From Catellatospora sp. IY07-71 (GTDB lineage Bacteria; Actinomycetota; Actinomycetes; Mycobacteriales; Micromonosporaceae), in assembly GCF_018326265.1 (NCBI RefSeq), contig NZ_AP023360.1, positions 2,843,501-2,907,500 of the forward strand: a DNA stretch of 64,000 bases. Direction: 5' to 3'. Below the pieces are notes generated by a model that saw only the letters and a list, made by a program, of their open reading frames with translations, did no database searches and was not told where the DNA came from. Both the position numbers and the translations under genes were made by a program. Shown in pieces: positions 1 to 64,000 of this stretch; the stretch's first letter is position 1; the number at the start of each line of letters is the position of its first letter.

Positions 1-415
1 GCCCGTCGGCGGCCAGCGCGCCGAAGCGGCTGGAGATGGTCTGCGTCACCGTGCCGCCGATCGCGGCGTAGCCGGAGCTGTGCGCGTCGAGCGCGTCCAC
101 CAGCCAGCTCCAGCCCACCTGGGGCAGCAGCGGGTCGGTCGCCAGCTCGGGCTCCAGCTCCGCGGTGACGTACGTGACGAGCCGGGTGTCGCCCTCCCAC
201 GCCTCGTGGCCCGCCGGGTCGTGCAGCAGGATGAGCCGCCCGGTGGTGACCTCCTCGCCCCGGCGGAGCACGGTCGCGCCGAGGGCGAACGCGTACGGGG
301 CGAGCCGGCTCGGCGCGGGCACCTCCTCCAGCGCGATCTCGTCCCGGGCCTGGGCGGCACGCAGCGCGGCGACGGCGCGCGTGAACGTCTCGGGGAGTAC
401 GGTCGTCAGCGCCAT
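1..415 (-). CDS. DUF3000 domain protein, 3' part outside window
   Basis: The reading frame starts at an ATG (complement of 413-415) with [11 protein letters not shown] and runs off the left edge, so only about the first 138 residues are visible. It contains the conserved pieces [10 protein letters not shown] and [13 protein letters not shown] that I associate with the DUF3000 family of actinobacteria, which is usually found next to hemE, as here. Its biochemical role is unknown. A TAGGGT box (complement of 422-427) lies 6 bases before the ATG, so the mRNA is probably leaderless. It is divergent from hemE. Confidence 0.85.
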
Positions 416-526
416 AGCCGTACCCTAGGGGTCGCCGGGACCGTTGTCCCGCTTCGGCGCGCCGATAGCTCACATCCGTGCGACCCGTTCGGCGAGCGTT
501 TTCCGTCCGGTGGCACGATGGCCTGG

Positions 527-1588
527 ATGAGCAGCGCAGAGCAGACCAGTCCCGGGAGCCGCCCGACGGCGGGCTCCAACTTCGTCCGAGCGTGCCGCGG
601 CGAGCCGGTCACGCACACGCCAGTGTGGTTCATGCGGCAGGCGGGGCGCTCCCTGCCGGAGTATCGCGAGCTGCGCGCGGGCGTACGCATGCTGGAGTCG
701 TGCCGCCGCCCCGACCTGGTCACCGAGATCACCCTGCAGCCGGTGCGCCGCCACGGCGTGGACGCGGCCATCTTCTTCAGCGACATCATGGTGCCGCTCG
801 ACGCGGCCGGGGTGGACCTGGACATCGTGGCCGGCACCGGCCCCGTGGTCGCCGAGCCGGTCCGGACCATGGCCGACCTGGACCGGGTGCGCCCGCTCGA
901 CCCGTCCGCCGTGTCGTACGTGGACGAGGCGGTGCGGCTGCTGACCGCCGAGCTGGGGGACACCCCGCTGATCGGCTTCGCGGGCGCGCCGTTCACGCTG
1001 GCCAGCTACCTGGTCGAGGGCGGCCCGTCGCGCAACCACACCCAGACCAAGGCGCTGATGTACGGCGACCCGGAGCTGTGGCACGCGCTGCTGGCCCGCC
1101 TGGCCGACATCACGCTGACCTTCCTCAAGGTGCAGATCGCCGCCGGGGTGAGCGCGGTGCAGCTGTTCGACTCCTGGGTCGGCGCGCTCTCCGAGGCCGA
1201 CTACCGCGAGTACGTGCTGCCCCACTCGCGCGCCGTGCTGGAGGGCCTGACCGGCGCGGGCGTGCCGCGCATCCACTTCGGGGTGGGCACCGCGCTGCTG
1301 CTGCCCGCCATGGCCCAGGCCGGCGCGGACGTCGTCGGCGTCGACTGGCGCACCCCGCTGGACCAGGCCGCCAAGCTCGTGCCCGGCCACCCGGTGCAGG
1401 GCAACCTCGATCCGGCGGTGCTGTTCGCGCCGTGGGAGGTCGTCGAGCGCGAGGTGCGCCGCATCCTGGCCGAGGGCCGGACCGCGCCCGGCCACGTGTT
1501 CAACCTCGGCCACGGCGTGCTCCCGGAGACCGATCCCACCGTGCTCACGCGCGTCGTCGAGCTGGTCCACGAGCTCAGCGCCCGATGA
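527..1588 (+). CDS. hemE: Uroporphyrinogen decarboxylase
   Basis: HemE removes four acetate carboxyl groups from uroporphyrinogen III to give coproporphyrinogen III in the cytosol. The 353-residue protein has the family N-terminal signature ([15 protein letters not shown], about residues 33-47), the Asp of [11 protein letters not shown] and the C-terminal [13 protein letters not shown], and has normal family length. I chose the ATG at 527 (MSSAEQ); an in-frame ATG lies 9 bases upstream. A CACGAT box 7 bases before 527 would fit a leaderless start. The stop overlaps the start of the next gene by 4 bases (ATGA), so translation of the heme genes is probably coupled. Confidence 0.96.
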
Positions 1589-2982
1589 CCGCGCACACCG
1601 TCGTCGTCGGGGGCGGCATCGCGGGCCTGACCACCGCGCTGCGCCTGGCGGCGGCGGGCCACCGGGTGACCGTGGTGGAGCAGTCCGACCGCCTCGGCGG
1701 CAAGATCAGCACACGGCCCGACGGCGTCGACACCGGAGCCGAGCAGTTCCTGATGCGCGACCCGGCGGGCGGCCCCAGCGGCGCGATGCGCCTGGTCGAC
1801 TCGCTGGGCCTGGCCGAGCGCCTGGTGCACCCCGTGGCGGGCGGTGCCGGGCTGTGGGTACGCGGCGCGCTGCGCCCGATGCCCACCGGCCACGTGATGG
1901 GCGTGCCCGGCCCGCAGACGGCGCTGGACGGCGTCGCCACGCCCGCCGACCACGACACCGACCGCGGCACGCCCGTGCTGGCCCCCGGCGAGGACCGGGC
2001 CGTCGGCGCGGTGGTCCGCGAGCGCCTCGGCGACGAGGTCGTCGACCACCTGGTCGACCCGCTGCTCGGCGGCGTGTACGCGGGCAGCGCCGACGGCCTC
2101 TCCCTGGCCGCGACCATGCCCGCCCTGCACCGGGCGCTCGGCGAGGAGCACACCCTGCGGCAGGCGGTGGCCCGCACCACGGCCGCCAGCCGCGCGCACG
2201 GCTCCGGTGCCCCCGTCTTCGGCACCCTGCGCGGCGGCCTCGGCGGCCTGATCGACGCGGTCGCCGCCGACCTGCGCGCCCGTGGCGTGGAGATCCGCAC
2301 CGGCCTGCCCGTCCGCCGGCTGGAACGCGACGGCACCGGCTGGGCCGTGTACGTCGGCGCGGCCGCCCCCGACGCCCCCGCGAGCGCCCGCGGCCCCCGA
2401 CTGACCTGCGACAACCTCGTGCTGGCCGCCCCCGCCCGCCCCGCGTCCCGGCTGCTGCAGCCGCTCGCGCCGGACGCCGCCGCGCTCGTCGGCGCCCTCG
2501 ACTACGCCAGCATCGGCCTGATCACCCTGGAGCTGGCCGGCGTCGAGCTGCCCGCGCTGAGCGGCTTCCTGGTCCCCGCCGACCAGGGCCTGACCATCAA
2601 GGCCGCCACCTTCTTCAGCACCAAGTGGGCCCACCACGCCCGCCCCGGCGGCGTGCTGCTGCGCACCAGCGTCGGCCGCCACGGCGAGCAGACCGCGCTC
2701 CAGCGCCCCGACGCCGAGCTGGTGGGCGCGGCGCTCGCCGACCTGAGCACGGTGTTGGGCATCCCGCTGCCGACGCCCGCCGCCGCCTCCGTCACCCGCT
2801 GGGGCGGGGGACTGCCGCAGTACGCCCCCGGTCACGTCGACCGGGTCGCCGCCGCGCGTGACCTGCTGAGCGGGCTCCCTCTCGCCCTGGCCGGCGCGGC
2901 GTTCGACGGCGTCGGCATCCCCGCCTGCGTCAACTCGGCCGAGCAGGCCGCCGACCGGATTCTGGAAGGATCAGAGCAATGA
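1585..2982 (+). CDS. hemY: Protoporphyrinogen/coproporphyrinogen III oxidase (HemY/CgoX type)
   Basis: This 465-residue FAD enzyme of the HemG/HemY family oxidises the porphyrinogen ring. The N-terminus [17 protein letters not shown] is a dinucleotide-binding fold (GxGxxG, residues about 7-12) followed by the acidic strand end [11 protein letters not shown]; the C-terminal [17 protein letters not shown] is the second FAD-binding segment. In actinobacteria the enzyme works in the coproporphyrin-dependent pathway, making coproporphyrin III from coproporphyrinogen III. The presence of coproheme decarboxylase as the next gene supports that role. It overlaps hemE by 4 bases and the next gene by 4 bases (ATGA at 2979-2982). 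Confidence 0.94.
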
Positions 2983-3686
2983 GCGAGCAGGAACAGAGCA
3001 ACGCCGCCCGGCTGCGCGAGCTGAACGACACCATCCGGTACACGATGTGGTCGGTGTTCCGCGCCAAGGCCCCGATGCCGTCGATCCGGTCCGAGGCGGC
3101 GGGCGAGGTCGAGGGCCTGTTCCACCAGCTCGCCGAGAAGGACGTGACGATCCGCGGCGTGTACGACGTGGCCGGCCTGCGCGCCGACGCCGACGTGATG
3201 ATCTGGTGGCACTCCAGCTCCGCCGACGCGCTCCAGGACGCGTACGGCCTGTTCCGGCGTACCGCGTTCGGCAAGTGCCTGACGCCCGTGTGGTCACAGG
3301 CGGCCCTGCACCGCCCTGCCGAGTTCAACAAGAGCCACATCCCGGCGTTCCTGGCCGGCGAGGAGGCCCGCCGCTACGTCTGCGTCTACCCGTTCGTGCG
3401 CTCGTACGAGTGGTACCTGCTGCCCGACGCCGAGCGCCGCGAGATGCTCGCCGAGCACGGGAAGATGGCCCGCGGCTACCCCGACGTCCGCGCCAACACG
3501 GTCGCCTCGTTCGCCCTGGGCGACTACGAGTGGATGCTCGCCTTCGAGGCCGACGAGCTGCACCGCATCGTCGACCTGATGCGCGACCTGCGCGCCTCGA
3601 CGGCCCGCCGCCACGTGCGCGAGGAGGTGCCGTTCTACACCGGCCGCCGCCGCTCGGTCGAGGAGATCGTCTCCTCCCTCCCGTAG
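2979..3686 (+). CDS. chdC: Coproheme decarboxylase, chlorite-dismutase-like
   Basis: The 235-residue protein is a HemQ/ChdC member, which converts coproheme to heme b by two oxidative decarboxylations. Typical segments are [10 protein letters not shown] near the start, [14 protein letters not shown], the [13 protein letters not shown] strand and [20 protein letters not shown], the part that carries the proximal region of the heme pocket. It is the last gene of hemE-hemY-chdC, all joined by 4-base overlaps. Ferrochelatase (hemH) is not in the window and must lie elsewhere. No terminator hairpin is evident before 3720. Confidence 0.94.
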
Positions 3687-3720
3687 GAACGCTCCCACGG
3701 TAGGGGTCGCGAGAAATCGA

Positions 3721-3779
3721 ACGCAAACTGTAGGGCATCCCGTGCAACTGATTTGCACGATCGTGCCCTACACTTGCGT
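3721..3779. promoter_or_regulatory. 59-base interrupted dyad over the lacI-type promoter
   Basis: Three pairs of inverted arms share one axis near base 3750: ACGCAA (3721-3726) with TTGCGT (3774-3779), TAGGGCA (3731-3737) with TGCCCTA (3764-3770), and TGCAA (3743-3747) with TTGCA (3753-3757). The 12-base palindrome GCACGATCGTGC (3755-3766) lies on the right side. A TACACT box (3769-3774) 8 bases before the ATG falls inside the dyad. This looks like an autoregulatory operator for the LacI-type gene at 3783; that function is inferred. Confidence 0.55.
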
Positions 3780-3782
3780 ACC

Positions 3783-4802
3783 ATGACGCGCAGACTCGCC
3801 GAAGTGGCGAAGTACGTGGGAGTGAGCACGGCCACCGTGAGCCGCGTGCTCAACGGCCGGCCCGGCATCTCCGAGGCCACCCGCACGGCCGTGCTCACCG
3901 CCCTGGACGTGCTCGGCTACGAGCGCCCGACGAAGCTGCGCGGCGAACGTGCACGTCTGGTCGGCCTCGTGCTGCCCGAGCTGCAGAACCCGATCTTCCC
4001 CGCCTTCGCCGAGGTCGTCGCGGGCGCACTGGCCAAGCGCGGCTTCACCCCCGTGCTCTGCACCCGCACCGCCGACGGCGTCGCCGAGTCCGACTACGTC
4101 GACATGCTCCTGGAGCAGCAGGTCTCCGGCGTCATCTTCGCCGGCGGCAACTACGCCCAGGCCGACGCCGAGCACGAGCACTACCGCCGCCTGCTCGACC
4201 GCGGCCTACCGGCCATCCTGGTCAACGCCGGCATCGAGGACCTCGGCTTTCCCCGCGTCTCCGCCGACGACGCCGTGGCCACCGAACAGGCCTACAACCA
4301 CCTGGCCTCCCTCGGCCACGACCGCATCGGCCTCATCCTCGGCCCCCCCGACCACATGCCCTCCCAGCGCAAACGCCAGGCCTTCCCCGGCCCCGACGAC
4401 CTCGTCGAGCGCACCATCTTCTCCATGGAGGGCGGCCACGCCGCCGCGGCAAGACTGATCGCCCGCGGCGTCACCGGCATCATCTGCGCCAGCGACGTCC
4501 TCGCCCTCGGCGCCGTCCGCGGCGCCCGCCGCCTGGGCCTGTCCGTCCCCGCCGACATCTCCCTCGTCGGCTACGACGACTCAGCGGTGATGACCTGCAC
4601 CGACCCACCCCTGACCACCGTCCGCCAGCCCATCGAGGCCATGGGCCAGGCCGCCGTAGCCCTCCTGGTCAGCGAGATCGCCGGCAACGTGGTCCCCGCC
4701 GACGAACTCCTCTTCGAAACCGAACTCGTAGTCCGCGGCTCCACCGCCGCCGTAACCCCCACCGCCCCCCGCGTCCCCGCCCAGGCCCGCACCGCCGACT
4801 GA
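3783..4802 (+). CDS. LacI-family regulator, paralogue 1 of the alpha-glucan locus
   Basis: The 339-residue protein has an N-terminal LacI helix-turn-helix (RLAEVAKYVGVSTATVSRVL, residues about 4-23), the hinge helix region, and a periplasmic-binding-protein-like sensor domain ending with VGYDDSAVMTCTDPPLTTVRQP, typical of sugar-responsive repressors. It is closely related in sequence to the regulator at 14507, and the two bracket the importer and hydrolase genes, so it probably controls them in response to an alpha-glucoside. Compared with its paralogue it lacks several residues around 195-205 (HMPSQRKRQAF region). I chose ATG 3783, 8 bases after TACACT, over an ATG 30 bases upstream because the latter would place the dyad inside the gene. 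Confidence 0.9.
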   Translation: MTRRLAEVAKYVGVSTATVSRVLNGRPGISEATRTAVLTALDVLGYERPTKLRGERARLVGLVLPELQNPIFPAFAEVVAGALAKRGFTPVLCTRTADGVAESDYVDMLLEQQVSGVIFAGGNYAQADAEHEHYRRLLDRGLPAILVNAGIEDLGFPRVSADDAVATEQAYNHLASLGHDRIGLILGPPDHMPSQRKRQAFPGPDDLVERTIFSMEGGHAAAARLIARGVTGIICASDVLALGAVRGARRLGLSVPADISLVGYDDSAVMTCTDPPLTTVRQPIEAMGQAAVALLVSEIAGNVVPADELLFETELVVRGSTAAVTPTAPRVPAQARTAD

Positions 4803-4836
4803 CCCCACCCCACCCCACCCCACCCCACCCCACCCC
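4801..4836. repeat. Low-complexity CCACC run
   Basis: Five-base units of the type CCACC are repeated about seven times directly after the stop codon of the LacI gene. A similar run is at 33764-33782, also just after a gene end. It is probably slippage-prone; no function can be read from it. Confidence 0.8.
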
Positions 4837-4853
4837 TCCGCCCGCCCCGCCCG

Positions 4854-4934
4854 CTTGATCGTCCAACTTGCCAGGCAAGTGGGTGAAAGCGCGCGCAAGA
4901 TACGCCCAGGTGCCAGGCAAGTCAGACGATCAAG
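4854..4934. repeat. Intergenic inverted-repeat element, single copy here
   Basis: The element is bounded by CTTGATCGTC (4854-4863) and its complement GACGATCAAG (4925-4934). Inside is a 15-base palindrome ACTTGCCAGGCAAGT (4866-4880) and a second partial copy TGCCAGGCAAGT (4911-4922). The architecture recalls the other intergenic palindromes in the window, but the sequence is not shared with them. Confidence 0.6.
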
Positions 4935-4936
4935 TC

Positions 4937-5487
4937 GCCCGCGCCGCCCCCCCCGGCGCCCCGCCGCCGACCAGCTCCCCGCACCGCGTACCCACACAGG
5001 CCCTGTCGCCACCAGCGACGGGGCCTGTCCCATTCCCCGGGACCGCGCCTTCGCGTGGCCCGGTTTGTCCGTTTCAAGCGGCGATGATCGCGACTTCGTG
5101 TCCAAACCTAAGGCCACACCTCACCTTCCGACACGAACTCGCGATCAAGACAGCACCGCCCCACCACCAGCGCCCACCGCGCTGAAACGTTGCGTAAACG
5201 CACCCGCGAACCCCACCCCGCACCCTCCTCGGCGCCGCCCTTCACCACGCACGCCACCGCGGCTGACGCCAGAACGCCACCTTCCCACCACTGACCTGCA
5301 CTTTCATGACACCAGTGCAACGCCTAACCGACGAACGACCGCAAAGACACGACAGCATGCCGAGATGATTGCGAAACCATCTCGACACATCTTCAGTGAG
5401 CCCCGCCACACACATCCCTTGCAGCGCTTACATCACCCCGCCACGCGACAACCGTCCGTCGAAATTTTGCGTAACTATCTTGATACC
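4937..5487. other. Intergenic region between regulator and importer
   Basis: Apart from repeat B1, no gene is supported in this stretch: short open frames have no coding character or ribosome site. It holds two TTGCGTAA-type motifs (5190-5197 and 5468-5475), the same heptamer TTGCGTA that ends the dyad in front of the LacI gene (3774-3780). These may be operator half-sites for the LacI pair. Confidence 0.4.
5086..5146. repeat. Family B palindromic repeat, copy B1
   Basis: Arms of 17 bases (5086-5102 and 5130-5146) pair with a single mismatch; the left arm begins GATCGCGA and both arms contain TCGTGTC/GACACGA. Sequence and size match copies at 20382, 42181 and 63895. Confidence 0.75.
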
Positions 5488-5516
5488 TTGCGGCAATGAG
5501 TCGCCATCGCTACAGT
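5488..5516 (+). promoter_or_regulatory. Promoter of the alpha-glucoside importer operon
   Basis: A -35-like TTGCGG (5488-5493) and a -10-like TACAGT (5511-5516) are separated by exactly 17 bases. The -35 lies within TTGCGGCAA (5488-5496), a short dyad resembling LacI-family half sites, with a second TTGCGTAA copy 20 bases upstream. This predicts a start near 5523 and a roughly 130-base leader before the binding-protein gene. Confidence 0.5.
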
Positions 5517-5651
5517 GACTTCACGTAAGCCTGACCTTGGAAAATGCGAGGCAGGTCACACGGAAGCCAGCGCAACAACACGACGCCGCCGCGGAGACCT
5601 CTCGCCGCGGCTCATGTAGATCAAGAATCCTGTTCCCGAAGGGATGGACAG

Positions 5652-7031
5652 ATGTCCGTACCGCACTTCCGGAGGGTCGCCGCGATCGCGCTCGCGGCCG
5701 GCCTGGGACTGGGCCTCGCGGCCTGCTCCACCAAGGGCGATGACGAGGCCGACGCCGCCGGCAAGACCATCATCACGGTGGACTGCATGCCGGTCGGCGC
5801 GCAGAAGAACCTGCTGCAGGCCTGGAACGACGACGTGAAGGCGTTCGAGGCGGCCAACCCCGACATCAAGATCAAGAGCGTGTCGGTCGGCACCCAGTGC
5901 GCCAACCCGCCGGACTTCACCGCCCGCCTCAACGGCGGCTCGATGACCGACGTGTTCTACGGCTACATGACCGACGTGCAGCAGGTCATCGACTCCGGCC
6001 AGGCGATGGACATCACCGCCTACGCCAACAAGGACAACATCCCCACCTGGGACGACGTCCTGGCGGACGCCAAGAACACGTTCACCAAGGACGGCAAGGT
6101 CTGGGGCATCCCGACCAAGAACTACTCGATGGGCCTGGTCTACAACAAGACCCTGTTCGCCAAGGCCGGGCTGGACCCGAAGAGCCCGCCGAAGACGTGG
6201 GCCGAGGTCCGCGACGCCGCCAAGAAGATCGCGGCGCTCGGTGACGGCGTCGCCGGCTACGGCGAGTACAGCTCGGGCAACACCGGCGGCTGGCACTTCA
6301 CCGCCGAGCTGTTCGCCCAGGGCGGCACCCCGGTGTCGGCCGACGGCAAGAAGGCCGACTTCAACAACGACATGGGCAAGAAGGTCCTGCAGAACCTCAA
6401 GGACATGCGCTACACCGACAACAGCATGGGCTCGCGCCAGCTGCTCGGCTGGGGCGACCTGCTGACGCTGGCCGGTGCCGGCAAGGTCGGCATGTTCGTG
6501 GGCGCGCCGGACGCGACCACCGCGATCGTGACCCAGTTCCAGGGTAAGTACGAGGACTGGGCGATGGGCCCGATGCCCGGCCAGGACGGCCCGGCCAAGG
6601 GCACGCTGGGCGGCGGTGAGGGCTACTTCTTCAAGGCGGGCCTGTCCGAGGACCAGATCAAGGCCGGTCTGAAGTGGCTGGCGTTCGAGAAGCTCACCCC
6701 GGGCAAGGGCCAGTTCGACTACGTCCGCGCCAAGGGCCTGGGCGAGCAGGTGGGTCTCCCGCAGCCGCAGCTGTTCACCCCGGGCAGCGCTTCGCAGAAG
6801 GCCGAGTTCGACCTGCGCAAGGCGAACGGCAACATCGCGCCGGACGACTTCGCCGCCTTCGAGAACAACCCGGTCCCGATCAAGTTCGAGCCGGCCAACG
6901 CGCAGGGCATCTACGCGATCCTCGACAGCGCCATGTCGGCGATCCTGACCAACCCGAACGCGAACGTCGACGCAGAGCTGAAGAAGGCCGAGGAGAAGGT
7001 CAACCAGCTCCTCGCGCAGGCCGCCAAGTAA
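5652..7031 (+). CDS. ABC importer substrate-binding lipoprotein (alpha-glucoside/oligosaccharide type)
   Basis: The 459-residue protein starts with a lipoprotein signal peptide: RR near the N-terminus, a hydrophobic stretch and the lipobox LAAC with the acylated Cys at residue 25. The rest is a family 1 (MalE-like) extracellular solute-binding fold, with motifs such as VYNKTLFAKAGLDPKSPPKTWAEV typical of sugar binders. It would hold an oligosaccharide outside the membrane and pass it to the two permeases that follow. The start at 5652 has GAAGGGA upstream and gives the correct signal peptide; the open frame reaches further upstream but without a ribosome site. Context (GH13, GH87) points to alpha-glucan oligosaccharides. 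Confidence 0.92.
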   Translation: MSVPHFRRVAAIALAAGLGLGLAACSTKGDDEADAAGKTIITVDCMPVGAQKNLLQAWNDDVKAFEAANPDIKIKSVSVGTQCANPPDFTARLNGGSMTDVFYGYMTDVQQVIDSGQAMDITAYANKDNIPTWDDVLADAKNTFTKDGKVWGIPTKNYSMGLVYNKTLFAKAGLDPKSPPKTWAEVRDAAKKIAALGDGVAGYGEYSSGNTGGWHFTAELFAQGGTPVSADGKKADFNNDMGKKVLQNLKDMRYTDNSMGSRQLLGWGDLLTLAGAGKVGMFVGAPDATTAIVTQFQGKYEDWAMGPMPGQDGPAKGTLGGGEGYFFKAGLSEDQIKAGLKWLAFEKLTPGKGQFDYVRAKGLGEQVGLPQPQLFTPGSASQKAEFDLRKANGNIAPDDFAAFENNPVPIKFEPANAQGIYAILDSAMSAILTNPNANVDAELKKAEEKVNQLLAQAAK

Positions 7032-7037
7032 TCAGAC

Positions 7038-7070
7038 GGCGGGGGGCCGGCCCGGCGCCGGCCCCCCGCC
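7038..7070 (+). other. Strong intercistronic hairpin
   Basis: Two 13-base arms (7038-7050 and 7058-7070, GGCGGGGGGCCGG and its complement) pair perfectly around a 7-base loop. It follows the binding-protein gene and has no T run. Such hairpins commonly protect the binding-protein mRNA or damp permease expression, giving more binding protein than permease; that role is inferred. Confidence 0.7.
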
Positions 7071-7114
7071 CTCCGCGCGGACCTGACCTCACCCTTTCCC
7101 TCGGGAGTGAAGAC

Positions 7115-8071
7115 ATGGCGATCGCCACCGTTCCGGGCACCGGCATCGACGTCGGCAGCCAAGCGCCCCAGCCGCCCGCGGATCCACGCCGGGCCCGGCG
7201 CAACCGCCGTATCAAGGACAATCTGACCGGATACGGGTTCCTGGCCGGCGCGGTCATCTGCTTCGCCTTCTTCTCCTGGTACCCGATGATCCGCGGCGTC
7301 GTGATGAGCTTCCAGCGGACCCGGCGCGGCGAAACCACGTGGGTGGGCTGGGACAACTACGACCGCATCATCAACGACCCGAGCTTCTGGATCGCCTGGA
7401 AGAACACCCTGTACTTCACGGTGCTGGCGCTGATCCTCGGCTACGCGGTCCCCTTCTTCCTGGCGGTGCTGCTCAACGAGTTCCGGCACGCCAAGGGTTA
7501 CCTGCGCGTCCTGGTCTACCTCCCGGTGATGCTGCCGCCCGCGTCGGCGCTGTTCCTGTTCAAGTACCTGGCGTACGACCCGAGCGACGCGGGCCTGTTC
7601 AACGCGATGCTGAAGGCGGTGGGCCTGCCCACCTCGCAGTGGATGCAGTCGGCCGACATGACGATGCCGGCCATGGTGCTCGCCTCGACCTGGATGAACA
7701 TGGGCGGCGCGATCCTCATCTACCTGGCCGCGCTGCAGAACATCCCGGGCGAGCTGTACGAGGCGGCCGAGCTGGACGGCGCGGGCATCTGGCGGCGGAT
7801 CACCAACGTGACCATCCCGCAGACCCGGCTGATCCTGTCGCTGATGGCGATGCTCCAGGTCGTCGCGACGATGCAGCTGTTCATCGAGCCGCTGATCCTG
7901 GCCAACGGCGCCGGTACGCAGGACTCGGCCACCTCGGTCGTGTACCTCATCTACCAGCACGGCTTCTTCCAGAACGACCTCAACGGCGCGGCGGCGCTGG
8001 GCGTGATCATGCTCGTGGCGCTGATCGGCTTCTCCGCCGTGTACGCCCGGCTGAACGCGAAACAGGACTAG
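7115..8071 (+). CDS. Sugar ABC transporter permease (MalF-like)
   Basis: The 318-residue inner-membrane protein has about six hydrophobic segments, the first around residues 41-60 (LTGYGFLAGAVICFAFFSW). The cytoplasmic EAA loop is EAAELDGAGIWRRITNVTIP, the contact site for the ATPase. A Pro/Arg-rich cytoplasmic N-terminus of about 40 residues precedes it. It follows the binding protein after a hairpin and is followed after 10 bases by the second permease. GGGAG 10 bases before ATG 7115 supports the start. No ATPase gene follows, as in many actinobacterial sugar importers served by a shared MsiK-type ATPase. Confidence 0.93.
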   Translation: MAIATVPGTGIDVGSQAPQPPADPRRARRNRRIKDNLTGYGFLAGAVICFAFFSWYPMIRGVVMSFQRTRRGETTWVGWDNYDRIINDPSFWIAWKNTLYFTVLALILGYAVPFFLAVLLNEFRHAKGYLRVLVYLPVMLPPASALFLFKYLAYDPSDAGLFNAMLKAVGLPTSQWMQSADMTMPAMVLASTWMNMGGAILIYLAALQNIPGELYEAAELDGAGIWRRITNVTIPQTRLILSLMAMLQVVATMQLFIEPLILANGAGTQDSATSVVYLIYQHGFFQNDLNGAAALGVIMLVALIGFSAVYARLNAKQD

Positions 8072-8081
8072 GGGACGAGTC

Positions 8082-8969
8082 ATGGCGCAGATTTCCGAGA
8101 CCCGGTCACTGATCTCCTTCGCGCAGGTCTCCCGGGGCCGCGGTAAGGCGATCTACTGGGGCCTGCTCATCACCGTGCTGATCGTCTTCACGCTGGTCTT
8201 CATCGGCCCGCTGTACTGGATGGTCACCGGCGCGCTGAAGTCCAGCCCGGAGCTGGCGCAGACGCCGCCGACGCTGTGGCCGAGCGACCCGCAGCCGGCG
8301 AACTACTCCGACGCGTGGGAGCGGCTGGCCCTGGCCAAGCTGCTGTTCAACACGGTCTACTACGCGCTGGGCGCGCTGGCGTTCCAGCTGGTGCTGGACA
8401 CGGCGGCGGCGTACGCGCTGTCGAAGCTGCGGCCCCGGTTCGGCAACATCGTGCTGGGCGCGATGCTGGCCACGCTGATGATCCCGGCCATGGTGCTGAT
8501 CATCCCGCAGTACGTGACCGTGATCGACATGCCGATCCTGGACATCAGCCTGATCGACTCGCCGTTCGCGATCTGGCTGCCCGCGGTGGCCAACGCGTTC
8601 AACATCTTCCTGTTGAAGCGGTTCTTCGACTCGATCCCGGAGGACCTGATGTCGGCGGCGACGATGGACGGCGCGGGGTCGATGCGCATCCTGTGGTCGA
8701 TCATCCTGCCGATCTCGCGGCCGATCCTGGGCGTGGTGTCCATCTTCGCGGTGACCGCGGTCTGGAAGGACTTCCTCTGGCCCGCGCTGGTCATGCCGTC
8801 ACCGGAGACGCGCACCATCAGCGTCGGCATCTACGCCTTCTCCGGCGGCACGCCGCAGAACGTGGTGGTCGCGGCGGCCGTCATCGCCGCCATCCCGACG
8901 ATCATCTTCTTCCTGATCTTCCAGCGGAGCATCATGTCCGGCCTCACCGCCGGCGGCCTCAAGGAGTAG
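8082..8969 (+). CDS. Sugar ABC transporter permease (MalG-like)
   Basis: The 295-residue protein has six predicted membrane segments, beginning with IYWGLLITVLIVFTLVFIGP, and an EAA loop SAATMDGAGSMRILWSIILP. It is the partner of the preceding permease in the importer. The C-terminus SGLTAGGLKE is the usual end of CUT1-family MalG-type permeases, which carry di- and oligosaccharides. The start ATG at 8082 follows the preceding stop by 10 bases. Confidence 0.93.
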   Translation: MAQISETRSLISFAQVSRGRGKAIYWGLLITVLIVFTLVFIGPLYWMVTGALKSSPELAQTPPTLWPSDPQPANYSDAWERLALAKLLFNTVYYALGALAFQLVLDTAAAYALSKLRPRFGNIVLGAMLATLMIPAMVLIIPQYVTVIDMPILDISLIDSPFAIWLPAVANAFNIFLLKRFFDSIPEDLMSAATMDGAGSMRILWSIILPISRPILGVVSIFAVTAVWKDFLWPALVMPSPETRTISVGIYAFSGGTPQNVVVAAAVIAAIPTIIFFLIFQRSIMSGLTAGGLKE

Positions 8970-9038
8970 CGGGCCCGGTCCGCTCCGCTCGTTCCACCTC
9001 CAGTTTCGCGTTCCCGTAAGAGGAAGCAGGTATCTCTC

Positions 9039-10688
9039 GTGGTTGACATCGGAGCCATCGCGCCGAGGGGGGTGCGCCCGGCGACGGACGCCTGGTGGCG
9101 TGACGCCGTCATCTACCAGGTCTACGTCCGCAGCTTCGCCGACGGCAACGGCGACGGGGTGGGCGACCTGGCCGGCGTGCGCGCGCACCTGCCGTACCTG
9201 CGGGACCTGGGCATCGACGCCATCTGGTTCAACCCGTTCTACGTGTCGCCGCAGGCCGACGGCGGCTACGACGTCAGCGACTACCGCAACATCGACCCCA
9301 TCTTCGGCGACCTGGCTGAGTGCGAGGAGATGATCCGGGAGGCGCACGCGCTGGGCATCCGCGTCATCGTCGACGTGGTCCCGAACCACTGCTCCGACCA
9401 GCACCCCTGGTTCCAGGCGGCGCTGGCGGCCGGGCCCGGCTCGCCCGAGCGCGACCTGTTCTGGTTCCGGCCGGGGCGGGGCGAGAACGGCGAGCTGCCC
9501 CCGACGGCCTGGACGTCGAACTTCGGCGGCGGCACCTGGACCCGGGTCGCCGACGGCGAGTGGTACCTGCACCTGTTCGACGGCGCGCAGCCCGACTGGA
9601 ACTGGGACCACCCGGCCGTCCGGGAGGAGCACGAGAACGTGCTGCGCTTCTGGTTCGACCGGGGCGCCGACGGCATCCGCATCGACTCGGCCGGCCTGCT
9701 GATCAAGGATCCGAACCTGCCCGAGGTGGGCACCACCGAGCGGCACCCGTTCGAGGACCTGGATGAGGTGCACGACGTGTACCGCGCCTGGCGGCGCATC
9801 GCGGAGGAGTACGGCGGCCGCGCGCTGATCGGCGAGGTGTGGATGCCCGACATCGAGCGCTTCACCAACTACCTGCGCCCCGACGAGATGCACACGGCGT
9901 TCAACATGAACTTCCTGTGCAGCGCCTGGGACGCCCCGAAGCTGCGCGAGGTCGTCGACGACACGCTCGGCTCGCACGCGCCCGTGAACGCGCCTGCGAC
10001 CTGGGTGCTGTCCAATCACGACGTCACCCGCCACGTCAGCCGGTACGGCCGCGAAGACACCTCGTTCTCGTTCAAGGGGCGCACCCACGACACCCCGGTG
10101 GACCTGGAGCTGGGCACCCGCCGCGCCCGCGCCGCGATCATGCTGGCGCTCGCGCTGCCCGGCTCGGCGTACCTCTACCAGGGCGAGGAGCTGGGCCTCT
10201 GGGAGGTCGAGGACATCCCGGCCGAGCTGAAGCAGGACCCGATGTGGCACCGCACCGCCGGGGCCGACCCGGGCCGCGACGGCTGCCGGGTGCCGCTGCC
10301 CTGGTCGGGCGCGGAGGCGCCGTTCGGCTTCAGCCCCGAGGGCGCCGCTGAGAAGCCGTGGCTGCCGCAGCCGGCGGCGTGGAAGGCGTACACCGCCGAG
10401 GCGCAGACCGGCGACCACGGCTCGATGCTGGAGCTGTACCGCCGCCTGCTGGGCCTGCGCCACAACGAGCCCGCGCTCGGCGACGGCCCGATGTCCTGGC
10501 TGGACAGCGACCCGCAGGTGCTGTCGTTCCGCCGCCCCGGCCCGGACGGCCTCGACGTGATCTGCGTGGTCAACCTCGCCGACTCGCCGGTGGAGCTGCC
10601 CGCGCACGCCGCGGTGCTGCTTGCCAGCGGCCCGCTGGACGGCACCCGCCTGCCCGCCGACACCGCGGTCTGGCTCCGCCCCGCCTGA
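9039..10688 (+). CDS. Cytosolic GH13 alpha-glucosidase
   Basis: The 549-residue enzyme begins WWRDAVIYQVYVRSFAD, the entry to the GH13 (beta/alpha)8 barrel. Conserved regions show the catalytic triad: nucleophile Asp216 in GADGIRIDSA, acid/base Glu266 in LIGEVWMP and Asp328 in VLSNHDVTRH. There is no signal peptide, so it should act on sugars after import, releasing glucose from non-reducing ends. It is the fourth gene of the importer operon. The GTG at 9039 is preceded by AAGAGGAAG. An alternative is an oligo-alpha-1,6-glucosidase; substrate linkage cannot be read with certainty. Confidence 0.93.
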   Translation: MVDIGAIAPRGVRPATDAWWRDAVIYQVYVRSFADGNGDGVGDLAGVRAHLPYLRDLGIDAIWFNPFYVSPQADGGYDVSDYRNIDPIFGDLAECEEMIREAHALGIRVIVDVVPNHCSDQHPWFQAALAAGPGSPERDLFWFRPGRGENGELPPTAWTSNFGGGTWTRVADGEWYLHLFDGAQPDWNWDHPAVREEHENVLRFWFDRGADGIRIDSAGLLIKDPNLPEVGTTERHPFEDLDEVHDVYRAWRRIAEEYGGRALIGEVWMPDIERFTNYLRPDEMHTAFNMNFLCSAWDAPKLREVVDDTLGSHAPVNAPATWVLSNHDVTRHVSRYGREDTSFSFKGRTHDTPVDLELGTRRARAAIMLALALPGSAYLYQGEELGLWEVEDIPAELKQDPMWHRTAGADPGRDGCRVPLPWSGAEAPFGFSPEGAAEKPWLPQPAAWKAYTAEAQTGDHGSMLELYRRLLGLRHNEPALGDGPMSWLDSDPQVLSFRRPGPDGLDVICVVNLADSPVELPAHAAVLLASGPLDGTRLPADTAVWLRPA

Positions 10689-10727
10689 CCGTGGACACCG
10701 CGGTTCGGCTCAGCCCCGCCTGACCGT
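10659..10727 (+). repeat. 35-base tandem duplication across the GH13 stop codon
   Basis: Bases 10659-10692 and 10694-10727 are two 34-base copies differing at four positions. The first copy encodes the last residues DTAVWLRPA and the stop; the second repeats them after the stop codon. It looks like a local duplication with no effect on the protein. Confidence 0.75.
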
Positions 10728-10864
10728 TCACCCCGATCCATCGCCCAGCGGGCCCGAAAGGAGCCCGAAGCTCAGCATCGCCAAGGCCGTGGCGGCGCGA
10801 CCCCACCCCGCGCCGCCTCAACCGCTCCGGTCCCCCCGTCCCACACCGGAAGGCAACACAGGCA

Positions 10865-13800
10865 ATGAACGAGCACAGCAGTCTCCGCATACCGACGAGA
10901 AACGCCCGGCGCACCGGGCTGGCCGCCGCTGCCGCCAGCTCGGTGCTGGCCGCCGCCGCGCTGGTGGCGGTCTCCGCGGCCGGCGCTCTGATCCCCGCGC
11001 CAGCCCAGGCCGCGTCGCTGTCCCCGCTGGCCGTGCCCGGCCGCGGCGCGACGGTGGCGTTCACCGAGTTCGAGGCCGAGGAGCAGCCGACCAACGGCAC
11101 GATCCTGGCGCACACCCGCTACTACGGCCAGCTCGCCTCGGAGGCCTCCGGCCGCCAGGCGGTCACCCTGGACGCGGTGGGGGAGTACGTCGAGTTCACC
11201 CTCACCAAGCCCGCCGACTCGATCAACTTCCGGTACAGCCTGCCGGACAACGCGGCGGGCACCGGCCGCGACGCCACCATCGACCTGCGGGTCAACGGCA
11301 ACTTCCTCAAGAGCGTGCCGGTGACCTCGAAGTACGGCTGGTTCTACGGCGGCTACCCGTTCAACAACAACCCGGGCGACACCAACCCGCACCACTTCTA
11401 CGACGAGCAGCGCAGCCTGCTCGGCAGCACGTACCCGATCGGCACGAAGATCCGGCTGCAGGTCAACTCGACGGCGCAGTCGCCGAGCTTCACCATCGAC
11501 CTGGCCGACTTCGAGGTCGTCGGCGGCCCGAAGAGCAAGCCCGCCAACGCGATCGACGTGGTGGCCGACTTCGGCGCCGACCCGAACGGCGGCACGGCCG
11601 ACAACACGGCGAAGTTCCAGGCCGCGGTGGACGCGGGCAAGGCGCAGGGCCGGGTCGTCTGGATCCCGGCGGGCACCTACACCGTCTGGGACCACATCGT
11701 GGTCGACGGAGTGACCCTGCAGGGCGCGGGCATGTGGCACAGCGTGCTGACCGGCCGCCACCCCACCAACCGCAACCGCGCGGTGGGCGTCTACGGCAAG
11801 TACGTGGCCGGCGGCGGCTACGGCGGCGAGATCCGGCCGCACGAGGCGGGCGGCCCGAGCCGCAACGTCACCCTCAAGGACTTCGCGATCATCGGCGACA
11901 TCCGCGAGCGGGTGGACAACGACCAGGTCAACGCCATGGGCGGGGCCATGACCAACTCGGTGGTCGACAGCGTGTGGATGCAGCACACGAAGGTCGGCGC
12001 CTGGATGGACGGCCCGATGGACAACTTCACCATTCGCAACAGCGTGATCCTGGACCAGACCGCCGACGGCGTGAACTTCCACACCGGCGTGACCAACTCG
12101 ACGGTTACCAACACGTTCGTCCGCAACACCGGCGACGACGGCCTGGCCATGTGGCCCGAGCGCATCCCGAACGTCAACAACACGTTCTCGTTCAACACGG
12201 TGGGCGTCACGATCCTGGCGAACAACATCGTGTCGTACGGCGGCCGGGACATCAAGATCACGGACAACGTGGTCGCGGACAGCATCACCAACGGCGGCGG
12301 CATCCACATCGGCAACCGCTACCCGGGCGTCAACTCTGGCCAGGGCACGGCCGTGGCGGGCACCTTCACCATCGCCCGCAACACGCTGATCCGCACCGGC
12401 AACTCCGACTACAACTGGAACTTCGGCGTCGGCGCGATCTGGTTCTCCGGCCTCAACGAGCCCATCAACGGCGCGACCATCAACATCACCGACACCGACA
12501 TCCTGGACAGCTCGTACGCGGCGCTGCACTGGATCGAGGGCGGCGCGACCGGGATCCACTTCAAGAACGTCCGGATCATCGGCGCGGGCACCTACGCGCT
12601 CCAGGTGCAGTCGCAGGGCCAGGCCACGTTCGAGAACGTGACCGCGTCCGGCATCGCGCAGAGCAACCCGATCCACAACTGCGTGGGCCCGTCGTTCCAG
12701 ATCACCCAGGTCGGCACCAACTCCGGCTGGTACGCCAACCCGCCCGCGTGCACCGGCATCTGGCCCACCCCCGTGTGGACCGGCGGCCCGACCACGCCGC
12801 CGAGCAACAGCCCGCCGCCGCCCAGCTCCCCGCCGCCGCCCTCGGCGCAGCTGAGCCTGAGCACCTCGAACCTGGTCTTCGGCACCCAGAACGTGGGCAC
12901 CACCAGCGCCGCGCAGACGGTCACGGTGAGCAACCCCGGCTCGGTCGCGGTCAGCCTGAGCGGCGTCGCCGTGAGCGGTGACTTCGCCCGCACCACCACC
13001 TGCGGCGCGACCCTCAACCCGGGCGCGAACTGCACGGTGTCGGTCACCTTCACCCCGACCGCCACCGGCACCCGCAACGGGCAGCTGTCCGTCGGCAGCA
13101 ACGCCCAGGGCAACCCGCACGTGGTGAACCTGACCGGCTCCGGCTTCAACCCCAACGGCAACCTCGCCGCGGGCCGCCCGGCCACCGCGACCAGCCAGAC
13201 GCAGTCGTACGCCCCCGGCAACGCGGTCGACGGCGACGTGAACACGTACTGGGAGAGCGCCAACAACAACTTCCCGCAGTCGATCACGGTGGACCTGGGC
13301 GCGAGCGTCAACGTCAACCAGGTCGTGCTGAAGCTGCCGCCGTCGTGGGGCACCCGTACGCAGACCCTGCAGGTCCTCGGCTCGGCGGACGGCTCGAACT
13401 TCAGCAGCCTCGCCGGTTCGGCCGGCTACACCTTCAACCCGGCCACCGGCAACAGCGCGACGATCAACTTCACCGCCGCGTCGCGCCGCTGGGTCCGGGT
13501 GACGGTCACCGGCAACACCGGCTGGCCCGCGGGCCAGTTCAGCGAGTTCGAGGTGTACGGCAACGGCACCCCGCCCCCGCAGACCCCGGCGATCGGCCTG
13601 TCCACCTCCAGCCTGGCGTTCGGCAACCAGACCGTGAACAGCACCAGCGGCGCGCAGACGGTGACGGTGACCAACACCGGCACGGCGTCGGCGACGCTGG
13701 GCGCGGTGTCCGTCAGCGGCGACTACGCCCGCACCACCACCTGCGGCTCCTCGCTGGCGGCGGGCGCGTCCTGCACCATCTCGGTGACGTTCACGCCGAC

Positions 13801-14314
13801 CGCCGCCGGGACCCGCTCCGGCACGGTCAGCTTCACCAGCAACGCGCCGGGCAGCCCGCACACGGTCAACCTGGCCGGCAACGGTGTCGTCGCGAACACC
13901 AACCTGGCGCTCAACCGCCCGGTGACCGAGAGCGGCCACGCCGACGTGTACGGCGCGGGCAACGCGGTCGACGGCAACGCCAACTCCTACTGGGAGTCGC
14001 TGAACAACGCCTGGCCGCAGACGATCACGGTGGACCTCGGCGCGACGACCTCGGTGTCGCGGATCGTGCTGAAGCTCCCGCCCGCGACCGCCTGGGCCAC
14101 CCGCACCCAGACCCTCTCGGTCCTGGGCAGCACGAACAACACCTCCTACAGCACGGTCAAGGCCTCGGCGGGTTACGTCTTCAACCCGTCCTCGGCCAAC
14201 ACCGTCACCATCACCTTCCCCGCGACCAGCCAGCGTTACCTGCGCCTGAGCTTCACCGGCAACACGGGCTGGCCCGCCGGCCAGCTCTCCGAGTACGAGG
14301 TCTACGCCTCGTAA
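10865..14314 (+). CDS. Secreted GH87-type alpha-1,3-glucanase (mutanase/mycodextranase) with two discoidin domains
   Basis: The 1149-residue protein has a signal peptide (cleavage near residue 49, PAPAQA), a CBM6/35-like beta-sandwich (about 65-215), a right-handed beta-helix (from about 230) and, after a Pro-rich linker near 642-662, two alternating pairs of an anchor-D/Ig-like module (about 663-760, 909-1010) and an F5/8C discoidin module (about 761-905, 1011-1149). The segment ADGVNFHTGVTNS ... NTGDDGLAMW matches GH87; candidate catalytic acids are Asp401, Asp424 and Asp425. It would cleave alpha-1,3-glucan (for instance of fungal walls) outside the cell and feed the importer. Family assignment is from memory of motifs; a different beta-helix hydrolase is possible. 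Confidence 0.8.
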   Translation: MNEHSSLRIPTRNARRTGLAAAAASSVLAAAALVAVSAAGALIPAPAQAASLSPLAVPGRGATVAFTEFEAEEQPTNGTILAHTRYYGQLASEASGRQAVTLDAVGEYVEFTLTKPADSINFRYSLPDNAAGTGRDATIDLRVNGNFLKSVPVTSKYGWFYGGYPFNNNPGDTNPHHFYDEQRSLLGSTYPIGTKIRLQVNSTAQSPSFTIDLADFEVVGGPKSKPANAIDVVADFGADPNGGTADNTAKFQAAVDAGKAQGRVVWIPAGTYTVWDHIVVDGVTLQGAGMWHSVLTGRHPTNRNRAVGVYGKYVAGGGYGGEIRPHEAGGPSRNVTLKDFAIIGDIRERVDNDQVNAMGGAMTNSVVDSVWMQHTKVGAWMDGPMDNFTIRNSVILDQTADGVNFHTGVTNSTVTNTFVRNTGDDGLAMWPERIPNVNNTFSFNTVGVTILANNIVSYGGRDIKITDNVVADSITNGGGIHIGNRYPGVNSGQGTAVAGTFTIARNTLIRTGNSDYNWNFGVGAIWFSGLNEPINGATINITDTDILDSSYAALHWIEGGATGIHFKNVRIIGAGTYALQVQSQGQATFENVTASGIAQSNPIHNCVGPSFQITQVGTNSGWYANPPACTGIWPTPVWTGGPTTPPSNSPPPPSSPPPPSAQLSLSTSNLVFGTQNVGTTSAAQTVTVSNPGSVAVSLSGVAVSGDFARTTTCGATLNPGANCTVSVTFTPTATGTRNGQLSVGSNAQGNPHVVNLTGSGFNPNGNLAAGRPATATSQTQSYAPGNAVDGDVNTYWESANNNFPQSITVDLGASVNVNQVVLKLPPSWGTRTQTLQVLGSADGSNFSSLAGSAGYTFNPATGNSATINFTAASRRWVRVTVTGNTGWPAGQFSEFEVYGNGTPPPQTPAIGLSTSSLAFGNQTVNSTSGAQTVTVTNTGTASATLGAVSVSGDYARTTTCGSSLAAGASCTISVTFTPTAAGTRSGTVSFTSNAPGSPHTVNLAGNGVVANTNLALNRPVTESGHADVYGAGNAVDGNANSYWESLNNAWPQTITVDLGATTSVSRIVLKLPPATAWATRTQTLSVLGSTNNTSYSTVKASAGYVFNPSSANTVTITFPATSQRYLRLSFTGNTGWPAGQLSEYEVYAS

Positions 14315-14322
14315 CCAGAACC

Positions 14323-14355
14323 CCGGTGGGGAGGGTGAGCGGCCCTCCCCACCGG
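14323..14355 (+). terminator. Terminator hairpin after the GH87 gene
   Basis: Arms of 13 bases (14323-14335, 14343-14355; CCGGTGGGGAGGG and complement) pair perfectly with a 7-base loop, starting 9 bases after the stop. There is no T run, which is usual for high-GC actinobacteria. It is followed directly by repeat C1. Confidence 0.7.
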
Positions 14356-14360
14356 CTTAG

Positions 14361-14416
14361 TGAAAGGAAGGGCACCTTCTTATCGTTCTACGTATAGGAA
14401 GGTGCCCTTCTTAACG
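14361..14416. repeat. Family C palindromic repeat, copy C1
   Basis: Arms GAAGGGCACCTTC (14367-14379) and GAAGGTGCCCTTC (14398-14410) are perfect complements around an 18-base loop. It is preceded by TGAAAG, as is copy C4 on the other strand. It lies behind the importer/glucanase operon and may add to termination. Confidence 0.85.
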
Positions 14417-14487
14417 TTTCAGCCCACGGCTTCCGGACCGTTGCGTGATCCGGTCCACCGGTTCGCCGGGCGTACGGCCCGACGACG

Positions 14488-14506
14488 GCCGGTTACAGTA
14501 ACCGGC
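14488..14506. promoter_or_regulatory. 19-base palindromic operator overlapping the second LacI promoter
   Basis: GCCGGTTACAGTAACCGGC is a perfect palindrome around one central base. Its right edge touches the GTG start codon at 14507, and the TACAGT inside it (14494-14499) sits 7 bases before the start, as a leaderless -10 box. A bound repressor would cover the promoter completely. Autoregulation by the LacI paralogue is inferred. Confidence 0.6.
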
Positions 14507-15502
14507 GTGACGCGCAGACTCGCCGAAGTGGCGAAGTACGTGGGGGTGAGCGAGGCGACGGTGAGCCGTGTGCTCAACGGCAAGCCCGGCATCTCGGAAT
14601 CGACTCGCACCGCCGTGCTGACCGCCCTGGACGTGCTCGGCTACGAGCGGCCCACCAAGCTGCGCGGGGAGCGGGCGCGCCTGGTCGGCCTCGTGCTGCC
14701 CGAGCTGCAGAACCCGATCTTCCCGGCGTTCGCCGAGATCGTGGCGGGGGCGCTGGCGCAGCGCGGCTTCACCCCGGTGCTGTGCACCCGCACCGAGGAG
14801 GGCGTGGCCGAGTCGGCGTACGTCGACATCATGATGGAGCAGCAGGTCTCCGGGGTGATCTTCGCGGGCGGCCTCTACGCGCAGGCCGACGCCGAGCACG
14901 AGCACTACCACCGCCTGCGCCAGCGCGGCCTGCCCGTGGTGCTGGTCAACGCGGCGATCGACGGGCTGGGCTTCCCGATCGTGGCGGCCGACGACACGGT
15001 CGCGGTGGACCAGGCGTACGGCCACCTGTCCTCGCTCGGCCACACGAAGATCGGCCTGCTGCTGGGCCCGGCCGACCACGTGCCCTCGGCCCGCAAGCTG
15101 GCCGCGTTCAAGCAGCGCACCGGGCAGGCCAAGCCGCCGGTGGCGCGCACCATCTACTCGATGGAGGCCGCGCAGGCCGCCGCGGTGCGGCTGATCAAGG
15201 ACGGGGTGACCGGCCTGATCTGCGCCTCCGACGTGTTCGCGCTCGGCGCGGTGCGCGCGGTACGCCGGATGGGGCTGCGCGTGCCGGAGGACATCTCGGT
15301 GGTCGGCTACGACGACTCGCTGTTCATGGCCTGCACCGACCCGCCGCTGACCACGGTGCGGCAGCCCATCGGCGCGATGGGCCAGGCCGCGGTGGCCATG
15401 CTGGTGTCCCAGGTCGACGGCGGCGAGGTCGCGCCGGACGAGTACCTGTTCGACCCCGAGCTGGTGGTCCGCGCCTCGACCGCGGTCGTCCGGGCCGCCT
15501 GA
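14507..15502 (+). CDS. LacI-family regulator, paralogue 2 of the alpha-glucan locus
   Basis: This 331-residue repressor is nearly identical in its N-terminal 100 residues to the regulator at 3783 (same helix-turn-helix RLAEVAKYVGVSEATVSRVL and the run VLGYERPTKLRGERARLV). The effector domain is more diverged, so the two may bind related sites but sense different sugars. It starts with GTG at 14507, with no leader, directly after a 19-base palindrome; the open frame runs further upstream but that part contains repeat C1. It closes the alpha-glucan locus on the right side and converges with the GNAT gene that follows. Confidence 0.9.
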   Translation: MTRRLAEVAKYVGVSEATVSRVLNGKPGISESTRTAVLTALDVLGYERPTKLRGERARLVGLVLPELQNPIFPAFAEIVAGALAQRGFTPVLCTRTEEGVAESAYVDIMMEQQVSGVIFAGGLYAQADAEHEHYHRLRQRGLPVVLVNAAIDGLGFPIVAADDTVAVDQAYGHLSSLGHTKIGLLLGPADHVPSARKLAAFKQRTGQAKPPVARTIYSMEAAQAAAVRLIKDGVTGLICASDVFALGAVRAVRRMGLRVPEDISVVGYDDSLFMACTDPPLTTVRQPIGAMGQAAVAMLVSQVDGGEVAPDEYLFDPELVVRASTAVVRAA

Positions 15503-15520
15503 GCCGGCGCGCCGCCCGGG

Positions 15521-15958
15521 TCAGCCGCGGCGCATGGGGATGTGCGGGATGCCGTCCTCCAGGAACTCCGGCCCGCTGGGCGCGAAGCCGTACTTGGCGT
15601 AGAACTTCGCCAGGTGCGCCTGCGCGTCCAGCACGACCGGGGCGTCGCCGACCACGGCGAGCGCCGCGGTGAGCAGCTGCCCGGCCAGGCCGTCGCCGCG
15701 CGCTTCGGGGGCGGTCACCACGCGGCCGATGCGGTACACCGTGCCCTCCGGAGTGTCATCGGTGAGCAGGCGGAGGTAGGCGACCGGTTTGCGGTCGACC
15801 TCGTACCACAGGTGCCGGGCGCCGGGCTCGGTGTCGCGTCCGTCCAGCTCGGGGTAGGGGCACTCCTGCTCGACGACGAAGACGTCCACGCGCAGCTTGA
15901 GCAGGGCGTACAGGGCAGCGGCGTCCAGGTCCTGGAAGCTCGCGGTACGGAAGATCAT
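15521..15958 (-). CDS. GNAT N-acetyltransferase, ElaA-like
   Basis: The 145-residue protein matches ElaA-type acetyltransferases: LYALLKLRVDVFVVEQECPYPELDGRD at the N-terminus and the acetyl-CoA loop RIGRVVTAPEARGDGLAGQLL. The substrate is unknown. I chose the ATG (complement of 15956-15958, MIFRTAS) because family members start at this point; an in-frame start 54 bases upstream exists. It is convergent with the LacI gene, with only 18 bases between the stops. Confidence 0.85.
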   Translation of the reverse strand: MIFRTASFQDLDAAALYALLKLRVDVFVVEQECPYPELDGRDTEPGARHLWYEVDRKPVAYLRLLTDDTPEGTVYRIGRVVTAPEARGDGLAGQLLTAALAVVGDAPVVLDAQAHLAKFYAKYGFAPSGPEFLEDGIPHIPMRRG

Positions 15959-16046
15959 GGTCGTTGCCGGGATCACCGTTGAATCGTATTCGGTGAAACG
16001 GCTCACCCTCACTTTCGGCCGGGACCCGTCGTGATTCAGTATTTAG

Positions 16047-16060
16047 ACCGACCAGTCAGT
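16047..16060. promoter_or_regulatory. Candidate TetR operator before the ABC/YhgE operon
   Basis: ACCGACCAGTCAGT is an imperfect 14-base dyad (AC-GAC--GTC-GT symmetric). Sites of the form GACCGACCAGTC are common targets of TetR-type repressors, and a TetR gene ends this same gene group at 18978. The link is inferred. Confidence 0.45.
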
Positions 16061-16084
16061 TCAAAAACTTTGCGGAGGGTACGC

Positions 16085-16720
16085 GTGGCGGCGGCACTGC
16101 TGGAGGCCGAGGGGCTCGGGCTGCGTACCCGCCAGGGATGGGTCTTCCGCGACCTGGACCTGCGCGTCGGCGCGGGGGAGCTGGTCGCGCTCACCGGACC
16201 CGCAGGTGGCGGCCGCACCAGCGCCCTGCTCGCGCTCGGCGGTCGCTTCCGGTTCACGCACGGCCGGGTCACCGGCCCGGGGCGCACGGCATTCGGCCTG
16301 GTCCCGGGCGTCAACGAACCCGAACCGGCGCTCACCGTCGCCGAGCACCTCGGGGAACGGCTTCGCCTGCTGGGCCGCGCCCGCCCCTGGCACCGCCTGC
16401 GCCGCCTCACCGCCGGTCCGCTGCTCGCCGACCTGCCCCCGGGCATCGCACCCGGCACCCTCGCCCGCGACCTCGCCCCGCTCGACCGGCACCGCCTGAT
16501 GATCAGGCTGGCCCTGCTGGAGGACCCCGACGTGCTGCTCCTCGACGACCTCGACGTCTCGCTCACCCCGGCCGAGACGCAGACCCTCCTCAGCGAACTC
16601 GACGCCACCGGCCGCGCCGCCGTCTTCACCTGCCGCGGCCCGGCGTTTGGAAGGGCACCTTCTACTACGGAATCCGATAACAAGGTGCCCTTCCTTTCTC
16701 TCGTGGGGGTGGGGCGGTGA
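16085..16720 (+). CDS. Degenerate ABC transporter ATP-binding protein with repeat-derived C-terminus
   Basis: The 211-residue protein has the ABC ATPase layout but altered motifs: Walker A is GPAGGGRTS (residues 38-46) with Arg44 in place of the essential Lys, the signature region reads LAPLDRHRL rather than LSGGQ, Walker B is DVLLLDDLDVS and the H-loop position reads TCRGP. From about residue 189 the sequence is encoded by palindromic repeat C2, giving the tail GRAPSTTESDNKVPF. The GTG start at 16085 keeps the TetR-type operator outside the gene; an ATG at 16031 is less likely. The stop overlaps the next start by 4 bases (GTGA). It pairs with the YhgE permease, but ATP hydrolysis is doubtful. 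Confidence 0.7.
   Translation: MAAALLEAEGLGLRTRQGWVFRDLDLRVGAGELVALTGPAGGGRTSALLALGGRFRFTHGRVTGPGRTAFGLVPGVNEPEPALTVAEHLGERLRLLGRARPWHRLRRLTAGPLLADLPPGIAPGTLARDLAPLDRHRLMIRLALLEDPDVLLLDDLDVSLTPAETQTLLSELDATGRAAVFTCRGPAFGRAPSTTESDNKVPFLSLVGVGR
16649..16694. repeat. Family C palindromic repeat, copy C2, inside a gene
   Basis: Arms GGAAGGGCACCTT (16649-16661) and AAGGTGCCCTTCC (16682-16694) are perfect complements. The copy lies inside the 3' end of the ABC ATPase gene and is translated in frame. Confidence 0.85.
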
Positions 16721-18864
16721 GTCTGGGGCGGCTGGAGCTGCGGCGGTTCCGGCGGCACCGGATGACGCGGGCCGCGCTCGTCGTGCTCACTCTGGTGCCG
16801 CTGCTGTACGGGGCGCTGTACCTGTGGGCGTTCTGGGACCCGTACGGCAACATGCACCGCATCCCCGTGGCGCTCGTGCTGCAGGACCGGGAGGCGAGGG
16901 ACCCGGACGGCGCGGCCGTGCACGCCGGACGTGATCTGGCCGAGGAGCTGGAACGGCGGCAGGTGTTCGGCTGGCACCGGGTGGACGCGGCCGCCGCCGA
17001 GGCCGGGCTGCGCGACGGCACGTACCAGCTCGCGCTGCGCATCCCCGCGGACTTCTCGGCCGCGCTGGTCACCGGGCCCGACCCGGCGGCGGACGCGCGC
17101 GCCGGACAGCTCACCGTGGTCAGCGACGACGCGGTCAACTACATCTCCGGCATGCTCGCCCGCAGCGCGTTCACCGAGATCCGGGCGGCGGCGGCCGAGT
17201 CGGCGGCGGGGAGGTACTTCGACGGCATGCTGATCGGGTTCACCGATCTCAAGTCTGCGCTCGGCGAGGCCGCCGACGGGGCGGACGCGCTCGCCGACGG
17301 GGCCGGGCAGGCCCGCAACGGGGCCGGGGCGCTGGCCGACGGAGCGGGTGATGCCGCAGCAGGGGCGGGCACGCTCGCCGACGGGCTGGCGCAGGCCGAG
17401 TCCGGCTCGCGGACGCTGGCCGCCGGGCTGGCCACGCTGGAGGCCGGATCGGCGCAGCTCGCCGACGGGGCGGCCCGTGCGGCGGCGGGCGGGCAGCGGC
17501 TCGCGTCCACCGTGGACCGTGCGGCCGACCGGGTGGAGCCGGTGCTACGCGAGCATGCCGGCACCGTCGAGCGCGGGGCCACCGCCGTCGCCGACGCCGC
17601 GCAGGCGCTCGCCGAGCACCTCGATCTGCTGCCGGGGCTGGCCGAGCAGGCGGTGCGGCGTACCGGCGAGGTCGTCACGTCCCTGGACGCGCTGGCCGCG
17701 GCGCACCCGGAGCTGCGCGACGACCCGGCCTTCACCGCGGCCCGCCGGGCCGCACAGGCCGCCGCGGACACCGCCCGCGACCTCGACCGGCGCCTCGACG
17801 AGGCCGGGCTGCCCGAGGTACGCGCGAAACTGCTGGCCGTCGCCGCGACCGCGCGTGCGGTGGCGCAGGCCGCGCCACACCTGGCCGACGACGTCGCGGC
17901 CGCCCGGCGCAGCGTCGACGAACTGGCCGCCGGGCTGGCCGAGCTGTCCACCGGTGCCGACCGGCTGCACGGCGGCATCGCCACGGCCTCGACCGGGGCG
18001 AAGTCGCTGCACGGCGGGCTCTACCGGCTGTCCACCGGCGCGCGGCAGCTCGACGGCGGGTTGACCGCGCTGTCCGGTGGCGCGGGCAAGCTGGCCGCGG
18101 GCCTGGCCAAGCTCGACGACGGCGCCCGCGAGCTGGCCTCCGGCCTGAGCGACGGCGCGGCCGAGGTGCCGGGGTACGACGCCGACAGTCGCGCCGAGCG
18201 GGCCGGGGTGCTGGCCGCGCCGGTGACGCTGGACCGCGACGTACGCCACGCGGCCGCCGCCTACGGCACCGGGTTCGCGCCGTACTTCCTGGCCCTGGCG
18301 CTGTGGGTGGGCGCGATGCTCACCTTCATGCTGCTGCGGCCGATCACCCGGCGGCACCAGATGACCGGCGCCCCCGCCTGGCGGGTGGCGCTGGCCGGCT
18401 GGCGGCCCGCCGTCGCCGTCGGCGTCGCCCAGGCCACCGCGCTGTACGCCGTACTGCGCCTGGCCCTCGGGCTGGAGCCGGTGCACCCGTGGGGCATGTA
18501 CCTCTACCTGCTCGCCACCGTGCTCGCGTTCACCGCGGTGCTGCAGCTGCTCGGCGCGGCGCTGGGCGCGTCGGGCCGGGTCGCCGCGCTGATCCTGCTG
18601 ATGCTCCAACTCACCGGCTCCGGCGGCACCTACCCCGTGGCCACCAGCCCCGCCTTCTTCCAGGCCATCCACCCGTACCTGCCGATGACGTACGTCGTCG
18701 ACGGCCTGCGCCACCTCATCCTCGGCGGCTCGGCCGACACGGTCCTGACCGGCGTCCTCGTCCTCCTGGCCGTCACCGCCCTGGCCCTCACCCTCACCAC
18801 CCTCACCGCCGCCCGCACCCGCCGCCTCACCCCCGACAAACTCCACCCCGCCCTCCCCATCTGA
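16717..18864 (+). CDS. YhgE/Pip family ABC-2 type membrane protein
   Basis: The 715-residue protein has one N-terminal membrane segment (LVVLTLVPLLYGALYLWAF), a long extracytoplasmic part with many Leu-Ala-Asp-Gly repeats (about residues 190-480, heptad-like and probably helical), and five or so C-terminal membrane segments starting near residue 520. This is the layout of the YhgE/Pip (phage infection protein) family, which is related to ABC-2 exporters and to MmpL-adjacent or type VII-linked proteins such as YueB. Substrate is unknown. It is translationally coupled to the degenerate ATPase and followed by repeat A1 and a TetR gene, the usual trio for this family. Confidence 0.85.
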   Translation: MSLGRLELRRFRRHRMTRAALVVLTLVPLLYGALYLWAFWDPYGNMHRIPVALVLQDREARDPDGAAVHAGRDLAEELERRQVFGWHRVDAAAAEAGLRDGTYQLALRIPADFSAALVTGPDPAADARAGQLTVVSDDAVNYISGMLARSAFTEIRAAAAESAAGRYFDGMLIGFTDLKSALGEAADGADALADGAGQARNGAGALADGAGDAAAGAGTLADGLAQAESGSRTLAAGLATLEAGSAQLADGAARAAAGGQRLASTVDRAADRVEPVLREHAGTVERGATAVADAAQALAEHLDLLPGLAEQAVRRTGEVVTSLDALAAAHPELRDDPAFTAARRAAQAAADTARDLDRRLDEAGLPEVRAKLLAVAATARAVAQAAPHLADDVAAARRSVDELAAGLAELSTGADRLHGGIATASTGAKSLHGGLYRLSTGARQLDGGLTALSGGAGKLAAGLAKLDDGARELASGLSDGAAEVPGYDADSRAERAGVLAAPVTLDRDVRHAAAAYGTGFAPYFLALALWVGAMLTFMLLRPITRRHQMTGAPAWRVALAGWRPAVAVGVAQATALYAVLRLALGLEPVHPWGMYLYLLATVLAFTAVLQLLGAALGASGRVAALILLMLQLTGSGGTYPVATSPAFFQAIHPYLPMTYVVDGLRHLILGGSADTVLTGVLVLLAVTALALTLTTLTAARTRRLTPDKLHPALPI

Positions 18865-18891
18865 CCACGCCCACCGCCGCCGGCTGCTGCG

Positions 18892-18950
18892 TCGATCATG
18901 AACTTATGGCACGGTTCGGCGGCGTGTCAGCGGCACAACTTCATGATCGA
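18892..18950. repeat. Family A repeat, copy A1 (forward)
   Basis: The 59-base unit begins and ends with perfect 11-base inverted arms (TCGATCATGAA at 18892-18902 and its complement at 18940-18950) and contains the family core ACTTATGG ... GTTCGGCGGCGTGTC. It lies between the YhgE gene and the TetR gene. Confidence 0.8.
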
Positions 18951-18977
18951 TTTGGGATCCAGGCGGGGTGGGGCAGG

Positions 18978-19595
18978 ATGGGGCGGGTGGACGGGCGGAC
19001 GGCGCGGCGGGACGCGACCAGGCAGAAGCTGTTCGAGGCGACCATGGCGCTCATCGCCGAGCAGGGGTTCTCGGACACCACGGTGGATCAGATCGCCGAG
19101 CGGGCCGGGGTCGCCAAGGGGACGGTGTACTACAACTTCGCGTCCAAGACCGTGCTGTTCGAGGAGCTGCTGCGGTATGGCGTGGGGCTGCTCACCGCCG
19201 ACTTCCAGGCGGCCGTGGCGGACCGGGCGCCCGCCGACGCGATCGCCGCGCTGGTGCGGACCGAGCTCGGCTTCATCCAGCGCTATCGCTCCTTCGCGCA
19301 GCTGCTGCTGTCGGAGATGTGGCGTACCCACCGCGACTGGCAGCAGACCCTGCTCCTGCTGCGCGAGGAGGCGATCTCGGTGATCGCGGGCACGCTGCAG
19401 CAGGGCGTGGACAGCGGGGACTTCGCCGCCGATCTCGACGTACGGCTGTCCGCGTCGGCGCTGTTCGGGGTGTGCCTCGTCGTCGCGCTGGACTGGCTCG
19501 TGTTCACCCCCGAACAGCCGATCGAGCAGGTCGAGAACGCGGTCCTCGCGATCGTCCGCAGCCGCGCCGCAGTGCAAGGAAGGGCACCTTCTTAA
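18978..19595 (+). CDS. TetR-family regulator with stop codon supplied by a repeat
   Basis: The 205-residue protein has the TetR DNA-binding domain (TRQKLFEATMALIAEQGFSDTTVDQIAERAGVAKGTVYYNF, residues about 14-55) and a helical ligand domain. It probably represses the ABC/YhgE pair and itself. The last residues GRAPS and the TAA stop (19593-19595) come from repeat C3, so the original C-terminus has been replaced. ATG 18978 gives the normal length before the helix-turn-helix. Confidence 0.88.
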   Translation: MGRVDGRTARRDATRQKLFEATMALIAEQGFSDTTVDQIAERAGVAKGTVYYNFASKTVLFEELLRYGVGLLTADFQAAVADRAPADAIAALVRTELGFIQRYRSFAQLLLSEMWRTHRDWQQTLLLLREEAISVIAGTLQQGVDSGDFAADLDVRLSASALFGVCLVVALDWLVFTPEQPIEQVENAVLAIVRSRAAVQGRAPS

Positions 19596-19627
19596 CGCTA
19601 TTCGTAGTAGAAGGTGCCCTTCTTAAC
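19576..19627. repeat. Family C palindromic repeat, copy C3, over a stop codon
   Basis: Arms GAAGGGCACCTTCT (19579-19592) and AGAAGGTGCCCTTC (19609-19622) pair perfectly; the TetR stop codon is in the loop. Confidence 0.85.
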
Positions 19628-19671
19628 GCCTCGCAGGGGACAGGCCGGGGCGGCTGGCATACTCACCGGTC

Positions 19672-19920
19672 ATGGTGCTGTCGCGGGGCTGGTCGGTGTT
19701 CCTGATGCTGGTCGGCGTGTGGACCTGGGTGATCTGGCCCCGGTTCGCCGTCGCGATCTGGAACGACCCGCGGGCGTGGTCGGCGGGCGTCGTGGGCGAC
19801 GGCACGCCGACGAGCTTCCTGTGGGTGCATGCGCTGCTGATCGCCGCGTCGCTGGCGCTCGGGACCACGGTCGGCGTGCTGGGGATCAAGGGCTGGCGGG
19901 CGAGCCGGGCCGCACGTTAG
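19672..19920 (+). CDS. SCO4848-type small membrane protein
   Basis: The 82-residue protein has two hydrophobic segments (WSVFLMLVGVWTWVIWP and FLWVHALLIAASLALGTTVGVLG) separated by a polar loop. This pattern, including SRGWSVFLMLVGVWTWVIWPRF, matches the conserved actinobacterial family named after SCO4848, whose role is not known. A CATACT box 7 bases before the ATG suggests a leaderless transcript starting just after repeat C3. Confidence 0.75.
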   Translation: MVLSRGWSVFLMLVGVWTWVIWPRFAVAIWNDPRAWSAGVVGDGTPTSFLWVHALLIAASLALGTTVGVLGIKGWRASRAAR

Positions 19921-19947
19921 GTCCCGCCGGGCCGGCCTGCCGGCGGC

Positions 19948-20316
19948 CTACTCCGGCAGGTGGCAGACGGCTTCGACGTTGTTGCCGTCGCGGTCGCGGA
20001 CGAAGGCGCCGAAGTAGTCGGCGTGATACTCCGGCCACAGGCGGGGCGCGTGCAGCACCTCCGCGTCGGCGGCCACGGCGGCGTCGAAGAACGCCTGGAC
20101 GGCTGCCCGGTCCTGCGCGACGAAGGCGATGTGCGCCTCGCGCGCGACGCCATCCGTCGTGACCGGACCGAGCCAGAACACCGGCCGGTCCGTGCCGTAT
20201 CCGATGACGTCGCCGAACTCCAGCAGCCGCCGGCCGCCGAGCGGGGCGAGCACGGTGTCGTAGAAGTACGCGGCGGCCGCGACGTCGGCGACCTGGATCG
20301 ACAGGTGATCGAGCAT
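19948..20316 (-). CDS. VOC family (glyoxalase-like) protein
   Basis: The 122-residue protein starts MLDHLSIQVADVAAAAYFY and ends FVRDRDGNNVEAVCHL, the two halves of a vicinal-oxygen-chelate fold with metal-binding His and Glu positions. Members include glyoxalases, dioxygenases and resistance proteins; the substrate cannot be told. I chose the ATG at 20316; a GTG nine bases upstream would add three residues. Confidence 0.82.
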   Translation of the reverse strand: MLDHLSIQVADVAAAAYFYDTVLAPLGGRRLLEFGDVIGYGTDRPVFWLGPVTTDGVAREAHIAFVAQDRAAVQAFFDAAVAADAEVLHAPRLWPEYHADYFGAFVRDRDGNNVEAVCHLPE

Positions 20317-20329
20317 GCCCGTCACCCTA

Positions 20330-20375
20330 GACCCGCCGGGCTGCGCTGGAGGCGGACCCGCCGGGCTGCGCTGGA
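20330..20375. repeat. Tandem duplication, 25-base period
   Basis: The 21-base unit starting GACCCGCCGGG occurs at 20330-20350 and again at 20355-20375, directly upstream of repeat B2. Confidence 0.75.
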
Positions 20376-20381
20376 AGCGAT

Positions 20382-20442
20382 GATCGCCGTCTCGTGTCGA
20401 AACCTTGCGTCAGACCACACCTTTTGACACGAACCAGCGATC
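20382..20442. repeat. Family B palindromic repeat, copy B2
   Basis: Left arm 20382-20398 (starts GATCGCCG) pairs with right arm 20426-20442 with few mismatches; the centre contains AACCTT and ACCACAC as in B1 and B4. Confidence 0.75.
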
Positions 20443-20472
20443 AACGCTTCCCACCCAGCCACCCAGGGTTAA

Positions 20473-20522
20473 GAAGGGCACCTTCTACCACGGAAAACGA
20501 TAAGAAGGTGCCCTTCCTTTCA
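20473..20522. repeat. Family C palindromic repeat, copy C4, adjoining the aroG stop
   Basis: Arms GAAGGGCACCTTCT (20473-20486) and AGAAGGTGCCCTTC (20503-20516) pair perfectly. Read on the minus strand the repeat begins with TGAAAGGAAGG and the TGA is the stop codon of the DAHP synthase gene. Confidence 0.85.
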
Positions 20523-21575
20523 GTGGGTGCGGCGGGCGGTGACGGCGGCGGCGAGGGTGGCCAGGGTCTGCTCGGTGGTCTGCCAGCTCATGCAGGCGTC
20601 GGTGACGGACTGGCCGTAGACGAGGGGCTCGCCGGAGTCGAGGTCCTGGCGGCCGGCCACGATGAAGCTCTCCAGCATCACGCCGCCGATGCCGTGCTGG
20701 CCCTCGGCGATCTGCGCGGCGATCTCGTCGGCGACGACGGCCTGGCGCTCGTGGCTCTTGCCGCTGTTGCCGTGGCTGGCGTCGATCACCAGGTGGTGCT
20801 TGAGGCCCGCCTTCTCGGTCAGGGCCAGCGTCGCGGCGACCGACTCGGGGCCGTAGTTGGGGCCGCTGCGGCCGCCGCGCAGGATCACGTGGCAGTCCTC
20901 GTTGCCGGTGGTGGTGACCACGGCGGCGCGGCCGTCGGGGTCCACGCCGAAGAAGACGTGGCTGTTGCGGCCCACCTCACAGGCGTCGATGGCGCCCTGG
21001 ATGCCGCCGTCGGTGGTGTTCTTGAAGCCGACCGGCATGGACAGGCCGGAGGCGAGCTGCCGGTGCACCTGGCTCTCGATGGTGCGGGCGCCGATCGCAC
21101 CCCAGGTCACCGCGTCGGCGATGTACTGCGGGCTGGTCGGGTCGAGGAACTCGCAGCCGACGGGCATGCCGAGATCGAGGATGTCGAGCAGCAGCGTGCG
21201 GGCGGTACGCAGGCCCCGGTGCACGTCGTAGGTGCCGTCCAGCCCCGGGTCGTTGATGAGGCCCTTCCAGCCGATCGTGGTGCGCGGCTTCTCGAAGTAG
21301 ACGCGCATCACGACGCACAGCTCGCGCTGGTGCTGCCGGGCCGCGTCGGCGAGCCGCCGGGCGTAGTCCATGGCCGCCTCGGTGTCGTGCACCGAGCACG
21401 GGCCGACCACCACGAGCAGGCGGTCGTCGCGGCCGGTGAGCACGTCGCGCACCTCCTGGCGCGATCGTTGCACCAGCGCGGCGCGATGCTCGCCGAGCGG
21501 CAGCTCGGTCAGCAGCTCACGCGGCGGCTGCAGCGGCTCGAACGAGAGCACGTGTACGTCGTTGGTCTGGGTCAT
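20520..21575 (-). CDS. aroG: 3-deoxy-7-phosphoheptulonate (DAHP) synthase, class I
   Basis: The 351-residue enzyme joins phosphoenolpyruvate and erythrose 4-phosphate, the first step of the shikimate pathway to Phe, Tyr and Trp. Class I AroG/F/H signatures are clear: VVVGPCSVHD, MRVYFEKPRTTIGWKG, VGFKNTTDGG, ILRGGRSGPNYG and DASHGNSGK, with the metal-binding Cys, His, Glu and Asp. It is transcribed leftward behind a leader that encodes an aromatic-rich peptide (21702-21755) and a hairpin, so it is probably controlled by attenuation. Actinobacteria often also have a class II enzyme. GGGAG precedes the ATG. Confidence 0.95.
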   Translation of the reverse strand: MTQTNDVHVLSFEPLQPPRELLTELPLGEHRAALVQRSRQEVRDVLTGRDDRLLVVVGPCSVHDTEAAMDYARRLADAARQHQRELCVVMRVYFEKPRTTIGWKGLINDPGLDGTYDVHRGLRTARTLLLDILDLGMPVGCEFLDPTSPQYIADAVTWGAIGARTIESQVHRQLASGLSMPVGFKNTTDGGIQGAIDACEVGRNSHVFFGVDPDGRAAVVTTTGNEDCHVILRGGRSGPNYGPESVAATLALTEKAGLKHHLVIDASHGNSGKSHERQAVVADEIAAQIAEGQHGIGGVMLESFIVAGRQDLDSGEPLVYGQSVTDACMSWQTTEQTLATLAAAVTARRTH

Positions 21576-21652
21576 CGGAGCGTCTCCCGGTTCTCAGGGA
21601 CGGGCCCCGCCCTGATGAGGTCCCAGGCCAGCCCGTCCTTCGACATGGCAAA

Positions 21653-21677
21653 GGGCGAAGACGTGACGTCTTCGCCC
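21653..21677 (-). terminator. Attenuator hairpin upstream of aroG
   Basis: On the minus strand GGGCGAAGACGT pairs with ACGTCTTCGCCC around a single central base and is followed by TTTGCC. It sits between the leader peptide gene and aroG, 77 bases before the aroG start, where an intrinsic attenuator is expected. Confidence 0.65.
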
Positions 21678-21678
21678 T

Positions 21679-21738
21679 GCTGGCTCTGGGTGGTCTCGCG
21701 GTCAGCGCATCGAACCGCCGGCTCCACCCAGAGCCAGC
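21679..21738 (-). promoter_or_regulatory. Leader stem overlapping the leader-peptide codons
   Basis: A perfect 15-base pairing joins 21724-21738 (inside the leader peptide codons 6-11) with 21679-21693, one base upstream of the terminator-like hairpin. A ribosome stalled at the Tyr-Trp-Arg-Phe codons would cover the 5' arm; one that finishes the peptide would disturb the 3' arm. The exact alternative structures need a folding calculation. Confidence 0.6.
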
Positions 21739-21755
21739 GTAAAGCGCCAATACAT
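21702..21755 (-). CDS. Aromatic leader peptide of the aroG attenuator
   Basis: A 17-residue open frame, MYWRFTLALGGAGGSMR, begins 180 bases before aroG. Codons 2, 3 and 5 are Tyr, Trp and Phe, the three end products of the pathway that aroG opens. A TAAGGT box (complement of 21772-21777) lies 16 bases before the ATG. The composition, position and the two hairpins that follow fit a transcription attenuator that senses charging of all three aromatic tRNAs. Confidence 0.7.
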   Translation of the reverse strand: MYWRFTLALGGAGGSMR

Positions 21756-21884
21756 GCGAACCACGAGAGCGACCTTACCCCATCCCGCGCCCGTCCATCC
21801 AACTTCCCGTATGGCGGAACCGGACACCCGGGCAGGTATGTCCGCGCCTGTGGCGACGCTCATGGCACGGTCCGCGCCGGTACG

Positions 21885-21911
21885 CATACTGTGGACCATT
21901 CCGGGCGGTCC
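21885..21911 (+). promoter_or_regulatory. Possible promoter and operator of the GntR gene
   Basis: A CATACT box (21885-21890) is followed by GGACC (21893-21897) and its complement GGTCC (21907-21911). This short dyad just after a -10-like box could be an autoregulatory GntR site. The evidence is weak. Confidence 0.3.
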
Positions 21912-21944
21912 GAGGAGCGGGCCGCGTGACGAGGGGGGCGGCAG

Positions 21945-22607
21945 GTGCCGACCGCACAGGAACTGCCCACCGAACCGCTGCACGCCACGCGCACGCTGTC
22001 CGACAACGTCTACCGCTGGCTGCGCGAGCAGATCGTGCTCGGCAAGATCGGCCCGAACGAACCGCTGGTCGAGGCGGTCATCGCGGAGAAGCTACAGGTC
22101 AGCCGTACCCCCATCCGGGAGAGCCTGCAGCGCCTGGCCGCCGACGGCCTGATCGTCTCCCACCGCCGCCGCTGGATCGTGCGCCAGCACGGCCGGGACG
22201 AGATCGTCGCCATCTACGAGGTACGCATGGCGCTGGAGTCCTTCGCGGCCCGCTTCGCCGCCCAGCGCGCCACCGACGCCGAGTTGGCCGCCATCGCCGC
22301 ACACTGCGCCAGCTGGACCGGCACCGGCAGCAACGACGACTTCGTGGTCTTCAACGACCGCTTCCACCACATGATCGTCGAGGCCGCGCACAACCCCCGC
22401 CTGGCCCGCGTCATCGAGCAGAACCACCTCTACTTCTTCAACGACCAGATCGCCGCGCACTACCGCCCCGACGAGGTCGCCGCCTCCCAGTCCGAGCACG
22501 AAGCCCTGGTCGAGGCACTCCACACCCGCGCCCCCGACCGCGCCGCCGACCTCTCCCGCCACCACGCCGAAACCGCCCTCGACCTGATCCTCACCCGCCT
22601 CTTCTGA
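21945..22607 (+). CDS. GntR-family regulator, FCD subgroup
   Basis: The 220-residue protein has a winged helix (DNVYRWLREQIVLGKIGPNEPL and QVSRTPIRESLQRLAADGLI, about residues 18-80) and an all-helical FCD effector domain with metal/ligand residues in FNDRFHHMIVEAAHNPRL and SEHEALVEALH. Such regulators respond to small acids or sugar acids. The GTG at 21945 has GGCGGCAG upstream. Targets are not evident from the neighbours. Confidence 0.88.
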   Translation: MPTAQELPTEPLHATRTLSDNVYRWLREQIVLGKIGPNEPLVEAVIAEKLQVSRTPIRESLQRLAADGLIVSHRRRWIVRQHGRDEIVAIYEVRMALESFAARFAAQRATDAELAAIAAHCASWTGTGSNDDFVVFNDRFHHMIVEAAHNPRLARVIEQNHLYFFNDQIAAHYRPDEVAASQSEHEALVEALHTRAPDRAADLSRHHAETALDLILTRLF

Positions 22608-22627
22608 CCCGGCCCCTCTAGCGCGGC

Positions 22628-22694
22628 GATCTTGCGTGGGTTGTGGGTGCGACACGCACTAAACGGGCAAAGGGGCAACACTTCGCGCAAGATC
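22628..22694. repeat. Family B-like inverted repeat, diverged copy B5
   Basis: GATCTTGCG (22628-22636) pairs with CGCAAGATC (22686-22694); between them are further partly complementary stretches with GACAC. The stop codon of the methyltransferase gene lies in the right arm. It resembles family B in size and outer GATC arms but not in its core. Confidence 0.45.
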
Positions 22695-23187
22695 AACGCG
22701 ATCTTGGGCGGAGGCGGGGGAGCCAGCCGGGGACCTCGCGGCGGTAGGCGTCGTAGTCGGGGCCGAACTGGCGGCGGAGGTGTGGTTCTTCGTAGAAGTG
22801 GACGAACGTCACGAACGCCAGGAAGACGCAGGCGGTGTAGGCGAGCAGCGGCAGGCTGCCGAACAGCAGCGCCTGGCCGAGGATCGCGGACAGGATCGCG
22901 ACGTACATCGGGTTGCGGACGTAGCGGTAGAGGCCGCCGACGACCAGGTGCTGCGGCGGTGCGGCGGGCATGGGGGTGCCGGCGCCCTCGGTCACGAACC
23001 GCGCGAACGCGTTCACCACCACGGCGGTGCCGACCAGGATCAGCAGCACGCCGAGGGCGCGTACCGGCGGCCACCAGTGGGCGGCGGTCCGCCATCCGGT
23101 GATCAGCCAGGGCGCCAGGCCCGCGACCACGCACGGCGCGGCCAGGAAGAACGCGGCGCTGCCCGCCGCCGCCGTCGATCTGCGCAC
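22693..23187 (-). CDS. Isoprenylcysteine carboxyl methyltransferase (ICMT/PEMT)-like membrane protein
   Basis: The 164-residue protein has about four hydrophobic segments and the ICMT/phospholipid methyltransferase signature: LYRYVRNPMYVAILSAILG and EEPHLRRQFGPDYDAYRREVPGWLPR near the C-terminus. The family uses S-adenosylmethionine in the membrane; bacterial substrates are mostly unknown. The start is a GTG (complement of 23185-23187). The last residues and the stop codon are encoded by the right arm of an inverted repeat (B5). Confidence 0.82.
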   Translation of the reverse strand: MRRSTAAAGSAAFFLAAPCVVAGLAPWLITGWRTAAHWWPPVRALGVLLILVGTAVVVNAFARFVTEGAGTPMPAAPPQHLVVGGLYRYVRNPMYVAILSAILGQALLFGSLPLLAYTACVFLAFVTFVHFYEEPHLRRQFGPDYDAYRREVPGWLPRLRPRSR

Positions 23188-23234
23188 GCCCCAGTCTCAC
23201 CCGCGAGAGCCGGTCACGGCGATAGGCTTCGGGC

Positions 23235-23888
23235 GTGTCCTATACCGGTGACGTGACGCGCGGCGGATCCGCCGACGTACGCGAACTCGACGAGCTGACC
23301 ATCAGCAAGGTCTCGGTCGGCCCCCACGACAACAACGCCTACCTGCTGCGCTGCAACGGCACCGGCGAGCAGCTGCTCGTCGACGCGGCCAACGACGCGC
23401 CGACGCTGCTGGCCCTGGCCGGTGACCCGGGCCTGGCCACGGTGGTGACCACGCACCGGCACGGCGACCACTGGCAGGCACTGTCCGAAGTGGTCGCGGC
23501 GACCGGTGCGACCGCGATCGCCCACCCCGCCGACGCGGGCGAGCTGCCGGTGAAGGCCGAGACCGTCGAGGAGGGACAGACGGTGCGCGTCGGGCAGGTC
23601 GAGCTGGAGGTCATCCACCTGGTCGGGCACACACCCGGCTCGATCGCGCTGCTCTACCGCGACCCGCACGGGCATCCGCACCTGTTCACGGGCGATTCAC
23701 TGTTCCCCGGCGGCGTGGGCAACACGTGGGGCGACCCGCAGGCGTTCGCCTCGCTGCTGCGCGACGTCGAGACGAAGATCTTCGACCGGCTGCCCGACGA
23801 CACCTGGTTCTACCCCGGCCACGGCAAGGACAGCACCCTGGGCCGCGAGCGCCCGTCGCTGCCGGAGTGGCGCGCCCGCGGCTGGTGA
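23235..23888 (+). CDS. Metallo-beta-lactamase fold hydrolase
   Basis: The 217-residue protein carries the metal site THRHGDHWQAL (HxHxDH), then VGHTPGSIALL, FTGDSLFPGG and YPGHGKDSTLG, as in glyoxalase II-like hydrolases. Its length and the final WRARGW fit the actinobacterial subgroup; the substrate is not known. A TAGGCT box 6 bases before the GTG start suggests a leaderless mRNA. Confidence 0.88.
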   Translation: MSYTGDVTRGGSADVRELDELTISKVSVGPHDNNAYLLRCNGTGEQLLVDAANDAPTLLALAGDPGLATVVTTHRHGDHWQALSEVVAATGATAIAHPADAGELPVKAETVEEGQTVRVGQVELEVIHLVGHTPGSIALLYRDPHGHPHLFTGDSLFPGGVGNTWGDPQAFASLLRDVETKIFDRLPDDTWFYPGHGKDSTLGRERPSLPEWRARGW

Positions 23889-23913
23889 GCGGGCTCAGCA
23901 CTCTGGCGCGCGC

Positions 23914-24846
23914 TCACCAGCTCGCGGCACCGTCGAACGAGGTCGGGGCCGGGGCGTAGCCGAGCCGTTCGCGCGCCGCGCTGATGTCGAGCGTGCGCTC
24001 CACCGCGAGGTGGCTCGCCGCGTAGCGGGTCAGCCGGGGCGGGCGCGGGCTGCGTACCAGCCGGAACAGCAGCTCGGCGGCGGTGGCGAGCGGCCACACC
24101 GCGCGCAGCGGCAGGTACACCGGCCGGGCGGCGATGCCCCGCGCGGCGAGCACCGCCCGCAGCGCGTCGTCGAGCAACACCGGCGCGGCGTCGGTGACGT
24201 TGAAGACGCCGCGCTCGACCGGGCCGGTCGCGGCCAGCACGCAGGCGCGGGCGAGGTTGGCGGCCGAGGTCAGGCTGACCCGCTGCCGCCCGTCGCCGAC
24301 GGCCGGCAGCCACCGGCCGCGCACCGCCGACAGCACCCGGGGCAGCAGCGTCGGGTCGCCGGGGCCGTAGATCGCGTGCGGGCGCAGGATGATCGCGGGC
24401 CGCTGCGCCATCGCGGCCAGCACCAGCCGCTCCGCCCGCGCCTTCGACTCCCCGTACGCGTTGAGGTAGCGCCCGGCCGGTGCCTCGTCCTCGGCGGCCA
24501 GCACGGTGGGACGCCGGGGGTCGTACACGCTGGCGGTGCTGACGTGCACGAACCGCGCCTGCGGGAACGTGGCCAGCACGTGCGCGGTGCCGTCCACGTT
24601 GACCGCGTGGAACTCGCGCGCCGGTCCCCAGTCGGACACCGTCCCGGCGCAGTGCACCACCGCGTCCACCTCGGGTGCTTCGGGCAGCGGCCCGCCGGCC
24701 AGGTCCCAGCGCCGGTAGTCCACGCCGTCCAGGCCGGGCGGCGCGGGCCTGCGGCCGAAGCCGACCACCTGGTGCCCGACCCGGCGCAGCTCCCGGCACA
24801 CCTCGCCACCCACGAAGCCGGACGCGCCGGTCACCGCCACCCTCAC
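23914..24846 (-). CDS. NAD(P)-dependent epimerase/dehydrogenase, 3-beta-HSD-like
   Basis: The 310-residue protein has an extended SDR fold: cofactor loop VTGASGFVGGEV (TGxxGxxG), VHCAGTVSDWG, and the catalytic pair in YGESKARAE (YxxxK). It resembles 3-beta-hydroxysteroid dehydrogenase and OleD-type reductases that act on beta-keto acids. It is the last gene of a five-gene operon and its GTG start overlaps the ligase stop (GTGA at 24843-24846). In context it may reduce the beta-keto product of the synthase encoded first in the operon. Confidence 0.87.
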   Translation of the reverse strand: MRVAVTGASGFVGGEVCRELRRVGHQVVGFGRRPAPPGLDGVDYRRWDLAGGPLPEAPEVDAVVHCAGTVSDWGPAREFHAVNVDGTAHVLATFPQARFVHVSTASVYDPRRPTVLAAEDEAPAGRYLNAYGESKARAERLVLAAMAQRPAIILRPHAIYGPGDPTLLPRVLSAVRGRWLPAVGDGRQRVSLTSAANLARACVLAATGPVERGVFNVTDAAPVLLDDALRAVLAARGIAARPVYLPLRAVWPLATAAELLFRLVRSPRPPRLTRYAASHLAVERTLDISAARERLGYAPAPTSFDGAASW

Positions 24847-26477
24847 CGGCCAGCCTCGCGCTGCTCCTGGAGGAGGGTGCGGAGGGCGGCGCGGTCGAGT
24901 TTGCGGGCGCGGCCGGTGCGGGGGAGGGCGGGGAGCAGCACGATCTCGTCGGGCAGCGCGGCGTGGTCGATGACGTCGGACAGCTCGCGGCGGAGGCGGG
25001 CGGGCAGCGACGCCGGGTCGGCCGACGGGTCGGGCACGACGGCGAGCACGACGCGCTCATCGCCGTGCACCGGGTCGGGCAGCCCGATGAAAGCCGCCTC
25101 GGCGACGCCGGGCAGGGCGGTGACGGCGGGTTCGTAGAGGCCCGGGTACAGGTTGAACGAGCCGCGGATGAGCATGTCCTTCTTGCGGCCGGACAGCACG
25201 ATGCGGCCCTGCTCGTCGAGCCGGGCCAGGTCACCGGTGGGCAGCCAGTCCAGCGGCGGGTCGCCGAGGTAGCCGGAGCAGCGGTTGGGCCCGGCGAGCA
25301 GCAGCTCGCCGTCGTCGCCGAGCCGGACCGCGACGCCGGGCAGCGGCACGCCGACCAGGTCGCCGGGCGCGCCCGACGCGGTGTGGGCGAGCTTCTCGGC
25401 GGCGGTGGCGATCGCGACGGGCAGGATCTCGGTCATCGCGTACACCGACAGCACCTGCGCCTGCGGCGCCGCCGCGACCGCCCGGCGCAGCAGCGGCGCT
25501 GGGGCCGGAGCCGACCCGAGCAGCACGTGCCGCAGGCTGTCCGGCAGCGGGCCCACGTCCAGCACCTCGGCGAGCTGCACCGGCACGGCGTAGGTGTGGG
25601 TCGCGCCGCGTTCGCGCAGCTGGTCGAGGAACACGGCCGGCGTCGCGCCCAGCGGCGGCAAGGACCAGCACGCGCCCGAGATCAGCGTGGGCAGCCCGAG
25701 CATGAGCTGGTCGGTGTGCACCACGTCCCCCGGCCCGAACGGCACCCGCGCGCGCAGCAGCTCCAGCGCCGCCGTCAGCGACGCCTCGGTGTGCACCACC
25801 GCGCGCGGATGTGCCGTGGTGCCCGAGGTGAAGATGACGGCGGCCGGGACGTCCCCGCCGTGGTCGGGGCTTTCCGTTCGCTGCTCGGGCAGCAGGCCGG
25901 GCGCGTCAGGCGCGGAAGAGATGCCGGCGGCGTTCCCGGAGGCACTGCCCCCGGACAGGTGGCACTCGGCGACCGGATCGTCGGCGGGGGAGGCCAGCAG
26001 AGCGCTCAGCGAGAGCGCGCCACCGGGCACACCGGGCAGCCGGCGTCCGGTGTAGACGTGCCGCTGCACGTCCAGCTTGGACAGGTTCGGCAGGAGCAGG
26101 CCGCGGCGGCGGGCGTAGGCGCGCACGGGCGCGAGGCGGCTGGCCGCGTAGAGCAGGGACTCGGCGGCGGACCAGCGCGGGCGGGCCAGCCGCATGCGGG
26201 CGCTGAACATCTCCGGCCCCGCGCCCGGGTCGGCGAAGATCACATGCCCGCCCGCGGCGACCACGGCGACGGCCAGCACCAGCGAGTCCAGCGAGGGCCG
26301 GACGGAGAAGAGCACCCCGTCCCCGGGCGCGAGACCGGCCGCGCGCAGCCCGTCGCGTACCGCCAGCACCCGGCGGCGCAGCTCGCCGTAGCTCAGCCGG
26401 GTGCCGTCACCCGCGATCAGGGCGGTCGCGTCCGGGGTCCGCGCGGCCTGCGCCAGCACCAGTTCGACCAGGCTCAT
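24843..26477 (-). CDS. Acyl-adenylating enzyme (fatty acyl-AMP/CoA ligase)
   Basis: The 544-residue protein is an ANL-superfamily enzyme: phosphate loop VIFTSGTTAHPRAVVHT, the VYAMTEILP motif, WLPTGDLARLDEQGRI and the hinge GRKKDMLIRGSFNLYPGLYEP. The C-terminal PRTGRARKLDR holds the catalytic Lys region. An insertion of about 60 residues precedes the P-loop (RRRGLLLPNLSK ...). It activates a carboxylate as acyl-AMP; the substrate is probably a fatty or beta-hydroxy acid made in this cluster. It overlaps both neighbours by 4 bases. Confidence 0.88.
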   Translation of the reverse strand: MSLVELVLAQAARTPDATALIAGDGTRLSYGELRRRVLAVRDGLRAAGLAPGDGVLFSVRPSLDSLVLAVAVVAAGGHVIFADPGAGPEMFSARMRLARPRWSAAESLLYAASRLAPVRAYARRRGLLLPNLSKLDVQRHVYTGRRLPGVPGGALSLSALLASPADDPVAECHLSGGSASGNAAGISSAPDAPGLLPEQRTESPDHGGDVPAAVIFTSGTTAHPRAVVHTEASLTAALELLRARVPFGPGDVVHTDQLMLGLPTLISGACWSLPPLGATPAVFLDQLRERGATHTYAVPVQLAEVLDVGPLPDSLRHVLLGSAPAPAPLLRRAVAAAPQAQVLSVYAMTEILPVAIATAAEKLAHTASGAPGDLVGVPLPGVAVRLGDDGELLLAGPNRCSGYLGDPPLDWLPTGDLARLDEQGRIVLSGRKKDMLIRGSFNLYPGLYEPAVTALPGVAEAAFIGLPDPVHGDERVVLAVVPDPSADPASLPARLRRELSDVIDHAALPDEIVLLPALPRTGRARKLDRAALRTLLQEQREAGR

Positions 26478-27625
26478 CGCACCACCACCAGCTCCCGGTA
26501 GGTCGGGATCAGCACCCCGCGCGCGGCGGTGCGGCGGACGATCCGCAGTGGCGCGGCGGCCAGCACCGTGCGGGCCACCGCGCGGATCTCGGCCATGGCC
26601 AGCGGGTACCCGATGCAGAAGTGCGGGCCCGCGCCGAACCAGAGCCGCCGCAGCTCCGGCGGCTGCGGCCGGTCCAGGTCGAACGGCCCGTACGCCAGGC
26701 AGCAGTTGTGCGTGGCGAGCAGCACCCGCTCGCCGGGCCGCACCCGCAGCCCGCCGACCACGGCCGGGGCGTGCACGCTGCGCAGCATGACCGGGGTCGG
26801 CGTGCTGACCCGCATCGCCTCGTCGATCGCCGGGTCCAGCAGGTCCGGGTCGGCTGCCACCCGGTCCAGCTGCCCGGCGTCGTGCAGCAGCGCGATCAGC
26901 CGGGGCACGAGCGTGGCCACGGTCTCGGTGCCGGTGAGGAAGAACGCCCCGGCCGCGCCCCGGGCCTCGGCTTCGGACAGCCCGAGCGTGCGCATCCGGC
27001 CCATCACCGTGCTCTCGTCCCCGGAGCGGTAGGCGCGCGCCGCGATGTCGCCGATCGGGTCGAGCACCTCCCGGGCCCGCCGCACCTGCGCGGGGGACAG
27101 CGTGCGGGTACGCAGGCTGACCATCGCCACGATGCGCTCGCCCTGGTGGAACATGTGCCGGTGGGCGGCCTCGCCGTCCGCGTCGAGCCCGATCACCGCA
27201 CAGATCACCGCCCCGGCCAGCACCCGCATCGTGTCGACCAGGTCCACCGGCTCACCCGCGCGCAGCCGGGCGGCGAGCGCGTCCAGCGGCCCGGTCAGCA
27301 CGTCCGCGCACAGGCGCGCGGTGTACGCCGGGGTGAACAGCTCGGTCAGCCGCCCGCGCAGTGCCCGGTGCGCCGGGCCCTCCATGTTGAGCAGCACCGA
27401 CGGGCCGAGGATCGGGGTCCACAGGTCGCCGGACGCGCCGGGCCCGTCCTTGCGGAACGTGTCCCCGTCGAGCAGCACCTCCCGGGCCAGCGTCGCGTCG
27501 TTGACGACCACGCCCAGGCCGGGCACCCGCACGATCGGCCCGCGCCGGGCGAGCAGCCGCAGCAGCGGGTACGCCAGCGGGTGCGCGCGCCGGTAGAGGC
27601 GCCGTTCCCAGACCTCCGGGGTCAA
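26474..27625 (-). CDS. Cytochrome P450, cluster-encoded
   Basis: The 383-residue P450 has an I-helix motif FLTGTETVATL, the ExxR pair in DEAMRVSTP and the heme loop FGAGPHFCIG with ligand Cys337. It has no membrane anchor, as usual for bacterial P450s. The start appears to be TTG at 27625, which overlaps the preceding stop as TTGA; this keeps the chain of 4-base overlaps seen at every junction in the operon. It should hydroxylate or desaturate a cluster intermediate, with electrons from a ferredoxin encoded elsewhere. Confidence 0.87.
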   Translation of the reverse strand: MTPEVWERRLYRRAHPLAYPLLRLLARRGPIVRVPGLGVVVNDATLAREVLLDGDTFRKDGPGASGDLWTPILGPSVLLNMEGPAHRALRGRLTELFTPAYTARLCADVLTGPLDALAARLRAGEPVDLVDTMRVLAGAVICAVIGLDADGEAAHRHMFHQGERIVAMVSLRTRTLSPAQVRRAREVLDPIGDIAARAYRSGDESTVMGRMRTLGLSEAEARGAAGAFFLTGTETVATLVPRLIALLHDAGQLDRVAADPDLLDPAIDEAMRVSTPTPVMLRSVHAPAVVGGLRVRPGERVLLATHNCCLAYGPFDLDRPQPPELRRLWFGAGPHFCIGYPLAMAEIRAVARTVLAAAPLRIVRRTAARGVLIPTYRELVVVR

Positions 27626-28374
27626 CGGATGTCCACCCGGTCCGGGGTGTAGCGGTGGTCGGCGTACCAGGCCAGCGTGCCGACCAGCCCGTACGCGCGC
27701 AGCCGGCGCACCGAGCCGTACACCACCATGTCCCGGCGCAGGCCGAACTCGCCGGTGATCCGGCGCACCCGGTTCACCAGCGCCCGGTCCTCGTGCACGT
27801 CCTCGATCCGGGTGCGCGGGAAACCGCCCGCCGCCTCGTACAGTTCCGCCGTGATCGCCATGTTGCAGCCGGGCATCATCAGGTACGGCCCGACGTACGC
27901 CGCGTCGCGGTTGCCGGGCCGGAACCGGCCGAAGGTCGCCGCCAGCGACACCACCGAGGGCAGCAGCCGCCGCTCCCACCAGCGCAGCGGGAACTCGTCC
28001 GTGCGCGGCCGCAGCGGCCCGCTGAGCATGCGCAGCCCGTCGCCGAACCCGCGCCGCACCGCCGCCGTCCAGCCGGGCACGGGCAGGCAGTCGGCGTCGG
28101 TGCGGGCCAGCAGCGTCGCGCCGTGCGCGATGGCGTATCGCATGCCGGTGTCGGCCGCGCAGCCGGTGCCCTTCTCCGGCTCGCTGATCAGGTGCAGGTC
28201 CAGGTCCGCGGCGTGCGCGCGGGCCGTCTCGGCGGTGCCGTCGGTGCTCGCGTTGTCGACCACGACCAGCGTGAACGCGCGATCGTCCTGCTCGGCGAGG
28301 CGGCGCAGGGTCGCCCCGAGCGACGCCTGCTCGTTGTACGCCGGGATCACGACCCAGAGCGGGTGCCCCATCAC
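27622..28374 (-). CDS. GT2-family glycosyltransferase
   Basis: The 250-residue cytosolic protein begins VVIPAYNEQASLGATLRRLAEQ and has VVVDNASTDGT and the metal-binding RTDADC, standard GT-A features. EDVHEDRALVNRV is the likely catalytic-base region. There are no membrane segments. Its presence in the biosynthetic operon suggests that the product, or a lipid intermediate, is glycosylated. GTG 28374 overlaps the synthase stop (GTGA); an ATG follows immediately. Confidence 0.87.
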   Translation of the reverse strand: MMGHPLWVVIPAYNEQASLGATLRRLAEQDDRAFTLVVVDNASTDGTAETARAHAADLDLHLISEPEKGTGCAADTGMRYAIAHGATLLARTDADCLPVPGWTAAVRRGFGDGLRMLSGPLRPRTDEFPLRWWERRLLPSVVSLAATFGRFRPGNRDAAYVGPYLMMPGCNMAITAELYEAAGGFPRTRIEDVHEDRALVNRVRRITGEFGLRRDMVVYGSVRRLRAYGLVGTLAWYADHRYTPDRVDIR

Positions 28375-29372
28375 AGCTCCGCGAACATGACGCCGACACT
28401 GACCCCGCCGGCCAGCCCGATCAGCGCGACCCGGTCACCCGGCCCGCACCGCCCGTCCTGGATGGCCGTGGCCAGCTGCAACGGCAGCGTCACGCTGGCC
28501 AGGTTGCCGTGCTCGGGCAGGGTGACCACCAGCCGGTCGGCCGGGATGCCCAGCCCCTCCCGCAGCGTCTCCAGGTAGGGCAGCGTCACCTGGTGTACGC
28601 ACACCACCGCGAAGTCCGCCCAGGACAGGCCCACATCGGACAGCATCGCGAGGAACATGCCCGGCCCGGCGCGCAGGAACGCGTCGCGCATCCGGCGCGC
28701 GTCGCCGCTGAAGTAGGTGGCGTCGGGGTCGCGCGGGCGCATCGTGCCACCGGCGGGCAGCGTGCCCAGCTCCCAGGCGGTGGAATCGGCGGCGAAGCGC
28801 CGGTGCAGGATGCCGCCGGTCTCCGCTGCCTCCAGCAGCATCGCCGCGCCGCCGTCGGACAGGGTGTACCCGGCGAACGCGTCGGCGAACTGGGCCCGGT
28901 CACGCACCTGCCAGCGCACCGCGCGGGAGGGCACCTCGCCGGTGCAGACCAGCACCCGCCGGTGCTGGCCGGTGGTGATCAGCGCCTCGGCCAGCTGGAC
29001 CCCGTTGAGGAAGCTGTTGCAGGCGTTCTTCACGTCGAACACCGGGCAGGACGCGCCGAGCTTCGCCGCCACGATGTGCGCGGTCGCGGGCTCGATCAGG
29101 TCCTGCGAGGCCGAGCCGAACACGATCAGATCCACGTCGCGCGCTGACAGGCCCCGGTCGGCCAGCAGCTTCTCCGCGGCCGCGACGGCCAGGTCGGAGG
29201 CCTGCACGTCGTCGTCGGCGTAGTGGCGGTGCCGGATGCCGGTCAGCCGCTCCACGATGTTCGGCAGCGGCCGGAAGCCGTCGCTGCCCGCCACGATCCG
29301 CTGCTCCACCGCGGCGCTGTCCACGCGGCCGGGCGGCAGGTACGCGGCGACCCCGGCGATACGGGCTCTCAT
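28371..29372 (-). CDS. 3-oxoacyl-ACP synthase III-like (OleA-like) thiolase-fold enzyme
   Basis: The 333-residue enzyme has a complete thiolase-fold catalytic triad: Cys118 in VKNACNSFLNG, His260 in CVHQVTLPY and Asn290 in EHGNLASVTLP. DGGAAMLLEA and GLAGGVSVGVMF are typical of KAS III. Such enzymes condense acyl-CoA or acyl-ACP units; OleA members join two long acyl chains head to head. It is the first gene of the operon and probably makes the beta-keto skeleton of the cluster product. It is divergent from the second P450 gene with 68 bases between them. Confidence 0.88.
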   Translation of the reverse strand: MRARIAGVAAYLPPGRVDSAAVEQRIVAGSDGFRPLPNIVERLTGIRHRHYADDDVQASDLAVAAAEKLLADRGLSARDVDLIVFGSASQDLIEPATAHIVAAKLGASCPVFDVKNACNSFLNGVQLAEALITTGQHRRVLVCTGEVPSRAVRWQVRDRAQFADAFAGYTLSDGGAAMLLEAAETGGILHRRFAADSTAWELGTLPAGGTMRPRDPDATYFSGDARRMRDAFLRAGPGMFLAMLSDVGLSWADFAVVCVHQVTLPYLETLREGLGIPADRLVVTLPEHGNLASVTLPLQLATAIQDGRCGPGDRVALIGLAGGVSVGVMFAEL

Positions 29373-29440
29373 CGTTGTCGTCCCCCCAGGTCGTCGGCGG
29401 CGTTCAGCTTGCCCTACCGCCTACCCGCTACGGTGCGGGG

Positions 29441-30661
29441 GTGAATCCTGCTCACCCCTCGGCAGTAATCCCCCGTCCGGCACGAGGTCGGCGCGTCGCG
29501 CGCCGGCACGAGGCGAGGCTACTGCGCGCGGGCAACCCGGCCCTGTTCGCGCTGCTCAGCATCGGGCGGCTGACCGGACCCATCCGGCGGCTGCCGAAGG
29601 TCGGCTGGGTGGTCACCGATCCGGTGCTGTCCCGGCGCATCCTCAACGACGCCAAGCACTTCAGCATGCTCGGCGAGGGCGGCGTCGGCGACCTGTGGGG
29701 GCAGCTGTTCGGGCCGGAGATGGCCGCGTTCTTCGGCGGCTCCCGGCATGCCGAGCTGCGTACGCTGGGCCGCGACCTGTTCACCGAGGACAGCGCACGG
29801 GCGCTGGTGGACCGGGCGCAGGGGCCGCACCACGCCCGGCTGCGGGCGCGGCTGGCCGCGGGGGAGACCGTGGACCTGGCCGAGCTGGTGCGGACCACGT
29901 CCGCGTACACCGTCGCCGACCTGCTCGGCATCGAGCTGGCCGACGACGCGGCGGCGCGGGCGCTGTTCGACTCCGCCGAGCGGCTGGCGGCGCTCGCGCT
30001 GGGCACCCAGACCTCGACCGCGCTGCCCGCCGAGACGATCGAGCGGGCGAAGGGCCTGGTCACCGAGATCACCGGCGGGGTGGCGGAGGCCTACCGCACC
30101 GGTGGGCCGGACACGATCCTGGGCCGGTGCCGGGGCGTCGGCATCAGCGAGGAGCTGGCCCGGGGCCTGGCCACGCTGCTCGCCATCGCGGGCACCGAGA
30201 CCGGCGCGTCGTCGCTGACCCGCACCGTCGCCCTGCTGCACGACACCGGACAGCAGCACGCGCTGCTCGCCGACCGGTCGCTGCTGCCCGGCGCGGTGCG
30301 CGAGGGGCTGCGGGTGACCACCCCCGCACCGGTCATCGGGCGGCACATCGCCGCCGACGCCGAGGTGGGCGGGCGGACGCTGCGCAAGGACGGGCGGGTG
30401 ATGATGCTGACGTACGTCGCCGACAACGCGGCCGGGCCGTTCGACGTGACCCGCGAGTACGTGCCGGAGACCCGCCAGCTGTGGTTCGGTGCGGGCCGGC
30501 ACCTGTGCCTGGGCGCGGCGGTGGCCCGGGTGCAGCTCACCCGGCTGCTGGAGACGCTGCTCGCCGACGGCCGGCCGTGGCAGGTCGTGTCGCGGCGGCC
30601 CGCGCGGCGGGTGCTGGTGCCGACGTACGCCTCGCTGCTCGTCCGCTCGGCCGACCATTAA
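29441..30661 (+). CDS. Second cytochrome P450, divergent from the operon
   Basis: The 406-residue P450 has AIAGTETGASSL (I-helix), ExxR in REGLRVTTP and the heme loop FGAGRHLCLG with Cys356. It shares several phrases with the P450 at 26474 (VLVPTYASL versus VLIPTYREL at the C-terminus, RQLWFGAG), so the two are probably related paralogues. A TACGGT box 6 bases before GTG 29441 marks a leaderless start; the open frame extends 66 bases upstream but without a ribosome site. It is likely part of the same pathway as the divergent operon. Confidence 0.86.
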   Translation: MNPAHPSAVIPRPARGRRVARRHEARLLRAGNPALFALLSIGRLTGPIRRLPKVGWVVTDPVLSRRILNDAKHFSMLGEGGVGDLWGQLFGPEMAAFFGGSRHAELRTLGRDLFTEDSARALVDRAQGPHHARLRARLAAGETVDLAELVRTTSAYTVADLLGIELADDAAARALFDSAERLAALALGTQTSTALPAETIERAKGLVTEITGGVAEAYRTGGPDTILGRCRGVGISEELARGLATLLAIAGTETGASSLTRTVALLHDTGQQHALLADRSLLPGAVREGLRVTTPAPVIGRHIAADAEVGGRTLRKDGRVMMLTYVADNAAGPFDVTREYVPETRQLWFGAGRHLCLGAAVARVQLTRLLETLLADGRPWQVVSRRPARRVLVPTYASLLVRSADH

Positions 30662-30752
30662 TGATCGAAAGTTGATCCATTCGGGCCGACGCGGCGCGTG
30701 ATCATGCGTCAGGCTGCGGACTGCTGTCTCGAGAGACCGGAGTCCCCAAGCC

Positions 30753-31274
30753 ATGCGCCGCTTCACCCTGCCCCTCGCCCTCACCGCCGTCCTCTTCGCC
30801 GCCGCCGCGTGCGGCACCCCGGCCGACACCACCGAGGCCCAGGCGACGCCCAGCGCGGCCGCCGCTGCGACCTCGGCCGCCCCCGCCCCGAGCCCGTCCC
30901 CGACCGGCTCCAAGTACCAGGTCGTCTGCGACGGCCTCAAGACGCAGGTCCTCGAGGTGTTCACCGTGTCGGGCGCCTACGACGGCCTCGTCAAGGGCGT
31001 CTACCAGGGCGGCGACGCGGGCAAGAAGGCCGCGCTCGCCGAGCTGAAGAAGGCGCTGACGGACTACCGCGACGCCCTCGCCGCCATCGTCGACGGCACC
31101 ACCGACGACACCCTCGGCAAGGCGGCGAAGGCCGACGTCGCCAAGGTGAACGGCTGGCTCGCCGACCTCAAGGCGGCCGGCACCGACTACGACGGCAAGG
31201 CCGCCAAGTCGGCCGGGAAGATCCTCACGGGTGTGCTCGGCGGCAGCGCGGTCCTCGGCCTCTGCAAGGCCTGA
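30753..31274 (+). CDS. Small lipoprotein of unknown function
   Basis: The 173-residue protein has a lipoprotein signal peptide (AAAC, acylated Cys20), a low-complexity Ala/Pro/Ser/Thr linker to about residue 52, and then a mostly helical domain with two Cys (VVCDGL and GLCKA) that could form a disulfide outside the cell. I do not recognise a family. A perfect terminator hairpin follows. Confidence 0.75.
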   Translation: MRRFTLPLALTAVLFAAAACGTPADTTEAQATPSAAAAATSAAPAPSPSPTGSKYQVVCDGLKTQVLEVFTVSGAYDGLVKGVYQGGDAGKKAALAELKKALTDYRDALAAIVDGTTDDTLGKAAKADVAKVNGWLADLKAAGTDYDGKAAKSAGKILTGVLGGSAVLGLCKA

Positions 31275-31282
31275 GCTGACCG

Positions 31283-31320
31283 GGTGTACGGCTGCCAGGA
31301 AGACCTGGCGGCCGTACACC
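31283..31320. terminator. Bidirectional terminator hairpin
   Basis: GGTGTACGGC (31283-31292) pairs with GCCGTACACC (31311-31320), and GCCAGG with CCTGGC inside it, around a 4-base loop. It lies between two convergent genes. Confidence 0.8.
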
Positions 31321-31347
31321 GCATGTGCGAGCCGGTGCCAGGTGTGG

Positions 31348-31908
31348 CTACTGCTTCAGGTCGAGGAGCATGGCGTCGTAGGTGGGCGCATCGGCGAACG
31401 GCTTCAGATCCCCGATCTTGTACCAGCCCCATGACCGATAGGCGGTGACGGCCGCGACGTTCTGCGGTTGTACGAGAAGCGTTGCCCGCTCCTCCGGCCG
31501 CGTCTGCATGAGCCTGTCGTGTAGCGATCGCGCGAAGCCGTGTCGCCGCCACGCGTGGCGAACCATGATGTAGGTGAGCGCGAAGGTCCGGTGGCCGTCC
31601 TCGGCGACCAGTTCCGGCGCGACGTCGGTCAGCAGCCCGCCCCACCAGCGTGACCCTTCGGGCAGCGGGTAGCCGAGCGCGTATCCGACCAGTCCGACGC
31701 CGTCCAGGTGACCCATCGTGAGGGCGAATCCCTCGCGTTGCCCGTAGGCCAAGAGCCGCTCCCAGTGGCGATCCTCGGTGAAGAACGGGCTTCCGATCTT
31801 GTCGGCGTAGGCGTCGCGGTAGACATCCAGCAGGTCCTCGCGGTGGGCATGCATCTCTGCGGCGCCGAGCGCCGTTGTCTCCAGAACAGGCACAGCTTCC
31901 CCGATCAT
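31348..31908 (-). CDS. GNAT-like N-acetyltransferase
   Basis: The 186-residue protein shows a GNAT fold, with VEDGHRTFALTYIMVR, RRHGFARSLHDRLM (acetyl-CoA loop region) and NVAAVTAYRSWGWYKIGDL near the C-terminus. The substrate is unknown. Its ATG overlaps the stop of the upstream, frameshifted regulator gene (ATGA at 31905-31908), so it was once co-translated with that gene. Confidence 0.75.
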   Translation of the reverse strand: MIGEAVPVLETTALGAAEMHAHREDLLDVYRDAYADKIGSPFFTEDRHWERLLAYGQREGFALTMGHLDGVGLVGYALGYPLPEGSRWWGGLLTDVAPELVAEDGHRTFALTYIMVRHAWRRHGFARSLHDRLMQTRPEERATLLVQPQNVAAVTAYRSWGWYKIGDLKPFADAPTYDAMLLDLKQ

Positions 31909-33138
31909 CGTTGGGCGGAGTAGCGAGTGAGGAAGCGCTCGACGGGTGATCTGGTGCGGTGCAGCGCAAGGTCACCCGCTGCGGAGGCCAGTTCGACGTT
32001 GACGACGTGGCTGACGACTTCGCCACTCAAGTCATCCAACGCGTCGTTCGCGCTCTGAGCCGCCTCGTCGACCTCCCCGAGATGGAGACGAACCTTCGCA
32101 AGCCGTGCGCGATACAGGGCCCTGTTCCGCGCGAAGGCGTCGCCGTGTGCCGCTACTGCCCGTGAGCAGGGTCTCGGCACGGCGCATGTCGCCGAGCCGC
32201 ATCGCCGCGGTGCCCTCGATGCCGTCGAGTTCCTCAGGGCTGATGAAGGAACACCAGTAGCCGTGCTCGTCATCGCCTGCATGGTCCAGCATCGTGCGTG
32301 CCCGGGACATGGCGCTGCGCGACTCGGCGCGCTCCCCGGACGAGGCGTAGGCGGTAGCCCGGCGAATCTGGGGGACGATGGCCATCTTCCCGAACGCGAT
32401 GCGCTCGGCGGCCTCCGCATAGCGAACCGCCTGGCGCGGCATCCCCAGAAAAGTGCTCTGAAAGGCCAGATTGACCAGGGCGTGCACCTCAATGCTGGGG
32501 TCCGTCGTCTGACGTGCGAGCGACAGGGCCTCGTTGTAGCAGGACCGAGCCGCGTCATGATTTCCGCCGTCGAAGGCGAGCCATCCGGCGCACATCTGAG
32601 CACGGCCGATGGCGGCCAGCAGCGCCGCTTCGACCTCATCCGTGTAGGTGCCCTGTTCAAGTAGGTGGTAACCCTCTCGGGCGACTCCCGAAGCGGCTTG
32701 CCACAGGTTGGCCCCGCCGTGTTGATGGCCGAGCGCTCGCAGGCGAGCGACCGCGCGGTCAAGCGGTTCTACGTCGGAACCGCCGACTCTGCCGACACGT
32801 ATCGTGCAGTCCCGCATACCGCTGAGGCTGGCGACCGCTGCGGCAACGCCAGTGGCTACAAATTCCCTGCGCCTCACAGGGTCCGAGGTTACTGCCGTGG
32901 CCGCCGTGGCTGCGCGCTGAACGTGGGCGATGGCGATCAGTTCGCCGTCGGCTTCGAGTGCGATGTCGACAGCCGCCGCGAGCAGTTCGGTGGGTCGCCG
33001 CCGGCCGTTCTCAGCTCTCGAAAGATGTGTGAAGTCCACGTGCGCAAGCTCGCTGAGCTGCCGTAACGACAGCCCTCGGGCCAGCCGCCGCCGGCGCAGT
33101 TCGGAGCCGAATGTCGTATCGCCCATGCCCGTCCCCAT
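31905..33138 (-). pseudogene. XRE-family regulator with TPR-like domain, broken by a one-base frameshift
   Basis: The first 326 codons encode an XRE helix-turn-helix (SELRRRRLARGLSLRQLSELAHVDFTHLSRAENGRR, residues about 13-48) and a TPR-like helical domain. At 32158-32163 the frame is lost: restoring one C after ACG gives LLTRAVAAHGDAFARNRALYRARLAKVRLHLGEVDEAAQ and continues to a stop that overlaps the GNAT start. As it stands the protein ends in a basic, non-homologous 40-residue tail (about 368 residues in all). This may be a real mutation or a sequencing error. The family resembles regulators paired with small divergent genes in actinobacteria. Confidence 0.75.
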
Positions 33139-33154
33139 CGATGTAAACCGGAAT

Positions 33155-33184
33155 GTTGTCAGTCATCCGAGAGCAACTGACAAC
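33155..33184. promoter_or_regulatory. Inverted repeat between XRE gene and small divergent genes
   Basis: GTTGTCAGT (33155-33163) and ACTGACAAC (33176-33184) are perfect 9-base arms with a 12-base spacer, 17 bases upstream of the XRE start. It is a candidate operator for the XRE regulator. Confidence 0.5.
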
Positions 33185-33304
33185 ACCTGTTATGCGCGTA
33201 GCCGCTGCTACACGCTGGGTACAGGCGCGGGCCGGGAGCGCATGCGAAGTCCTTCCGGCTCGTGCCACTCAGCAGGCTAACCCGCATGGGGGAGGGGATC
33301 AACG

Positions 33305-33517
33305 ATGGTCACTGACATGGCTGTCCGCGTCATCGGCCTCGGCTCGGCGATCACGGCAGCCGAAAGCCTCGCGGCGATACACGTCGTCGCCGAGGACGGT
33401 CGTTGCGCCTGGTGCTGGGACGAGTTCGGCATCTGGACGCCGCACCCGTGCACCGCTCGCCAATGGGCGGATCGGGCGCGCGCGACCGTCGAGCGCACCG
33501 GAAGGGCTGACACGTGA
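33305..33517 (+). CDS. Small Cys-containing protein of unknown function
   Basis: The 70-residue protein contains CAWCWDEFGIWTPHPC, with a CxxC pair and further Cys/His that could bind zinc. I do not recognise a family. The GGAGGGGATC about 10 bases before ATG 33305 is a good ribosome site. It is divergent from the XRE gene and its stop overlaps the next start by 4 bases. Confidence 0.65.
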   Translation: MVTDMAVRVIGLGSAITAAESLAAIHVVAEDGRCAWCWDEFGIWTPHPCTARQWADRARATVERTGRADT

Positions 33518-33738
33518 GCGTTGCGACGGCAGCGCGTGGTGCGGTCCGACTGCCGGACTCGGCCGAGGAGGCACAGTTGCTGATCGACCAGCACCTGGTT
33601 TCCGTGCCTTACACGGGTCGGTGCCTCAGTTGCGGCGAGCCTGCTCCATGCCGCTCGCGTGAGCTGGCGCATGCTGCGTTCCGCCGACTGGGAAAACTGC
33701 CCCGGCGCATGAGAAGACTCCCGGACGCCGTCCGGTAG
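33514..33738 (+). CDS. Small Cys-containing protein of unknown function
   Basis: The 74-residue protein has RCLSCGEPAPCRSRELAHAAF, a second possible zinc-ribbon-like cluster, and a basic C-terminus (LPRRMRRLPDAVR). It starts with GTG overlapping the preceding stop (GTGA). The pair with the gene at 33305 probably forms a small operon linked to the divergent XRE regulator. Confidence 0.65.
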   Translation: MSVATAARGAVRLPDSAEEAQLLIDQHLVSVPYTGRCLSCGEPAPCRSRELAHAAFRRLGKLPRRMRRLPDAVR

Positions 33739-33740
33739 AC

Positions 33741-33768
33741 GGGGCGGCGGATCGCACCCCGCCGCCCC
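33741..33768 (+). terminator. Terminator hairpin after the small Cys-rich gene pair
   Basis: GGGGCGGCGG (33741-33750) pairs with CCGCCGCCCC (33759-33768) around 8 bases. A CCACC run (33764-33782) follows. Confidence 0.65.
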
Positions 33769-33789
33769 ACCCCACCCCACCCCTGAAGC

Positions 33790-34998
33790 TCAGCCGGTGA
33801 GCGCTGCGCGGCGTCGGCGCAGGAAGTTCCGCTCGGCCTCGTTGGCGGTGCGGGCGATGGCGGCGTCGTACGCGCGCGCCGCCTCGGCGTCGCGGCCGAG
33901 CCGGTGCAGCAGGTCCGCGCGCACCGCGTGGTAGAGGTGGTCGCGGTCCAGGTCCAGCCCGTCCAGCAGGGCGAGTGCCGGGCCCGGACCGGCCGTCTCG
34001 GCCACGGCGACGGCGCGGTGCAGCGCCACGACCGGGCCGGGCGTCAGCGCCAGCAGCCGGTCGTAGAGCGCGACGATGCGCGGCCAGTCCGTGTCCGCCG
34101 TGGACGGTGCCCCGGCGTGCTGGGCGCTGATCGCGGCCTGCAGCACGTACGGGCCGGTGCCGCCGCGGCGCACCGCGTTGCGCGCCAGCGTCAGCCCCTC
34201 GGCGATCAGGGCGCGGTCCCAGCGGGAGCGGTCCTGCTCGGGCAGCGGCACGAGCTCCCCGGCGGCGGTGGTGCGGGCGGGCCGCCGGGCGTCGGTGAGC
34301 AGCATCAGCGCGAGCAGCCCGAGCGCTTCGGGTTCGTCGGGCATCAGCTCGGCCAGCAGCCGGGCCAGCCGGATCGCCTCCGCGCACAGGTCGGCCCGGA
34401 CCAGGTCGGGGCCGCTGCTCGCCGCGTACCCCTCATTGAAGATCAGGTAGAGGACGGCGAGCACCGACCGCAGCCGGTCGGGGAGGTCGGCGTCGCGCGG
34501 CACCCGGTACGGGATGCCCGCGCCCTTGATCTTGTTCTTGGCGCGGACCAGCCGCTGTGCCATGGTGGCCTCGGGCACCAGGAACGCGCGTGCGATCTCG
34601 GCCGTGCTCAGGCCGCCGAGCAGCCGCAACGTCAGCGCGACGCGCGCGGCGGGGGCGAGCGCCGGGTGGCAGCAGGTGAAGATCAGCCGGAGCCGGTCGT
34701 CGGGCACGGGCCCCTCCTCGGCGGGCTCGTCACGGGCGTGCAGCAGCGCCGCCTGGGCGTGCCGGCCGTCGCGGGACGCCTCCCGGCGCAGCCGGTCCAC
34801 GGCCCGGTTGCGGGCGGTGGTGATGATCCAGCCGGCCGGGCTGGGCGGCATCCCGGCCTCCGGCCAGCGCCGGGCCGCCTCGGCGAACGCGTCCTGCACC
34901 GCCTCCTCGGCCAGGTCGAGGTCGCCGAAGGCGCGCACCAGCACCGCCACCGCGCGGCCGTACTCCGCGCGGTAGATCCGCTCCAGCTCGCCGGGCAC
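33790..34998 (-). CDS. ECF42-type RNA polymerase sigma factor with C-terminal TPR-like extension
   Basis: The 402-residue protein has sigma region 2 ([27 protein letters not shown]), sigma region 4 ([34 protein letters not shown]) and the long helical extension (DUF6596) typical of the ECF42 group. In that group the extension itself controls the sigma factor and the partner is a DGPF-domain protein rather than an anti-sigma factor. Such a partner is encoded directly upstream; the GTG start here follows its stop without a gap. Confidence 0.9.
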
Positions 34999-35349
34999 TC
35001 AGCTCCCGCCGGGGTGCATGGGCCGCACCTCGATGGGCAGCGTGGTGGCCCGGGCCGCCTTGCCCGCCCAGTCCAGCGCCGCGTCCAGGTCCGGCGCGTT
35101 GATGATCCAGAAGCCGCCGACGTGCTCCTTGCCCTCGGTGAACGGGCCGTCGGTGAGCAGGATGCCGTCCCCGTCCGCGCGGACCACGGTGGCCGTCTCG
35201 GGCGGCAGCAGGCCCGCGGTGCGCACCAGCGCGCCGGCCGCCTCCAGCTCGGCGTTCAGCTCGGCCAGCGCGCGCATCACCGGGTCGAGGACCTCGGGCG
35301 GCGGCGGACCGCCGTCGGGCTGGTAGATGCTCAGCAGGTACTGCTTCAT
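34999..35349 (-). CDS. DGPF/YCII-domain protein, partner of the ECF42 sigma factor
   Basis: The 116-residue protein has the name-giving LLTDGPFTEGKEHVGGFWIINAPDLDAALDWA and belongs to the YCII-like fold. These proteins are encoded with ECF42 sigma factors and are common targets of them. Its biochemical role is not settled. It is cotranscribed with the sigma gene. Confidence 0.9.
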   Translation of the reverse strand: MKQYLLSIYQPDGGPPPPEVLDPVMRALAELNAELEAAGALVRTAGLLPPETATVVRADGDGILLTDGPFTEGKEHVGGFWIINAPDLDAALDWAGKAARATTLPIEVRPMHPGGS

Positions 35350-35515
35350 GACGCCTCCTCGGGTGGGCGAGCGGATGTCCTCTCACCCTCTATACGAACG
35401 CGGGCCGTCCGGATCGACACCACGCGGTGGCTTTTGCCACGCATCGATCGACCCTCTTCCCCGGGACGGGTACGTCGCGGTAGCGTGAGCGTCCCCTCAC
35501 CCCCCGGAGTCTTCC

Positions 35516-35722
35516 GTGCCCACCACCGAGCCCGTCATAGCGGATCGGCTGATGCTGGTCAGCATGCTCACCGTCGGTGACTACGCCATCGAGCTGTCCG
35601 AGACCGTCATGGTCCGGCCCGGTCAGCGGCACTGGGTCGAGGGCAGCACGTTCTACGTGCAGTCGCCCGACGGGCGCACCCGCGCGGTCGACGGCAGCGC
35701 CTACCCGATCTGCCGCCGCTGA
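35516..35722 (+). CDS. Small protein of unknown function
   Basis: The 68-residue product has no signal peptide or membrane segment. It contains YAIELSETVMVRPGQRHWVEGSTFYVQSPDGR, which looks like a small beta barrel. GGAG stands 8 bases before the GTG start. I do not recognise the family. Confidence 0.55.
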   Translation: MPTTEPVIADRLMLVSMLTVGDYAIELSETVMVRPGQRHWVEGSTFYVQSPDGRTRAVDGSAYPICRR

Positions 35723-35820
35723 CCGTTTCGCCACCGCGCACCGACCGACGCTCGTGACGCGAGCCTGTCGGCCGTCCGTGGCAGCATGCGTCCTTCGGGA
35801 CGATGCTGCGGAGGTGGTTC

Positions 35821-36393
35821 ATGGCGCAGGTGAACGTGCACGTGACGATGTCGCTGGACGGCTTCATGGCCGGGCCGGACGTCAGCGTCGAGCAGCCGAT
35901 GGGCGTCGGCGGCGAACGCCTGCACCGCTGGCTGTTCGACGACGCCGACGAGGCCGACAAGGCGGCCGCGCGGCAGCAGTTCGCGCTGACCACGGCGGTG
36001 CTGCTGGGCCGGCGCACCTTCGACGTCGGCATCGGCCAGTGGGGCGGCACGCCCTATCCGGTGCCCTGCTTCGTGCTCACCCACCGGCCTGAGCCGGACC
36101 GGGCCGAGAAGGAGGGCACGTTCACCTTCGTCACCACCGGGCTCGACGACGCGCTGGCGCAGGCCCGCGCCGCCGCCGGGGAGGGCGCCGTCACCGTGAT
36201 GGGCGCCGACGTGACGCAGCAGCTGCTCCGGGCGGGCCTGCTCGACGAGATCCACCTGCAGATCGCGCCGGTGCTGCTGGGCGCGGGCCGACGGCTGTTC
36301 GAGCACCTCGGCACGGACCACATCGAGCTGGAGCAGCTCGGCACGCACCAGTCCGCGCAGGTCACCCATGCGCGGTTCCGCGTCGTGAAATAG
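35821..36393 (+). CDS. Dihydrofolate reductase family (RibD C-terminal-like) protein
   Basis: The 190-residue protein starts VNVHVTMSLDGFMAGPDVS, with LLGRRTFDVGIGQWGG and VTVMGADVTQQLLRAGLLDEIHLQIAPVLLGAGRRLF, the pattern of the YyaP/RibD-C reductase family that binds NADPH. The true substrate is not known; it is not a standard folate enzyme. GGAGG 7 bases before ATG 35821 decides that start over an ATG at 35803. Confidence 0.88.
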   Translation: MAQVNVHVTMSLDGFMAGPDVSVEQPMGVGGERLHRWLFDDADEADKAAARQQFALTTAVLLGRRTFDVGIGQWGGTPYPVPCFVLTHRPEPDRAEKEGTFTFVTTGLDDALAQARAAAGEGAVTVMGADVTQQLLRAGLLDEIHLQIAPVLLGAGRRLFEHLGTDHIELEQLGTHQSAQVTHARFRVVK

Positions 36394-36442
36394 GTACGGC
36401 CGTCACTGGCCCGGCGGCGCGATCGCGGCTACCTTCGGCTGC

Positions 36443-36715
36443 ATGTCGTCCGGTGAGGTCGTGCTCTGGGTGGTGCTCGGGCTGGCCGCCGTGGCCCTGC
36501 TCGCGTTCGCGGTCATCTTGCTGCGCTTCGTGGGCCGGGCCGCGCTGTCGTACGCCAGGCGCAAGCCGGTGCAGGCCGTGGCGTTCTTCGTGATCCCGGG
36601 CGGGCTGGCCACGTTCACCGCGGCGTTCTTCGGCGCCGGGCTGCCGCTGGCGATGGGCATCGGCCTGGCGACGGGGCTGGCGGTGTTCCTCCTCGTCGGC
36701 ATGGAGCTGGGCTGA
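36443..36715 (+). CDS. Small membrane protein of unknown function
   Basis: The 90-residue protein has three hydrophobic segments (VVLWVVLGLAAVALLAFAVILL; AVAFFVIPGGLATFTAAFF; LAMGIGLATGLAVFLLVG). A TACCTT box 7 bases before the ATG indicates a leaderless mRNA. I do not recognise the family. Confidence 0.65.
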   Translation: MSSGEVVLWVVLGLAAVALLAFAVILLRFVGRAALSYARRKPVQAVAFFVIPGGLATFTAAFFGAGLPLAMGIGLATGLAVFLLVGMELG

Positions 36716-36767
36716 TCAGCCCGGTCGCGTTTGGACAGCCTGACGAGCGCTGCGGCACAATGGCCGC

Positions 36768-37031
36768 ATGACGCAGTGGGAGTACGCGCGGCTGGAGTAC
36801 CGATCGGCAGGCACCCTGGGCGCCGACCGCTTCATGGACTGGGACGCGGTGTTCCACGACGACGACGGGCCGGAGCGCTGGGGCACCGACGAGCGCTTCG
36901 ACGACCTGCGCCACCTCAACCGGGCCGGGCAGGCGGGCTGGCAGGCGTACGACCGGGGCGCCGTGTTCCTGCACACCGAGCCGTATCGCCTGTTCGCCGT
37001 CACCTACTCCCTGCGCCGGCCCGTCGAGTAG
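36768..37031 (+). CDS. Small protein of unknown function (DUF4177-like size)
   Basis: The 87-residue protein begins MTQWEYARLEYRSAG and contains DDLRHLNRAGQAGWQAYDRGAVFLH, a layout similar to DUF4177-type small beta proteins (WEY ... LN..G..GWE). A CACAAT box 6 bases before the ATG may be its leaderless promoter. Function unknown. Confidence 0.65.
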   Translation: MTQWEYARLEYRSAGTLGADRFMDWDAVFHDDDGPERWGTDERFDDLRHLNRAGQAGWQAYDRGAVFLHTEPYRLFAVTYSLRRPVE

Positions 37032-37034
37032 CCG

Positions 37035-37808
37035 TCAGGCGGTGCGCCGCCCCAGGTAGAGCAGCGTCTCCACGGCCAGCGTCACCTTCTCCGGCAGCCG
37101 CTGCAGCAGCGCCGTGAACAGCGCCTCGCGCGTCGCCTCCGGCAGGATCCGGTAGGTCGGCTGCGTCGACAGGTAGGACACGTAGTCGTCCGCCGACAGC
37201 GTGCGCTCCCAGGTGTAGAGGTGCTCGGCCAGCTCGCCGAACTCGGGCAGCGCGGCCAGGTCCGGGCCCGGCCAGTACTGCGACAGGTCGGCGCCGTCGG
37301 CGGGCTCCTCGTCGATCATGGCGTGCGGCGCGTACCCGGCGTGCACCTCGCGGACCAGCGCGCGCAGGCCGTCGTCGGCGACGCGGTCGAAGTTCCAGAA
37401 CAGCGCCAGGGTGCCGCCCGGGGCCAGCGCCGCGGCGGCCCGCGACCAGCGCTGCGAGCCGTCGGTCCACTGCCACGCCTGCGCGCAGAACAGCAGGTCG
37501 AACGCCAGGTCGGGGGTGTAGTCCTCCCACAGCGAGACGACCACCCGCACCGACGGCTGCCCGGCCAGGCGCTCGGTCAGCAGCGCGGCCATCTTCGGGT
37601 CCGGCTCGACCGCGGTGATCTGCAGCCCGCGCGCGGCGAACGCGGTGGTCGCCTTGCCCGTCCCCGCGCCGACCTCCAGCGCCTGCACGCCGATCCCGGT
37701 GTACGCGAGCACGTCGTCGACGAGCCCCTCCGGATACCCCGGCCGGATGCGGTCGAACTCCTCGGCGATCTCACCGAACATCAGGCCCTGGGCGCGCGCT
37801 TCACTCAT
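37035..37808 (-). CDS. Class I SAM-dependent methyltransferase
   Basis: The 257-residue protein has the S-adenosylmethionine loop ALEVGAGTGKATTAFAARG and the acidic residue in ITAVEPDPKM, followed by DLLFCAQAWQWTDGSQRW, which is found in a subgroup of small-molecule methyltransferases. The substrate is unknown. TACGCT lies 7 bases before the ATG (complement of 37806-37808), supporting this start over one 45 bases upstream. Confidence 0.87.
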   Translation of the reverse strand: MSEARAQGLMFGEIAEEFDRIRPGYPEGLVDDVLAYTGIGVQALEVGAGTGKATTAFAARGLQITAVEPDPKMAALLTERLAGQPSVRVVVSLWEDYTPDLAFDLLFCAQAWQWTDGSQRWSRAAAALAPGGTLALFWNFDRVADDGLRALVREVHAGYAPHAMIDEEPADGADLSQYWPGPDLAALPEFGELAEHLYTWERTLSADDYVSYLSTQPTYRILPEATREALFTALLQRLPEKVTLAVETLLYLGRRTA

Positions 37809-37853
37809 TGGCGAGAGCGTAGTGCCATCCGCCCCACTCCTCCACCCGAGCAA

Positions 37854-37932
37854 GGAAGGGCACCTTCGTCGGCTCGCGTCAGCGAGACGAGCAGCGGCTC
37901 GGCTCGTTCTACGTAGTAGAAGGTGCCCTTCC
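37854..37932. repeat. Family C palindromic repeat, copy C5, with enlarged loop
   Basis: Arms GGAAGGGCACCTTC (37854-37867) and GAAGGTGCCCTTCC (37919-37932) pair perfectly, but the loop is 51 bases rather than 16-20. The extra sequence contains its own short inverted repeat (ACGAGC ... GCTCGT), so it may be an insertion into the repeat. Confidence 0.8.
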
Positions 37933-37938
37933 TGACAC

Positions 37939-38367
37939 TCAGGCCCAGTCGTCGCCCGCTTTCAGGCGCTGCCGCAGCAGCTGCTCCAGCGGCATCGACT
38001 CGCCGTCGCGGGCGCCCCGGCCCACGATCAGCGGCGGGTCGGCGGGCGGCACCTGCGCGCCGGTCAGCCGCGCCCGCAGCGAGGCGGGCACCCCGAGCAC
38101 GTAGAACGTGCCGTCGGGGGTCACCGCCAGCGTGCGGGCGCGCTGCAGATACCAGCCGCGCAGGCCGGTGCGGTAGCGCCCGCCGCCGTCGTACGCGAAC
38201 GCGGTCAGCGCGGTGGTGCGCAGGCCGCGCGCGCCCGCCTCGGCGGCGAACCGGCGCACCAGCTCCCTGGCCCGCTCCGTCTCCGCCGCCCGCTGCCGCT
38301 GCTCGGCCAGCGCGTGCTGCGCGACCGCCTGATCGCGCCGCGCACGCCACTCCGCCTGATCGTCCAC
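37939..38367 (-). CDS. Conserved hypothetical protein
   Basis: The 142-residue protein has an N-terminal helical, charged part (ARRDQAVAQHALAEQRQRAAETERARELVRRF, coiled-coil-like) and a C-terminal mixed part with YLQRARTLAVTPDGTFYVLGVP. I do not recognise the family. TAGGGT stands 7 bases before the GTG start, indicating a leaderless mRNA. The stop is just beside repeat C5. Confidence 0.65.
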   Translation of the reverse strand: MDDQAEWRARRDQAVAQHALAEQRQRAAETERARELVRRFAAEAGARGLRTTALTAFAYDGGGRYRTGLRGWYLQRARTLAVTPDGTFYVLGVPASLRARLTGAQVPPADPPLIVGRGARDGESMPLEQLLRQRLKAGDDWA

Positions 38368-38377
38368 GGTGCCGACC

Positions 38378-38590
38378 CTAGCGCGGCCACTGCGCGGCGA
38401 CGTACCCGGCGAGCGCGGCCAGCATCACGGCGCCGACCGCGGCCAGCGCGGCCAGCCGGTTGCGGCGGCGCCGCGCGATCCGGTCCCGCACCGCGGCCAG
38501 CCGCGCGGTGCCGGCGGGCACGTCGTCACCGGCGGGCAGCCGCAGGCCGCGTCGCCACCAGGAGTTGTACGCGTTCAACAGCACCTTCCG
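38378..38590 (-). pseudogene. Remnant of a third membrane-tethered sigma factor gene
   Basis: On the minus strand, KVLLNAYNSWWRRG matches VLVNTYRSWWRRR of the sigma gene at 38622, and the following LPAGDDVPAGTARLAAVRDRI with a membrane segment (LAALAAVGAVMLAALAGYVA) matches the region after sigma domain 4 in the same gene. The N-terminus, the whole of region 4 and the outside domain are missing, so this is a decayed, internally deleted copy. A TAG stop lies just upstream of the conserved part. Confidence 0.6.
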
Positions 38591-38621
38591 GACCTAGGGC
38601 CGACATGCGCCGCGGACGGGA

Positions 38622-40061
38622 TCAGTTCGCCGGCATCACCGCCACGAACCAGTCGCCGGTCATGTGCTCGGCCTCGACCGAGATGGTCAGCTCGTCCGGG
38701 TAGGACAGGCTGAGCCCGCGCCGCTGCGCGTCGTCGGAGGCCGGCTCGAAGACCGACTGCCATACCGCCTGCTCGTAGTCCCACCAGGTCTTGACGTCGA
38801 CCGGCACGCCGTTGATCAGGACCCGCAGCACGCCCGGCGTCTGCGCGGCGGCCATGATCCGGACCCCGCCGCGCTGCCAGTCATAGGTGCCCGTACGCGG
38901 ACCGTCCGCCGTGATCAGCACGCTGCCGGGCAGCGCCGCGGCCGGCCGCGACAGCGGCGCCAGCGTGGCCGGGCGTTCCGGCAGCGGCACCTCGCCGAAC
39001 GGCACCGCCTCACCGACCAGCACCGCGAGCACCCCGTCGGCCGGGGCCGGACCCGGCGTGGGCGAGGACGCCGACTGGGAGCCCCCGTAGACGTAGCCCA
39101 CGTCCAGCGAGTACGTGACCGCCATCGGCTTGCCGATCTCCACCCCGGCGTCGCGCAGCGTGTCCGGGGCCGGTTGCAGCCGGGCGTCGAAGGACAGCCC
39201 CCGGGTGTCGCACTCGGCGGTGCCCAGCGACCTCCCGTTGATCCACACATTGATGATCAGCGGCAGCGCGTAGCCGGAATGCGTGCACGCCGGGAAGAAC
39301 GCCAGGTCCAGCGTGGACGGAGTCATCGTGAACCCGCTCTGCCCGGCGGCGAAGCTCGCCGACTCGCGCTCCACGATCCGGTAACCCTGGTGGAAGTCGG
39401 GCACCCCGGCGAACTGGTCCGGGCCCCGGCCGGGGCCGATGGCGTACCCGGCGATGCCCGCCAGCACCACCGCGCAGGCCGCGGCGACCGACGCGAGCTT
39501 GGCCCGGCGCTGCTGCGCCACCCGCTCCCGCACCGCCACCAGCCGCTCGTTGCCCGCCGGGGCGTCCTCGCCCGGCAGCGGCAGCGCCTGCAGATCCGGG
39601 TCGACCCGCAGCCGGGCCAGACCCTTGGCCGCGTAGCTCTTCACCGAGCCGGGGGAGATGCCCAGCGCCTGCGCGATCTCGGCCTCGGTCAGGTCCTCGA
39701 AGTAGCGCAGCACCAGCACCACCCGCTGCTGCCGGGACAGCCGCCCCAGCGCCCGCCACACCTCGTCGCGTTCGTCCACTGCCGACTGCGGGGCGGCCAT
39801 CGGCTGCTCGGGCAGCACGTCGGTGGGGCGCTCGCCGTTCCAGCGCCGCCGCCACCAGGAGCGGTACGTGTTGACCAGCACCTGCCGCACGTACGGCTCC
39901 GGGTCGCCGTGGATGCGCCGCCACGCCGACCACGACTTCACCAGCGCGGTCTGCAGCAGGTCCTCGGCCAGGGCGTGGTCGCCGGTGAGCAGGTACGCGA
40001 TGCGCAGCAGGTGCCGCGATCGCGCCATGACGAACTCGTCGAACTCCGCCGTGCCGGCCAT
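38622..40061 (-). CDS. SigE-family ECF sigma factor fused to a membrane segment and an outside domain
   Basis: The 479-residue protein starts with sigma region 2 (FDEFVMARSRHLLRIAYLLTGDHALAEDLLQ) and region 4 (LVLRYFEDLTEAEIAQALGISPGSVKSYAAKGLARL), together about residues 5-160. A basic linker and one membrane segment (about 187-209) follow, then an approximately 270-residue extracytoplasmic part of beta-rich type ending SVEAEHMTGDWFVAVMP. The sigma unit would thus be held at the membrane and freed or switched by a signal outside. GGGGAGGG before the ATG (complement of 40059-40061) supports the start. It is a tandem paralogue of the next gene. Confidence 0.85.
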   Translation of the reverse strand: MAGTAEFDEFVMARSRHLLRIAYLLTGDHALAEDLLQTALVKSWSAWRRIHGDPEPYVRQVLVNTYRSWWRRRWNGERPTDVLPEQPMAAPQSAVDERDEVWRALGRLSRQQRVVLVLRYFEDLTEAEIAQALGISPGSVKSYAAKGLARLRVDPDLQALPLPGEDAPAGNERLVAVRERVAQQRRAKLASVAAACAVVLAGIAGYAIGPGRGPDQFAGVPDFHQGYRIVERESASFAAGQSGFTMTPSTLDLAFFPACTHSGYALPLIINVWINGRSLGTAECDTRGLSFDARLQPAPDTLRDAGVEIGKPMAVTYSLDVGYVYGGSQSASSPTPGPAPADGVLAVLVGEAVPFGEVPLPERPATLAPLSRPAAALPGSVLITADGPRTGTYDWQRGGVRIMAAAQTPGVLRVLINGVPVDVKTWWDYEQAVWQSVFEPASDDAQRRGLSLSYPDELTISVEAEHMTGDWFVAVMPAN

Positions 40062-40155
40062 GCCTCGCGCGCCCTCCCCATCGGTGCCGTTCAGCAACAG
40101 CTACTCGCTGGGGTACAGCATCGGTTGTGGCCCGTCGCGGTGAAATCGGCGGGAC

Positions 40156-41646
40156 CTACTCCTTCGAGGGGTAGAAGGCCACGAACCAGTCGCCGGTCAT
40201 CCGCTCGGCCTCCACCGAGATCGTGACCAGCGACCCCGGGACCGGGTCCCAGCGGCCGCCGCTGATGCGGTTCCGCCCGGCCTGCAGGGACGCGGAGATG
40301 GGTGCGGTTCCCCAGGGCGGGGTGACGCTGCCGTCGTTGCTTTGAACGGTCCACGGCAGGGTGCCGAAGTCGAGCGTGTGTATCGCCACGCCGTCCACGG
40401 AGATCCGCAGCCGTCCGGGCGTCTGCGACCGGGCATGCAGGATCAGCGACCCGCGCCAGACCACGGTGACGCTGGGCGGACCACCGGCGTCGATCCTGGT
40501 GATCTTCGCGGGATCGACGGACTTCAGCACGCGATTGAGCGGAGTCGGCTGCGTAGACGGAGTGACCAGTGGAAACTCCTCGAATGAGATCAGTTCGCCG
40601 ATCGACACGGCCACCGTGCCAACCGGCAGCGGCTCTTCCGTCTGCAACTTCAGGCTCACCTCGGCCGGCTTGCCGGGGACAAGGCCCAGCCGCGCCGGGT
40701 CCAGTACGCCGAAAAAGCTCTTCAAGGCGATCGGCTCGTCCACGCACGCGCCCGACCACGCCTCCCGGCCGTTGACCCGGGCGTACACCGCGACGTTCAG
40801 CGACCCGGGAAAGCGGCAGGTCACGAACAGCGCCTCCGGCCGCTCACCCGGCGTCCAGACCAGTGCCCGGTCCAGACCTTCGGCGTAGCCGTACTGCGCA
40901 GACGGCCCCAGCCGGTAGTAGTCGACGTCGAACGGCATGGTGCTGGTCTGCGCATACGTCGGAAGCTGGAGCCGGAACGCGGGCTCCGGCAGGGTCTTCG
41001 CGCGCACCTGCGGCAGCAGGGCATACGCGGCGACCAGCGCGATCGCGGCCAGGCAGGCGGCAGCGACGGTGATCGCCGTGCGCCGCCGGCGCCGCCGCTC
41101 GATGCGCCCGCGCACCGCGACCAGGCGCTCGTTGCCGACGGGCGCCTCATCGCCGGACGGCAGGGGCAGCGCTTGCAGGCTGGGGTCCAGCCGCAGCTTC
41201 GCCAGTCCTTTGGACGCGTGGGTCTTCACCGATCCGGCGGATATGTCGAGCGTCCGCGCGATGTCGGCCTCGCTGAGGTCCTCGAAGTAGCGCAGCACCA
41301 GCACGAGGCGCTGCTGCCGGGGGAGCCGGGACAGCGCCCGCCAGACCCGGTCGCGCTCGTCGACGTCCGCCTGCGGCACGGGTCCGGCCTGCTCGGGCAG
41401 GATCTCGGTCGGCCGCTCGCCGGTCCAGCGCCGCCGCCACCAGGACTTGAACGTGTTGGCCAGCACCCTGAGCACGTACGGCTCCGGGTCGCCGTCGATG
41501 CGCCGCCAGGCCGACCAGCACTTCACCAGGGTCGTCTGCAGCAGGTCCTCGGCCAGGGCGTGGTCCCCCGTGAGCAGGTACGCGACGCGCAGCAGATGCC
41601 GCGCGCGCGTCGTGACGAACTCGTCGAACGTGGCCGCCTCGGCCAT
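40156..41646 (-). CDS. Tandem paralogue: SigE-family ECF sigma factor with membrane segment and outside domain
   Basis: The 496-residue protein has the same build as the gene at 38622: region 2 (FDEFVTTRARHLLRVAYLLTGDHALAEDLLQ), region 4 (YFEDLSEADIARTLDISAGSVKTHASKGLAKL), a basic stretch RGRIERRRRRRTA, one membrane segment (about 187-209) and an outside domain ending SVEAERMTGDWFVAFYP. The sigma parts are very similar; the outside domains are diverged, so they may sense different ligands. GGAGGT before the ATG (complement of 41644-41646) supports this start. No separate anti-sigma gene is nearby, consistent with the regulator being fused. Confidence 0.85.
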   Translation of the reverse strand: MAEAATFDEFVTTRARHLLRVAYLLTGDHALAEDLLQTTLVKCWSAWRRIDGDPEPYVLRVLANTFKSWWRRRWTGERPTEILPEQAGPVPQADVDERDRVWRALSRLPRQQRLVLVLRYFEDLSEADIARTLDISAGSVKTHASKGLAKLRLDPSLQALPLPSGDEAPVGNERLVAVRGRIERRRRRRTAITVAAACLAAIALVAAYALLPQVRAKTLPEPAFRLQLPTYAQTSTMPFDVDYYRLGPSAQYGYAEGLDRALVWTPGERPEALFVTCRFPGSLNVAVYARVNGREAWSGACVDEPIALKSFFGVLDPARLGLVPGKPAEVSLKLQTEEPLPVGTVAVSIGELISFEEFPLVTPSTQPTPLNRVLKSVDPAKITRIDAGGPPSVTVVWRGSLILHARSQTPGRLRISVDGVAIHTLDFGTLPWTVQSNDGSVTPPWGTAPISASLQAGRNRISGGRWDPVPGSLVTISVEAERMTGDWFVAFYPSKE

Positions 41647-41749
41647 TGCCGTACCTCCGGGTCTCGCTGGTCCACAGCAGTTACGCACCGGAAGCTGTCC
41701 GAGGTTGAACCGTGCGGGTGCGAATCTCGGGATGCGCGAGGATAGCGGG

Positions 41750-42139
41750 GTGGAGATGTGGAACAACCCGTCGTGCTCGAAGTGCGCCGCGGCGCGGGAG
41801 ACGTTCGAGCTGGCCGCGGTGCCGGTGACGCTGCGCCCGTACCTGACCGCGCCGCCGACCGCAGCCGAGCTGGCGGACGTGCTGGGACGGCTGGGCGCGC
41901 AGCCGTGGGAGATCTGCCGCCTGGGCGAGCCGGTCGCCGCCGAGCTGGGCCTGGACAGCTGGCCTCGCGACGAGGCGTCGCGCGAGCGCTGGATCGCCGC
42001 GATGGCGGCCCACCCCGAGCTGATCCAGCGGCCGATCCTGCTGCTCGACGACGGCACCGCCGTGGTCGGCCGCACGCCGGAGGCGCTCAGCCAGGCACTC
42101 TCGGCCGCCCGGCCTGCGGAGCAGCCTCCGCCGCGGTGA
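41750..42139 (+). CDS. ArsC/Spx-family thioredoxin-fold protein
   Basis: The 129-residue protein begins MEMWNNPSCSKCAAARE with a CxxC site and has LIQRPILLLDDGTAVVGRTPEAL at the C-terminus, as in ArsC/YffB-like reductases. It may reduce arsenate or act as a general thiol protein; true arsenate-site arginines cannot be confirmed. I chose GTG 41750 because family members start at this Met; an ATG 18 bases upstream would add six residues. Confidence 0.82.
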   Translation: MEMWNNPSCSKCAAARETFELAAVPVTLRPYLTAPPTAAELADVLGRLGAQPWEICRLGEPVAAELGLDSWPRDEASRERWIAAMAAHPELIQRPILLLDDGTAVVGRTPEALSQALSAARPAEQPPPR

Positions 42140-42180
42140 CTCGTCCGGCGCACGCCGCGGCTCCCTGGGCGTTGCCTGTC

Positions 42181-42251
42181 GTGAAGATCGCGGTCTCGTG
42201 TCAGAACCTGCGGTCTGGCTGCACTTTGTGACACGAGATGGCGATCTTCAC
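42181..42251. repeat. Family B palindromic repeat, copy B3
   Basis: Arms of 23 bases (42181-42203 and 42229-42251) pair with two mismatches; outer bases read GTGAAGATCG and its complement, inner bases TCGTGTCA and TGACACGA. Confidence 0.8.
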
Positions 42252-42293
42252 GGGTGGACAGCACCCCGCCCCTGAAACAGGCGCGGGATCAGG

Positions 42294-43091
42294 TCAGGGC
42301 AGGAGGGCGTTCACGTCGCCGTATGCCAGGCCGCCCTCGACGGCGGTGTAGGTGCCCTTGGCCTGCAGCTCCTCGGCCGCGCGGCGGACCACCGCGTAGG
42401 CCGCCTCGGCGACCGACGAGCCTAGGCTGACCCGGGCCACGCCCAGCTCGGCCAGCTCGGCGACGGTGGGGGAGCCCGGCCCGACCAGGATGTTCAGCGG
42501 CGCCCCGACCGCCGCCACCAGCTCGGTGATCACCGCCGGGTCGGCCGTGCCCGGCACGAACACGCCGTCCGCGCCCGCGTCGACATAGGCCCGCGCACGG
42601 GCGAGCGCGTCGGCGACCGTGCCGCCGTGGAAGAACGTGTCCACCCGCGCGTTGACGAACAACCCGTCCCCGGCCGCCGCGCGGGCCGCCGCGAAGCGCC
42701 GCGCCGCCTCCACCACGGTCAGCTGCGGGGCAGCGCCGCTACGGTCGCTGTCCTCAAGGTTGATTCCGGCCGCGCCCGCCGCGATGACCAGCCGCACCGT
42801 CTCCGCGACCCCCGCCGCGTCGTCGGCGAACCCACCCTCGATGTCGGCGGTCACCGGCACCGACACGGCGGCGACGACCCGGGCCACCAGGTCCACGGCG
42901 CGGTCCCGGTCGAGCACGTTGCCGTCCTTGGCGCCGAGGCTCCACGCCACGCCCGCGCTGGTGGTGGCGACGGCCGCGGCGCCGGCCTGCTCGACGACCC
43001 GCGCACTGGCCACGTCCCAGGCGTTCGCGAGCCGCAGCGGGTCACCGGGCCGGTGCAGCGCACGGAAGACGTCGTACTTGTCAGCAGTCAT
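42294..43091 (-). CDS. Isocitrate lyase/phosphoenolpyruvate mutase superfamily protein
   Basis: The 265-residue protein has LRLANAWDVASARVVEQAGAAAVATTSAG, the metal-binding VTADIEGGF, INLEDSD and FVNARVDTF, typical of the oxaloacetase/carboxyphosphonoenolpyruvate-type branch of the superfamily. It would cleave or form C-C bonds of small oxo acids. The exact substrate is unknown. ATG (complement of 43089-43091) was chosen; a GTG six bases upstream is possible. Confidence 0.87.
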   Translation of the reverse strand: MTADKYDVFRALHRPGDPLRLANAWDVASARVVEQAGAAAVATTSAGVAWSLGAKDGNVLDRDRAVDLVARVVAAVSVPVTADIEGGFADDAAGVAETVRLVIAAGAAGINLEDSDRSGAAPQLTVVEAARRFAAARAAAGDGLFVNARVDTFFHGGTVADALARARAYVDAGADGVFVPGTADPAVITELVAAVGAPLNILVGPGSPTVAELAELGVARVSLGSSVAEAAYAVVRRAAEELQAKGTYTAVEGGLAYGDVNALLP

Positions 43092-43179
43092 GGCCACAGT
43101 CGATCACGAGCCACCGACATGGGACCGGCGGTGATCGGACCTGACCGTCCCGCCGCCGGGGAGCCGGTATGGTGCGTCG

Positions 43180-43533
43180 ATGCGACAGACGTCGACGAGC
43201 CGCGCCTTCGCGGGCGCGCTGAGCACGGTCCAGCTGGTGCTGGTGCTGGCGTACGCCTACGGGGCCGTGGCCTACCTCACCACGGACGCGCTGTACTTCC
43301 CGGAGCAGTCGCCGCCCGGCTGGTCCTGGCCTGCGGTGCTGGCGACCGCGCTCGGCTTGCCGCTGGCTGTGCTGTGCCTGGCCTTGGCGGCAGGCGCGTG
43401 GCGCTCGCCGGAGGTCCGGTCCGCGCCGCGGGTGCGTGTCGCACTGGCCGCCACCAGCGTGGCGACGCTGCTGGCGCTGCTGGTGATGGCCACCCCGCCC
43501 GGCTGGGAGCTGTTCGACTGGTACGTCAGCTGA
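43180..43533 (+). CDS. Small membrane protein of unknown function
   Basis: The 117-residue protein has three hydrophobic segments (STVQLVLVLAYAYGAVAYL; WPAVLATALGLPLAVLCLALAAGA; VALAATSVATLLALLVMA). TATGGT lies 6 bases before the ATG, a leaderless promoter. Its 3' end overlaps the convergent next gene by 8 bases. Confidence 0.68.
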   Translation: MRQTSTSRAFAGALSTVQLVLVLAYAYGAVAYLTTDALYFPEQSPPGWSWPAVLATALGLPLAVLCLALAAGAWRSPEVRSAPRVRVALAATSVATLLALLVMATPPGWELFDWYVS

Positions 43534-43996
43534 CCGGCTGCTGCTCCGGCTCCGCGCGGCGCACCGTGCGCTGCTCGGCCCACTGCGACGTCTCGGACGC
43601 GACCAGGCTCTCCACGTTCTCGACGAGGATCGTCTCGGCGCGGTCGGCGTCGTAGGGCGCCGCGCCCGCGCTCCACATGACCGTCTCGCGCTGCAGGGCG
43701 ACCAGCGTGGCGCTGAACCGGATCCAGCTCTCACCCGGCCGTACCAGCTGCCGCAGCCCGGCCAGGACCGCCACCAGCGCGCCGAGCACCGCCGTCACCG
43801 CGGCCGGGGCACCGAGCGCGACCGCGGCGGGGATGCTCGCCGCGACGACGACGGTCACGCCCTCCAAGGTGTAGTTCGCGATGCGCTGGCGGCGCACCTG
43901 CCGCTCGTACCACCCGAGGCGCTCGTGCACGCTGAGCGGTAGCGGGGCGCCGCCGGGCGAGGTGAGCCGCTGCCACCACACGGGCTGTTCCGCCAT
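43526..43996 (-). CDS. DUF4231-type membrane protein
   Basis: The 156-residue protein has a WYERQVRRQRIANYTLEGVTVVVAASIPAAVALG segment with two membrane spans and ends with a helical LQRETVMWSAGAAPY ... ENVESLVASETSQW part, the layout of DUF4231/SLATT-like proteins. These membrane sensors are sometimes found in defence or stress loci, but no such partner is visible here. GGGAGG 8 bases before ATG 43996 supports the start. Confidence 0.7.
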   Translation of the reverse strand: MAEQPVWWQRLTSPGGAPLPLSVHERLGWYERQVRRQRIANYTLEGVTVVVAASIPAAVALGAPAAVTAVLGALVAVLAGLRQLVRPGESWIRFSATLVALQRETVMWSAGAAPYDADRAETILVENVESLVASETSQWAEQRTVRRAEPEQQPVS

Positions 43997-44153
43997 GCCG
44001 TCCGCCTCCCGGTCGCCGAAGTCCCGATGATGGTGGCACGGTCCTTCCCGGACGGACAGTCCTCGGTTCGGTCGTAGTCCCGACGGTTTCGCGTCACGGT
44101 CCGGGCACTCTCGGTACGCGAAATTGTCGGACCCCGCGTTTAGCGTGCGTCCC

Positions 44154-44384
44154 ATGAGGCCGGACACGAACGACCCGCGAGCGGTGGAGCGTACGTTCAC
44201 GGAGATCATGCGAATCAACGACGTGCTCCAGGCGAGCCCGCTGAGCGTGCTCGCGGCGCGGTTCCGCGGGCTGTCCCGGCAGCTCGCGGCAGGCGAGATC
44301 ACGCGGGAGCAGCTGGAGGCGCGGATGGCCGAGAGCCGCCGGATGCTGGGCTTCCCGGTCGACGGCGAGCGGGAGGCGTGCTGA
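44154..44384 (+). CDS. Small protein of unknown function
   Basis: The 76-residue helical protein contains LSRQLAAGEITREQLEARMAESRRMLG. TAGCGT stands 7 bases before the ATG, so the mRNA is probably leaderless. It shares with the following gene a short motif (R-x-G-x-[MI]-T-R-x-[EQ]-[FL]) suggesting the two are related and were duplicated. Function unknown. Confidence 0.65.
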   Translation: MRPDTNDPRAVERTFTEIMRINDVLQASPLSVLAARFRGLSRQLAAGEITREQLEARMAESRRMLGFPVDGEREAC

Positions 44385-44581
44385 TGGACGACGCTGCGAT
44401 GCGCCGCGAGTTCGAGGCCATCCTCGCCGCGAGCGGGCTTGCGGTTCCTGCCACGCACAGCCTGCTCAGCTTCCGGATCCGCTACTGGGCCCGGCTGGTG
44501 CGGGCCGGGCGCATGACGCGCGCCGAGTTCGACCAGCGCGTCGCCGCCGCCCGCCGCGAGCTGCGCGCCGCCGGCGACTGA
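44384..44581 (+). CDS. Small protein of unknown function, paired with the preceding gene
   Basis: The 65-residue protein contains FRIRYWARLVRAGRMTRAEFDQRVAAARRELRAAG. The ATG overlaps the preceding TGA by one base and has GGGAGG 7 bases upstream. A GTG six bases earlier is possible. Unknown function; probably co-translated with the gene at 44154. Confidence 0.62.
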   Translation: MDDAAMRREFEAILAASGLAVPATHSLLSFRIRYWARLVRAGRMTRAEFDQRVAAARRELRAAGD

Positions 44582-44589
44582 CGGCACCT

Positions 44590-44621
44590 GCGGAGAGGCG
44601 TCCGCCTGAACGCCTCTCCGC
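44590..44621. terminator. Bidirectional terminator hairpin
   Basis: GCGGAGAGGCGT (44590-44601) pairs perfectly with ACGCCTCTCCGC (44610-44621) around 8 bases, between the small gene pair and convergent msrB. Confidence 0.8.
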
Positions 44622-44628
44622 ATACCCC

Positions 44629-45030
44629 CTAGGCCTTCTCCTCCAGGTCCAGGCAGACGCTGTTGATGCAGTAGCGCGCGTCCTTCGGGGTGAAGCCCTC
44701 GCCGTCGAACCGGTGCCCGAGGTGCGAGTCGCAGTTGGCACAGCGCACCTCCACGCGCACCATGCCCAGCGACCGGTCCTCGATGTACTTGATGGTCCCC
44801 GGCAGCGCCTCGTCGAAGCTCGGCCAGCCGCAGTGGCTGTCGAACTTCGTGACGCTGTCGAACAGCGCCGTCCCACACGCACGGCACTTGTACGTGCCCG
44901 CCGTCTTGGTGTTGACGTACTTGCCGGACCACGGTGCCTCAGTGCCCGCCTGGCGCAGCACCCGGAACTCCTCCGGGTCGAGGCGCACGCGCCACTCCTG
45001 CTCGCTCAGCTGGCTGACGTTCTGCTCCAT
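44629..45030 (-). CDS. msrB: Peptide-methionine (R)-S-oxide reductase
   Basis: The 133-residue enzyme reduces methionine-R-sulfoxide in proteins. It has both zinc CxxC pairs (YKCRACGTALF and RCANCDSHLGH), the substrate segment SHCGWPSFDEALPGTI and the catalytic Cys in RYCINSVCLDL, with the family's normal length. TACGGT lies 6 bases before the ATG. It is divergent from the LigD-type polymerase gene with 29 bases between start codons; both appear leaderless. Confidence 0.95.
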   Translation of the reverse strand: MEQNVSQLSEQEWRVRLDPEEFRVLRQAGTEAPWSGKYVNTKTAGTYKCRACGTALFDSVTKFDSHCGWPSFDEALPGTIKYIEDRSLGMVRVEVRCANCDSHLGHRFDGEGFTPKDARYCINSVCLDLEEKA

Positions 45031-45059
45031 GCCTCGACCGTACGCGGTAGCGTCGGGCC

Positions 45060-46085
45060 ATGCCCAAGGCGCAAGCGCTCGAATACGAGGTCGGTAACCG
45101 TACCGTAAGACTCAGCAGCCCGGACAAGGTCTTCTTCCCGGAACGCGGCTACACGAAGCAGGACCTCTTCGAGTACTACCTGGCCGTGTCCGAGCCCATG
45201 CTGCGCTACATGCGGGACCGGCCGACGATGCTGCAGCGCTTCCCGGACGGCCTCGACGGGGAGATGTTCTTCCAGAAGCGGGTGCCCCAGCGCGGCGTGC
45301 CCGAGTGGATCACCACCGCGGAGATCAAGTTCCCGAGCGGGCGCAAGGCCGACGAGCTGTGCCCGCAGGAGCCGGCGGCGCTGCTCTGGGCGGCGCAGAT
45401 GAGCACGGTGGTGTTCCACCCGTGGCCGGTGCGCGCCCCCGCCACGGAGAACCCCGACGAGCTGCGCATCGACCTCGACCCGCAGCCAGGGACCGGGTTC
45501 GCTGACGCGGTCAAGGTGGCCGCGCTCGCCCGCGAGGTGCTGAACGACGCCGGGCTGGTCGGCTACCCGAAGACCTCCGGCGGCCGGGGCATCCACATCT
45601 ACGTGCGGATCAAGCCCGACTGGCCGTTCGTCGAGGCGCGGCGCGCGGCGATCGCGTTCGCCCGCGAGCTGGAGCGGCGCGACCCGGTGGCGATCACCAC
45701 GGCGTGGTGGAAGGAGGAGCGCGGCGAGCAGGTCTTCATCGACTACAACCAGATGGCCCGCGACCGCACCATCGCCGCGCCGTACTCGCTGCGGGCCAAC
45801 CCGCGCGCCACGGTGAGCACCCCGGTCACCTGGGAGGAGCTGGCGCAGGTCGAGCCGGACGACTTCGATCTGCGCACCGTGCCGCCGCGGCTGGCCGAGG
45901 TCGGCGATCTCTACGCCGGCATGGACGACGTCGCGCACGACATCTCCACGCTGCTGGAGTGGTGGGAGCGGGACGAGCGGGATCACAAGCTCGGCGAGAT
46001 GCCGTACCCCCCGGATTATCCGAAGATGCCCGGCGAGCCGATGCGGGTGCAGCCCAGCCGCGCCCGCACCGACCACGCCGAGTGA
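45060..46085 (+). CDS. LigD-type DNA polymerase/primase domain protein
   Basis: The 341-residue protein is a stand-alone polymerase domain of the bacterial NHEJ ligase D: SSPDKVFFPERGYTKQDLFEYY at the start, the metal site in LRIDLDPQPGTGF and GGRGIHIYVRI, and MARDRTIAAPYSLR. It would add nucleotides at broken DNA ends or prime synthesis. A separate DNA ligase domain gene lies at 47658 on the other strand; no Ku gene is in the window. TAGCGT 6 bases before the ATG marks a leaderless start. Confidence 0.92.
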   Translation: MPKAQALEYEVGNRTVRLSSPDKVFFPERGYTKQDLFEYYLAVSEPMLRYMRDRPTMLQRFPDGLDGEMFFQKRVPQRGVPEWITTAEIKFPSGRKADELCPQEPAALLWAAQMSTVVFHPWPVRAPATENPDELRIDLDPQPGTGFADAVKVAALAREVLNDAGLVGYPKTSGGRGIHIYVRIKPDWPFVEARRAAIAFARELERRDPVAITTAWWKEERGEQVFIDYNQMARDRTIAAPYSLRANPRATVSTPVTWEELAQVEPDDFDLRTVPPRLAEVGDLYAGMDDVAHDISTLLEWWERDERDHKLGEMPYPPDYPKMPGEPMRVQPSRARTDHAE

Positions 46086-46088
46086 CGC

Positions 46089-47630
46089 CTACTGGGGCGG
46101 GCAGACCGTCCCGGCCGGCGGCACCTCCAGGTTGATCAGGAAGTTGTTGACGTACCGGTTGATGCAGCGCGTCTCCGGGTAGGCGGTGTGCCCCTCGCCG
46201 TCCCAGGTGAGCACGACGCCGACGCCGAGCATGTCGGCCAGCTTCTGGGTCTGCTCGTACGGCGTCGCCGGGTCGCCCTTGGTGCCCACCACCAGGATCG
46301 GCGGCGCGCCCTCGGCCTTGCCCGTCGGGTACGGCTCGGGCTCGGTGGGCCACACCGAGCAGGTGAGCATGCCCACCGCCAGCGGCGCGCCGAACAGCGG
46401 ATACTTCTGCCGCCACTCGGACTGCAGCTTGCGGATCTCCGCGATCGTGGCCGGGTCGCCGTCGTCGGCGCAGTTCACCGCCGCGTTGGCGTCGAACAGG
46501 TTGGTGTACTCGCCGTTGGGGCCGCGGTCGGCGTAGGAGTCGGCCAGCGCGAAGATCGCCTCGGACTTGCCGTCCTGCAGGTCGGCCAGGGCCTGCCCCA
46601 GGTCGGGCCAGCGGGCCTGGGTGTAGAGCGAGGACACCACGCCCCAGAAGATCCAGCCCGGGGTGGCCTTGCGGCCGTCGGGGTTGCCGACCGGGTTGGT
46701 CTCGGCCTCCTGCATGAGCTTCTCGACGACCGCGCGGGCGTTGCCGTCGATGGGGCACTGGCTCTTGTTCTCGGTGCACCAGGCGGTGAAGTTGTCGAAC
46801 GCGCGCTCGAAGCCCATCGCCTGCTTCTCCGACGACTCGATCGAGGTCTGCGTCGGGTCGACCGCGCCGTCGAGCACCATGGCGCGGATGTTCTGCGGGT
46901 AGAGCTGCGCGTACACCGCGCCGAGCAGGGTGCCGTACGAGTAGCCGAGGTAGTTCATCTTGCCCTCGCCCAGCGACTCGCGGATCGCCTCCATGTCCCG
47001 GGCGGCCTGCTTGGTGCCGAACAGCCCCAGGCGCTCGCCGTACTTGGCCTTGCAGCCGTCGACCATGCGCCGGGTGAGCGCGTCGACCTCCTGGAACTCC
47101 GGCCAGGTGACCGGGTCGGGGTCGGACGCGAAGGTGGCGTCCAGATCGGCGTCGGTGTAGCAGTCGACCGGCGTGGACCGGCCCACGCCGCGCGGGTCGA
47201 ACCCGACGATGTCGAAGCGCCGGGTGATCTCGACGGGCAGGCCGCGGGTGAGGTACGCCGCCAGGTCGATGCCGGACGCGCCGGGCCCGCCCGGGTTGAC
47301 CATGAGCGCGCCGATGCGGTCGCGCTGGTCGGTGGCGCGGGCGCGCATCACCTCGATGTCGATGGTCTGGCCGTCGTCGGGCTTGTTCCAGTCCGCCGGG
47401 ACCTTCACCGTCTTGCACTCGAAGGTGAAGTCGGACGGCGCCTTGCCGAGCAGTGCGGCCGGGATCTCCGGGCAGAGCCGCCAGCCGGCCTCGGGGCTCG
47501 CCGCCGGGCGCGGGCTGCCGCCGAAGTTCGGCAGCGGCAGCACGCATCCGGTGGTGGTCATGGTCGCGGCCACCAGCGCGACGACGGCGCGGGCCACCCT
47601 GTTGTACCTGAGACGCACGAGCGTGTTCAC
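46089..47630 (-). CDS. Secreted alpha/beta-hydrolase, TAP-like (tripeptidyl aminopeptidase type)
   Basis: The 513-residue protein has an N-terminal hydrophobic signal ending in TTTGC (possible lipobox, not a strong one), the oxyanion loop MVNPGGPGASG, the nucleophile elbow GYSYGT, Asp in VGTKGDPATPYEQ and His in GEGHTAYPETRC, the last belonging to the TAP-like C-terminal domain. Family members (SlpD/SlpE type) cleave short peptides outside the cell. The first in-frame start is GTG at 47630, very close to GGGGGAG; a GTG 12 bases further in may be the real start. Confidence 0.87.
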   Translation of the reverse strand: MNTLVRLRYNRVARAVVALVAATMTTTGCVLPLPNFGGSPRPAASPEAGWRLCPEIPAALLGKAPSDFTFECKTVKVPADWNKPDDGQTIDIEVMRARATDQRDRIGALMVNPGGPGASGIDLAAYLTRGLPVEITRRFDIVGFDPRGVGRSTPVDCYTDADLDATFASDPDPVTWPEFQEVDALTRRMVDGCKAKYGERLGLFGTKQAARDMEAIRESLGEGKMNYLGYSYGTLLGAVYAQLYPQNIRAMVLDGAVDPTQTSIESSEKQAMGFERAFDNFTAWCTENKSQCPIDGNARAVVEKLMQEAETNPVGNPDGRKATPGWIFWGVVSSLYTQARWPDLGQALADLQDGKSEAIFALADSYADRGPNGEYTNLFDANAAVNCADDGDPATIAEIRKLQSEWRQKYPLFGAPLAVGMLTCSVWPTEPEPYPTGKAEGAPPILVVGTKGDPATPYEQTQKLADMLGVGVVLTWDGEGHTAYPETRCINRYVNNFLINLEVPPAGTVCPPQ

Positions 47631-47657
47631 TCCCCCCGGAGACGGATCCGCCCGAGC

Positions 47658-48722
47658 CTACGGGGTACCCAGTACCTCGTCGACGTTGAGGCTGATAGGA
47701 CGGTCGAGTTGGTCATAGGAGCAGGACCGGGGGTCGCGGTCCGGCCGCCAGCGCTTGAACTGGGCGGTGTGGCGGAAACGGTCGCCCTCCATGGCGTCGT
47801 AGGCGACCTCGACCACCAGCTCGGGGCGTAGCGGTTCGAAGGCAAGGTCCTTACCCCCTGTCCAGCGGCTGGGCGCTCCCGGCACGCGCTGACCGTCCGA
47901 AGCCGACGCCCACGGGTGCCCGGTGGGGTTGCGGTACGGCTCCAGCTCGGTGAGCAGCTCGGCCCGCCGCGCGGCGGTGAACGACGCGCTGACCCCGACG
48001 TGGTGCAGGGTGCCCTGGTCGTCGTAGAGGCCGAGCAGCAGCGAGCCGACCACCGGCCCCGAGGTGTGGTATCGGAAGCCGGCCACCACCGCGTCCGCCG
48101 TGCGCGAGTGCTTGATCTTGTGCATGAGCCGCTTGTTGGGGGCGTACGGGATGTCGGCGGGCTTGGCGATCAGTCCGTCCAGCCCCGCGCCCTCGAACGC
48201 GGTGAACCACTCGCGCGCCGTGTCCGGGTCGGTGGTCACCGGGGTCAGGTGCACCGGCGGCTCCACGTGCGCGAGCGCCTGGGTGAGCAGGGCGCGGCGC
48301 TGGGCGTACGGCTGGTCCATCAGCGACCGGTCGTCCAGCGCGAGCAGGTCGAACGCGATGATGTCGGCCGGGATCTCGGCGGACAGTTTGCTCACCCGGC
48401 TCGCGGCCGGGTGGATGCGCTGGCTGAGCAGGTCGAAGTCGAGGCGGGGGATGCTGCCCTCGTCACGCCGGATGATGACCAGCTCGCAGTCGATCACGGA
48501 ACGCGGGGGCAGCTGCTTGAGGGCCTGGTTGACGACCTCGGGGAAGTAGCGGGTCAGCGTCTTGCCGCCGCGGCTGGCGAGCTCCACCTCGTCGCCGTCG
48601 CGGAAGATGATGCAGCGATATCCGTCCCACTTGGGCTCGTACGTCATACCCGGCTCGGTGGGCAGCTTCGACACCGGCTTGGCCAGCATCGGCTCCACTG
48701 GGGGGTTAACCGGCAGATCCAT
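47658..48722 (-). CDS. ATP-dependent DNA ligase, LigC/LigD ligase-domain type
   Basis: The 354-residue protein has the nucleotidyl-transfer motif EPKWDGYRCI with the adenylated Lys, then ASRGGKTLTRYFPEV, IDCELVI, FDLLALDD, LDGLIAKP and KIKHSRTADAVVAGF (motifs III-V), followed by an OB-fold. It seals nicks, probably in end-joining repair together with the polymerase at 45060. ATG (complement of 48720-48722) was chosen; a GTG 12 bases upstream is possible. Confidence 0.92.
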   Translation of the reverse strand: MDLPVNPPVEPMLAKPVSKLPTEPGMTYEPKWDGYRCIIFRDGDEVELASRGGKTLTRYFPEVVNQALKQLPPRSVIDCELVIIRRDEGSIPRLDFDLLSQRIHPAASRVSKLSAEIPADIIAFDLLALDDRSLMDQPYAQRRALLTQALAHVEPPVHLTPVTTDPDTAREWFTAFEGAGLDGLIAKPADIPYAPNKRLMHKIKHSRTADAVVAGFRYHTSGPVVGSLLLGLYDDQGTLHHVGVSASFTAARRAELLTELEPYRNPTGHPWASASDGQRVPGAPSRWTGGKDLAFEPLRPELVVEVAYDAMEGDRFRHTAQFKRWRPDRDPRSCSYDQLDRPISLNVDEVLGTP

Positions 48723-48769
48723 GCCACCAGTCAACCAGCAAACCCCCCATCCCGCGCCGAACCTCCCCG

Positions 48770-48828
48770 TTGATCATGAACTTATGTCACGGTTCGGCGG
48801 CGTGTCGTGGCCACGAGCTCCTGATCGA
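48770..48828. repeat. Family A repeat, copy A2 (forward)
   Basis: It begins TTGATCATGAACTTATG and contains GTTCGGCGGCGTGTC as in A1. Next to it CTGATCGACAGCGC occurs twice (48821-48834 and 48840-48853). Confidence 0.8.
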
Positions 48829-48861
48829 CAGCGCAGCCTTCTGATCGACAGCGCGGCGGCG

Positions 48862-49587
48862 TCAGGCCGGTGAGCCGAGGCTCGCCTGCTCCTGCTCGAA
48901 GCGGAACTCGCGGATGAAGCAGTCCCGGGGCTGACCGACCGCGAACAGCACGCAGTCCGCGACCGACCGGGCCGTGAGCATCGCCTGCGCGGTACGCGGC
49001 CCGTCCTGCACGAAGTCCGGCGGGAACAGCGAGATCACCCGGATGCCCTCGGGGCGCAGCCGGTGCGACAGGATCCCGGCGAGCCCGGCCTGCGCGTGCT
49101 TGGCGGCGTAGAAGGCGGGATGGGCGGTCGAGCGATGGTGTCCCGGCTCGCCACAGCCGGAGATCAGGTTGACGATGTCCGGTCGTGCCGACGCGCGCAG
49201 CAGCGGCAGCAGGTGCTTGACCAGCAGGGTGGTCCCCGTCGCCGCCCCGCCGATCAGGTCGGCGACCGTCTCGTCCGAGGCGTCGGCCAGGTCCGGGCCT
49301 TTCGCGTACGCCGCCGCGTTGTTGACCAGCACATCCAGGTGCCCGGTACGCGCGGCGACGGCGGCGGCGAACTCGCGTACCGCGCCCGGATCGGCCAGGT
49401 CGCACCTGAACGCCTCGGCCCAGCCTCGGCCGTCCCGGTTGATCAGTTCGGCGGTGGCACGCGCGGCGTCGGCATCCCGCGCCGACAGGTACACCTGCGC
49501 GCCGCGTGCGGCGAAGTCGGTGGCCAGCAGCCGCCCTGTGTCGCGCCCTGCTCCGGTGATCGCCACTCGTAGTCCCTCGAAGTTCAT
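48862..49587 (-). CDS. Short-chain dehydrogenase/reductase
   Basis: The 241-residue protein has a cofactor loop ITGAGRDTGRLLATDFA, NNAAAY, Ser in NLISGCGEPGHH and FYAAKHAQAGLAG, where the usual catalytic Tyr is at the FYAAK position. Substrate unknown. The gene stands alone between two inverted family A repeats (A2 on the right-hand reading, A4 on the other side). Confidence 0.85.
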   Translation of the reverse strand: MNFEGLRVAITGAGRDTGRLLATDFAARGAQVYLSARDADAARATAELINRDGRGWAEAFRCDLADPGAVREFAAAVAARTGHLDVLVNNAAAYAKGPDLADASDETVADLIGGAATGTTLLVKHLLPLLRASARPDIVNLISGCGEPGHHRSTAHPAFYAAKHAQAGLAGILSHRLRPEGIRVISLFPPDFVQDGPRTAQAMLTARSVADCVLFAVGQPRDCFIREFRFEQEQASLGSPA

Positions 49588-49665
49588 GCCGCCGATCCCA
49601 CCACCTCAACCGCGCTGGAGGTCAACCACCGCCCCGTCCCAACGCCGCCACTCCCCGGGCCGACG

Positions 49666-49724
49666 GTGATCACGGTGCCGGGGTGGGGACGCGCCGTCGA
49701 ACACGTCCATAAGTTCATGATCGA
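49666..49724. repeat. Family A repeat, copy A4 (reverse)
   Basis: Read on the minus strand it starts TCGATCATGAACTTATGG and ends GGCACCGTGATCACC, nearly the same as A3 and A5. It is inverted relative to A2. Confidence 0.8.
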
Positions 49725-49772
49725 CGCAGCGGAAAGCTGCAACAAAGCTGCACACGGGATGGGTTGTGTTAG

Positions 49773-49786
49773 GGAAAGCGCTTTCC
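49773..49786. promoter_or_regulatory. LacI/cre-like palindrome before the pectate lyase operon
   Basis: GGAAAGCGCTTTCC is a perfect 14-base palindrome of the kind bound by LacI-family sugar regulators, 63 bases before the start of the first lyase gene. A second dyad (ACATCGA and TCGATGT, 49811-49828) lies between it and the ribosome site. No regulator gene is adjacent. Confidence 0.55.
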
Positions 49787-49848
49787 TATGCTGCGGGGAC
49801 GAGTTGAGTTACATCGATGTTTCGATGTCGCGGCGAGGAGGAAGGCGC

Positions 49849-51507
49849 ATGAAGGTACGTACCAGGCTCGCCACCGCCGCGGTGGCGGCCATGACGGCGG
49901 CGGTGGTGCTCTACGCGGGCACGGCCAGCGCGGCCACGATGTTCAGTGACGACTTCAACGACGGCAACTCCACCGGGTGGACCACGTCCGGGGGGACCTG
50001 GACGGTGGGCGCGGACGGCACGCCGGTGCTGCGGCAGTCCGGGACCAGCTCCGACGCGCGGGCCCGCGCGGGCGCCACCTCCTGGTCGAACTACACGGTG
50101 TCCGTACGCGTGAAGCTGACCGCGGTCAACGGCACCAACCGCTTCGCGGCGGTGCTGGCCCGCGCCCAGTCCAACACCAGCTACTACTACCTGGCCCTGC
50201 GCACCAACAACACGGTCGAGCTGAAGAAGCTGGTCGGCGGGTCGTCCACGACCCTGGCCAGCGCGGCGGTCACGGTGACCACGGGCACGTGGTACACGCT
50301 CAGCCTCAAGGTCAGCGGCAGCGGCCTGGAGGGCAGGGTCAACGGCGGCAGCACGGTGACCGCGACCGACAGCCAGTTCGCCACCGGCCAGGTCGGCGTC
50401 GCGACCTACAACGCGGCCGCCAACTTCGACGACGTGCTGGTCGTGGACGCGGCCGGACCGTCGCCCAGCCCGAGCGCGAGCAGCAGCCCCGGCAGCTCGC
50501 CGAGCGCGAGTGCGAGTCCCAGTCCGAGCGCGAGCCCCAGCGCCAGCCCGAGCCCCAGCGGGCCGCCGCCGAACCCGCCGGGTCCCGGACAGCCGGACGG
50601 GTTCGCCACGGTCGCCGGGTACGGCCAGGCCACCACCACGGGCGGCGCGGGCGGGCCGACGGTCACCGTGGACACCACCGAGGAGTTCCTCGACTACATC
50701 GCGCGCACCGGGCCGTACACGATCCAGGTGTCGGGCACGATCACGCTGCCGACCGGCAACACCGACGGCATGCACAACGTGACCTCGGACAAGACCATCG
50801 TCGGCCTCGGCTCGACCGCGCGCCTGGTGGGCGGGGGCCTCAACATCGGCCTGCCGATCAGCGACGCGGTCACCTCGCCGCCGGCGAACGCCGTACACAA
50901 CATCATCATCCGGAACCTGTCGATCAGCGGCGCGAGCGACGACCTGATCAACGTGCAGATGTTCTCGCACCACATCTGGATCGACCACAACGACCTGTCC
51001 GACGGCGGCGACGGCGCGCTCGACATCAAGCGCGGCTCCGACCTGCTCACCGTGTCCTGGAACAGGTTCCACGACCACGACAAGACCACCCTGGTCGGTC
51101 ACGACGACGCCAACGGCGCGCAGGACACCGGGCGGCTGCGGGTGACCTACCACCACAACTTCTTCGACCGTTCCGACCAGCGCAACCCGCGGGTGCGCTT
51201 CTCGCCGCTGGTGCACGTCTACAACAACTACTACTTCGACAACAGCTACGGCATCGCGTCGACCAACGAGTCCGGCCTGTTCGTGGAGGGCAACTACTTC
51301 TACAGCGTGAACAACCCGGGCCGGGTCGAGTTCAGCGGGCCGCTGGGCCGCATGGTCGAGCGCAACAACATCCTCGTCGAGTGCAACCACCCCATCGAGG
51401 TGCGCGGCACCGTCACCGACCCGGCGACCTTCTACCCGTACACCGTGGACCCGCCGGCCTCCGTCCCGACCATCGTGCCCGCCGGTGCGGGCGTCGGAAA
51501 GATCTGA
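49849..51507 (+). CDS. Secreted pectate lyase (PL1) with N-terminal beta-sandwich domain
   Basis: The 552-residue protein has a signal peptide cleaved near residue 28 (TASA), a concanavalin-like beta-sandwich (about 30-200, FSDDFNDGNSTGWTTSGGTW), a Ser/Pro/Ala linker (about 205-245), and a PL1 parallel beta-helix. Lyase hallmarks are HHIWIDHNDLSDG, VSWNRFHDHDKTTLVGH and YHHNFFDRSDQRNPRVRF, holding calcium ligands and catalytic Arg. It cleaves polygalacturonate by beta-elimination outside the cell. GAGGAGGAAGG precedes the ATG. It forms an operon with its paralogue 11 bases downstream. Confidence 0.92.
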   Translation: MKVRTRLATAAVAAMTAAVVLYAGTASAATMFSDDFNDGNSTGWTTSGGTWTVGADGTPVLRQSGTSSDARARAGATSWSNYTVSVRVKLTAVNGTNRFAAVLARAQSNTSYYYLALRTNNTVELKKLVGGSSTTLASAAVTVTTGTWYTLSLKVSGSGLEGRVNGGSTVTATDSQFATGQVGVATYNAAANFDDVLVVDAAGPSPSPSASSSPGSSPSASASPSPSASPSASPSPSGPPPNPPGPGQPDGFATVAGYGQATTTGGAGGPTVTVDTTEEFLDYIARTGPYTIQVSGTITLPTGNTDGMHNVTSDKTIVGLGSTARLVGGGLNIGLPISDAVTSPPANAVHNIIIRNLSISGASDDLINVQMFSHHIWIDHNDLSDGGDGALDIKRGSDLLTVSWNRFHDHDKTTLVGHDDANGAQDTGRLRVTYHHNFFDRSDQRNPRVRFSPLVHVYNNYYFDNSYGIASTNESGLFVEGNYFYSVNNPGRVEFSGPLGRMVERNNILVECNHPIEVRGTVTDPATFYPYTVDPPASVPTIVPAGAGVGKI

Positions 51508-51518
51508 GGGGGTACGCG

Positions 51519-53213
51519 ATGAGACAGCGCGACGATTCCGGGACGCCCAGAGTGCGGACCCGCCGCAGCATGGTGCACCGGGCCTGGGCCGCGACCGCGG
51601 TGCTGGCCGCCACGATCGCGGTCAGCGCGTTCGCGGTCGGCCGGGCCGACGCGGCCACCCTGCTCAGCGACGACTTCGCCGACGGCAACTCCGCCGGCTG
51701 GTCCACCTCGGGCGGCAGCTGGTCGGTCTCGGCGCAGGCCTACCGCCAGTCGAGCACCGGCGCCGACGCGAAGGCGCAGGCCGGTGCGACGGTCTGGACG
51801 GACTACACGGTGCGGGCGCGGGTGCAGCCGCTCGCGTTCGGCAACAGCACCCGCGCGGCCGGGGTCACCGCCCGCGCCCAGAACATGACCAGCTTCTACG
51901 CGCTGGTGCTCACCGGCGGCGGCACGGCGCAGCTGCGCCGCGTCTCTGGCGGGGGAGTGACCGTGCTGGCCAGTGCTCCGGTGCCGGTCAGTACGGGCAC
52001 CTGGTACACCCTCGCGCTGTGGGTGAACGGGTCGCAGCTGTCCGGCGCGGTCGACGGGGTGACGGTGGTCAGCGCCACGGACGCCACGTTCGCCGCGGGC
52101 CGGGTCGGGCTGGTCGCCTCGTACACCAGCGCGGTCTTCGACGACGTGACCGTCGACGGCGGGCCGGGCACGCCGCCCAGCCCCAGCGCCAGCGCACCGC
52201 CGTCGCCGAGCGCGTCGCCGCGCCCCAGCCCCAGCGCGTCACCGAGCCCCAGCGCCAGCGCTTCCCCCAGTCCGAGCGCGTCGCCGTCGCGGCCGCCGAG
52301 CCCGTCGCCGAGCACCAGCCCCGGCCCGGTCCCGCCGAACCAGGCCGACGGCTTCGCGGGGGTGAACGCGCTCGGCCAGAACGGCACCTACGGGGGCGTG
52401 GGCGGCCCGACGGTGGTCGTCGACACCACCGAGGAGCTGCTCACCGCCATCGACACCATCGGCCCGATGATCATCCAGGTGCAGGGCGCCATCACCATCG
52501 ACAGCAAACGCGGCGTCCGCCCGAACAAGACGATCATCGGCCTCGGCTCGACCGCGACGATCAACGGGGGCGGGTTCGACTTCTACCGGTCGTACAACGT
52601 CATCGTGCGGAATCTGACCTTCACCAACGCCGAGGACGACGCGGTCAACGTGGGCCAGAACTCGCACCACGTCTGGATCGACCACAACCGCTTCGTCGCG
52701 CCCGTCGACGGCTCCATCGACATCGTGCGCGGCGCCGAGTACGTCACCGTGTCCTGGAACCACTTCGACCACACCGACAAGTCGATGCTGATCGGCCACT
52801 CCGACGGCAGCGGCAGCGAGGACATCGGCCACCTGAAGGTGACCGTCCACCACAACTTCTTCGACCACAGCCGCCAGCGCCACCCGCGCGTGCGCTGGGG
52901 CGACCCCGTCCACGTCTACAACAACTACTTCCTCGGCAACGAGCTCTACGGCGTCGCCTCCACCCAGAACGCCGGCGTCCTCCTGGAGGGCAACTACTTC
53001 GAGAACGTGCCCTACCCCTGCTTCTCGGCCAGCGGCTACGCCGACAGCGGCCCCGGCCGCCTCGTCCAGCGCAACAACGTCTTCGTCGCCTCCGGCCCCT
53101 GCGAAGTCTCCGGCACGGTCGCCGACCCCGGCGCCCACTACTCCTACATCGTGGCCGCCCCGGGCACCGTGCCCGCGACGGTCACCTCCGGCGCCGGCCC
53201 AGGCCGGCTCTAG
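51519..53213 (+). CDS. Second secreted pectate lyase (PL1), tandem paralogue
   Basis: The 564-residue protein repeats the layout of its neighbour: signal peptide to about residue 45 (GRADA), beta-sandwich (LSDDFADGNSAGWSTSGGSW), longer Ser/Pro/Ala linker and PL1 helix with HHVWIDHNRF, VSWNHFDHTDKSMLIGH and VHHNFFDHSRQRHPRVRW. It carries a Cys pair (PYPCFSASGY and ASGPCEVSG) absent from the first enzyme. The catalytic parts are clearly diverged, so the two enzymes may prefer different pectin methylation or chain length. GAGGGGG lies 7 bases before the ATG; a hairpin terminator follows. Confidence 0.92.
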   Translation: MRQRDDSGTPRVRTRRSMVHRAWAATAVLAATIAVSAFAVGRADAATLLSDDFADGNSAGWSTSGGSWSVSAQAYRQSSTGADAKAQAGATVWTDYTVRARVQPLAFGNSTRAAGVTARAQNMTSFYALVLTGGGTAQLRRVSGGGVTVLASAPVPVSTGTWYTLALWVNGSQLSGAVDGVTVVSATDATFAAGRVGLVASYTSAVFDDVTVDGGPGTPPSPSASAPPSPSASPRPSPSASPSPSASASPSPSASPSRPPSPSPSTSPGPVPPNQADGFAGVNALGQNGTYGGVGGPTVVVDTTEELLTAIDTIGPMIIQVQGAITIDSKRGVRPNKTIIGLGSTATINGGGFDFYRSYNVIVRNLTFTNAEDDAVNVGQNSHHVWIDHNRFVAPVDGSIDIVRGAEYVTVSWNHFDHTDKSMLIGHSDGSGSEDIGHLKVTVHHNFFDHSRQRHPRVRWGDPVHVYNNYFLGNELYGVASTQNAGVLLEGNYFENVPYPCFSASGYADSGPGRLVQRNNVFVASGPCEVSGTVADPGAHYSYIVAAPGTVPATVTSGAGPGRL

Positions 53214-53220
53214 CGGTGGC

Positions 53221-53248
53221 GGTGGGGCGGCCCTCGGACCGCCCCACC
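53221..53248 (+). terminator. Terminator hairpin of the pectate lyase operon
   Basis: GGTGGGGCGG (53221-53230) pairs with CCGCCCCACC (53239-53248) around 8 bases, 8 bases after the stop. Confidence 0.75.
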
Positions 53249-53272
53249 GGCCGGAGCCGCCCCTCCACCGCG

Positions 53273-53332
53273 TTGATCATGAACTTATGGACGTGTTCGG
53301 CGGCGCGTCCCGACCCCGGCACCGTGATCACC
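53273..53332. repeat. Family A repeat, copy A3 (forward)
   Basis: It reads TTGATCATGAACTTATGG at the start and GGCACCGTGATCACC at the end. Together with A5 (reverse) it brackets the gene at 53369. Confidence 0.8.
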
Positions 53333-53368
53333 TGACTGCGGCGGGGGCGGCGGCGTAGGTTCGGGCAG

Positions 53369-55108
53369 GTGGGCACGTTGGTGTCGGTGAACGTGGGGAT
53401 GCCGCGGGACGTGGTGTGGCACGGGCGGACCGTGCGCACGGGGGTATGGAAGCAGCCCGTGGCCGGGCCGGTGATGCTGCGGCGGCTGAACCTGGACGGG
53501 GACGGGCAGGGTGACCTCGGCGGGCACGGCGGCGAGCAGCGGGCGGTGCTGGTGTACCAGCTCGACTCATACCGGCACTGGCAGCGGGAGCTGGGCCGTG
53601 ACGACCTCAGCCACGGCAACTTCGGCGAGAACTTCACCGTGGACGGGCTGCCCGACGACGAGGTGTGCATCGGTGACCGCTACCGGGTCGGCGAGGCCGT
53701 GGTGGAGGTGACCCAGCCGCGGGTCACGTGCTACCGGGTCGGGCTGCGGATGGGCGAGCCGCGGCTGCCCGCGTTGCTGGTCGCGCACCACCGGCCGGGG
53801 TTCTACCTGCGCGTGCTGACCGAGGGGCTGGTCCAGGCGGGGGACGAGTTCGTCAAGCTGTCCACCGGGCCCGAGGCGATGACCGTCGCCGAGATCGACG
53901 CGCTGCTGTACCTGCCCGGCCACCCCCGGGACGGGGCCGAGCGGGCGCTGCGCATCCCCGCGCTGAGCCCCGGCTGGCAGGAGTCCATGCGGGCGCTGCT
54001 GGCCCAGGAGGAGGGCCGGGAGGGCAACGCGGGCCTGGTCGCCACCGTTGCGCCGCCCGCCTGGGCCGGGTTTCGCCCGCTGACCGTGATCGGGTACGAG
54101 GAGGTCACGCGGGACGTGTTCTCGCTGCTCCTAGCCTCTGCCGACGGTGTGCCGCTGCCCGCCGCGCTGCCGGGGCAGTTCCTCACCCTGCGCCTGCCCG
54201 CCCCGGACGGGCCGCTGATCCGCAGCTACTCGCTGTCGGGGACGCCGGGCGATGCGGTGTACCGCATCAGTGTCAAGCAGGAGCCGCACGGCGCGGCAGG
54301 GGCCTACCTGCGCGCGAACATGCGCCCCGGCGTGACGGTCGAGGCCGCCGCGCCGCGTGGCACGTTCACGCTCGAACCCGGCGACGGGCCGGTGCTGCTG
54401 CTGTCGGCGGGCATCGGGGTCACGCCGGTGCTGGCCATGCTGCACGCGCTGGCGGCGCAGGGATCCGCGCGCCAGGTGTGGTGGGTGCACGGTGCGCGCG
54501 ACCGCGCCGAACACGCGTTCGCCGCGGAGGCGGCGGCGCTGCTCGCGCGGCTGCCGGGCGGACACGCCCACATCTGCTACAGCCGCCCCGGCCCGGACGA
54601 TCTCGCGGGCCGTGACTTCACCACCGCCAGCCGGGTGACCGCCGATGTGCTGCGCGGCCTGCGGCTGCCGGTGGACACGGTCGCCTACCTGTGCGGACCG
54701 GCGGCGTTCATGACGGAGGTCTCGGCCGCGCTGGGCGAGCTGGGCCTGAGCGCGGTGCACACCGAGCTGTTCGGCGCCCAGCCGGGCCTCACCCCCGGCA
54801 TCGCGGCAGCCGCCGCGGTGGCACCGCATGCGCCGGCGGGTGACCCCGGACCCGGTCCGGCCGTGTCGTTCGCACGCAGCGGGCTGACCGTCCCCTGGGA
54901 TCCCGCCTTCGCCAGCCTGCTGGAACTGGCCGAGGCGTGCGACGTGCCGGTGCGCTGGTCATGCCGCATCGGCGTATGCCACACCTGCGAGAGCGGCCTG
55001 CTCTCCGGCGACGTCGCCTACCTCCCCGACCCGGTCGACCCGCCCGCCGACGGCAACGTCCTCATCTGTTGCGCCCGACCGCAGACCGACCTGACCCTCG
55101 ACATCTGA
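53369..55108 (+). CDS. MOSC domain-ferredoxin reductase-2Fe-2S fusion protein
   Basis: The 579-residue protein joins an N-terminal MOSC domain of YiiM type (about 1-160; GDGQGDLGGHGGEQRAVLVYQ and the Cys in TQPRVTCYRVGLRM, a molybdenum-sulfur carrier site), an FAD/NAD ferredoxin-reductase unit (about 235-480; LIRSYSLSGTPGD, LLLSAGIGVTPVLAML, YLCGPAAFM) and a C-terminal plant-type 2Fe-2S domain (Cys532, 537, 540 and Cys567/568). It could reduce N-hydroxylated or other substrates with its own electron chain, as YiiM-like proteins do with separate partners. TAGGTT lies 7 bases before the GTG start. It stands alone between inverted repeats A3 and A5. Confidence 0.9.
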   Translation: MGTLVSVNVGMPRDVVWHGRTVRTGVWKQPVAGPVMLRRLNLDGDGQGDLGGHGGEQRAVLVYQLDSYRHWQRELGRDDLSHGNFGENFTVDGLPDDEVCIGDRYRVGEAVVEVTQPRVTCYRVGLRMGEPRLPALLVAHHRPGFYLRVLTEGLVQAGDEFVKLSTGPEAMTVAEIDALLYLPGHPRDGAERALRIPALSPGWQESMRALLAQEEGREGNAGLVATVAPPAWAGFRPLTVIGYEEVTRDVFSLLLASADGVPLPAALPGQFLTLRLPAPDGPLIRSYSLSGTPGDAVYRISVKQEPHGAAGAYLRANMRPGVTVEAAAPRGTFTLEPGDGPVLLLSAGIGVTPVLAMLHALAAQGSARQVWWVHGARDRAEHAFAAEAAALLARLPGGHAHICYSRPGPDDLAGRDFTTASRVTADVLRGLRLPVDTVAYLCGPAAFMTEVSAALGELGLSAVHTELFGAQPGLTPGIAAAAAVAPHAPAGDPGPGPAVSFARSGLTVPWDPAFASLLELAEACDVPVRWSCRIGVCHTCESGLLSGDVAYLPDPVDPPADGNVLICCARPQTDLTLDI

Positions 55109-55124
55109 CGGCCCCGTCCATCCA

Positions 55125-55185
55125 GGTGATCACGGTGCCAGGGTCGCGACACGCCGCCGAACACGCCCATAAGTTCATGATCAAC
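55125..55185. repeat. Family A repeat, copy A5 (reverse)
   Basis: Inverted relative to A3 with about nine bases in ten identical: starts GGTGATCACGGTGCC and ends ATAAGTTCATGATCAAC. Confidence 0.8.
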
Positions 55186-55217
55186 CCGGAGAGGGGGTGG
55201 GTGGGGGAGCCGGCGGG

Positions 55218-56117
55218 TCAGTAGGTGTGGAAGGTGCGGAGGGGCTGGCGGGGGCCGTATTTGGGGGCGCCAAGGCCGGAGAGTTCGATGAGGTGGCAGA
55301 CGCGGCCGCGGTGGCCGGTGAAGGGGGAGAGGAGTTCGAGCATGCGGGCGTCGGTGCCGCGGGGTTCGCCGGCCAGGGCGTAGCAGACGAAGTTGGGCAG
55401 GTGGAAGTCGCCGACGGAGACGGCGTCGGGGTCGCCGAAGACGACCGCGGCGGTCTCGGCGGCGGTCCAGGGGCCGATGCCGCGGATGGTGAGCAGGTGG
55501 GCGGTGAGGCTGGCGCTGTCGGGGCGGCGTTGGAGGCGGGCGGCCTGGGCGGCGACCCGGCGCAGCGTGTCGGCGCGCTTCTGCTCCAGCCCCAGCGGGT
55601 GGAACTCGTAGTACGGCGTGGCGGCGATGACCTCGGGCTCGGGCGGCAGCCACAGCCGCTCGGCGGGGCCCGGGGCCTTGCTGCCGAACTTCCGGACGAT
55701 CGCGGAGTACGCCCGGTAGGCCTCGGTGCCGGTGACCTTCTGCTCGCAGACGGCGCGCAGCAGGCGGGGGAAGGCCAGGCGGGTCGCGGGCAGGCGCAGC
55801 CCGGCGTGTTCCCGCGCCAGCCGGGCGACGAACGGGTGCGCCTGCGACAGCTCGGGGAAGCCGGTGAGATCGTCGCGCAGCCCGGCGATCGCGTCGGCGT
55901 GCCCGGCCAGCCAGCCGGCGCCCTCGCCGTACGCCTCGACGTGCAGGTGGCCGGCCGCGGAGCGCAGGGCGAGGCTGCCCGGTCCCTCGGGGGTCCGGGC
56001 AGCCAGCCAGTACACGCCGTCGATCCAGCGCGAGCAGGGGTCGTGCCGGCCGAGGCTGAGCTGCCCGAGCGTGGTGGCGATGTCGTATCGCTCGGGCAGC
56101 TCGTGTCGCTCGGTCAC
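55218..56117 (-). CDS. DNA-3-methyladenine glycosylase-like (AlkA/HhH-GPD) protein
   Basis: The 299-residue protein has the helix-hairpin-helix and Gly/Pro-rich loop LLTIRGIGPWTAAETAAVVFGDPDAVSVGDFHLP, with the catalytic Asp in VGDFH, and FPRLLRAVCEQKVTGTEAYRAYSAIVRKFG, typical of AlkA-like glycosylases. It would remove alkylated bases from DNA. It starts with GTG (complement of 56115-56117), with CAGATT 7 bases before it. Confidence 0.87.
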   Translation of the reverse strand: MTERHELPERYDIATTLGQLSLGRHDPCSRWIDGVYWLAARTPEGPGSLALRSAAGHLHVEAYGEGAGWLAGHADAIAGLRDDLTGFPELSQAHPFVARLAREHAGLRLPATRLAFPRLLRAVCEQKVTGTEAYRAYSAIVRKFGSKAPGPAERLWLPPEPEVIAATPYYEFHPLGLEQKRADTLRRVAAQAARLQRRPDSASLTAHLLTIRGIGPWTAAETAAVVFGDPDAVSVGDFHLPNFVCYALAGEPRGTDARMLELLSPFTGHRGRVCHLIELSGLGAPKYGPRQPLRTFHTY

Positions 56118-56136
56118 GGCATCGAATCTGCCACGC

Positions 56137-57072
56137 TCAGACGGCCAGCCACAGTGCGGGGGTGGTGGCGGGCTCCCAGCCGGTCAGCGAGGTGTGCGCC
56201 TGGCGGCAGGTGTAGACCTTGCCGCCGTACGTCACGCGGGCGCCGACGGCGTAGCTGACGTTCGGCGCCCAGGCCGGGGTGCTGCCGGTCGGGCTGGCGC
56301 TGGGCGACGCGCTCGGCGACGTGCTGGGGGAGGTGCTGGGCGACGGCGACGCGCTCGGCGAGGTGCTGGGCGACGGCGACGCGCTGGGCGACGCGCTCGG
56401 GGAGGCCGAGACGGACGGCGATGGGACGGTGCCGCCGATGACCACGTCGGCGCAGGAGTAGAACGCCTCGGGGCTGTCCGAGCGCTGCCAGATCATGTAG
56501 ATCAGGTGGCGGCCCGGGTGCCCGGCCGGGATGGTGCCGGTCAGGCTGTAGTAGCCGTCGACGACGGCGGGGTCGGTGACGTTCAGGAACGGGCTGGCCT
56601 CGAGGTCGCTCCAGCGCAGCGGCGTGAGCGGGTTGTAGCCGGGCCGGGTGATGTAGAGCTGCCAGTTGCCCCGGTGCGGCGCGGTGGCGCGGATGCGGAA
56701 CGTGTACGCGCCGGACGCGGGCAGCGTCGTCGTCTTCCAGTCGCTGCGGCCCAGGTCGAGGCCGGCGTACTTGCTGCGGTTGGCGCTGCACAGCTTGCCG
56801 TCGGGGATGAGGCTGCGGTGCTGCCCGGCGGCGTTGGCGATGTTCACCTCGTTCCAGTCGTAGAGCGGCTGGGTGCCGCCGAGCGCGACGACGGCCTGGC
56901 AGGCGGGGGTGTCGGGGGACTCGGGGCCCTCCAGGTAGCAGGAGTAGACCCGGCTGGCCGGGGTGGTCATGGTCCCGTGGCTCGACGCGCTGCCCGACAG
57001 GGCGAGCACGGCAAGGGTGGGCACGATGGCCAGCAGGGTCGTGGCGACGGCAGCGCGGGAAGCGACGCGCAT
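56137..57072 (-). CDS. Secreted AA10 lytic polysaccharide monooxygenase with CBM5/12 domain
   Basis: The 311-residue protein has a signal peptide that leaves His32 as the mature N-terminus (HGTMTTPASRVYSCY), one half of the copper histidine brace. The catalytic domain continues with RNWQLYITRPGY-type and HLIYMIWQRSDSPEAFYSCADV segments; then comes a Ser/Pro/Ala/Thr linker and a C-terminal chitin/cellulose-binding CBM5/12 module (WAPNVSYAVGARVTYGGKVYTCRQAHTSLTGWEP). It oxidatively cuts chitin or cellulose. GAGAGGTG before the ATG (complement of 57070-57072) fixes the start; an AT-rich stretch GGAAACTTAACTAAG upstream is the likely promoter region. Confidence 0.92.
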   Translation of the reverse strand: MRVASRAAVATTLLAIVPTLAVLALSGSASSHGTMTTPASRVYSCYLEGPESPDTPACQAVVALGGTQPLYDWNEVNIANAAGQHRSLIPDGKLCSANRSKYAGLDLGRSDWKTTTLPASGAYTFRIRATAPHRGNWQLYITRPGYNPLTPLRWSDLEASPFLNVTDPAVVDGYYSLTGTIPAGHPGRHLIYMIWQRSDSPEAFYSCADVVIGGTVPSPSVSASPSASPSASPSPSTSPSASPSPSTSPSTSPSASPSASPTGSTPAWAPNVSYAVGARVTYGGKVYTCRQAHTSLTGWEPATTPALWLAV

Positions 57073-57304
57073 GCGATTCACCTCTCTAGGGAAGTTCTCC
57101 AATAAGGAAACTTAACTAAGAGATGAACGTACGCCCCGCCGTCACGGTGATCAATGCTCCGAGACCCGACCGCGACCTACCGTTCAGGTATTTCAGCCAA
57201 AGTTAAGGAACGCCGCGTCGTCGGCCGCCAGTTTCCCGGAAAGTGCAGGCCTAACCGGGCCGATACGTGCAGTTTCCCCGAAACTGCCACCCCGGCGGGG
57301 CGCG
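57073..57304. other. Intergenic region with repeated GTTTCC-type dyads
   Basis: Near the LPMO gene are GGAAGTTCTCC and GGAAACTTAACTAAG, an unusually AT-rich spot for this DNA. Further right are AGTTTCCCGGAAA (about 57230-57242) and the hairpin GCAGTTTC CCC GAAACTGC (57270-57288), which ends just before the NurA stop. The motifs look related and may be regulator sites or a terminator. No gene is supported here. Confidence 0.4.
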
Positions 57305-58255
57305 TCAGGCGGCGGTGCGGTGGGCGGCCAGGGCCAGGGCGCGGTGGAGGAGTTTGCCGTCGCCGAGGAGGTGGCGGAGTTTCTTCTCCAGGCCGGCGAT
57401 GGGGACCAGGTTCTGCGGGGCGCGGGGGTCCTTGTACGGCAGGGACGCGAAGCGGGGGATCGTCGCCGTGGACAGGTCGGCCAGGGCTACCGCCTGGTGC
57501 TCGGGCACCTCGGCCGAGCACTCGACGCGCACCACGCCCGCCCAGGGCGAGGTGCCGCCGTGCGGCAGGCGCAGGTACCAGGTCAGACGCTCGTAGACAC
57601 CGGTGATCCGGAACAGCGGGGTGCGCTGGCCCGCCTGCAGCGCGGCGACCACGCCGATCAGGCGCTCGGGCAGGTACTGCTTCTGCTGGGTCTTGATGTA
57701 GCCCAGGGTGCGCGGCAGCGCGTCGCGGCTGCGCAGCGGGCCGTCCACGATGAGCAGGTCACCGTCCTCGCGCAGCTGCCGGGATACCTCGATCTCCAGC
57801 TCGGTGAGCGCGCCCTGCAGCCGGTTGGACAGGTCCTTCTCGTCGGCGTTCAGCACAGACTCGGCCCGGTAGCGGGCGGCCTGGCCGGCGTCCACATCGG
57901 TGGGCTGCTCGGCGGCGGTGAACAGGGTGCGCTCCACCTTCACGCCGGTGACGCTGGCCCCGGTCGAGCGCTCGCAGCGCACCACCCCGGCCGCGTACGA
58001 GCTGGCCAGGCCGGGGCGGGTCACCCCGTCGTGATCCTCGATCCACAGCCGCGCGTCGGTGCGGCGTACGCCGTCGACGAGCAGCACCACGTCCGGGGCG
58101 CATACGCCCGGCGGGGTGTCCAGGGGCCGCCAGGACGCCGAGGGCAGCTCGATCTCGGGGTCGAGCTTGGCGCTGCTGGCCTCGGCCGGTCCGCGATCGG
58201 AGCCCTCGATGCTGGCCCCGAAGCCCGGATCCCAGGCGTCCACATGGAACTTCAT
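57305..58255 (-). CDS. nurA: NurA-domain nuclease
   Basis: The 316-residue protein has the NurA-type active-site strand DVVLLVDGVRRTDARLWIED, a middle helical part, and a C-terminal LRLPHGG ... VVRVECSA segment where further metal-binding acids occur. NurA is a 5'-to-3' exonuclease that works with the hexameric HerA translocase and Mre11-Rad50 to resect DNA ends. Here it is the last gene of a herA-sbcD-sbcC-nurA operon and follows sbcC after 23 bases, which supports the assignment of an otherwise divergent protein. Confidence 0.8.
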   Translation of the reverse strand: MKFHVDAWDPGFGASIEGSDRGPAEASSAKLDPEIELPSASWRPLDTPPGVCAPDVVLLVDGVRRTDARLWIEDHDGVTRPGLASSYAAGVVRCERSTGASVTGVKVERTLFTAAEQPTDVDAGQAARYRAESVLNADEKDLSNRLQGALTELEIEVSRQLREDGDLLIVDGPLRSRDALPRTLGYIKTQQKQYLPERLIGVVAALQAGQRTPLFRITGVYERLTWYLRLPHGGTSPWAGVVRVECSAEVPEHQAVALADLSTATIPRFASLPYKDPRAPQNLVPIAGLEKKLRHLLGDGKLLHRALALAAHRTAA

Positions 58256-58278
58256 GAGATCTGTCTACCAGCCCTCGT

Positions 58279-60756
58279 CTATCCGAGCCGCTCCACGCGG
58301 GCGGTGCGGGCGTCCTTGGTGATCTCGAAGCGCACCGGGATGCGCTCGGCCAGCGCCTGGACGTGGGTGACCACGCCGACCATCCGATCGCCGGTGGCGG
58401 CCAGGTTCTCCAGCGTCGCGGCGACCGTGTCCAGGGTGGACGCGTCCAATGTGCCGAAACCCTCGTCCAGCATGATGGACTCCAGGCTCGCCGTCGGGGA
58501 CAGGCCGCCGAGCTGGTCGGCCAGCGCGAGCGCCAGCGCCAGCGAGGCCTGGAACGTCTCGCCGCCCGACAGCGTGCGCACGGTGCGCCGCAGCCCGGCG
58601 TCGTGGTGGTCCACCACGAAGAACTCGCGGTCCTCGTGGATCAGGTCGTACTGCCCGTTGGACAGCTCGCGCAGGATCGCCGACGCGCCGTCGACCAGCG
58701 CGTCCAGCGCCTCCTGCAGCAGCCACGCCTCGAAGTTGTTGGCCCGCAGGTGCGTGGCCAGCGCCGTGGCCACCTGCTTGTCGGCCTCGACCGCGGCCCG
58801 CTGCGCGCGCAGCGCCTCGGCCTGCGCCCGCCGCTCCAGCAGCGCGTCCCGCGCGGCGGCGGCGCGCTCCACGGTGACGGCGGCGGCGCGCTGGTGCTCC
58901 CCGGCGCCGGGTCGGCGCAGCTCGGCGGCGGCGAACAGCTCGTCGAGCCGGTGCACCAGGCCCGCCGCGTGCTCGCGGGCCTGCGCCAGCCGGGCCCGCT
59001 CGCCGTCCCGGGCGGCCTGCGCGGCCCCCGCCTGCTCGCGCGCCCAGCCGTCGAGGGTGCGCCAGGCGGCGGCCAGGTCGTCGCGGTCGGCCGGGGGCGG
59101 GGTCAGCGCGGCGACGCTGTCGCGGGCCGTGTCGAACGCCCGCCAGCCCGCGGTCAGCCGGTCCTGCGCCTGCTGCGCGCCCGCGGCCGCGCGGCGCTGC
59201 TGCTCCCGGGCGGTACGCAGCGCGGCGGTGGCCTCGGTCAGCTCCCGGCGCAGCGCCTCGGCCGCGGCGAGCTGCTCGCGGAGCACGGGCACCGGTGCGG
59301 CACCCTCCAGCACGCGGGCCACCTCGGCGGCGCGCGCGGTCATCGGCTCGTGCTGTGCCGTGGCGCGGGTAAGCCGACGATCGGCCTCGGTGACGCGGCG
59401 GTCCAGCTCCTCCCGGCCGGAGCGGGCCGTGGCCAGTGCCTTCTCGGCCTGCTCGACGACCTTCTTGGCCGCGGTCATCGCGGGCTGGTCCGGCATGGCC
59501 GGCACCTTCGCCACCGGCTGGGTGCAGACCGGGCAGTCGTGTCCCGCCTTCAGGTCCCGCCGCAGCCAGGCCGCCCGGTCGGCGGTCTGCGCGGCGAGCA
59601 GCGCCTGCTGCGCCTCGGTCAGGCCGGTCTCGGCCTGCTTCTCCCGGGCCAGCGCCTGCTGCTGGGAGCCGAGCGCGGCCTCGTGCACCTGCCGGGCCTG
59701 CGCCGCGGCGGCGGTCAGCTCGGCGAGCTGGGTCTGCAGGCGGGCGGACTCGGCGTACGCCTCCAGCAGGCCGCGCAGCACCGTCGGGTCCGGGGCCGCC
59801 TCCAGCTGGGCGCGCACCTTCTCCTCGGACTCCTCGGCGGTGCCCACCGCGATCGCGGCGTCCTGCGCGGCGGCGGCGGCCGACCGGGCCGTCTCGGCCA
59901 GCGTCGCCACCCCGGCCGGGGTCGCGACCGCGGTCAGCACGCGCAGCCGCTGCTCGGCGGCGGCCGCGTCGGCGGCGACCTGCTCGGCCTGGCGCTGCGC
60001 CGCGTCCAGCTCCGGCAGCGCCGCGTCCACCGCGGCGGCCAGCACCCGGACCCGCTCGACGCGCTGCTCGGCGGCCTCGATCGCCTCGTCGGACGCCGCC
60101 GCGGTCAGCTCGGCCAGCACCGGCTCGGTCGCGGCCAGCTTGCCGTTGGCCTCGGTGACCAGCCCGGCGGCCCGCTCGCGGATCTTCTCGTACACGTCCA
60201 GGCCCAGCAGCCGGACCAGGATCTCCTGCCGCTCGGCGGGCCGCGCGTGCAGGAACGCGGCGAACGCGCCCTGCGGCAGCACCACGCACTTCACGAACTG
60301 GTCGTACGGGAGGCCCACCACTTCGGACACGGCGTGGTCCAGCTCGCTCGGGGTGCCGGCCAGCGCCTCGCCCAGCTCCTCCAGCAGCTCGTCACCGTCC
60401 AGCACGGACGCGTCGAAGCCCGGGGTGAGCGCCTGGAGCCCGGCGGCCCGGGTCGCCACGCGACCCTTGCCGTCGCGGCGGACCACTCGCGTCGCGGCGT
60501 ACCGGGTGCCCCCGGCCTCGAAGATCAGCCGGACCGCGGCCTCGGTGGCGGACGGGGCCAGCGCGTGCGCGACGCTCTTGCCGCCGCCCCAGCGCGGCGC
60601 GGTGCCGTACAGCGCGAAGCAGATCGCGTCCAGCAGCGTCGACTTGCCCGAGCCGGTCGGCCCGACCAGGGCGAAGAAGTCGCAGTCGGTCAGATCGACC
60701 GTGGTCGGCTCCCGGAACACCGTGAAGCCGCGCAGGTCCAGTCGCAGCGGTCTCAT
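58279..60756 (-). CDS. sbcC: SbcC/Rad50-type SMC-like ATPase
   Basis: The 825-residue protein has Walker A GPTGSGKST (residues 32-40), a Q-loop region VVLPQGAFAAFLHARPAERQEIL, long Ala/Arg/Glu-rich coiled coils on either side of the zinc hook CPVC (residues 408-411), and the C-terminal signature RTLSGGETFQASLALALAL followed by Walker B SIMLDEGFGTLD. With SbcD it forms the Mre11-Rad50 nuclease that processes blocked or hairpin DNA ends. ATG (complement of 60754-60756) has GGAGAGGA upstream; the open frame starts 42 bases earlier. Confidence 0.95.
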   Translation of the reverse strand: MRPLRLDLRGFTVFREPTTVDLTDCDFFALVGPTGSGKSTLLDAICFALYGTAPRWGGGKSVAHALAPSATEAAVRLIFEAGGTRYAATRVVRRDGKGRVATRAAGLQALTPGFDASVLDGDELLEELGEALAGTPSELDHAVSEVVGLPYDQFVKCVVLPQGAFAAFLHARPAERQEILVRLLGLDVYEKIRERAAGLVTEANGKLAATEPVLAELTAAASDEAIEAAEQRVERVRVLAAAVDAALPELDAAQRQAEQVAADAAAAEQRLRVLTAVATPAGVATLAETARSAAAAAQDAAIAVGTAEESEEKVRAQLEAAPDPTVLRGLLEAYAESARLQTQLAELTAAAAQARQVHEAALGSQQQALAREKQAETGLTEAQQALLAAQTADRAAWLRRDLKAGHDCPVCTQPVAKVPAMPDQPAMTAAKKVVEQAEKALATARSGREELDRRVTEADRRLTRATAQHEPMTARAAEVARVLEGAAPVPVLREQLAAAEALRRELTEATAALRTAREQQRRAAAGAQQAQDRLTAGWRAFDTARDSVAALTPPPADRDDLAAAWRTLDGWAREQAGAAQAARDGERARLAQAREHAAGLVHRLDELFAAAELRRPGAGEHQRAAAVTVERAAAARDALLERRAQAEALRAQRAAVEADKQVATALATHLRANNFEAWLLQEALDALVDGASAILRELSNGQYDLIHEDREFFVVDHHDAGLRRTVRTLSGGETFQASLALALALADQLGGLSPTASLESIMLDEGFGTLDASTLDTVAATLENLAATGDRMVGVVTHVQALAERIPVRFEITKDARTARVERLG

Positions 60757-60808
60757 CGCAGGTCCTCTCCTCGGCAGGCCCGGTGCCCTCGGCCGCAATG
60801 CTGCCGGA

Positions 60809-61972
60809 TCACCCCGACACTTCCTGATAGAGCCGCTCGAACAGGTTCTTCGTCGCCGGGTCCTCGTGGCCGCGGTGGGTCAGGTAGTCCGAGAACAGCT
60901 GCGGGGCGCTGCGGCCGTTGCGCTGCGGGCGCGCGGTGCGCGTCGCCGCGTCGGGCAGCACCGACGGGTCCACCCGGATCTCCAGCGCGCGCGGATACAG
61001 CTCCTGGACCTGCTCGCGCAGCCCGGCCCGGGGCGGCTCGGCAACGTACACCCGCAGCCAGGCGTCGTCGGCGTTGTTCGCCTCGGCCTGGGCGGCCAGC
61101 TCCGCCAGCGTGCCGCGCAGCGTACGCAGCGGCGTCGCCGCGGGCAGCGGCACCGTGCGCGCCCGCGCCGACGTCTGCGCGGTGACCTCGACGATGGTGA
61201 CGCTCGGGGTGTTCTCCTCCTCGCCGAAGTCCACCGCGATCGGCGAGCCGCTGTAGCGCACCGGGCACGCGCCCGGCAGCAGCTGCGCCCGGTGCAGGTG
61301 GCCCAGCGCCACGTAGTGCGCGTTGCTCGGGAACACCGACGACGGCACCGCGTAGCCGAGGATGCAGTGCGCGTCCCGCTCGCCGCCGCCCATCGTGCCG
61401 CCGACCACGGTCAGGTGGGCGGTGAGCAGGTTGACCGCGCCCGGGTCGGTGAACGCCTCCGCGGCCAGCCGCGACATCAGCCGGGCCAGGTGATCAGCGT
61501 ACGTTGCCTGCGCCTCCGCCTCGGTCAGCTCGAACATCTCCAGCGCGCGCACCGCGTACCGCTGGGACAGGAACGGCAGCGCGACGCAGCTCCACCGCTC
61601 GCCGCCCTTGGTGGTGCCGGTGACGATGTGGTCGGCGGGGTTCTCGCTGACCCGGCCGCGCAGGATGATCCCGGCCGCGTCCGCCCAGGACCGCAGCGCG
61701 TCCAGCGCCGCGCCGTTGTCGTGGTTGCCCGCGATGGCGAGCACCTCCGCGCCGGTGGCGCGCAGCGCGCTCAGCGCCCGGGTCACCACCTTCGTCGCCT
61801 CCGGGGACGGGGCGGCCACGTCGAACAGGTCACCGGCCACGATGATCAGATCGGGCTGCTCGGCCTTGGCGATCTGGACCACCGCGTGCAGCGCCGCGAT
61901 CTGCTCGCTGATCCGGGAGCGGCCCTTGAGCACCTTGCCGACATGCCAGTCGGACGTGTGCAGGATGCGCAT
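60809..61972 (-). CDS. sbcD: SbcD/Mre11-type nuclease
   Basis: The 387-residue protein has the five metallophosphoesterase motifs: MRILHTSDWHVGK, VAGDLFD, AIAGNHDNG, LLTAHLTVVGG and YVALGHLHRAQ. It is the nuclease partner of SbcC. A C-terminal extension (about 280-387) includes the capping and Rad50-binding parts and ends with a helical LTHRGHEDPATKNLFERLYQEV. It lies between the herA-like gene and sbcC in one operon. Confidence 0.95.
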   Translation of the reverse strand: MRILHTSDWHVGKVLKGRSRISEQIAALHAVVQIAKAEQPDLIIVAGDLFDVAAPSPEATKVVTRALSALRATGAEVLAIAGNHDNGAALDALRSWADAAGIILRGRVSENPADHIVTGTTKGGERWSCVALPFLSQRYAVRALEMFELTEAEAQATYADHLARLMSRLAAEAFTDPGAVNLLTAHLTVVGGTMGGGERDAHCILGYAVPSSVFPSNAHYVALGHLHRAQLLPGACPVRYSGSPIAVDFGEEENTPSVTIVEVTAQTSARARTVPLPAATPLRTLRGTLAELAAQAEANNADDAWLRVYVAEPPRAGLREQVQELYPRALEIRVDPSVLPDAATRTARPQRNGRSAPQLFSDYLTHRGHEDPATKNLFERLYQEVSG

Positions 61973-62026
61973 CGGGGGAGTCCTCCGGGTCCTTGTCGCA
62001 GCGGGGTTCGTGCTGTTCGGGGGCGG

Positions 62027-63778
62027 CTAGAAGGGGATGTCGTCGTCGGGGATGCCGTTGCGGGCACCCGAGCCGACCACGGCGAACGGGTCCGCTGCGC
62101 TGACCAGGCTCGCCAGGGTCGCGCGCGGGGCGGGGCCCGCCTCGCCGGGCCGGGTCGCCCAGGCCGGGAACGGGAACTCCACCGCCAGCGGCACTGGGAT
62201 CTCCGGCTGGCCCACGAACATGGTGCCCGGCTTGGCCAGCAGCACCCGCTGGCGCTGCGCGGGCGGGAGGAAGCCGTACTCCGGGCGGCCGGCCTCGGCC
62301 GGGTCCAGCCGGCCCACCACCCGGATCGCCGAGTTGGCCACGATGCGCCGCTCCACCTCGGACGCGGTCTGCTGCGCGCCGATCAGCACCACGCCCAGCG
62401 AGCGGCCGCGCTCGGCGATGTCGAGCAGCACGTCCTTGATCGGGCTGGAGCCGTCGCGGGGCGCGTACTTGTTCAGCTCGTCGAGCACCACGAACAGCAG
62501 CGGCTTGGCCGAGCCCGCCTTCTCCTTGCGCTCGAACTCGGTCTTCAGCGTCACACCGACCACGAAGCGCTGCGCCCGGTCCGGCAGGTTGTGCAGGTCC
62601 ACCACGGTGACCTGGGCGCTCTCCGCGGTGGAGATGCTGTGCGCGCGGCGCTCCGGCAGGTCGCCGCGGATCAGCCGGGCCAGGTCCCGCTTGCTGTTGA
62701 TCAGGCGCCGGGCGAACGCGTTGACCGTCGCCACGCCGATCGAGCTGCCCGCCCAGACACCCCGGGTGTCCTCGTCGTTCAGCTGCTCGACCAGGTGGTC
62801 GACGAGCTGCTCGTAGCTGTTGATCCGGAAGCCGTCGAGGGTGATCGCGCCGTCGGTCGGCACCGCGTGCTTCGCCAGCTGCGCGGTCACCGAGTGCACC
62901 ACCATCGTGTACTGCTGCCGCTCGTCGTCGGCGTCGGCGAACACGTACGGCAGCAGCCGGTCGGTGCAGAACTGCGCGAGCGTCCAGTAGAACGGGTCCA
63001 CCCCGGTCAGCCTGCTGGCCACGTCCGGGCTGCCGGTCGGATCACCCGCCCGCGCCGGTGCGAAGACGTTGACCTGCGGGAACGGCGCGGCCTCCAGGCC
63101 GAGCTTGTGATACTGCGCGCGGGTGCGCTCGTCCAGCCGAGTGTTCGGGTGGTCGAGGAACAGCAGGTCCTCACCCTTCACGTTGAAGATCAGCGCCTTG
63201 GTGTTGACCGCGTCGCCGCCGAACACGCCCGAGCGGAACACGGAGTACAGCAGGAAGGTCGCGAAGCTGGTCTTGGTCGCGACGCCCGAGATGCCGGAGA
63301 TGGACACGTGCGCGCCCCGGCTGCCGTCGAGGAAGTCCGCGTTGAGGTAGACCGGCATGCCGTCGCGGCCGGTGCCGATCGGCAGGCGGCGGTGCATCCG
63401 GTCGAACGACAGCGCACCGTCGCGCGCCGCGCCCTCCGCCCGGAACGCCACCGCGCCCGGCAGCGGCGGCACGTACACCTCGGGATCGACCCGGGTCACC
63501 GTGACCTCGGCCGCCTCCTGCACCTGCGCGGGCAGCATGCCGTCGGCGATGGCGAACACGTCCGAGTCGAAGCTCGCGCCCTCATGCCGGGCCCGCACAC
63601 TGGTCACCACCCCCGCGATGGTCACCGCACCCAGGTCGGGCAACTCCCGCTGGGTCACCACGACGTCGTCGAGCTGCAGGTACGACCCCTCGGCGACCGC
63701 GACCCAGAAGGTCAGCGGACTCGCGTCCTCGGTGCCCAGCACCCGCCCGACCGGTGTTCCCGGCTGCTCCTCGCTCAC
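62027..63778 (-). CDS. herA: HerA-type hexameric DNA translocase
   Basis: The 583-residue protein has an N-terminal HAS-barrel (GRVLGTEDASPLTFWVAVAEGSYLQLDDVV), a P-loop GISGVATKTS (about residues 162-171; a variant with extra residues before Lys-Thr), Walker B PLLFVVLDELNKYAP and the Gln of GVVLIGAQQ, plus a C-terminal brace, as in HerA/FtsK superfamily helicases. HerA pumps DNA into NurA. It heads the resection operon. TAGGGT 7 bases before the GTG (complement of 63776-63778) marks a leaderless start; the open frame extends 111 bases further without a ribosome site. Confidence 0.88.
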   Translation of the reverse strand: MSEEQPGTPVGRVLGTEDASPLTFWVAVAEGSYLQLDDVVVTQRELPDLGAVTIAGVVTSVRARHEGASFDSDVFAIADGMLPAQVQEAAEVTVTRVDPEVYVPPLPGAVAFRAEGAARDGALSFDRMHRRLPIGTGRDGMPVYLNADFLDGSRGAHVSISGISGVATKTSFATFLLYSVFRSGVFGGDAVNTKALIFNVKGEDLLFLDHPNTRLDERTRAQYHKLGLEAAPFPQVNVFAPARAGDPTGSPDVASRLTGVDPFYWTLAQFCTDRLLPYVFADADDERQQYTMVVHSVTAQLAKHAVPTDGAITLDGFRINSYEQLVDHLVEQLNDEDTRGVWAGSSIGVATVNAFARRLINSKRDLARLIRGDLPERRAHSISTAESAQVTVVDLHNLPDRAQRFVVGVTLKTEFERKEKAGSAKPLLFVVLDELNKYAPRDGSSPIKDVLLDIAERGRSLGVVLIGAQQTASEVERRIVANSAIRVVGRLDPAEAGRPEYGFLPPAQRQRVLLAKPGTMFVGQPEIPVPLAVEFPFPAWATRPGEAGPAPRATLASLVSAADPFAVVGSGARNGIPDDDIPF

Positions 63779-63894
63779 CCGCACGACCCTAGCGGCCACC
63801 GGCGACAAAGCCAGCCTTCCGCGCCCCTCTCCGTGACAAGCACCGCTCCCCGTGTCGCCACCCCGACACGGGTCACTCCGATCTTCCACCAGCC

Positions 63895-63957
63895 AAGATC
63901 GCCGTCTTGTGTCGAAAGGTGGGGCTAGACCACACTTTTCGACACGAGTCCGCGATC
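63895..63957. repeat. Family B palindromic repeat, copy B4
   Basis: Outer parts GATCGCCG (from 63897) and CGCGATC (to 63957) and inner parts GTGTCGAAA and TTTCGACAC are complementary with about three mismatches; the centre has ACCACAC as in B2. It is 117 bases upstream of herA. Confidence 0.75.
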
Positions 63958-63999
63958 AAGACTCCCTCCGCGAGGGGAACCCGGGGCCAGCCCGGGGGC

Positions 64000-64000
64000 C
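64000..64000. other. Right edge of window
   Basis: No gene is seen between repeat B4 and the end of the window at 64000. Confidence 0.3.

Follow-up and report, generated by a model that had tools for sequence, protein, structure and literature searches.

The window analyzed here is a 64,000-nucleotide stretch of the 8.6-Mb genome of Catellatospora sp. IY07-71. Its minus strand encodes aroG (20520–21575), a class I DAHP synthase of 351 amino acids (Pfam PF00793, E = 2e-89) whose nearest named match, from C. bangladeshensis, is 98% identical. The ribosome binding site of aroG, GGGAGA (21583–21588, minus strand), was identified by its duplex with an assumed 16S tail sequence. No second match to the aroG protein is found in the genome at E ≤ 0.001. 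A class II DAHP synthase is encoded elsewhere (L251, G000:C1:8217110-8218393); by inspection, it has no aromatic leader, and its own gene may be leaderless, with TACCCT located just before the ATG. A divergent GntR/FCD regulator gene (21945–22607, plus strand) lies approximately 180 nt away from the start predicted for the leader and might act on aroG.

All features of the region upstream of aroG described below lie on the minus strand. A first-pass annotation had proposed that this region holds an attenuator that reads aromatic amino acid supply through a 17-codon leader peptide starting with MYWRF. The −10-like box TAAGGT is present where it had been placed (21772–21777), and the frame exists as described, with ATG 21755 opening MYWRFTLALGGAGGSMR, 17 codons that end at a stop codon at 21704–21702. 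The start codon and length assigned to this frame, in contrast, are probably incorrect. An in-frame GTG at 21764, 7 nt past TAAGGT, extends the frame upstream, and in three of 11 genomes of the genus the codon at ATG 21755 is instead Arg or Ser (VVRRYWRF, VVRSYWRF). Since the GTG start and the −10 box are kept in relatives where this ATG is replaced, the most plausible leader is a leaderless one of 20 codons (VVRMYWRFTLALGGAGGSMR, 21702–21764 with its stop codon), and GTG 21764 is most likely the better start. The predicted transcription start coincides with this GTG. The leader frame is the same in all 11 Catellatospora-genus genomes examined. Among 184 homologous rows, which include one false leader (L250), the box-to-start spacing is 7 nt in 133, 6 nt in 40, and 8 nt in 11, in a search that allowed 5–9 nt and favored 6–8 nt. 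The control codons, TAT-TGG-CGC-TTT (Tyr-Trp-Arg-Phe, 21741–21752), include two synonymous codons, TAT and TTT, that are rare here.

The leader is followed by two adjoining structures, both of which agree with their initial description. Segment A (21724–21738), within the leader codons, is the 5′ arm of a perfect 15-bp stem, and its 3′ arm, segment B (21679–21693), is flush with hairpin T. This 12-bp hairpin (21678–21652) ends in a short run of three T, made up of the final paired T plus the two that follow, such that the whole element spans 21650–21678. Farther downstream, a second layer is proposed, in which segment C (21622–21638) pairs either with B, through 21632–21622, or with segment D, through 21638–21631. 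Segment D, tentatively placed at 21598–21605, is separated by 9 nt from the ribosome binding site of aroG downstream. Through C and D, the functional region may, with less certainty, run beyond the interval first annotated to approximately 21598. The region 21780–21576 has a folding z of −5.1, and none of 200 dinucleotide shuffles is equally stable. Neither the window nor 18 related loci give a gathering-score match to the curated Rfam families searched (T-box, amino acid leaders, and others).

To determine how widely this arrangement occurs, 214 actinobacterial aroG upstream regions were examined in four sets (46, 90, 69, and 9). The first set comprises 46 of 80 named loci, the 34 left out being non-actinobacterial by title. 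The second contains 90 regions; these come from 89 genomes, out of 169 with a match among the 200 Micromonosporaceae genomes searched. The third was drawn from a class-wide sample of 393 genomes. Among its 87 matching genomes, four were known beforehand; of the remaining 83, 69 were used, the 14 left out belonging to f2 (10) and f17 (4). The fourth consists of nine regions, from the nine of 41 genomes of one genus that matched; this genus is taken to be Corynebacterium, as the start of aroF in L245 is also found in a C. glutamicum primer given in the excerpted text of PMC7356990. Certain genomes appear twice among the 214 (for example, L003 and L084), and the figures given are therefore counts of regions.

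Leaders with the leaderless layout are found in 43 of 46, 89 of 90, 43 of 69, and 8 of 9 regions of the respective sets, 183 in total. A strict scan for TANNNT, a 6–8-nt spacer, a start codon, and a short frame containing Tyr and Phe recovers 181 of the 214 true regions, compared with none of 214 reverse complements and none of 2140 shuffles. By family, the class-wide sample has the leader in f20 (19/20), f2 (12/12), f25 (3/3), f6 (3/3), f42 (2/2), f34 (2/2), f43 (1/1), and f3 (1/1). The leader thus occurs in nine families, including that of the window, two of which are represented by a single region each. By the strict scan, it is absent in the same sample from f17 (0/23), f19 (0/1), and f4 (0/1).

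Homologs without the frame, which had been anticipated as possible counterevidence, do exist: all 23 f17 regions and a few single cases lack it. The f17 regions (L188, L194–L212, L214, L232, and L233, from a family in which 27 genomes matched) carry no leader, and several of them encode the end of another protein at the leader place. The attenuator seems to have been lost from, or never present in, f17. In the first two sets, the regions in which no leader is found are L040, L046, L052, and L164. L164 (G189:C1:3276843-3277463) belongs to a second class I aroG copy without a leader, the first copy (L163) having one. L046, from Saccharopolyspora, contains B- and C-like stem segments upstream of aroG and no recognizable aromatic leader frame.

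A covariance model of the element, R1, finds one place in the window's genome, upstream of aroG, at E = 1.4e-19, this locus being among its training rows. A single further match, at E = 0.03, falls on the opposite strand at the same place, and no other place is found at E ≤ 1. In the phylum, R1 matches four of 197 genomes (E up to 0.001), each directly upstream of a class I aroG, and three of these four are non-training rows. The filters of this phylum search lose weak matches, as illustrated by the aroG of G230, which has the leader and was missed.

The choice of Tyr and Phe codons in the leaders is nearly exclusive. Across 156 leaders, one of which is false, TAT outnumbers TAC by 170 to 4 and TTT outnumbers TTC by 163 to 20. 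In 92 aroG genes, the preference is reversed (TAT 7 versus TAC 476; TTT 2 versus TTC 713), and the aroG gene of the window has no TAT and no TTT codons. GC-ending codons account for 23 of 356 Tyr and Phe codons in the leaders, 538 of 757 other codons before or within the cluster, and 1313 of 1817 codons after it. Because the remaining leader codons are mostly GC-ending, the preference for TAT and TTT is not general AT-richness. If one tRNA reads both Tyr codons, and likewise one both Phe codons, slower wobble decoding would be the likelier benefit of TAT and TTT. Sparsely used control codons have been predicted to make attenuation hypersensitive, a prediction to which the same source attaches a condition regarding which tRNA decodes the control codon (PMC1183508, excerpted text).

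For the counts of amino acids in the leaders, L250, a false leader admitted by a loose filter, was removed, which leaves 183 rows and 155 distinct leaders. Tyr is present in all 155, Phe in 153, and Trp in 124, with all three in 123. The Tyr-Trp-Phe trio that had first drawn attention to the locus is thus common; Trp, however, is dispensable, and the trio is not universal.

The pairing of the segments was evaluated using sequence-clustered representatives, which are still related to one another. In alignment A3 (22 of 27 diverse representatives), 89.1% of the cells of A:B and T are paired versus 78.4% in shuffled alignments, and 63 double-change cells are observed versus 20.8. When A:B, T, and C:D are considered jointly in alignment A1 (35 sequences), the corresponding values are 84.8% versus 80.1% and 59 versus 19.6; further pair types are no more numerous in A1 than in its shuffles (33 versus 33.1). 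In the main helix of hairpin T, both sides have changed at eight of 11 pairs. A partner-swap test on 60 representatives favors the native partners for A:B (z = −9.8), B:C (−7.8), C:D (−5.5), and T (−17.7), with control pairings giving −2.3 (A:D), −1.3 (B:D), +3.5 (A:C), and 0.3 (the 5′ arm of T with D). The same test was applied within groups of 22 YWRF-type, 12 mycobacterial-type, and 26 Micromonospora/Actinoplanes-type representatives, the mycobacterial set hardly varying. The signal is weaker than in the pooled test; in this order, z is −2.8, 0.8, and −5.9 for A:B; −2.1, 0.0, and −4.1 for B:C; and −2.9, 0.3, and −0.8 for C:D. By these comparisons, stems A:B and T can be regarded as established, pairing B:C as likely, and pairing C:D as tentative.

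The spacing of these elements relative to the leader is tightly kept. In the 148 homologs that have both A:B and T, the median distance to A is 4 nt from the last aromatic codon and 14 nt from the first, and the stop codon lies a median of 23 nt from T. The gap between B and T is 0–1 nt in 123 of the 148, in line with the original observation of no obvious overlap between stem and terminator, which is correct for the window and for most homologs. As A:B abuts T without overlap, no antiterminator is evident, and an antiterminator overlapping the 5′ arm of T, as in classical trp-type systems, is not found in the window. Alternative pairings were also considered and rejected. A hidden antiterminator formed by B and the 5′ arm of T is without signal in each of three groups (z = 1.0, −1.4, and 2.3); B with the 3′ arm of T has the opposite sign in the swap test (+2.8); A with the 3′ arm of T gives no signal (−0.4); and the −1.9 of A with the 5′ arm of T is inside the range of the other controls.

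Folding models with a ribosome footprint of 15 nt from the P-site codon illustrate what these spacings could imply. With the ribosome stalled such that the first aromatic codon is in the A site, segment A is free and A:B folds in 64 of 67 models (35/35, 25/27, and 4/5). With the ribosome at the stop codon, A is parted from B, and B:C folds in 59 of 67 (29/35, 26/27, and 4/5). The pairs of the T stem, in contrast, are formed to mean extents of 0.97, 0.97, 0.96, and 0.97 in four ribosome states across 148 homologs, with lowest single values of 0.09, 0.70, 0.01, and 0.70, and in none of the 148 does T formation differ by more than 0.3 between the Tyr stall and the stop codon. Masking by the ribosome, as had been suggested, shifts the folding between A:B and B:C according to its position and leaves T unchanged on average. 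Because T forms about equally across the ribosome states, competition with A:B does not govern T.

The recurrence of the leader, the swap tests, the geometry, the rare codons, and the compensatory changes are consistent with the proposal of an attenuator that reads aromatic supply. The element is probably a ribosome-mediated attenuator of the aroR type that couples the synthesis of class I DAHP synthase to charged aromatic tRNA. Transcription would begin on GTG 21764, the first of the 20 codons of a leaderless leader. A shortage of Tyr, Trp, or Phe would stall the ribosome on TAT, TGG, or TTT, immediately ahead of A; with an adequate supply, the ribosome would continue to the stop codon, some 23 nt short of hairpin T. 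Pairing of A with B would depend on where the ribosome stands. Under plentiful supply, T, together with the B:C pairing where present, would stop expression, and in shortage transcription would continue into aroG. We infer the start site, the stalling, and the direction of the response from sequence comparison. The run of T in the window is short, at three, which counts against this proposal; the median is also three in 62 representatives of the non-Corynebacterium groups.

How A:B acts on T is the least certain part of this proposal. In a YFWF-type group (Amycolatopsis, Nocardia, Rhodococcus, and others; five representatives), B lies by eye within the last hairpin, and A:B would thus be a true antiterminator there. 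This arrangement suggests that A:B is the ON state, an assignment that is mildly favored overall. In the lineage of the window, A:B and T do not compete, and the classical mechanism is therefore not directly transferable. The converse assignment, in which masking of A is the ON state, is less favored but retains appreciable weight; a version in which masking of A would act on its own and free the ribosome binding site was rejected because access to that site shows no consistent change. A mechanism that dispenses with an antiterminator, and that we regard as unlikely, is that A:B, joined flush to the terminator, would bring the stalled ribosome to a position only a few nucleotides from its base. 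A ribosome on the aromatic codons would otherwise be approximately 60–75 nt upstream of the terminator; once bridged, it would block terminator closure or couple to the polymerase. The tight codon–A and B–T spacings, also present in Corynebacterium-type loci without a clear C, would be the signature of such a mechanism.

The strongest rival to the aroR-type attenuator is a translational one, in which leader translation would set C:B versus C:D and thereby open or close the aroG ribosome binding site, with T serving as a spacer. In agreement with this explanation, D sits 9 nt from that site, and native B:C and C:D outperform swapped partners across all groups. Furthermore, with a 5% cutoff relative to shuffles, B has a better-than-random partner downstream of T in 44 of 62 representatives versus none of eight Corynebacterium-type loci, whose T run is longer; among the latter, L244 comes nearest, with 16 of 200 shuffles. 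The computed access to the binding site, however, barely changes: under stall, the site is more open in 29 of 67 folded models, and opening it costs over 1 kcal less in 26 of 67 models and more in 7 of 67. B:C barely exceeds shuffles on A1 (70.5% versus 70.0% of cells paired, although slid versions reach at most 53.8%), and C:D, paired in 60% of cells on A1, is unsupported within the Micromonospora/Actinoplanes-type group (z = −0.8). On this balance, translational control is doubtful. A plain intrinsic terminator beside an unrelated conserved short protein, such that the peptide rather than ribosome position matters, would explain why the peptide motif and T are both well conserved; it is very improbable given the rare codons, the location of the A arm in codons with compensatory changes, and the variable order of the aromatic residues, which point to RNA and decoding. 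Although one window alone could have this appearance, a chance open frame beside an ordinary hairpin is refuted by 181 of 214 regions against 0 of 2354 control sequences, and its probability is negligible.

Short frames with a very high content of Phe, Tyr, and Trp (such as FYFYFFWYLRPLADREG) also precede class I DAHP synthase genes of several proteobacteria, where they were sought within 420 nt upstream of the match. These loci include L058, L077, L078, and L079 (Burkholderia, Paraburkholderia), L053, L072, L073, and L082 (Bordetella, Pusillimonas), L062 (Rhizobium), L064 (Dyella), and L068. Ten of the 11 loci, all but L078, were scanned against Rfam and gave no match, and the literature matches listed for such proteobacterial leaders concern unrelated work. 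The frames suggest a separate aromatic attenuator.

DAHP synthase commits carbon to all aromatics, including many actinomycete natural products, and the comparison reveals a conserved RNA structure before the class I enzyme in nine families. The excerpted text of a 2005 survey reports no conserved RNA structures before actinobacterial Phe and Tyr operons (PMC1262725). The geometry of the stem and terminator raises a mechanistic question, for which the codons and stems are simple targets of study.

The C. glutamicum aroF gene presumably encodes a class I DAHP synthase, and Neshat et al. reportedly described in 2014 that its leader, aroR, is leaderless. With the predicted start site, the −10 box spacing of the window fits such a leaderless layout. 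In the excerpted reports, aroR is a Phe-Tyr-Phe leader before aroF, the transcription of which increases under Phe limitation (PMC11802643, PMC7356990), and an aroR transcript has been reported (PMC4046766). Tyr availability is described as being without effect on aroF (PMC11802643, excerpted text), which speaks against all codons being sensed equally. Because aroR is already published, an aromatic leader for DAHP synthase is not new, and the novelty claimed for it in the first-pass annotation does not hold. Among the literature matches listed, under open license and by title and start of abstract, no actinobacterial DAHP synthase leader is described outside Corynebacterium; the present comparison extends the finding of this attenuator beyond that one genus.

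The window shares with aroR a class I DAHP synthase target and a leader with clustered aromatic codons. It also shares with the eight Corynebacterium-type loci a TANNNT box 7 nt before the start and a GGCTCCGG-like stem flush with the terminator-like hairpin, segments A, B, and T being present in all eight. The leaders of these loci are FYF-like. The window differs from aroR in having Tyr-Trp-Phe in place of Phe-Tyr-Phe, a GTG start, and the candidate extra segments C and D, and from the eight loci in its T run (3 versus 4–6), the hairpin being at the same place. Like classical trp and his attenuators, it has control codons beside a switching segment and a terminator-like hairpin; unlike them, it has no antiterminator overlapping T, is probably leaderless, and combines three aromatic amino acids. 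For the branched-chain attenuators of C. glutamicum ilvBNC (PMC11857589) and M. tuberculosis ilvB1 (PMC13236596), the excerpted texts describe a ribosome position that selects between terminator and antiterminator; these are mutually exclusive, whereas A:B and T of the window are not. The leader peptides of Streptomyces lividans resemble that of the window in being mostly leaderless, with a TAnnnT box and, in some, no U tract; the eight described in the excerpted text specify Leu, Trp, Ala, Ile, Met, and Thr, with none for DAHP synthase (PMC8079986). Set against these systems, the element is probably an aroR-type attenuator, conserved and most likely leaderless, that senses aromatic amino acids through rare codons; what is new is its existence as a widespread variant, not the kind itself.
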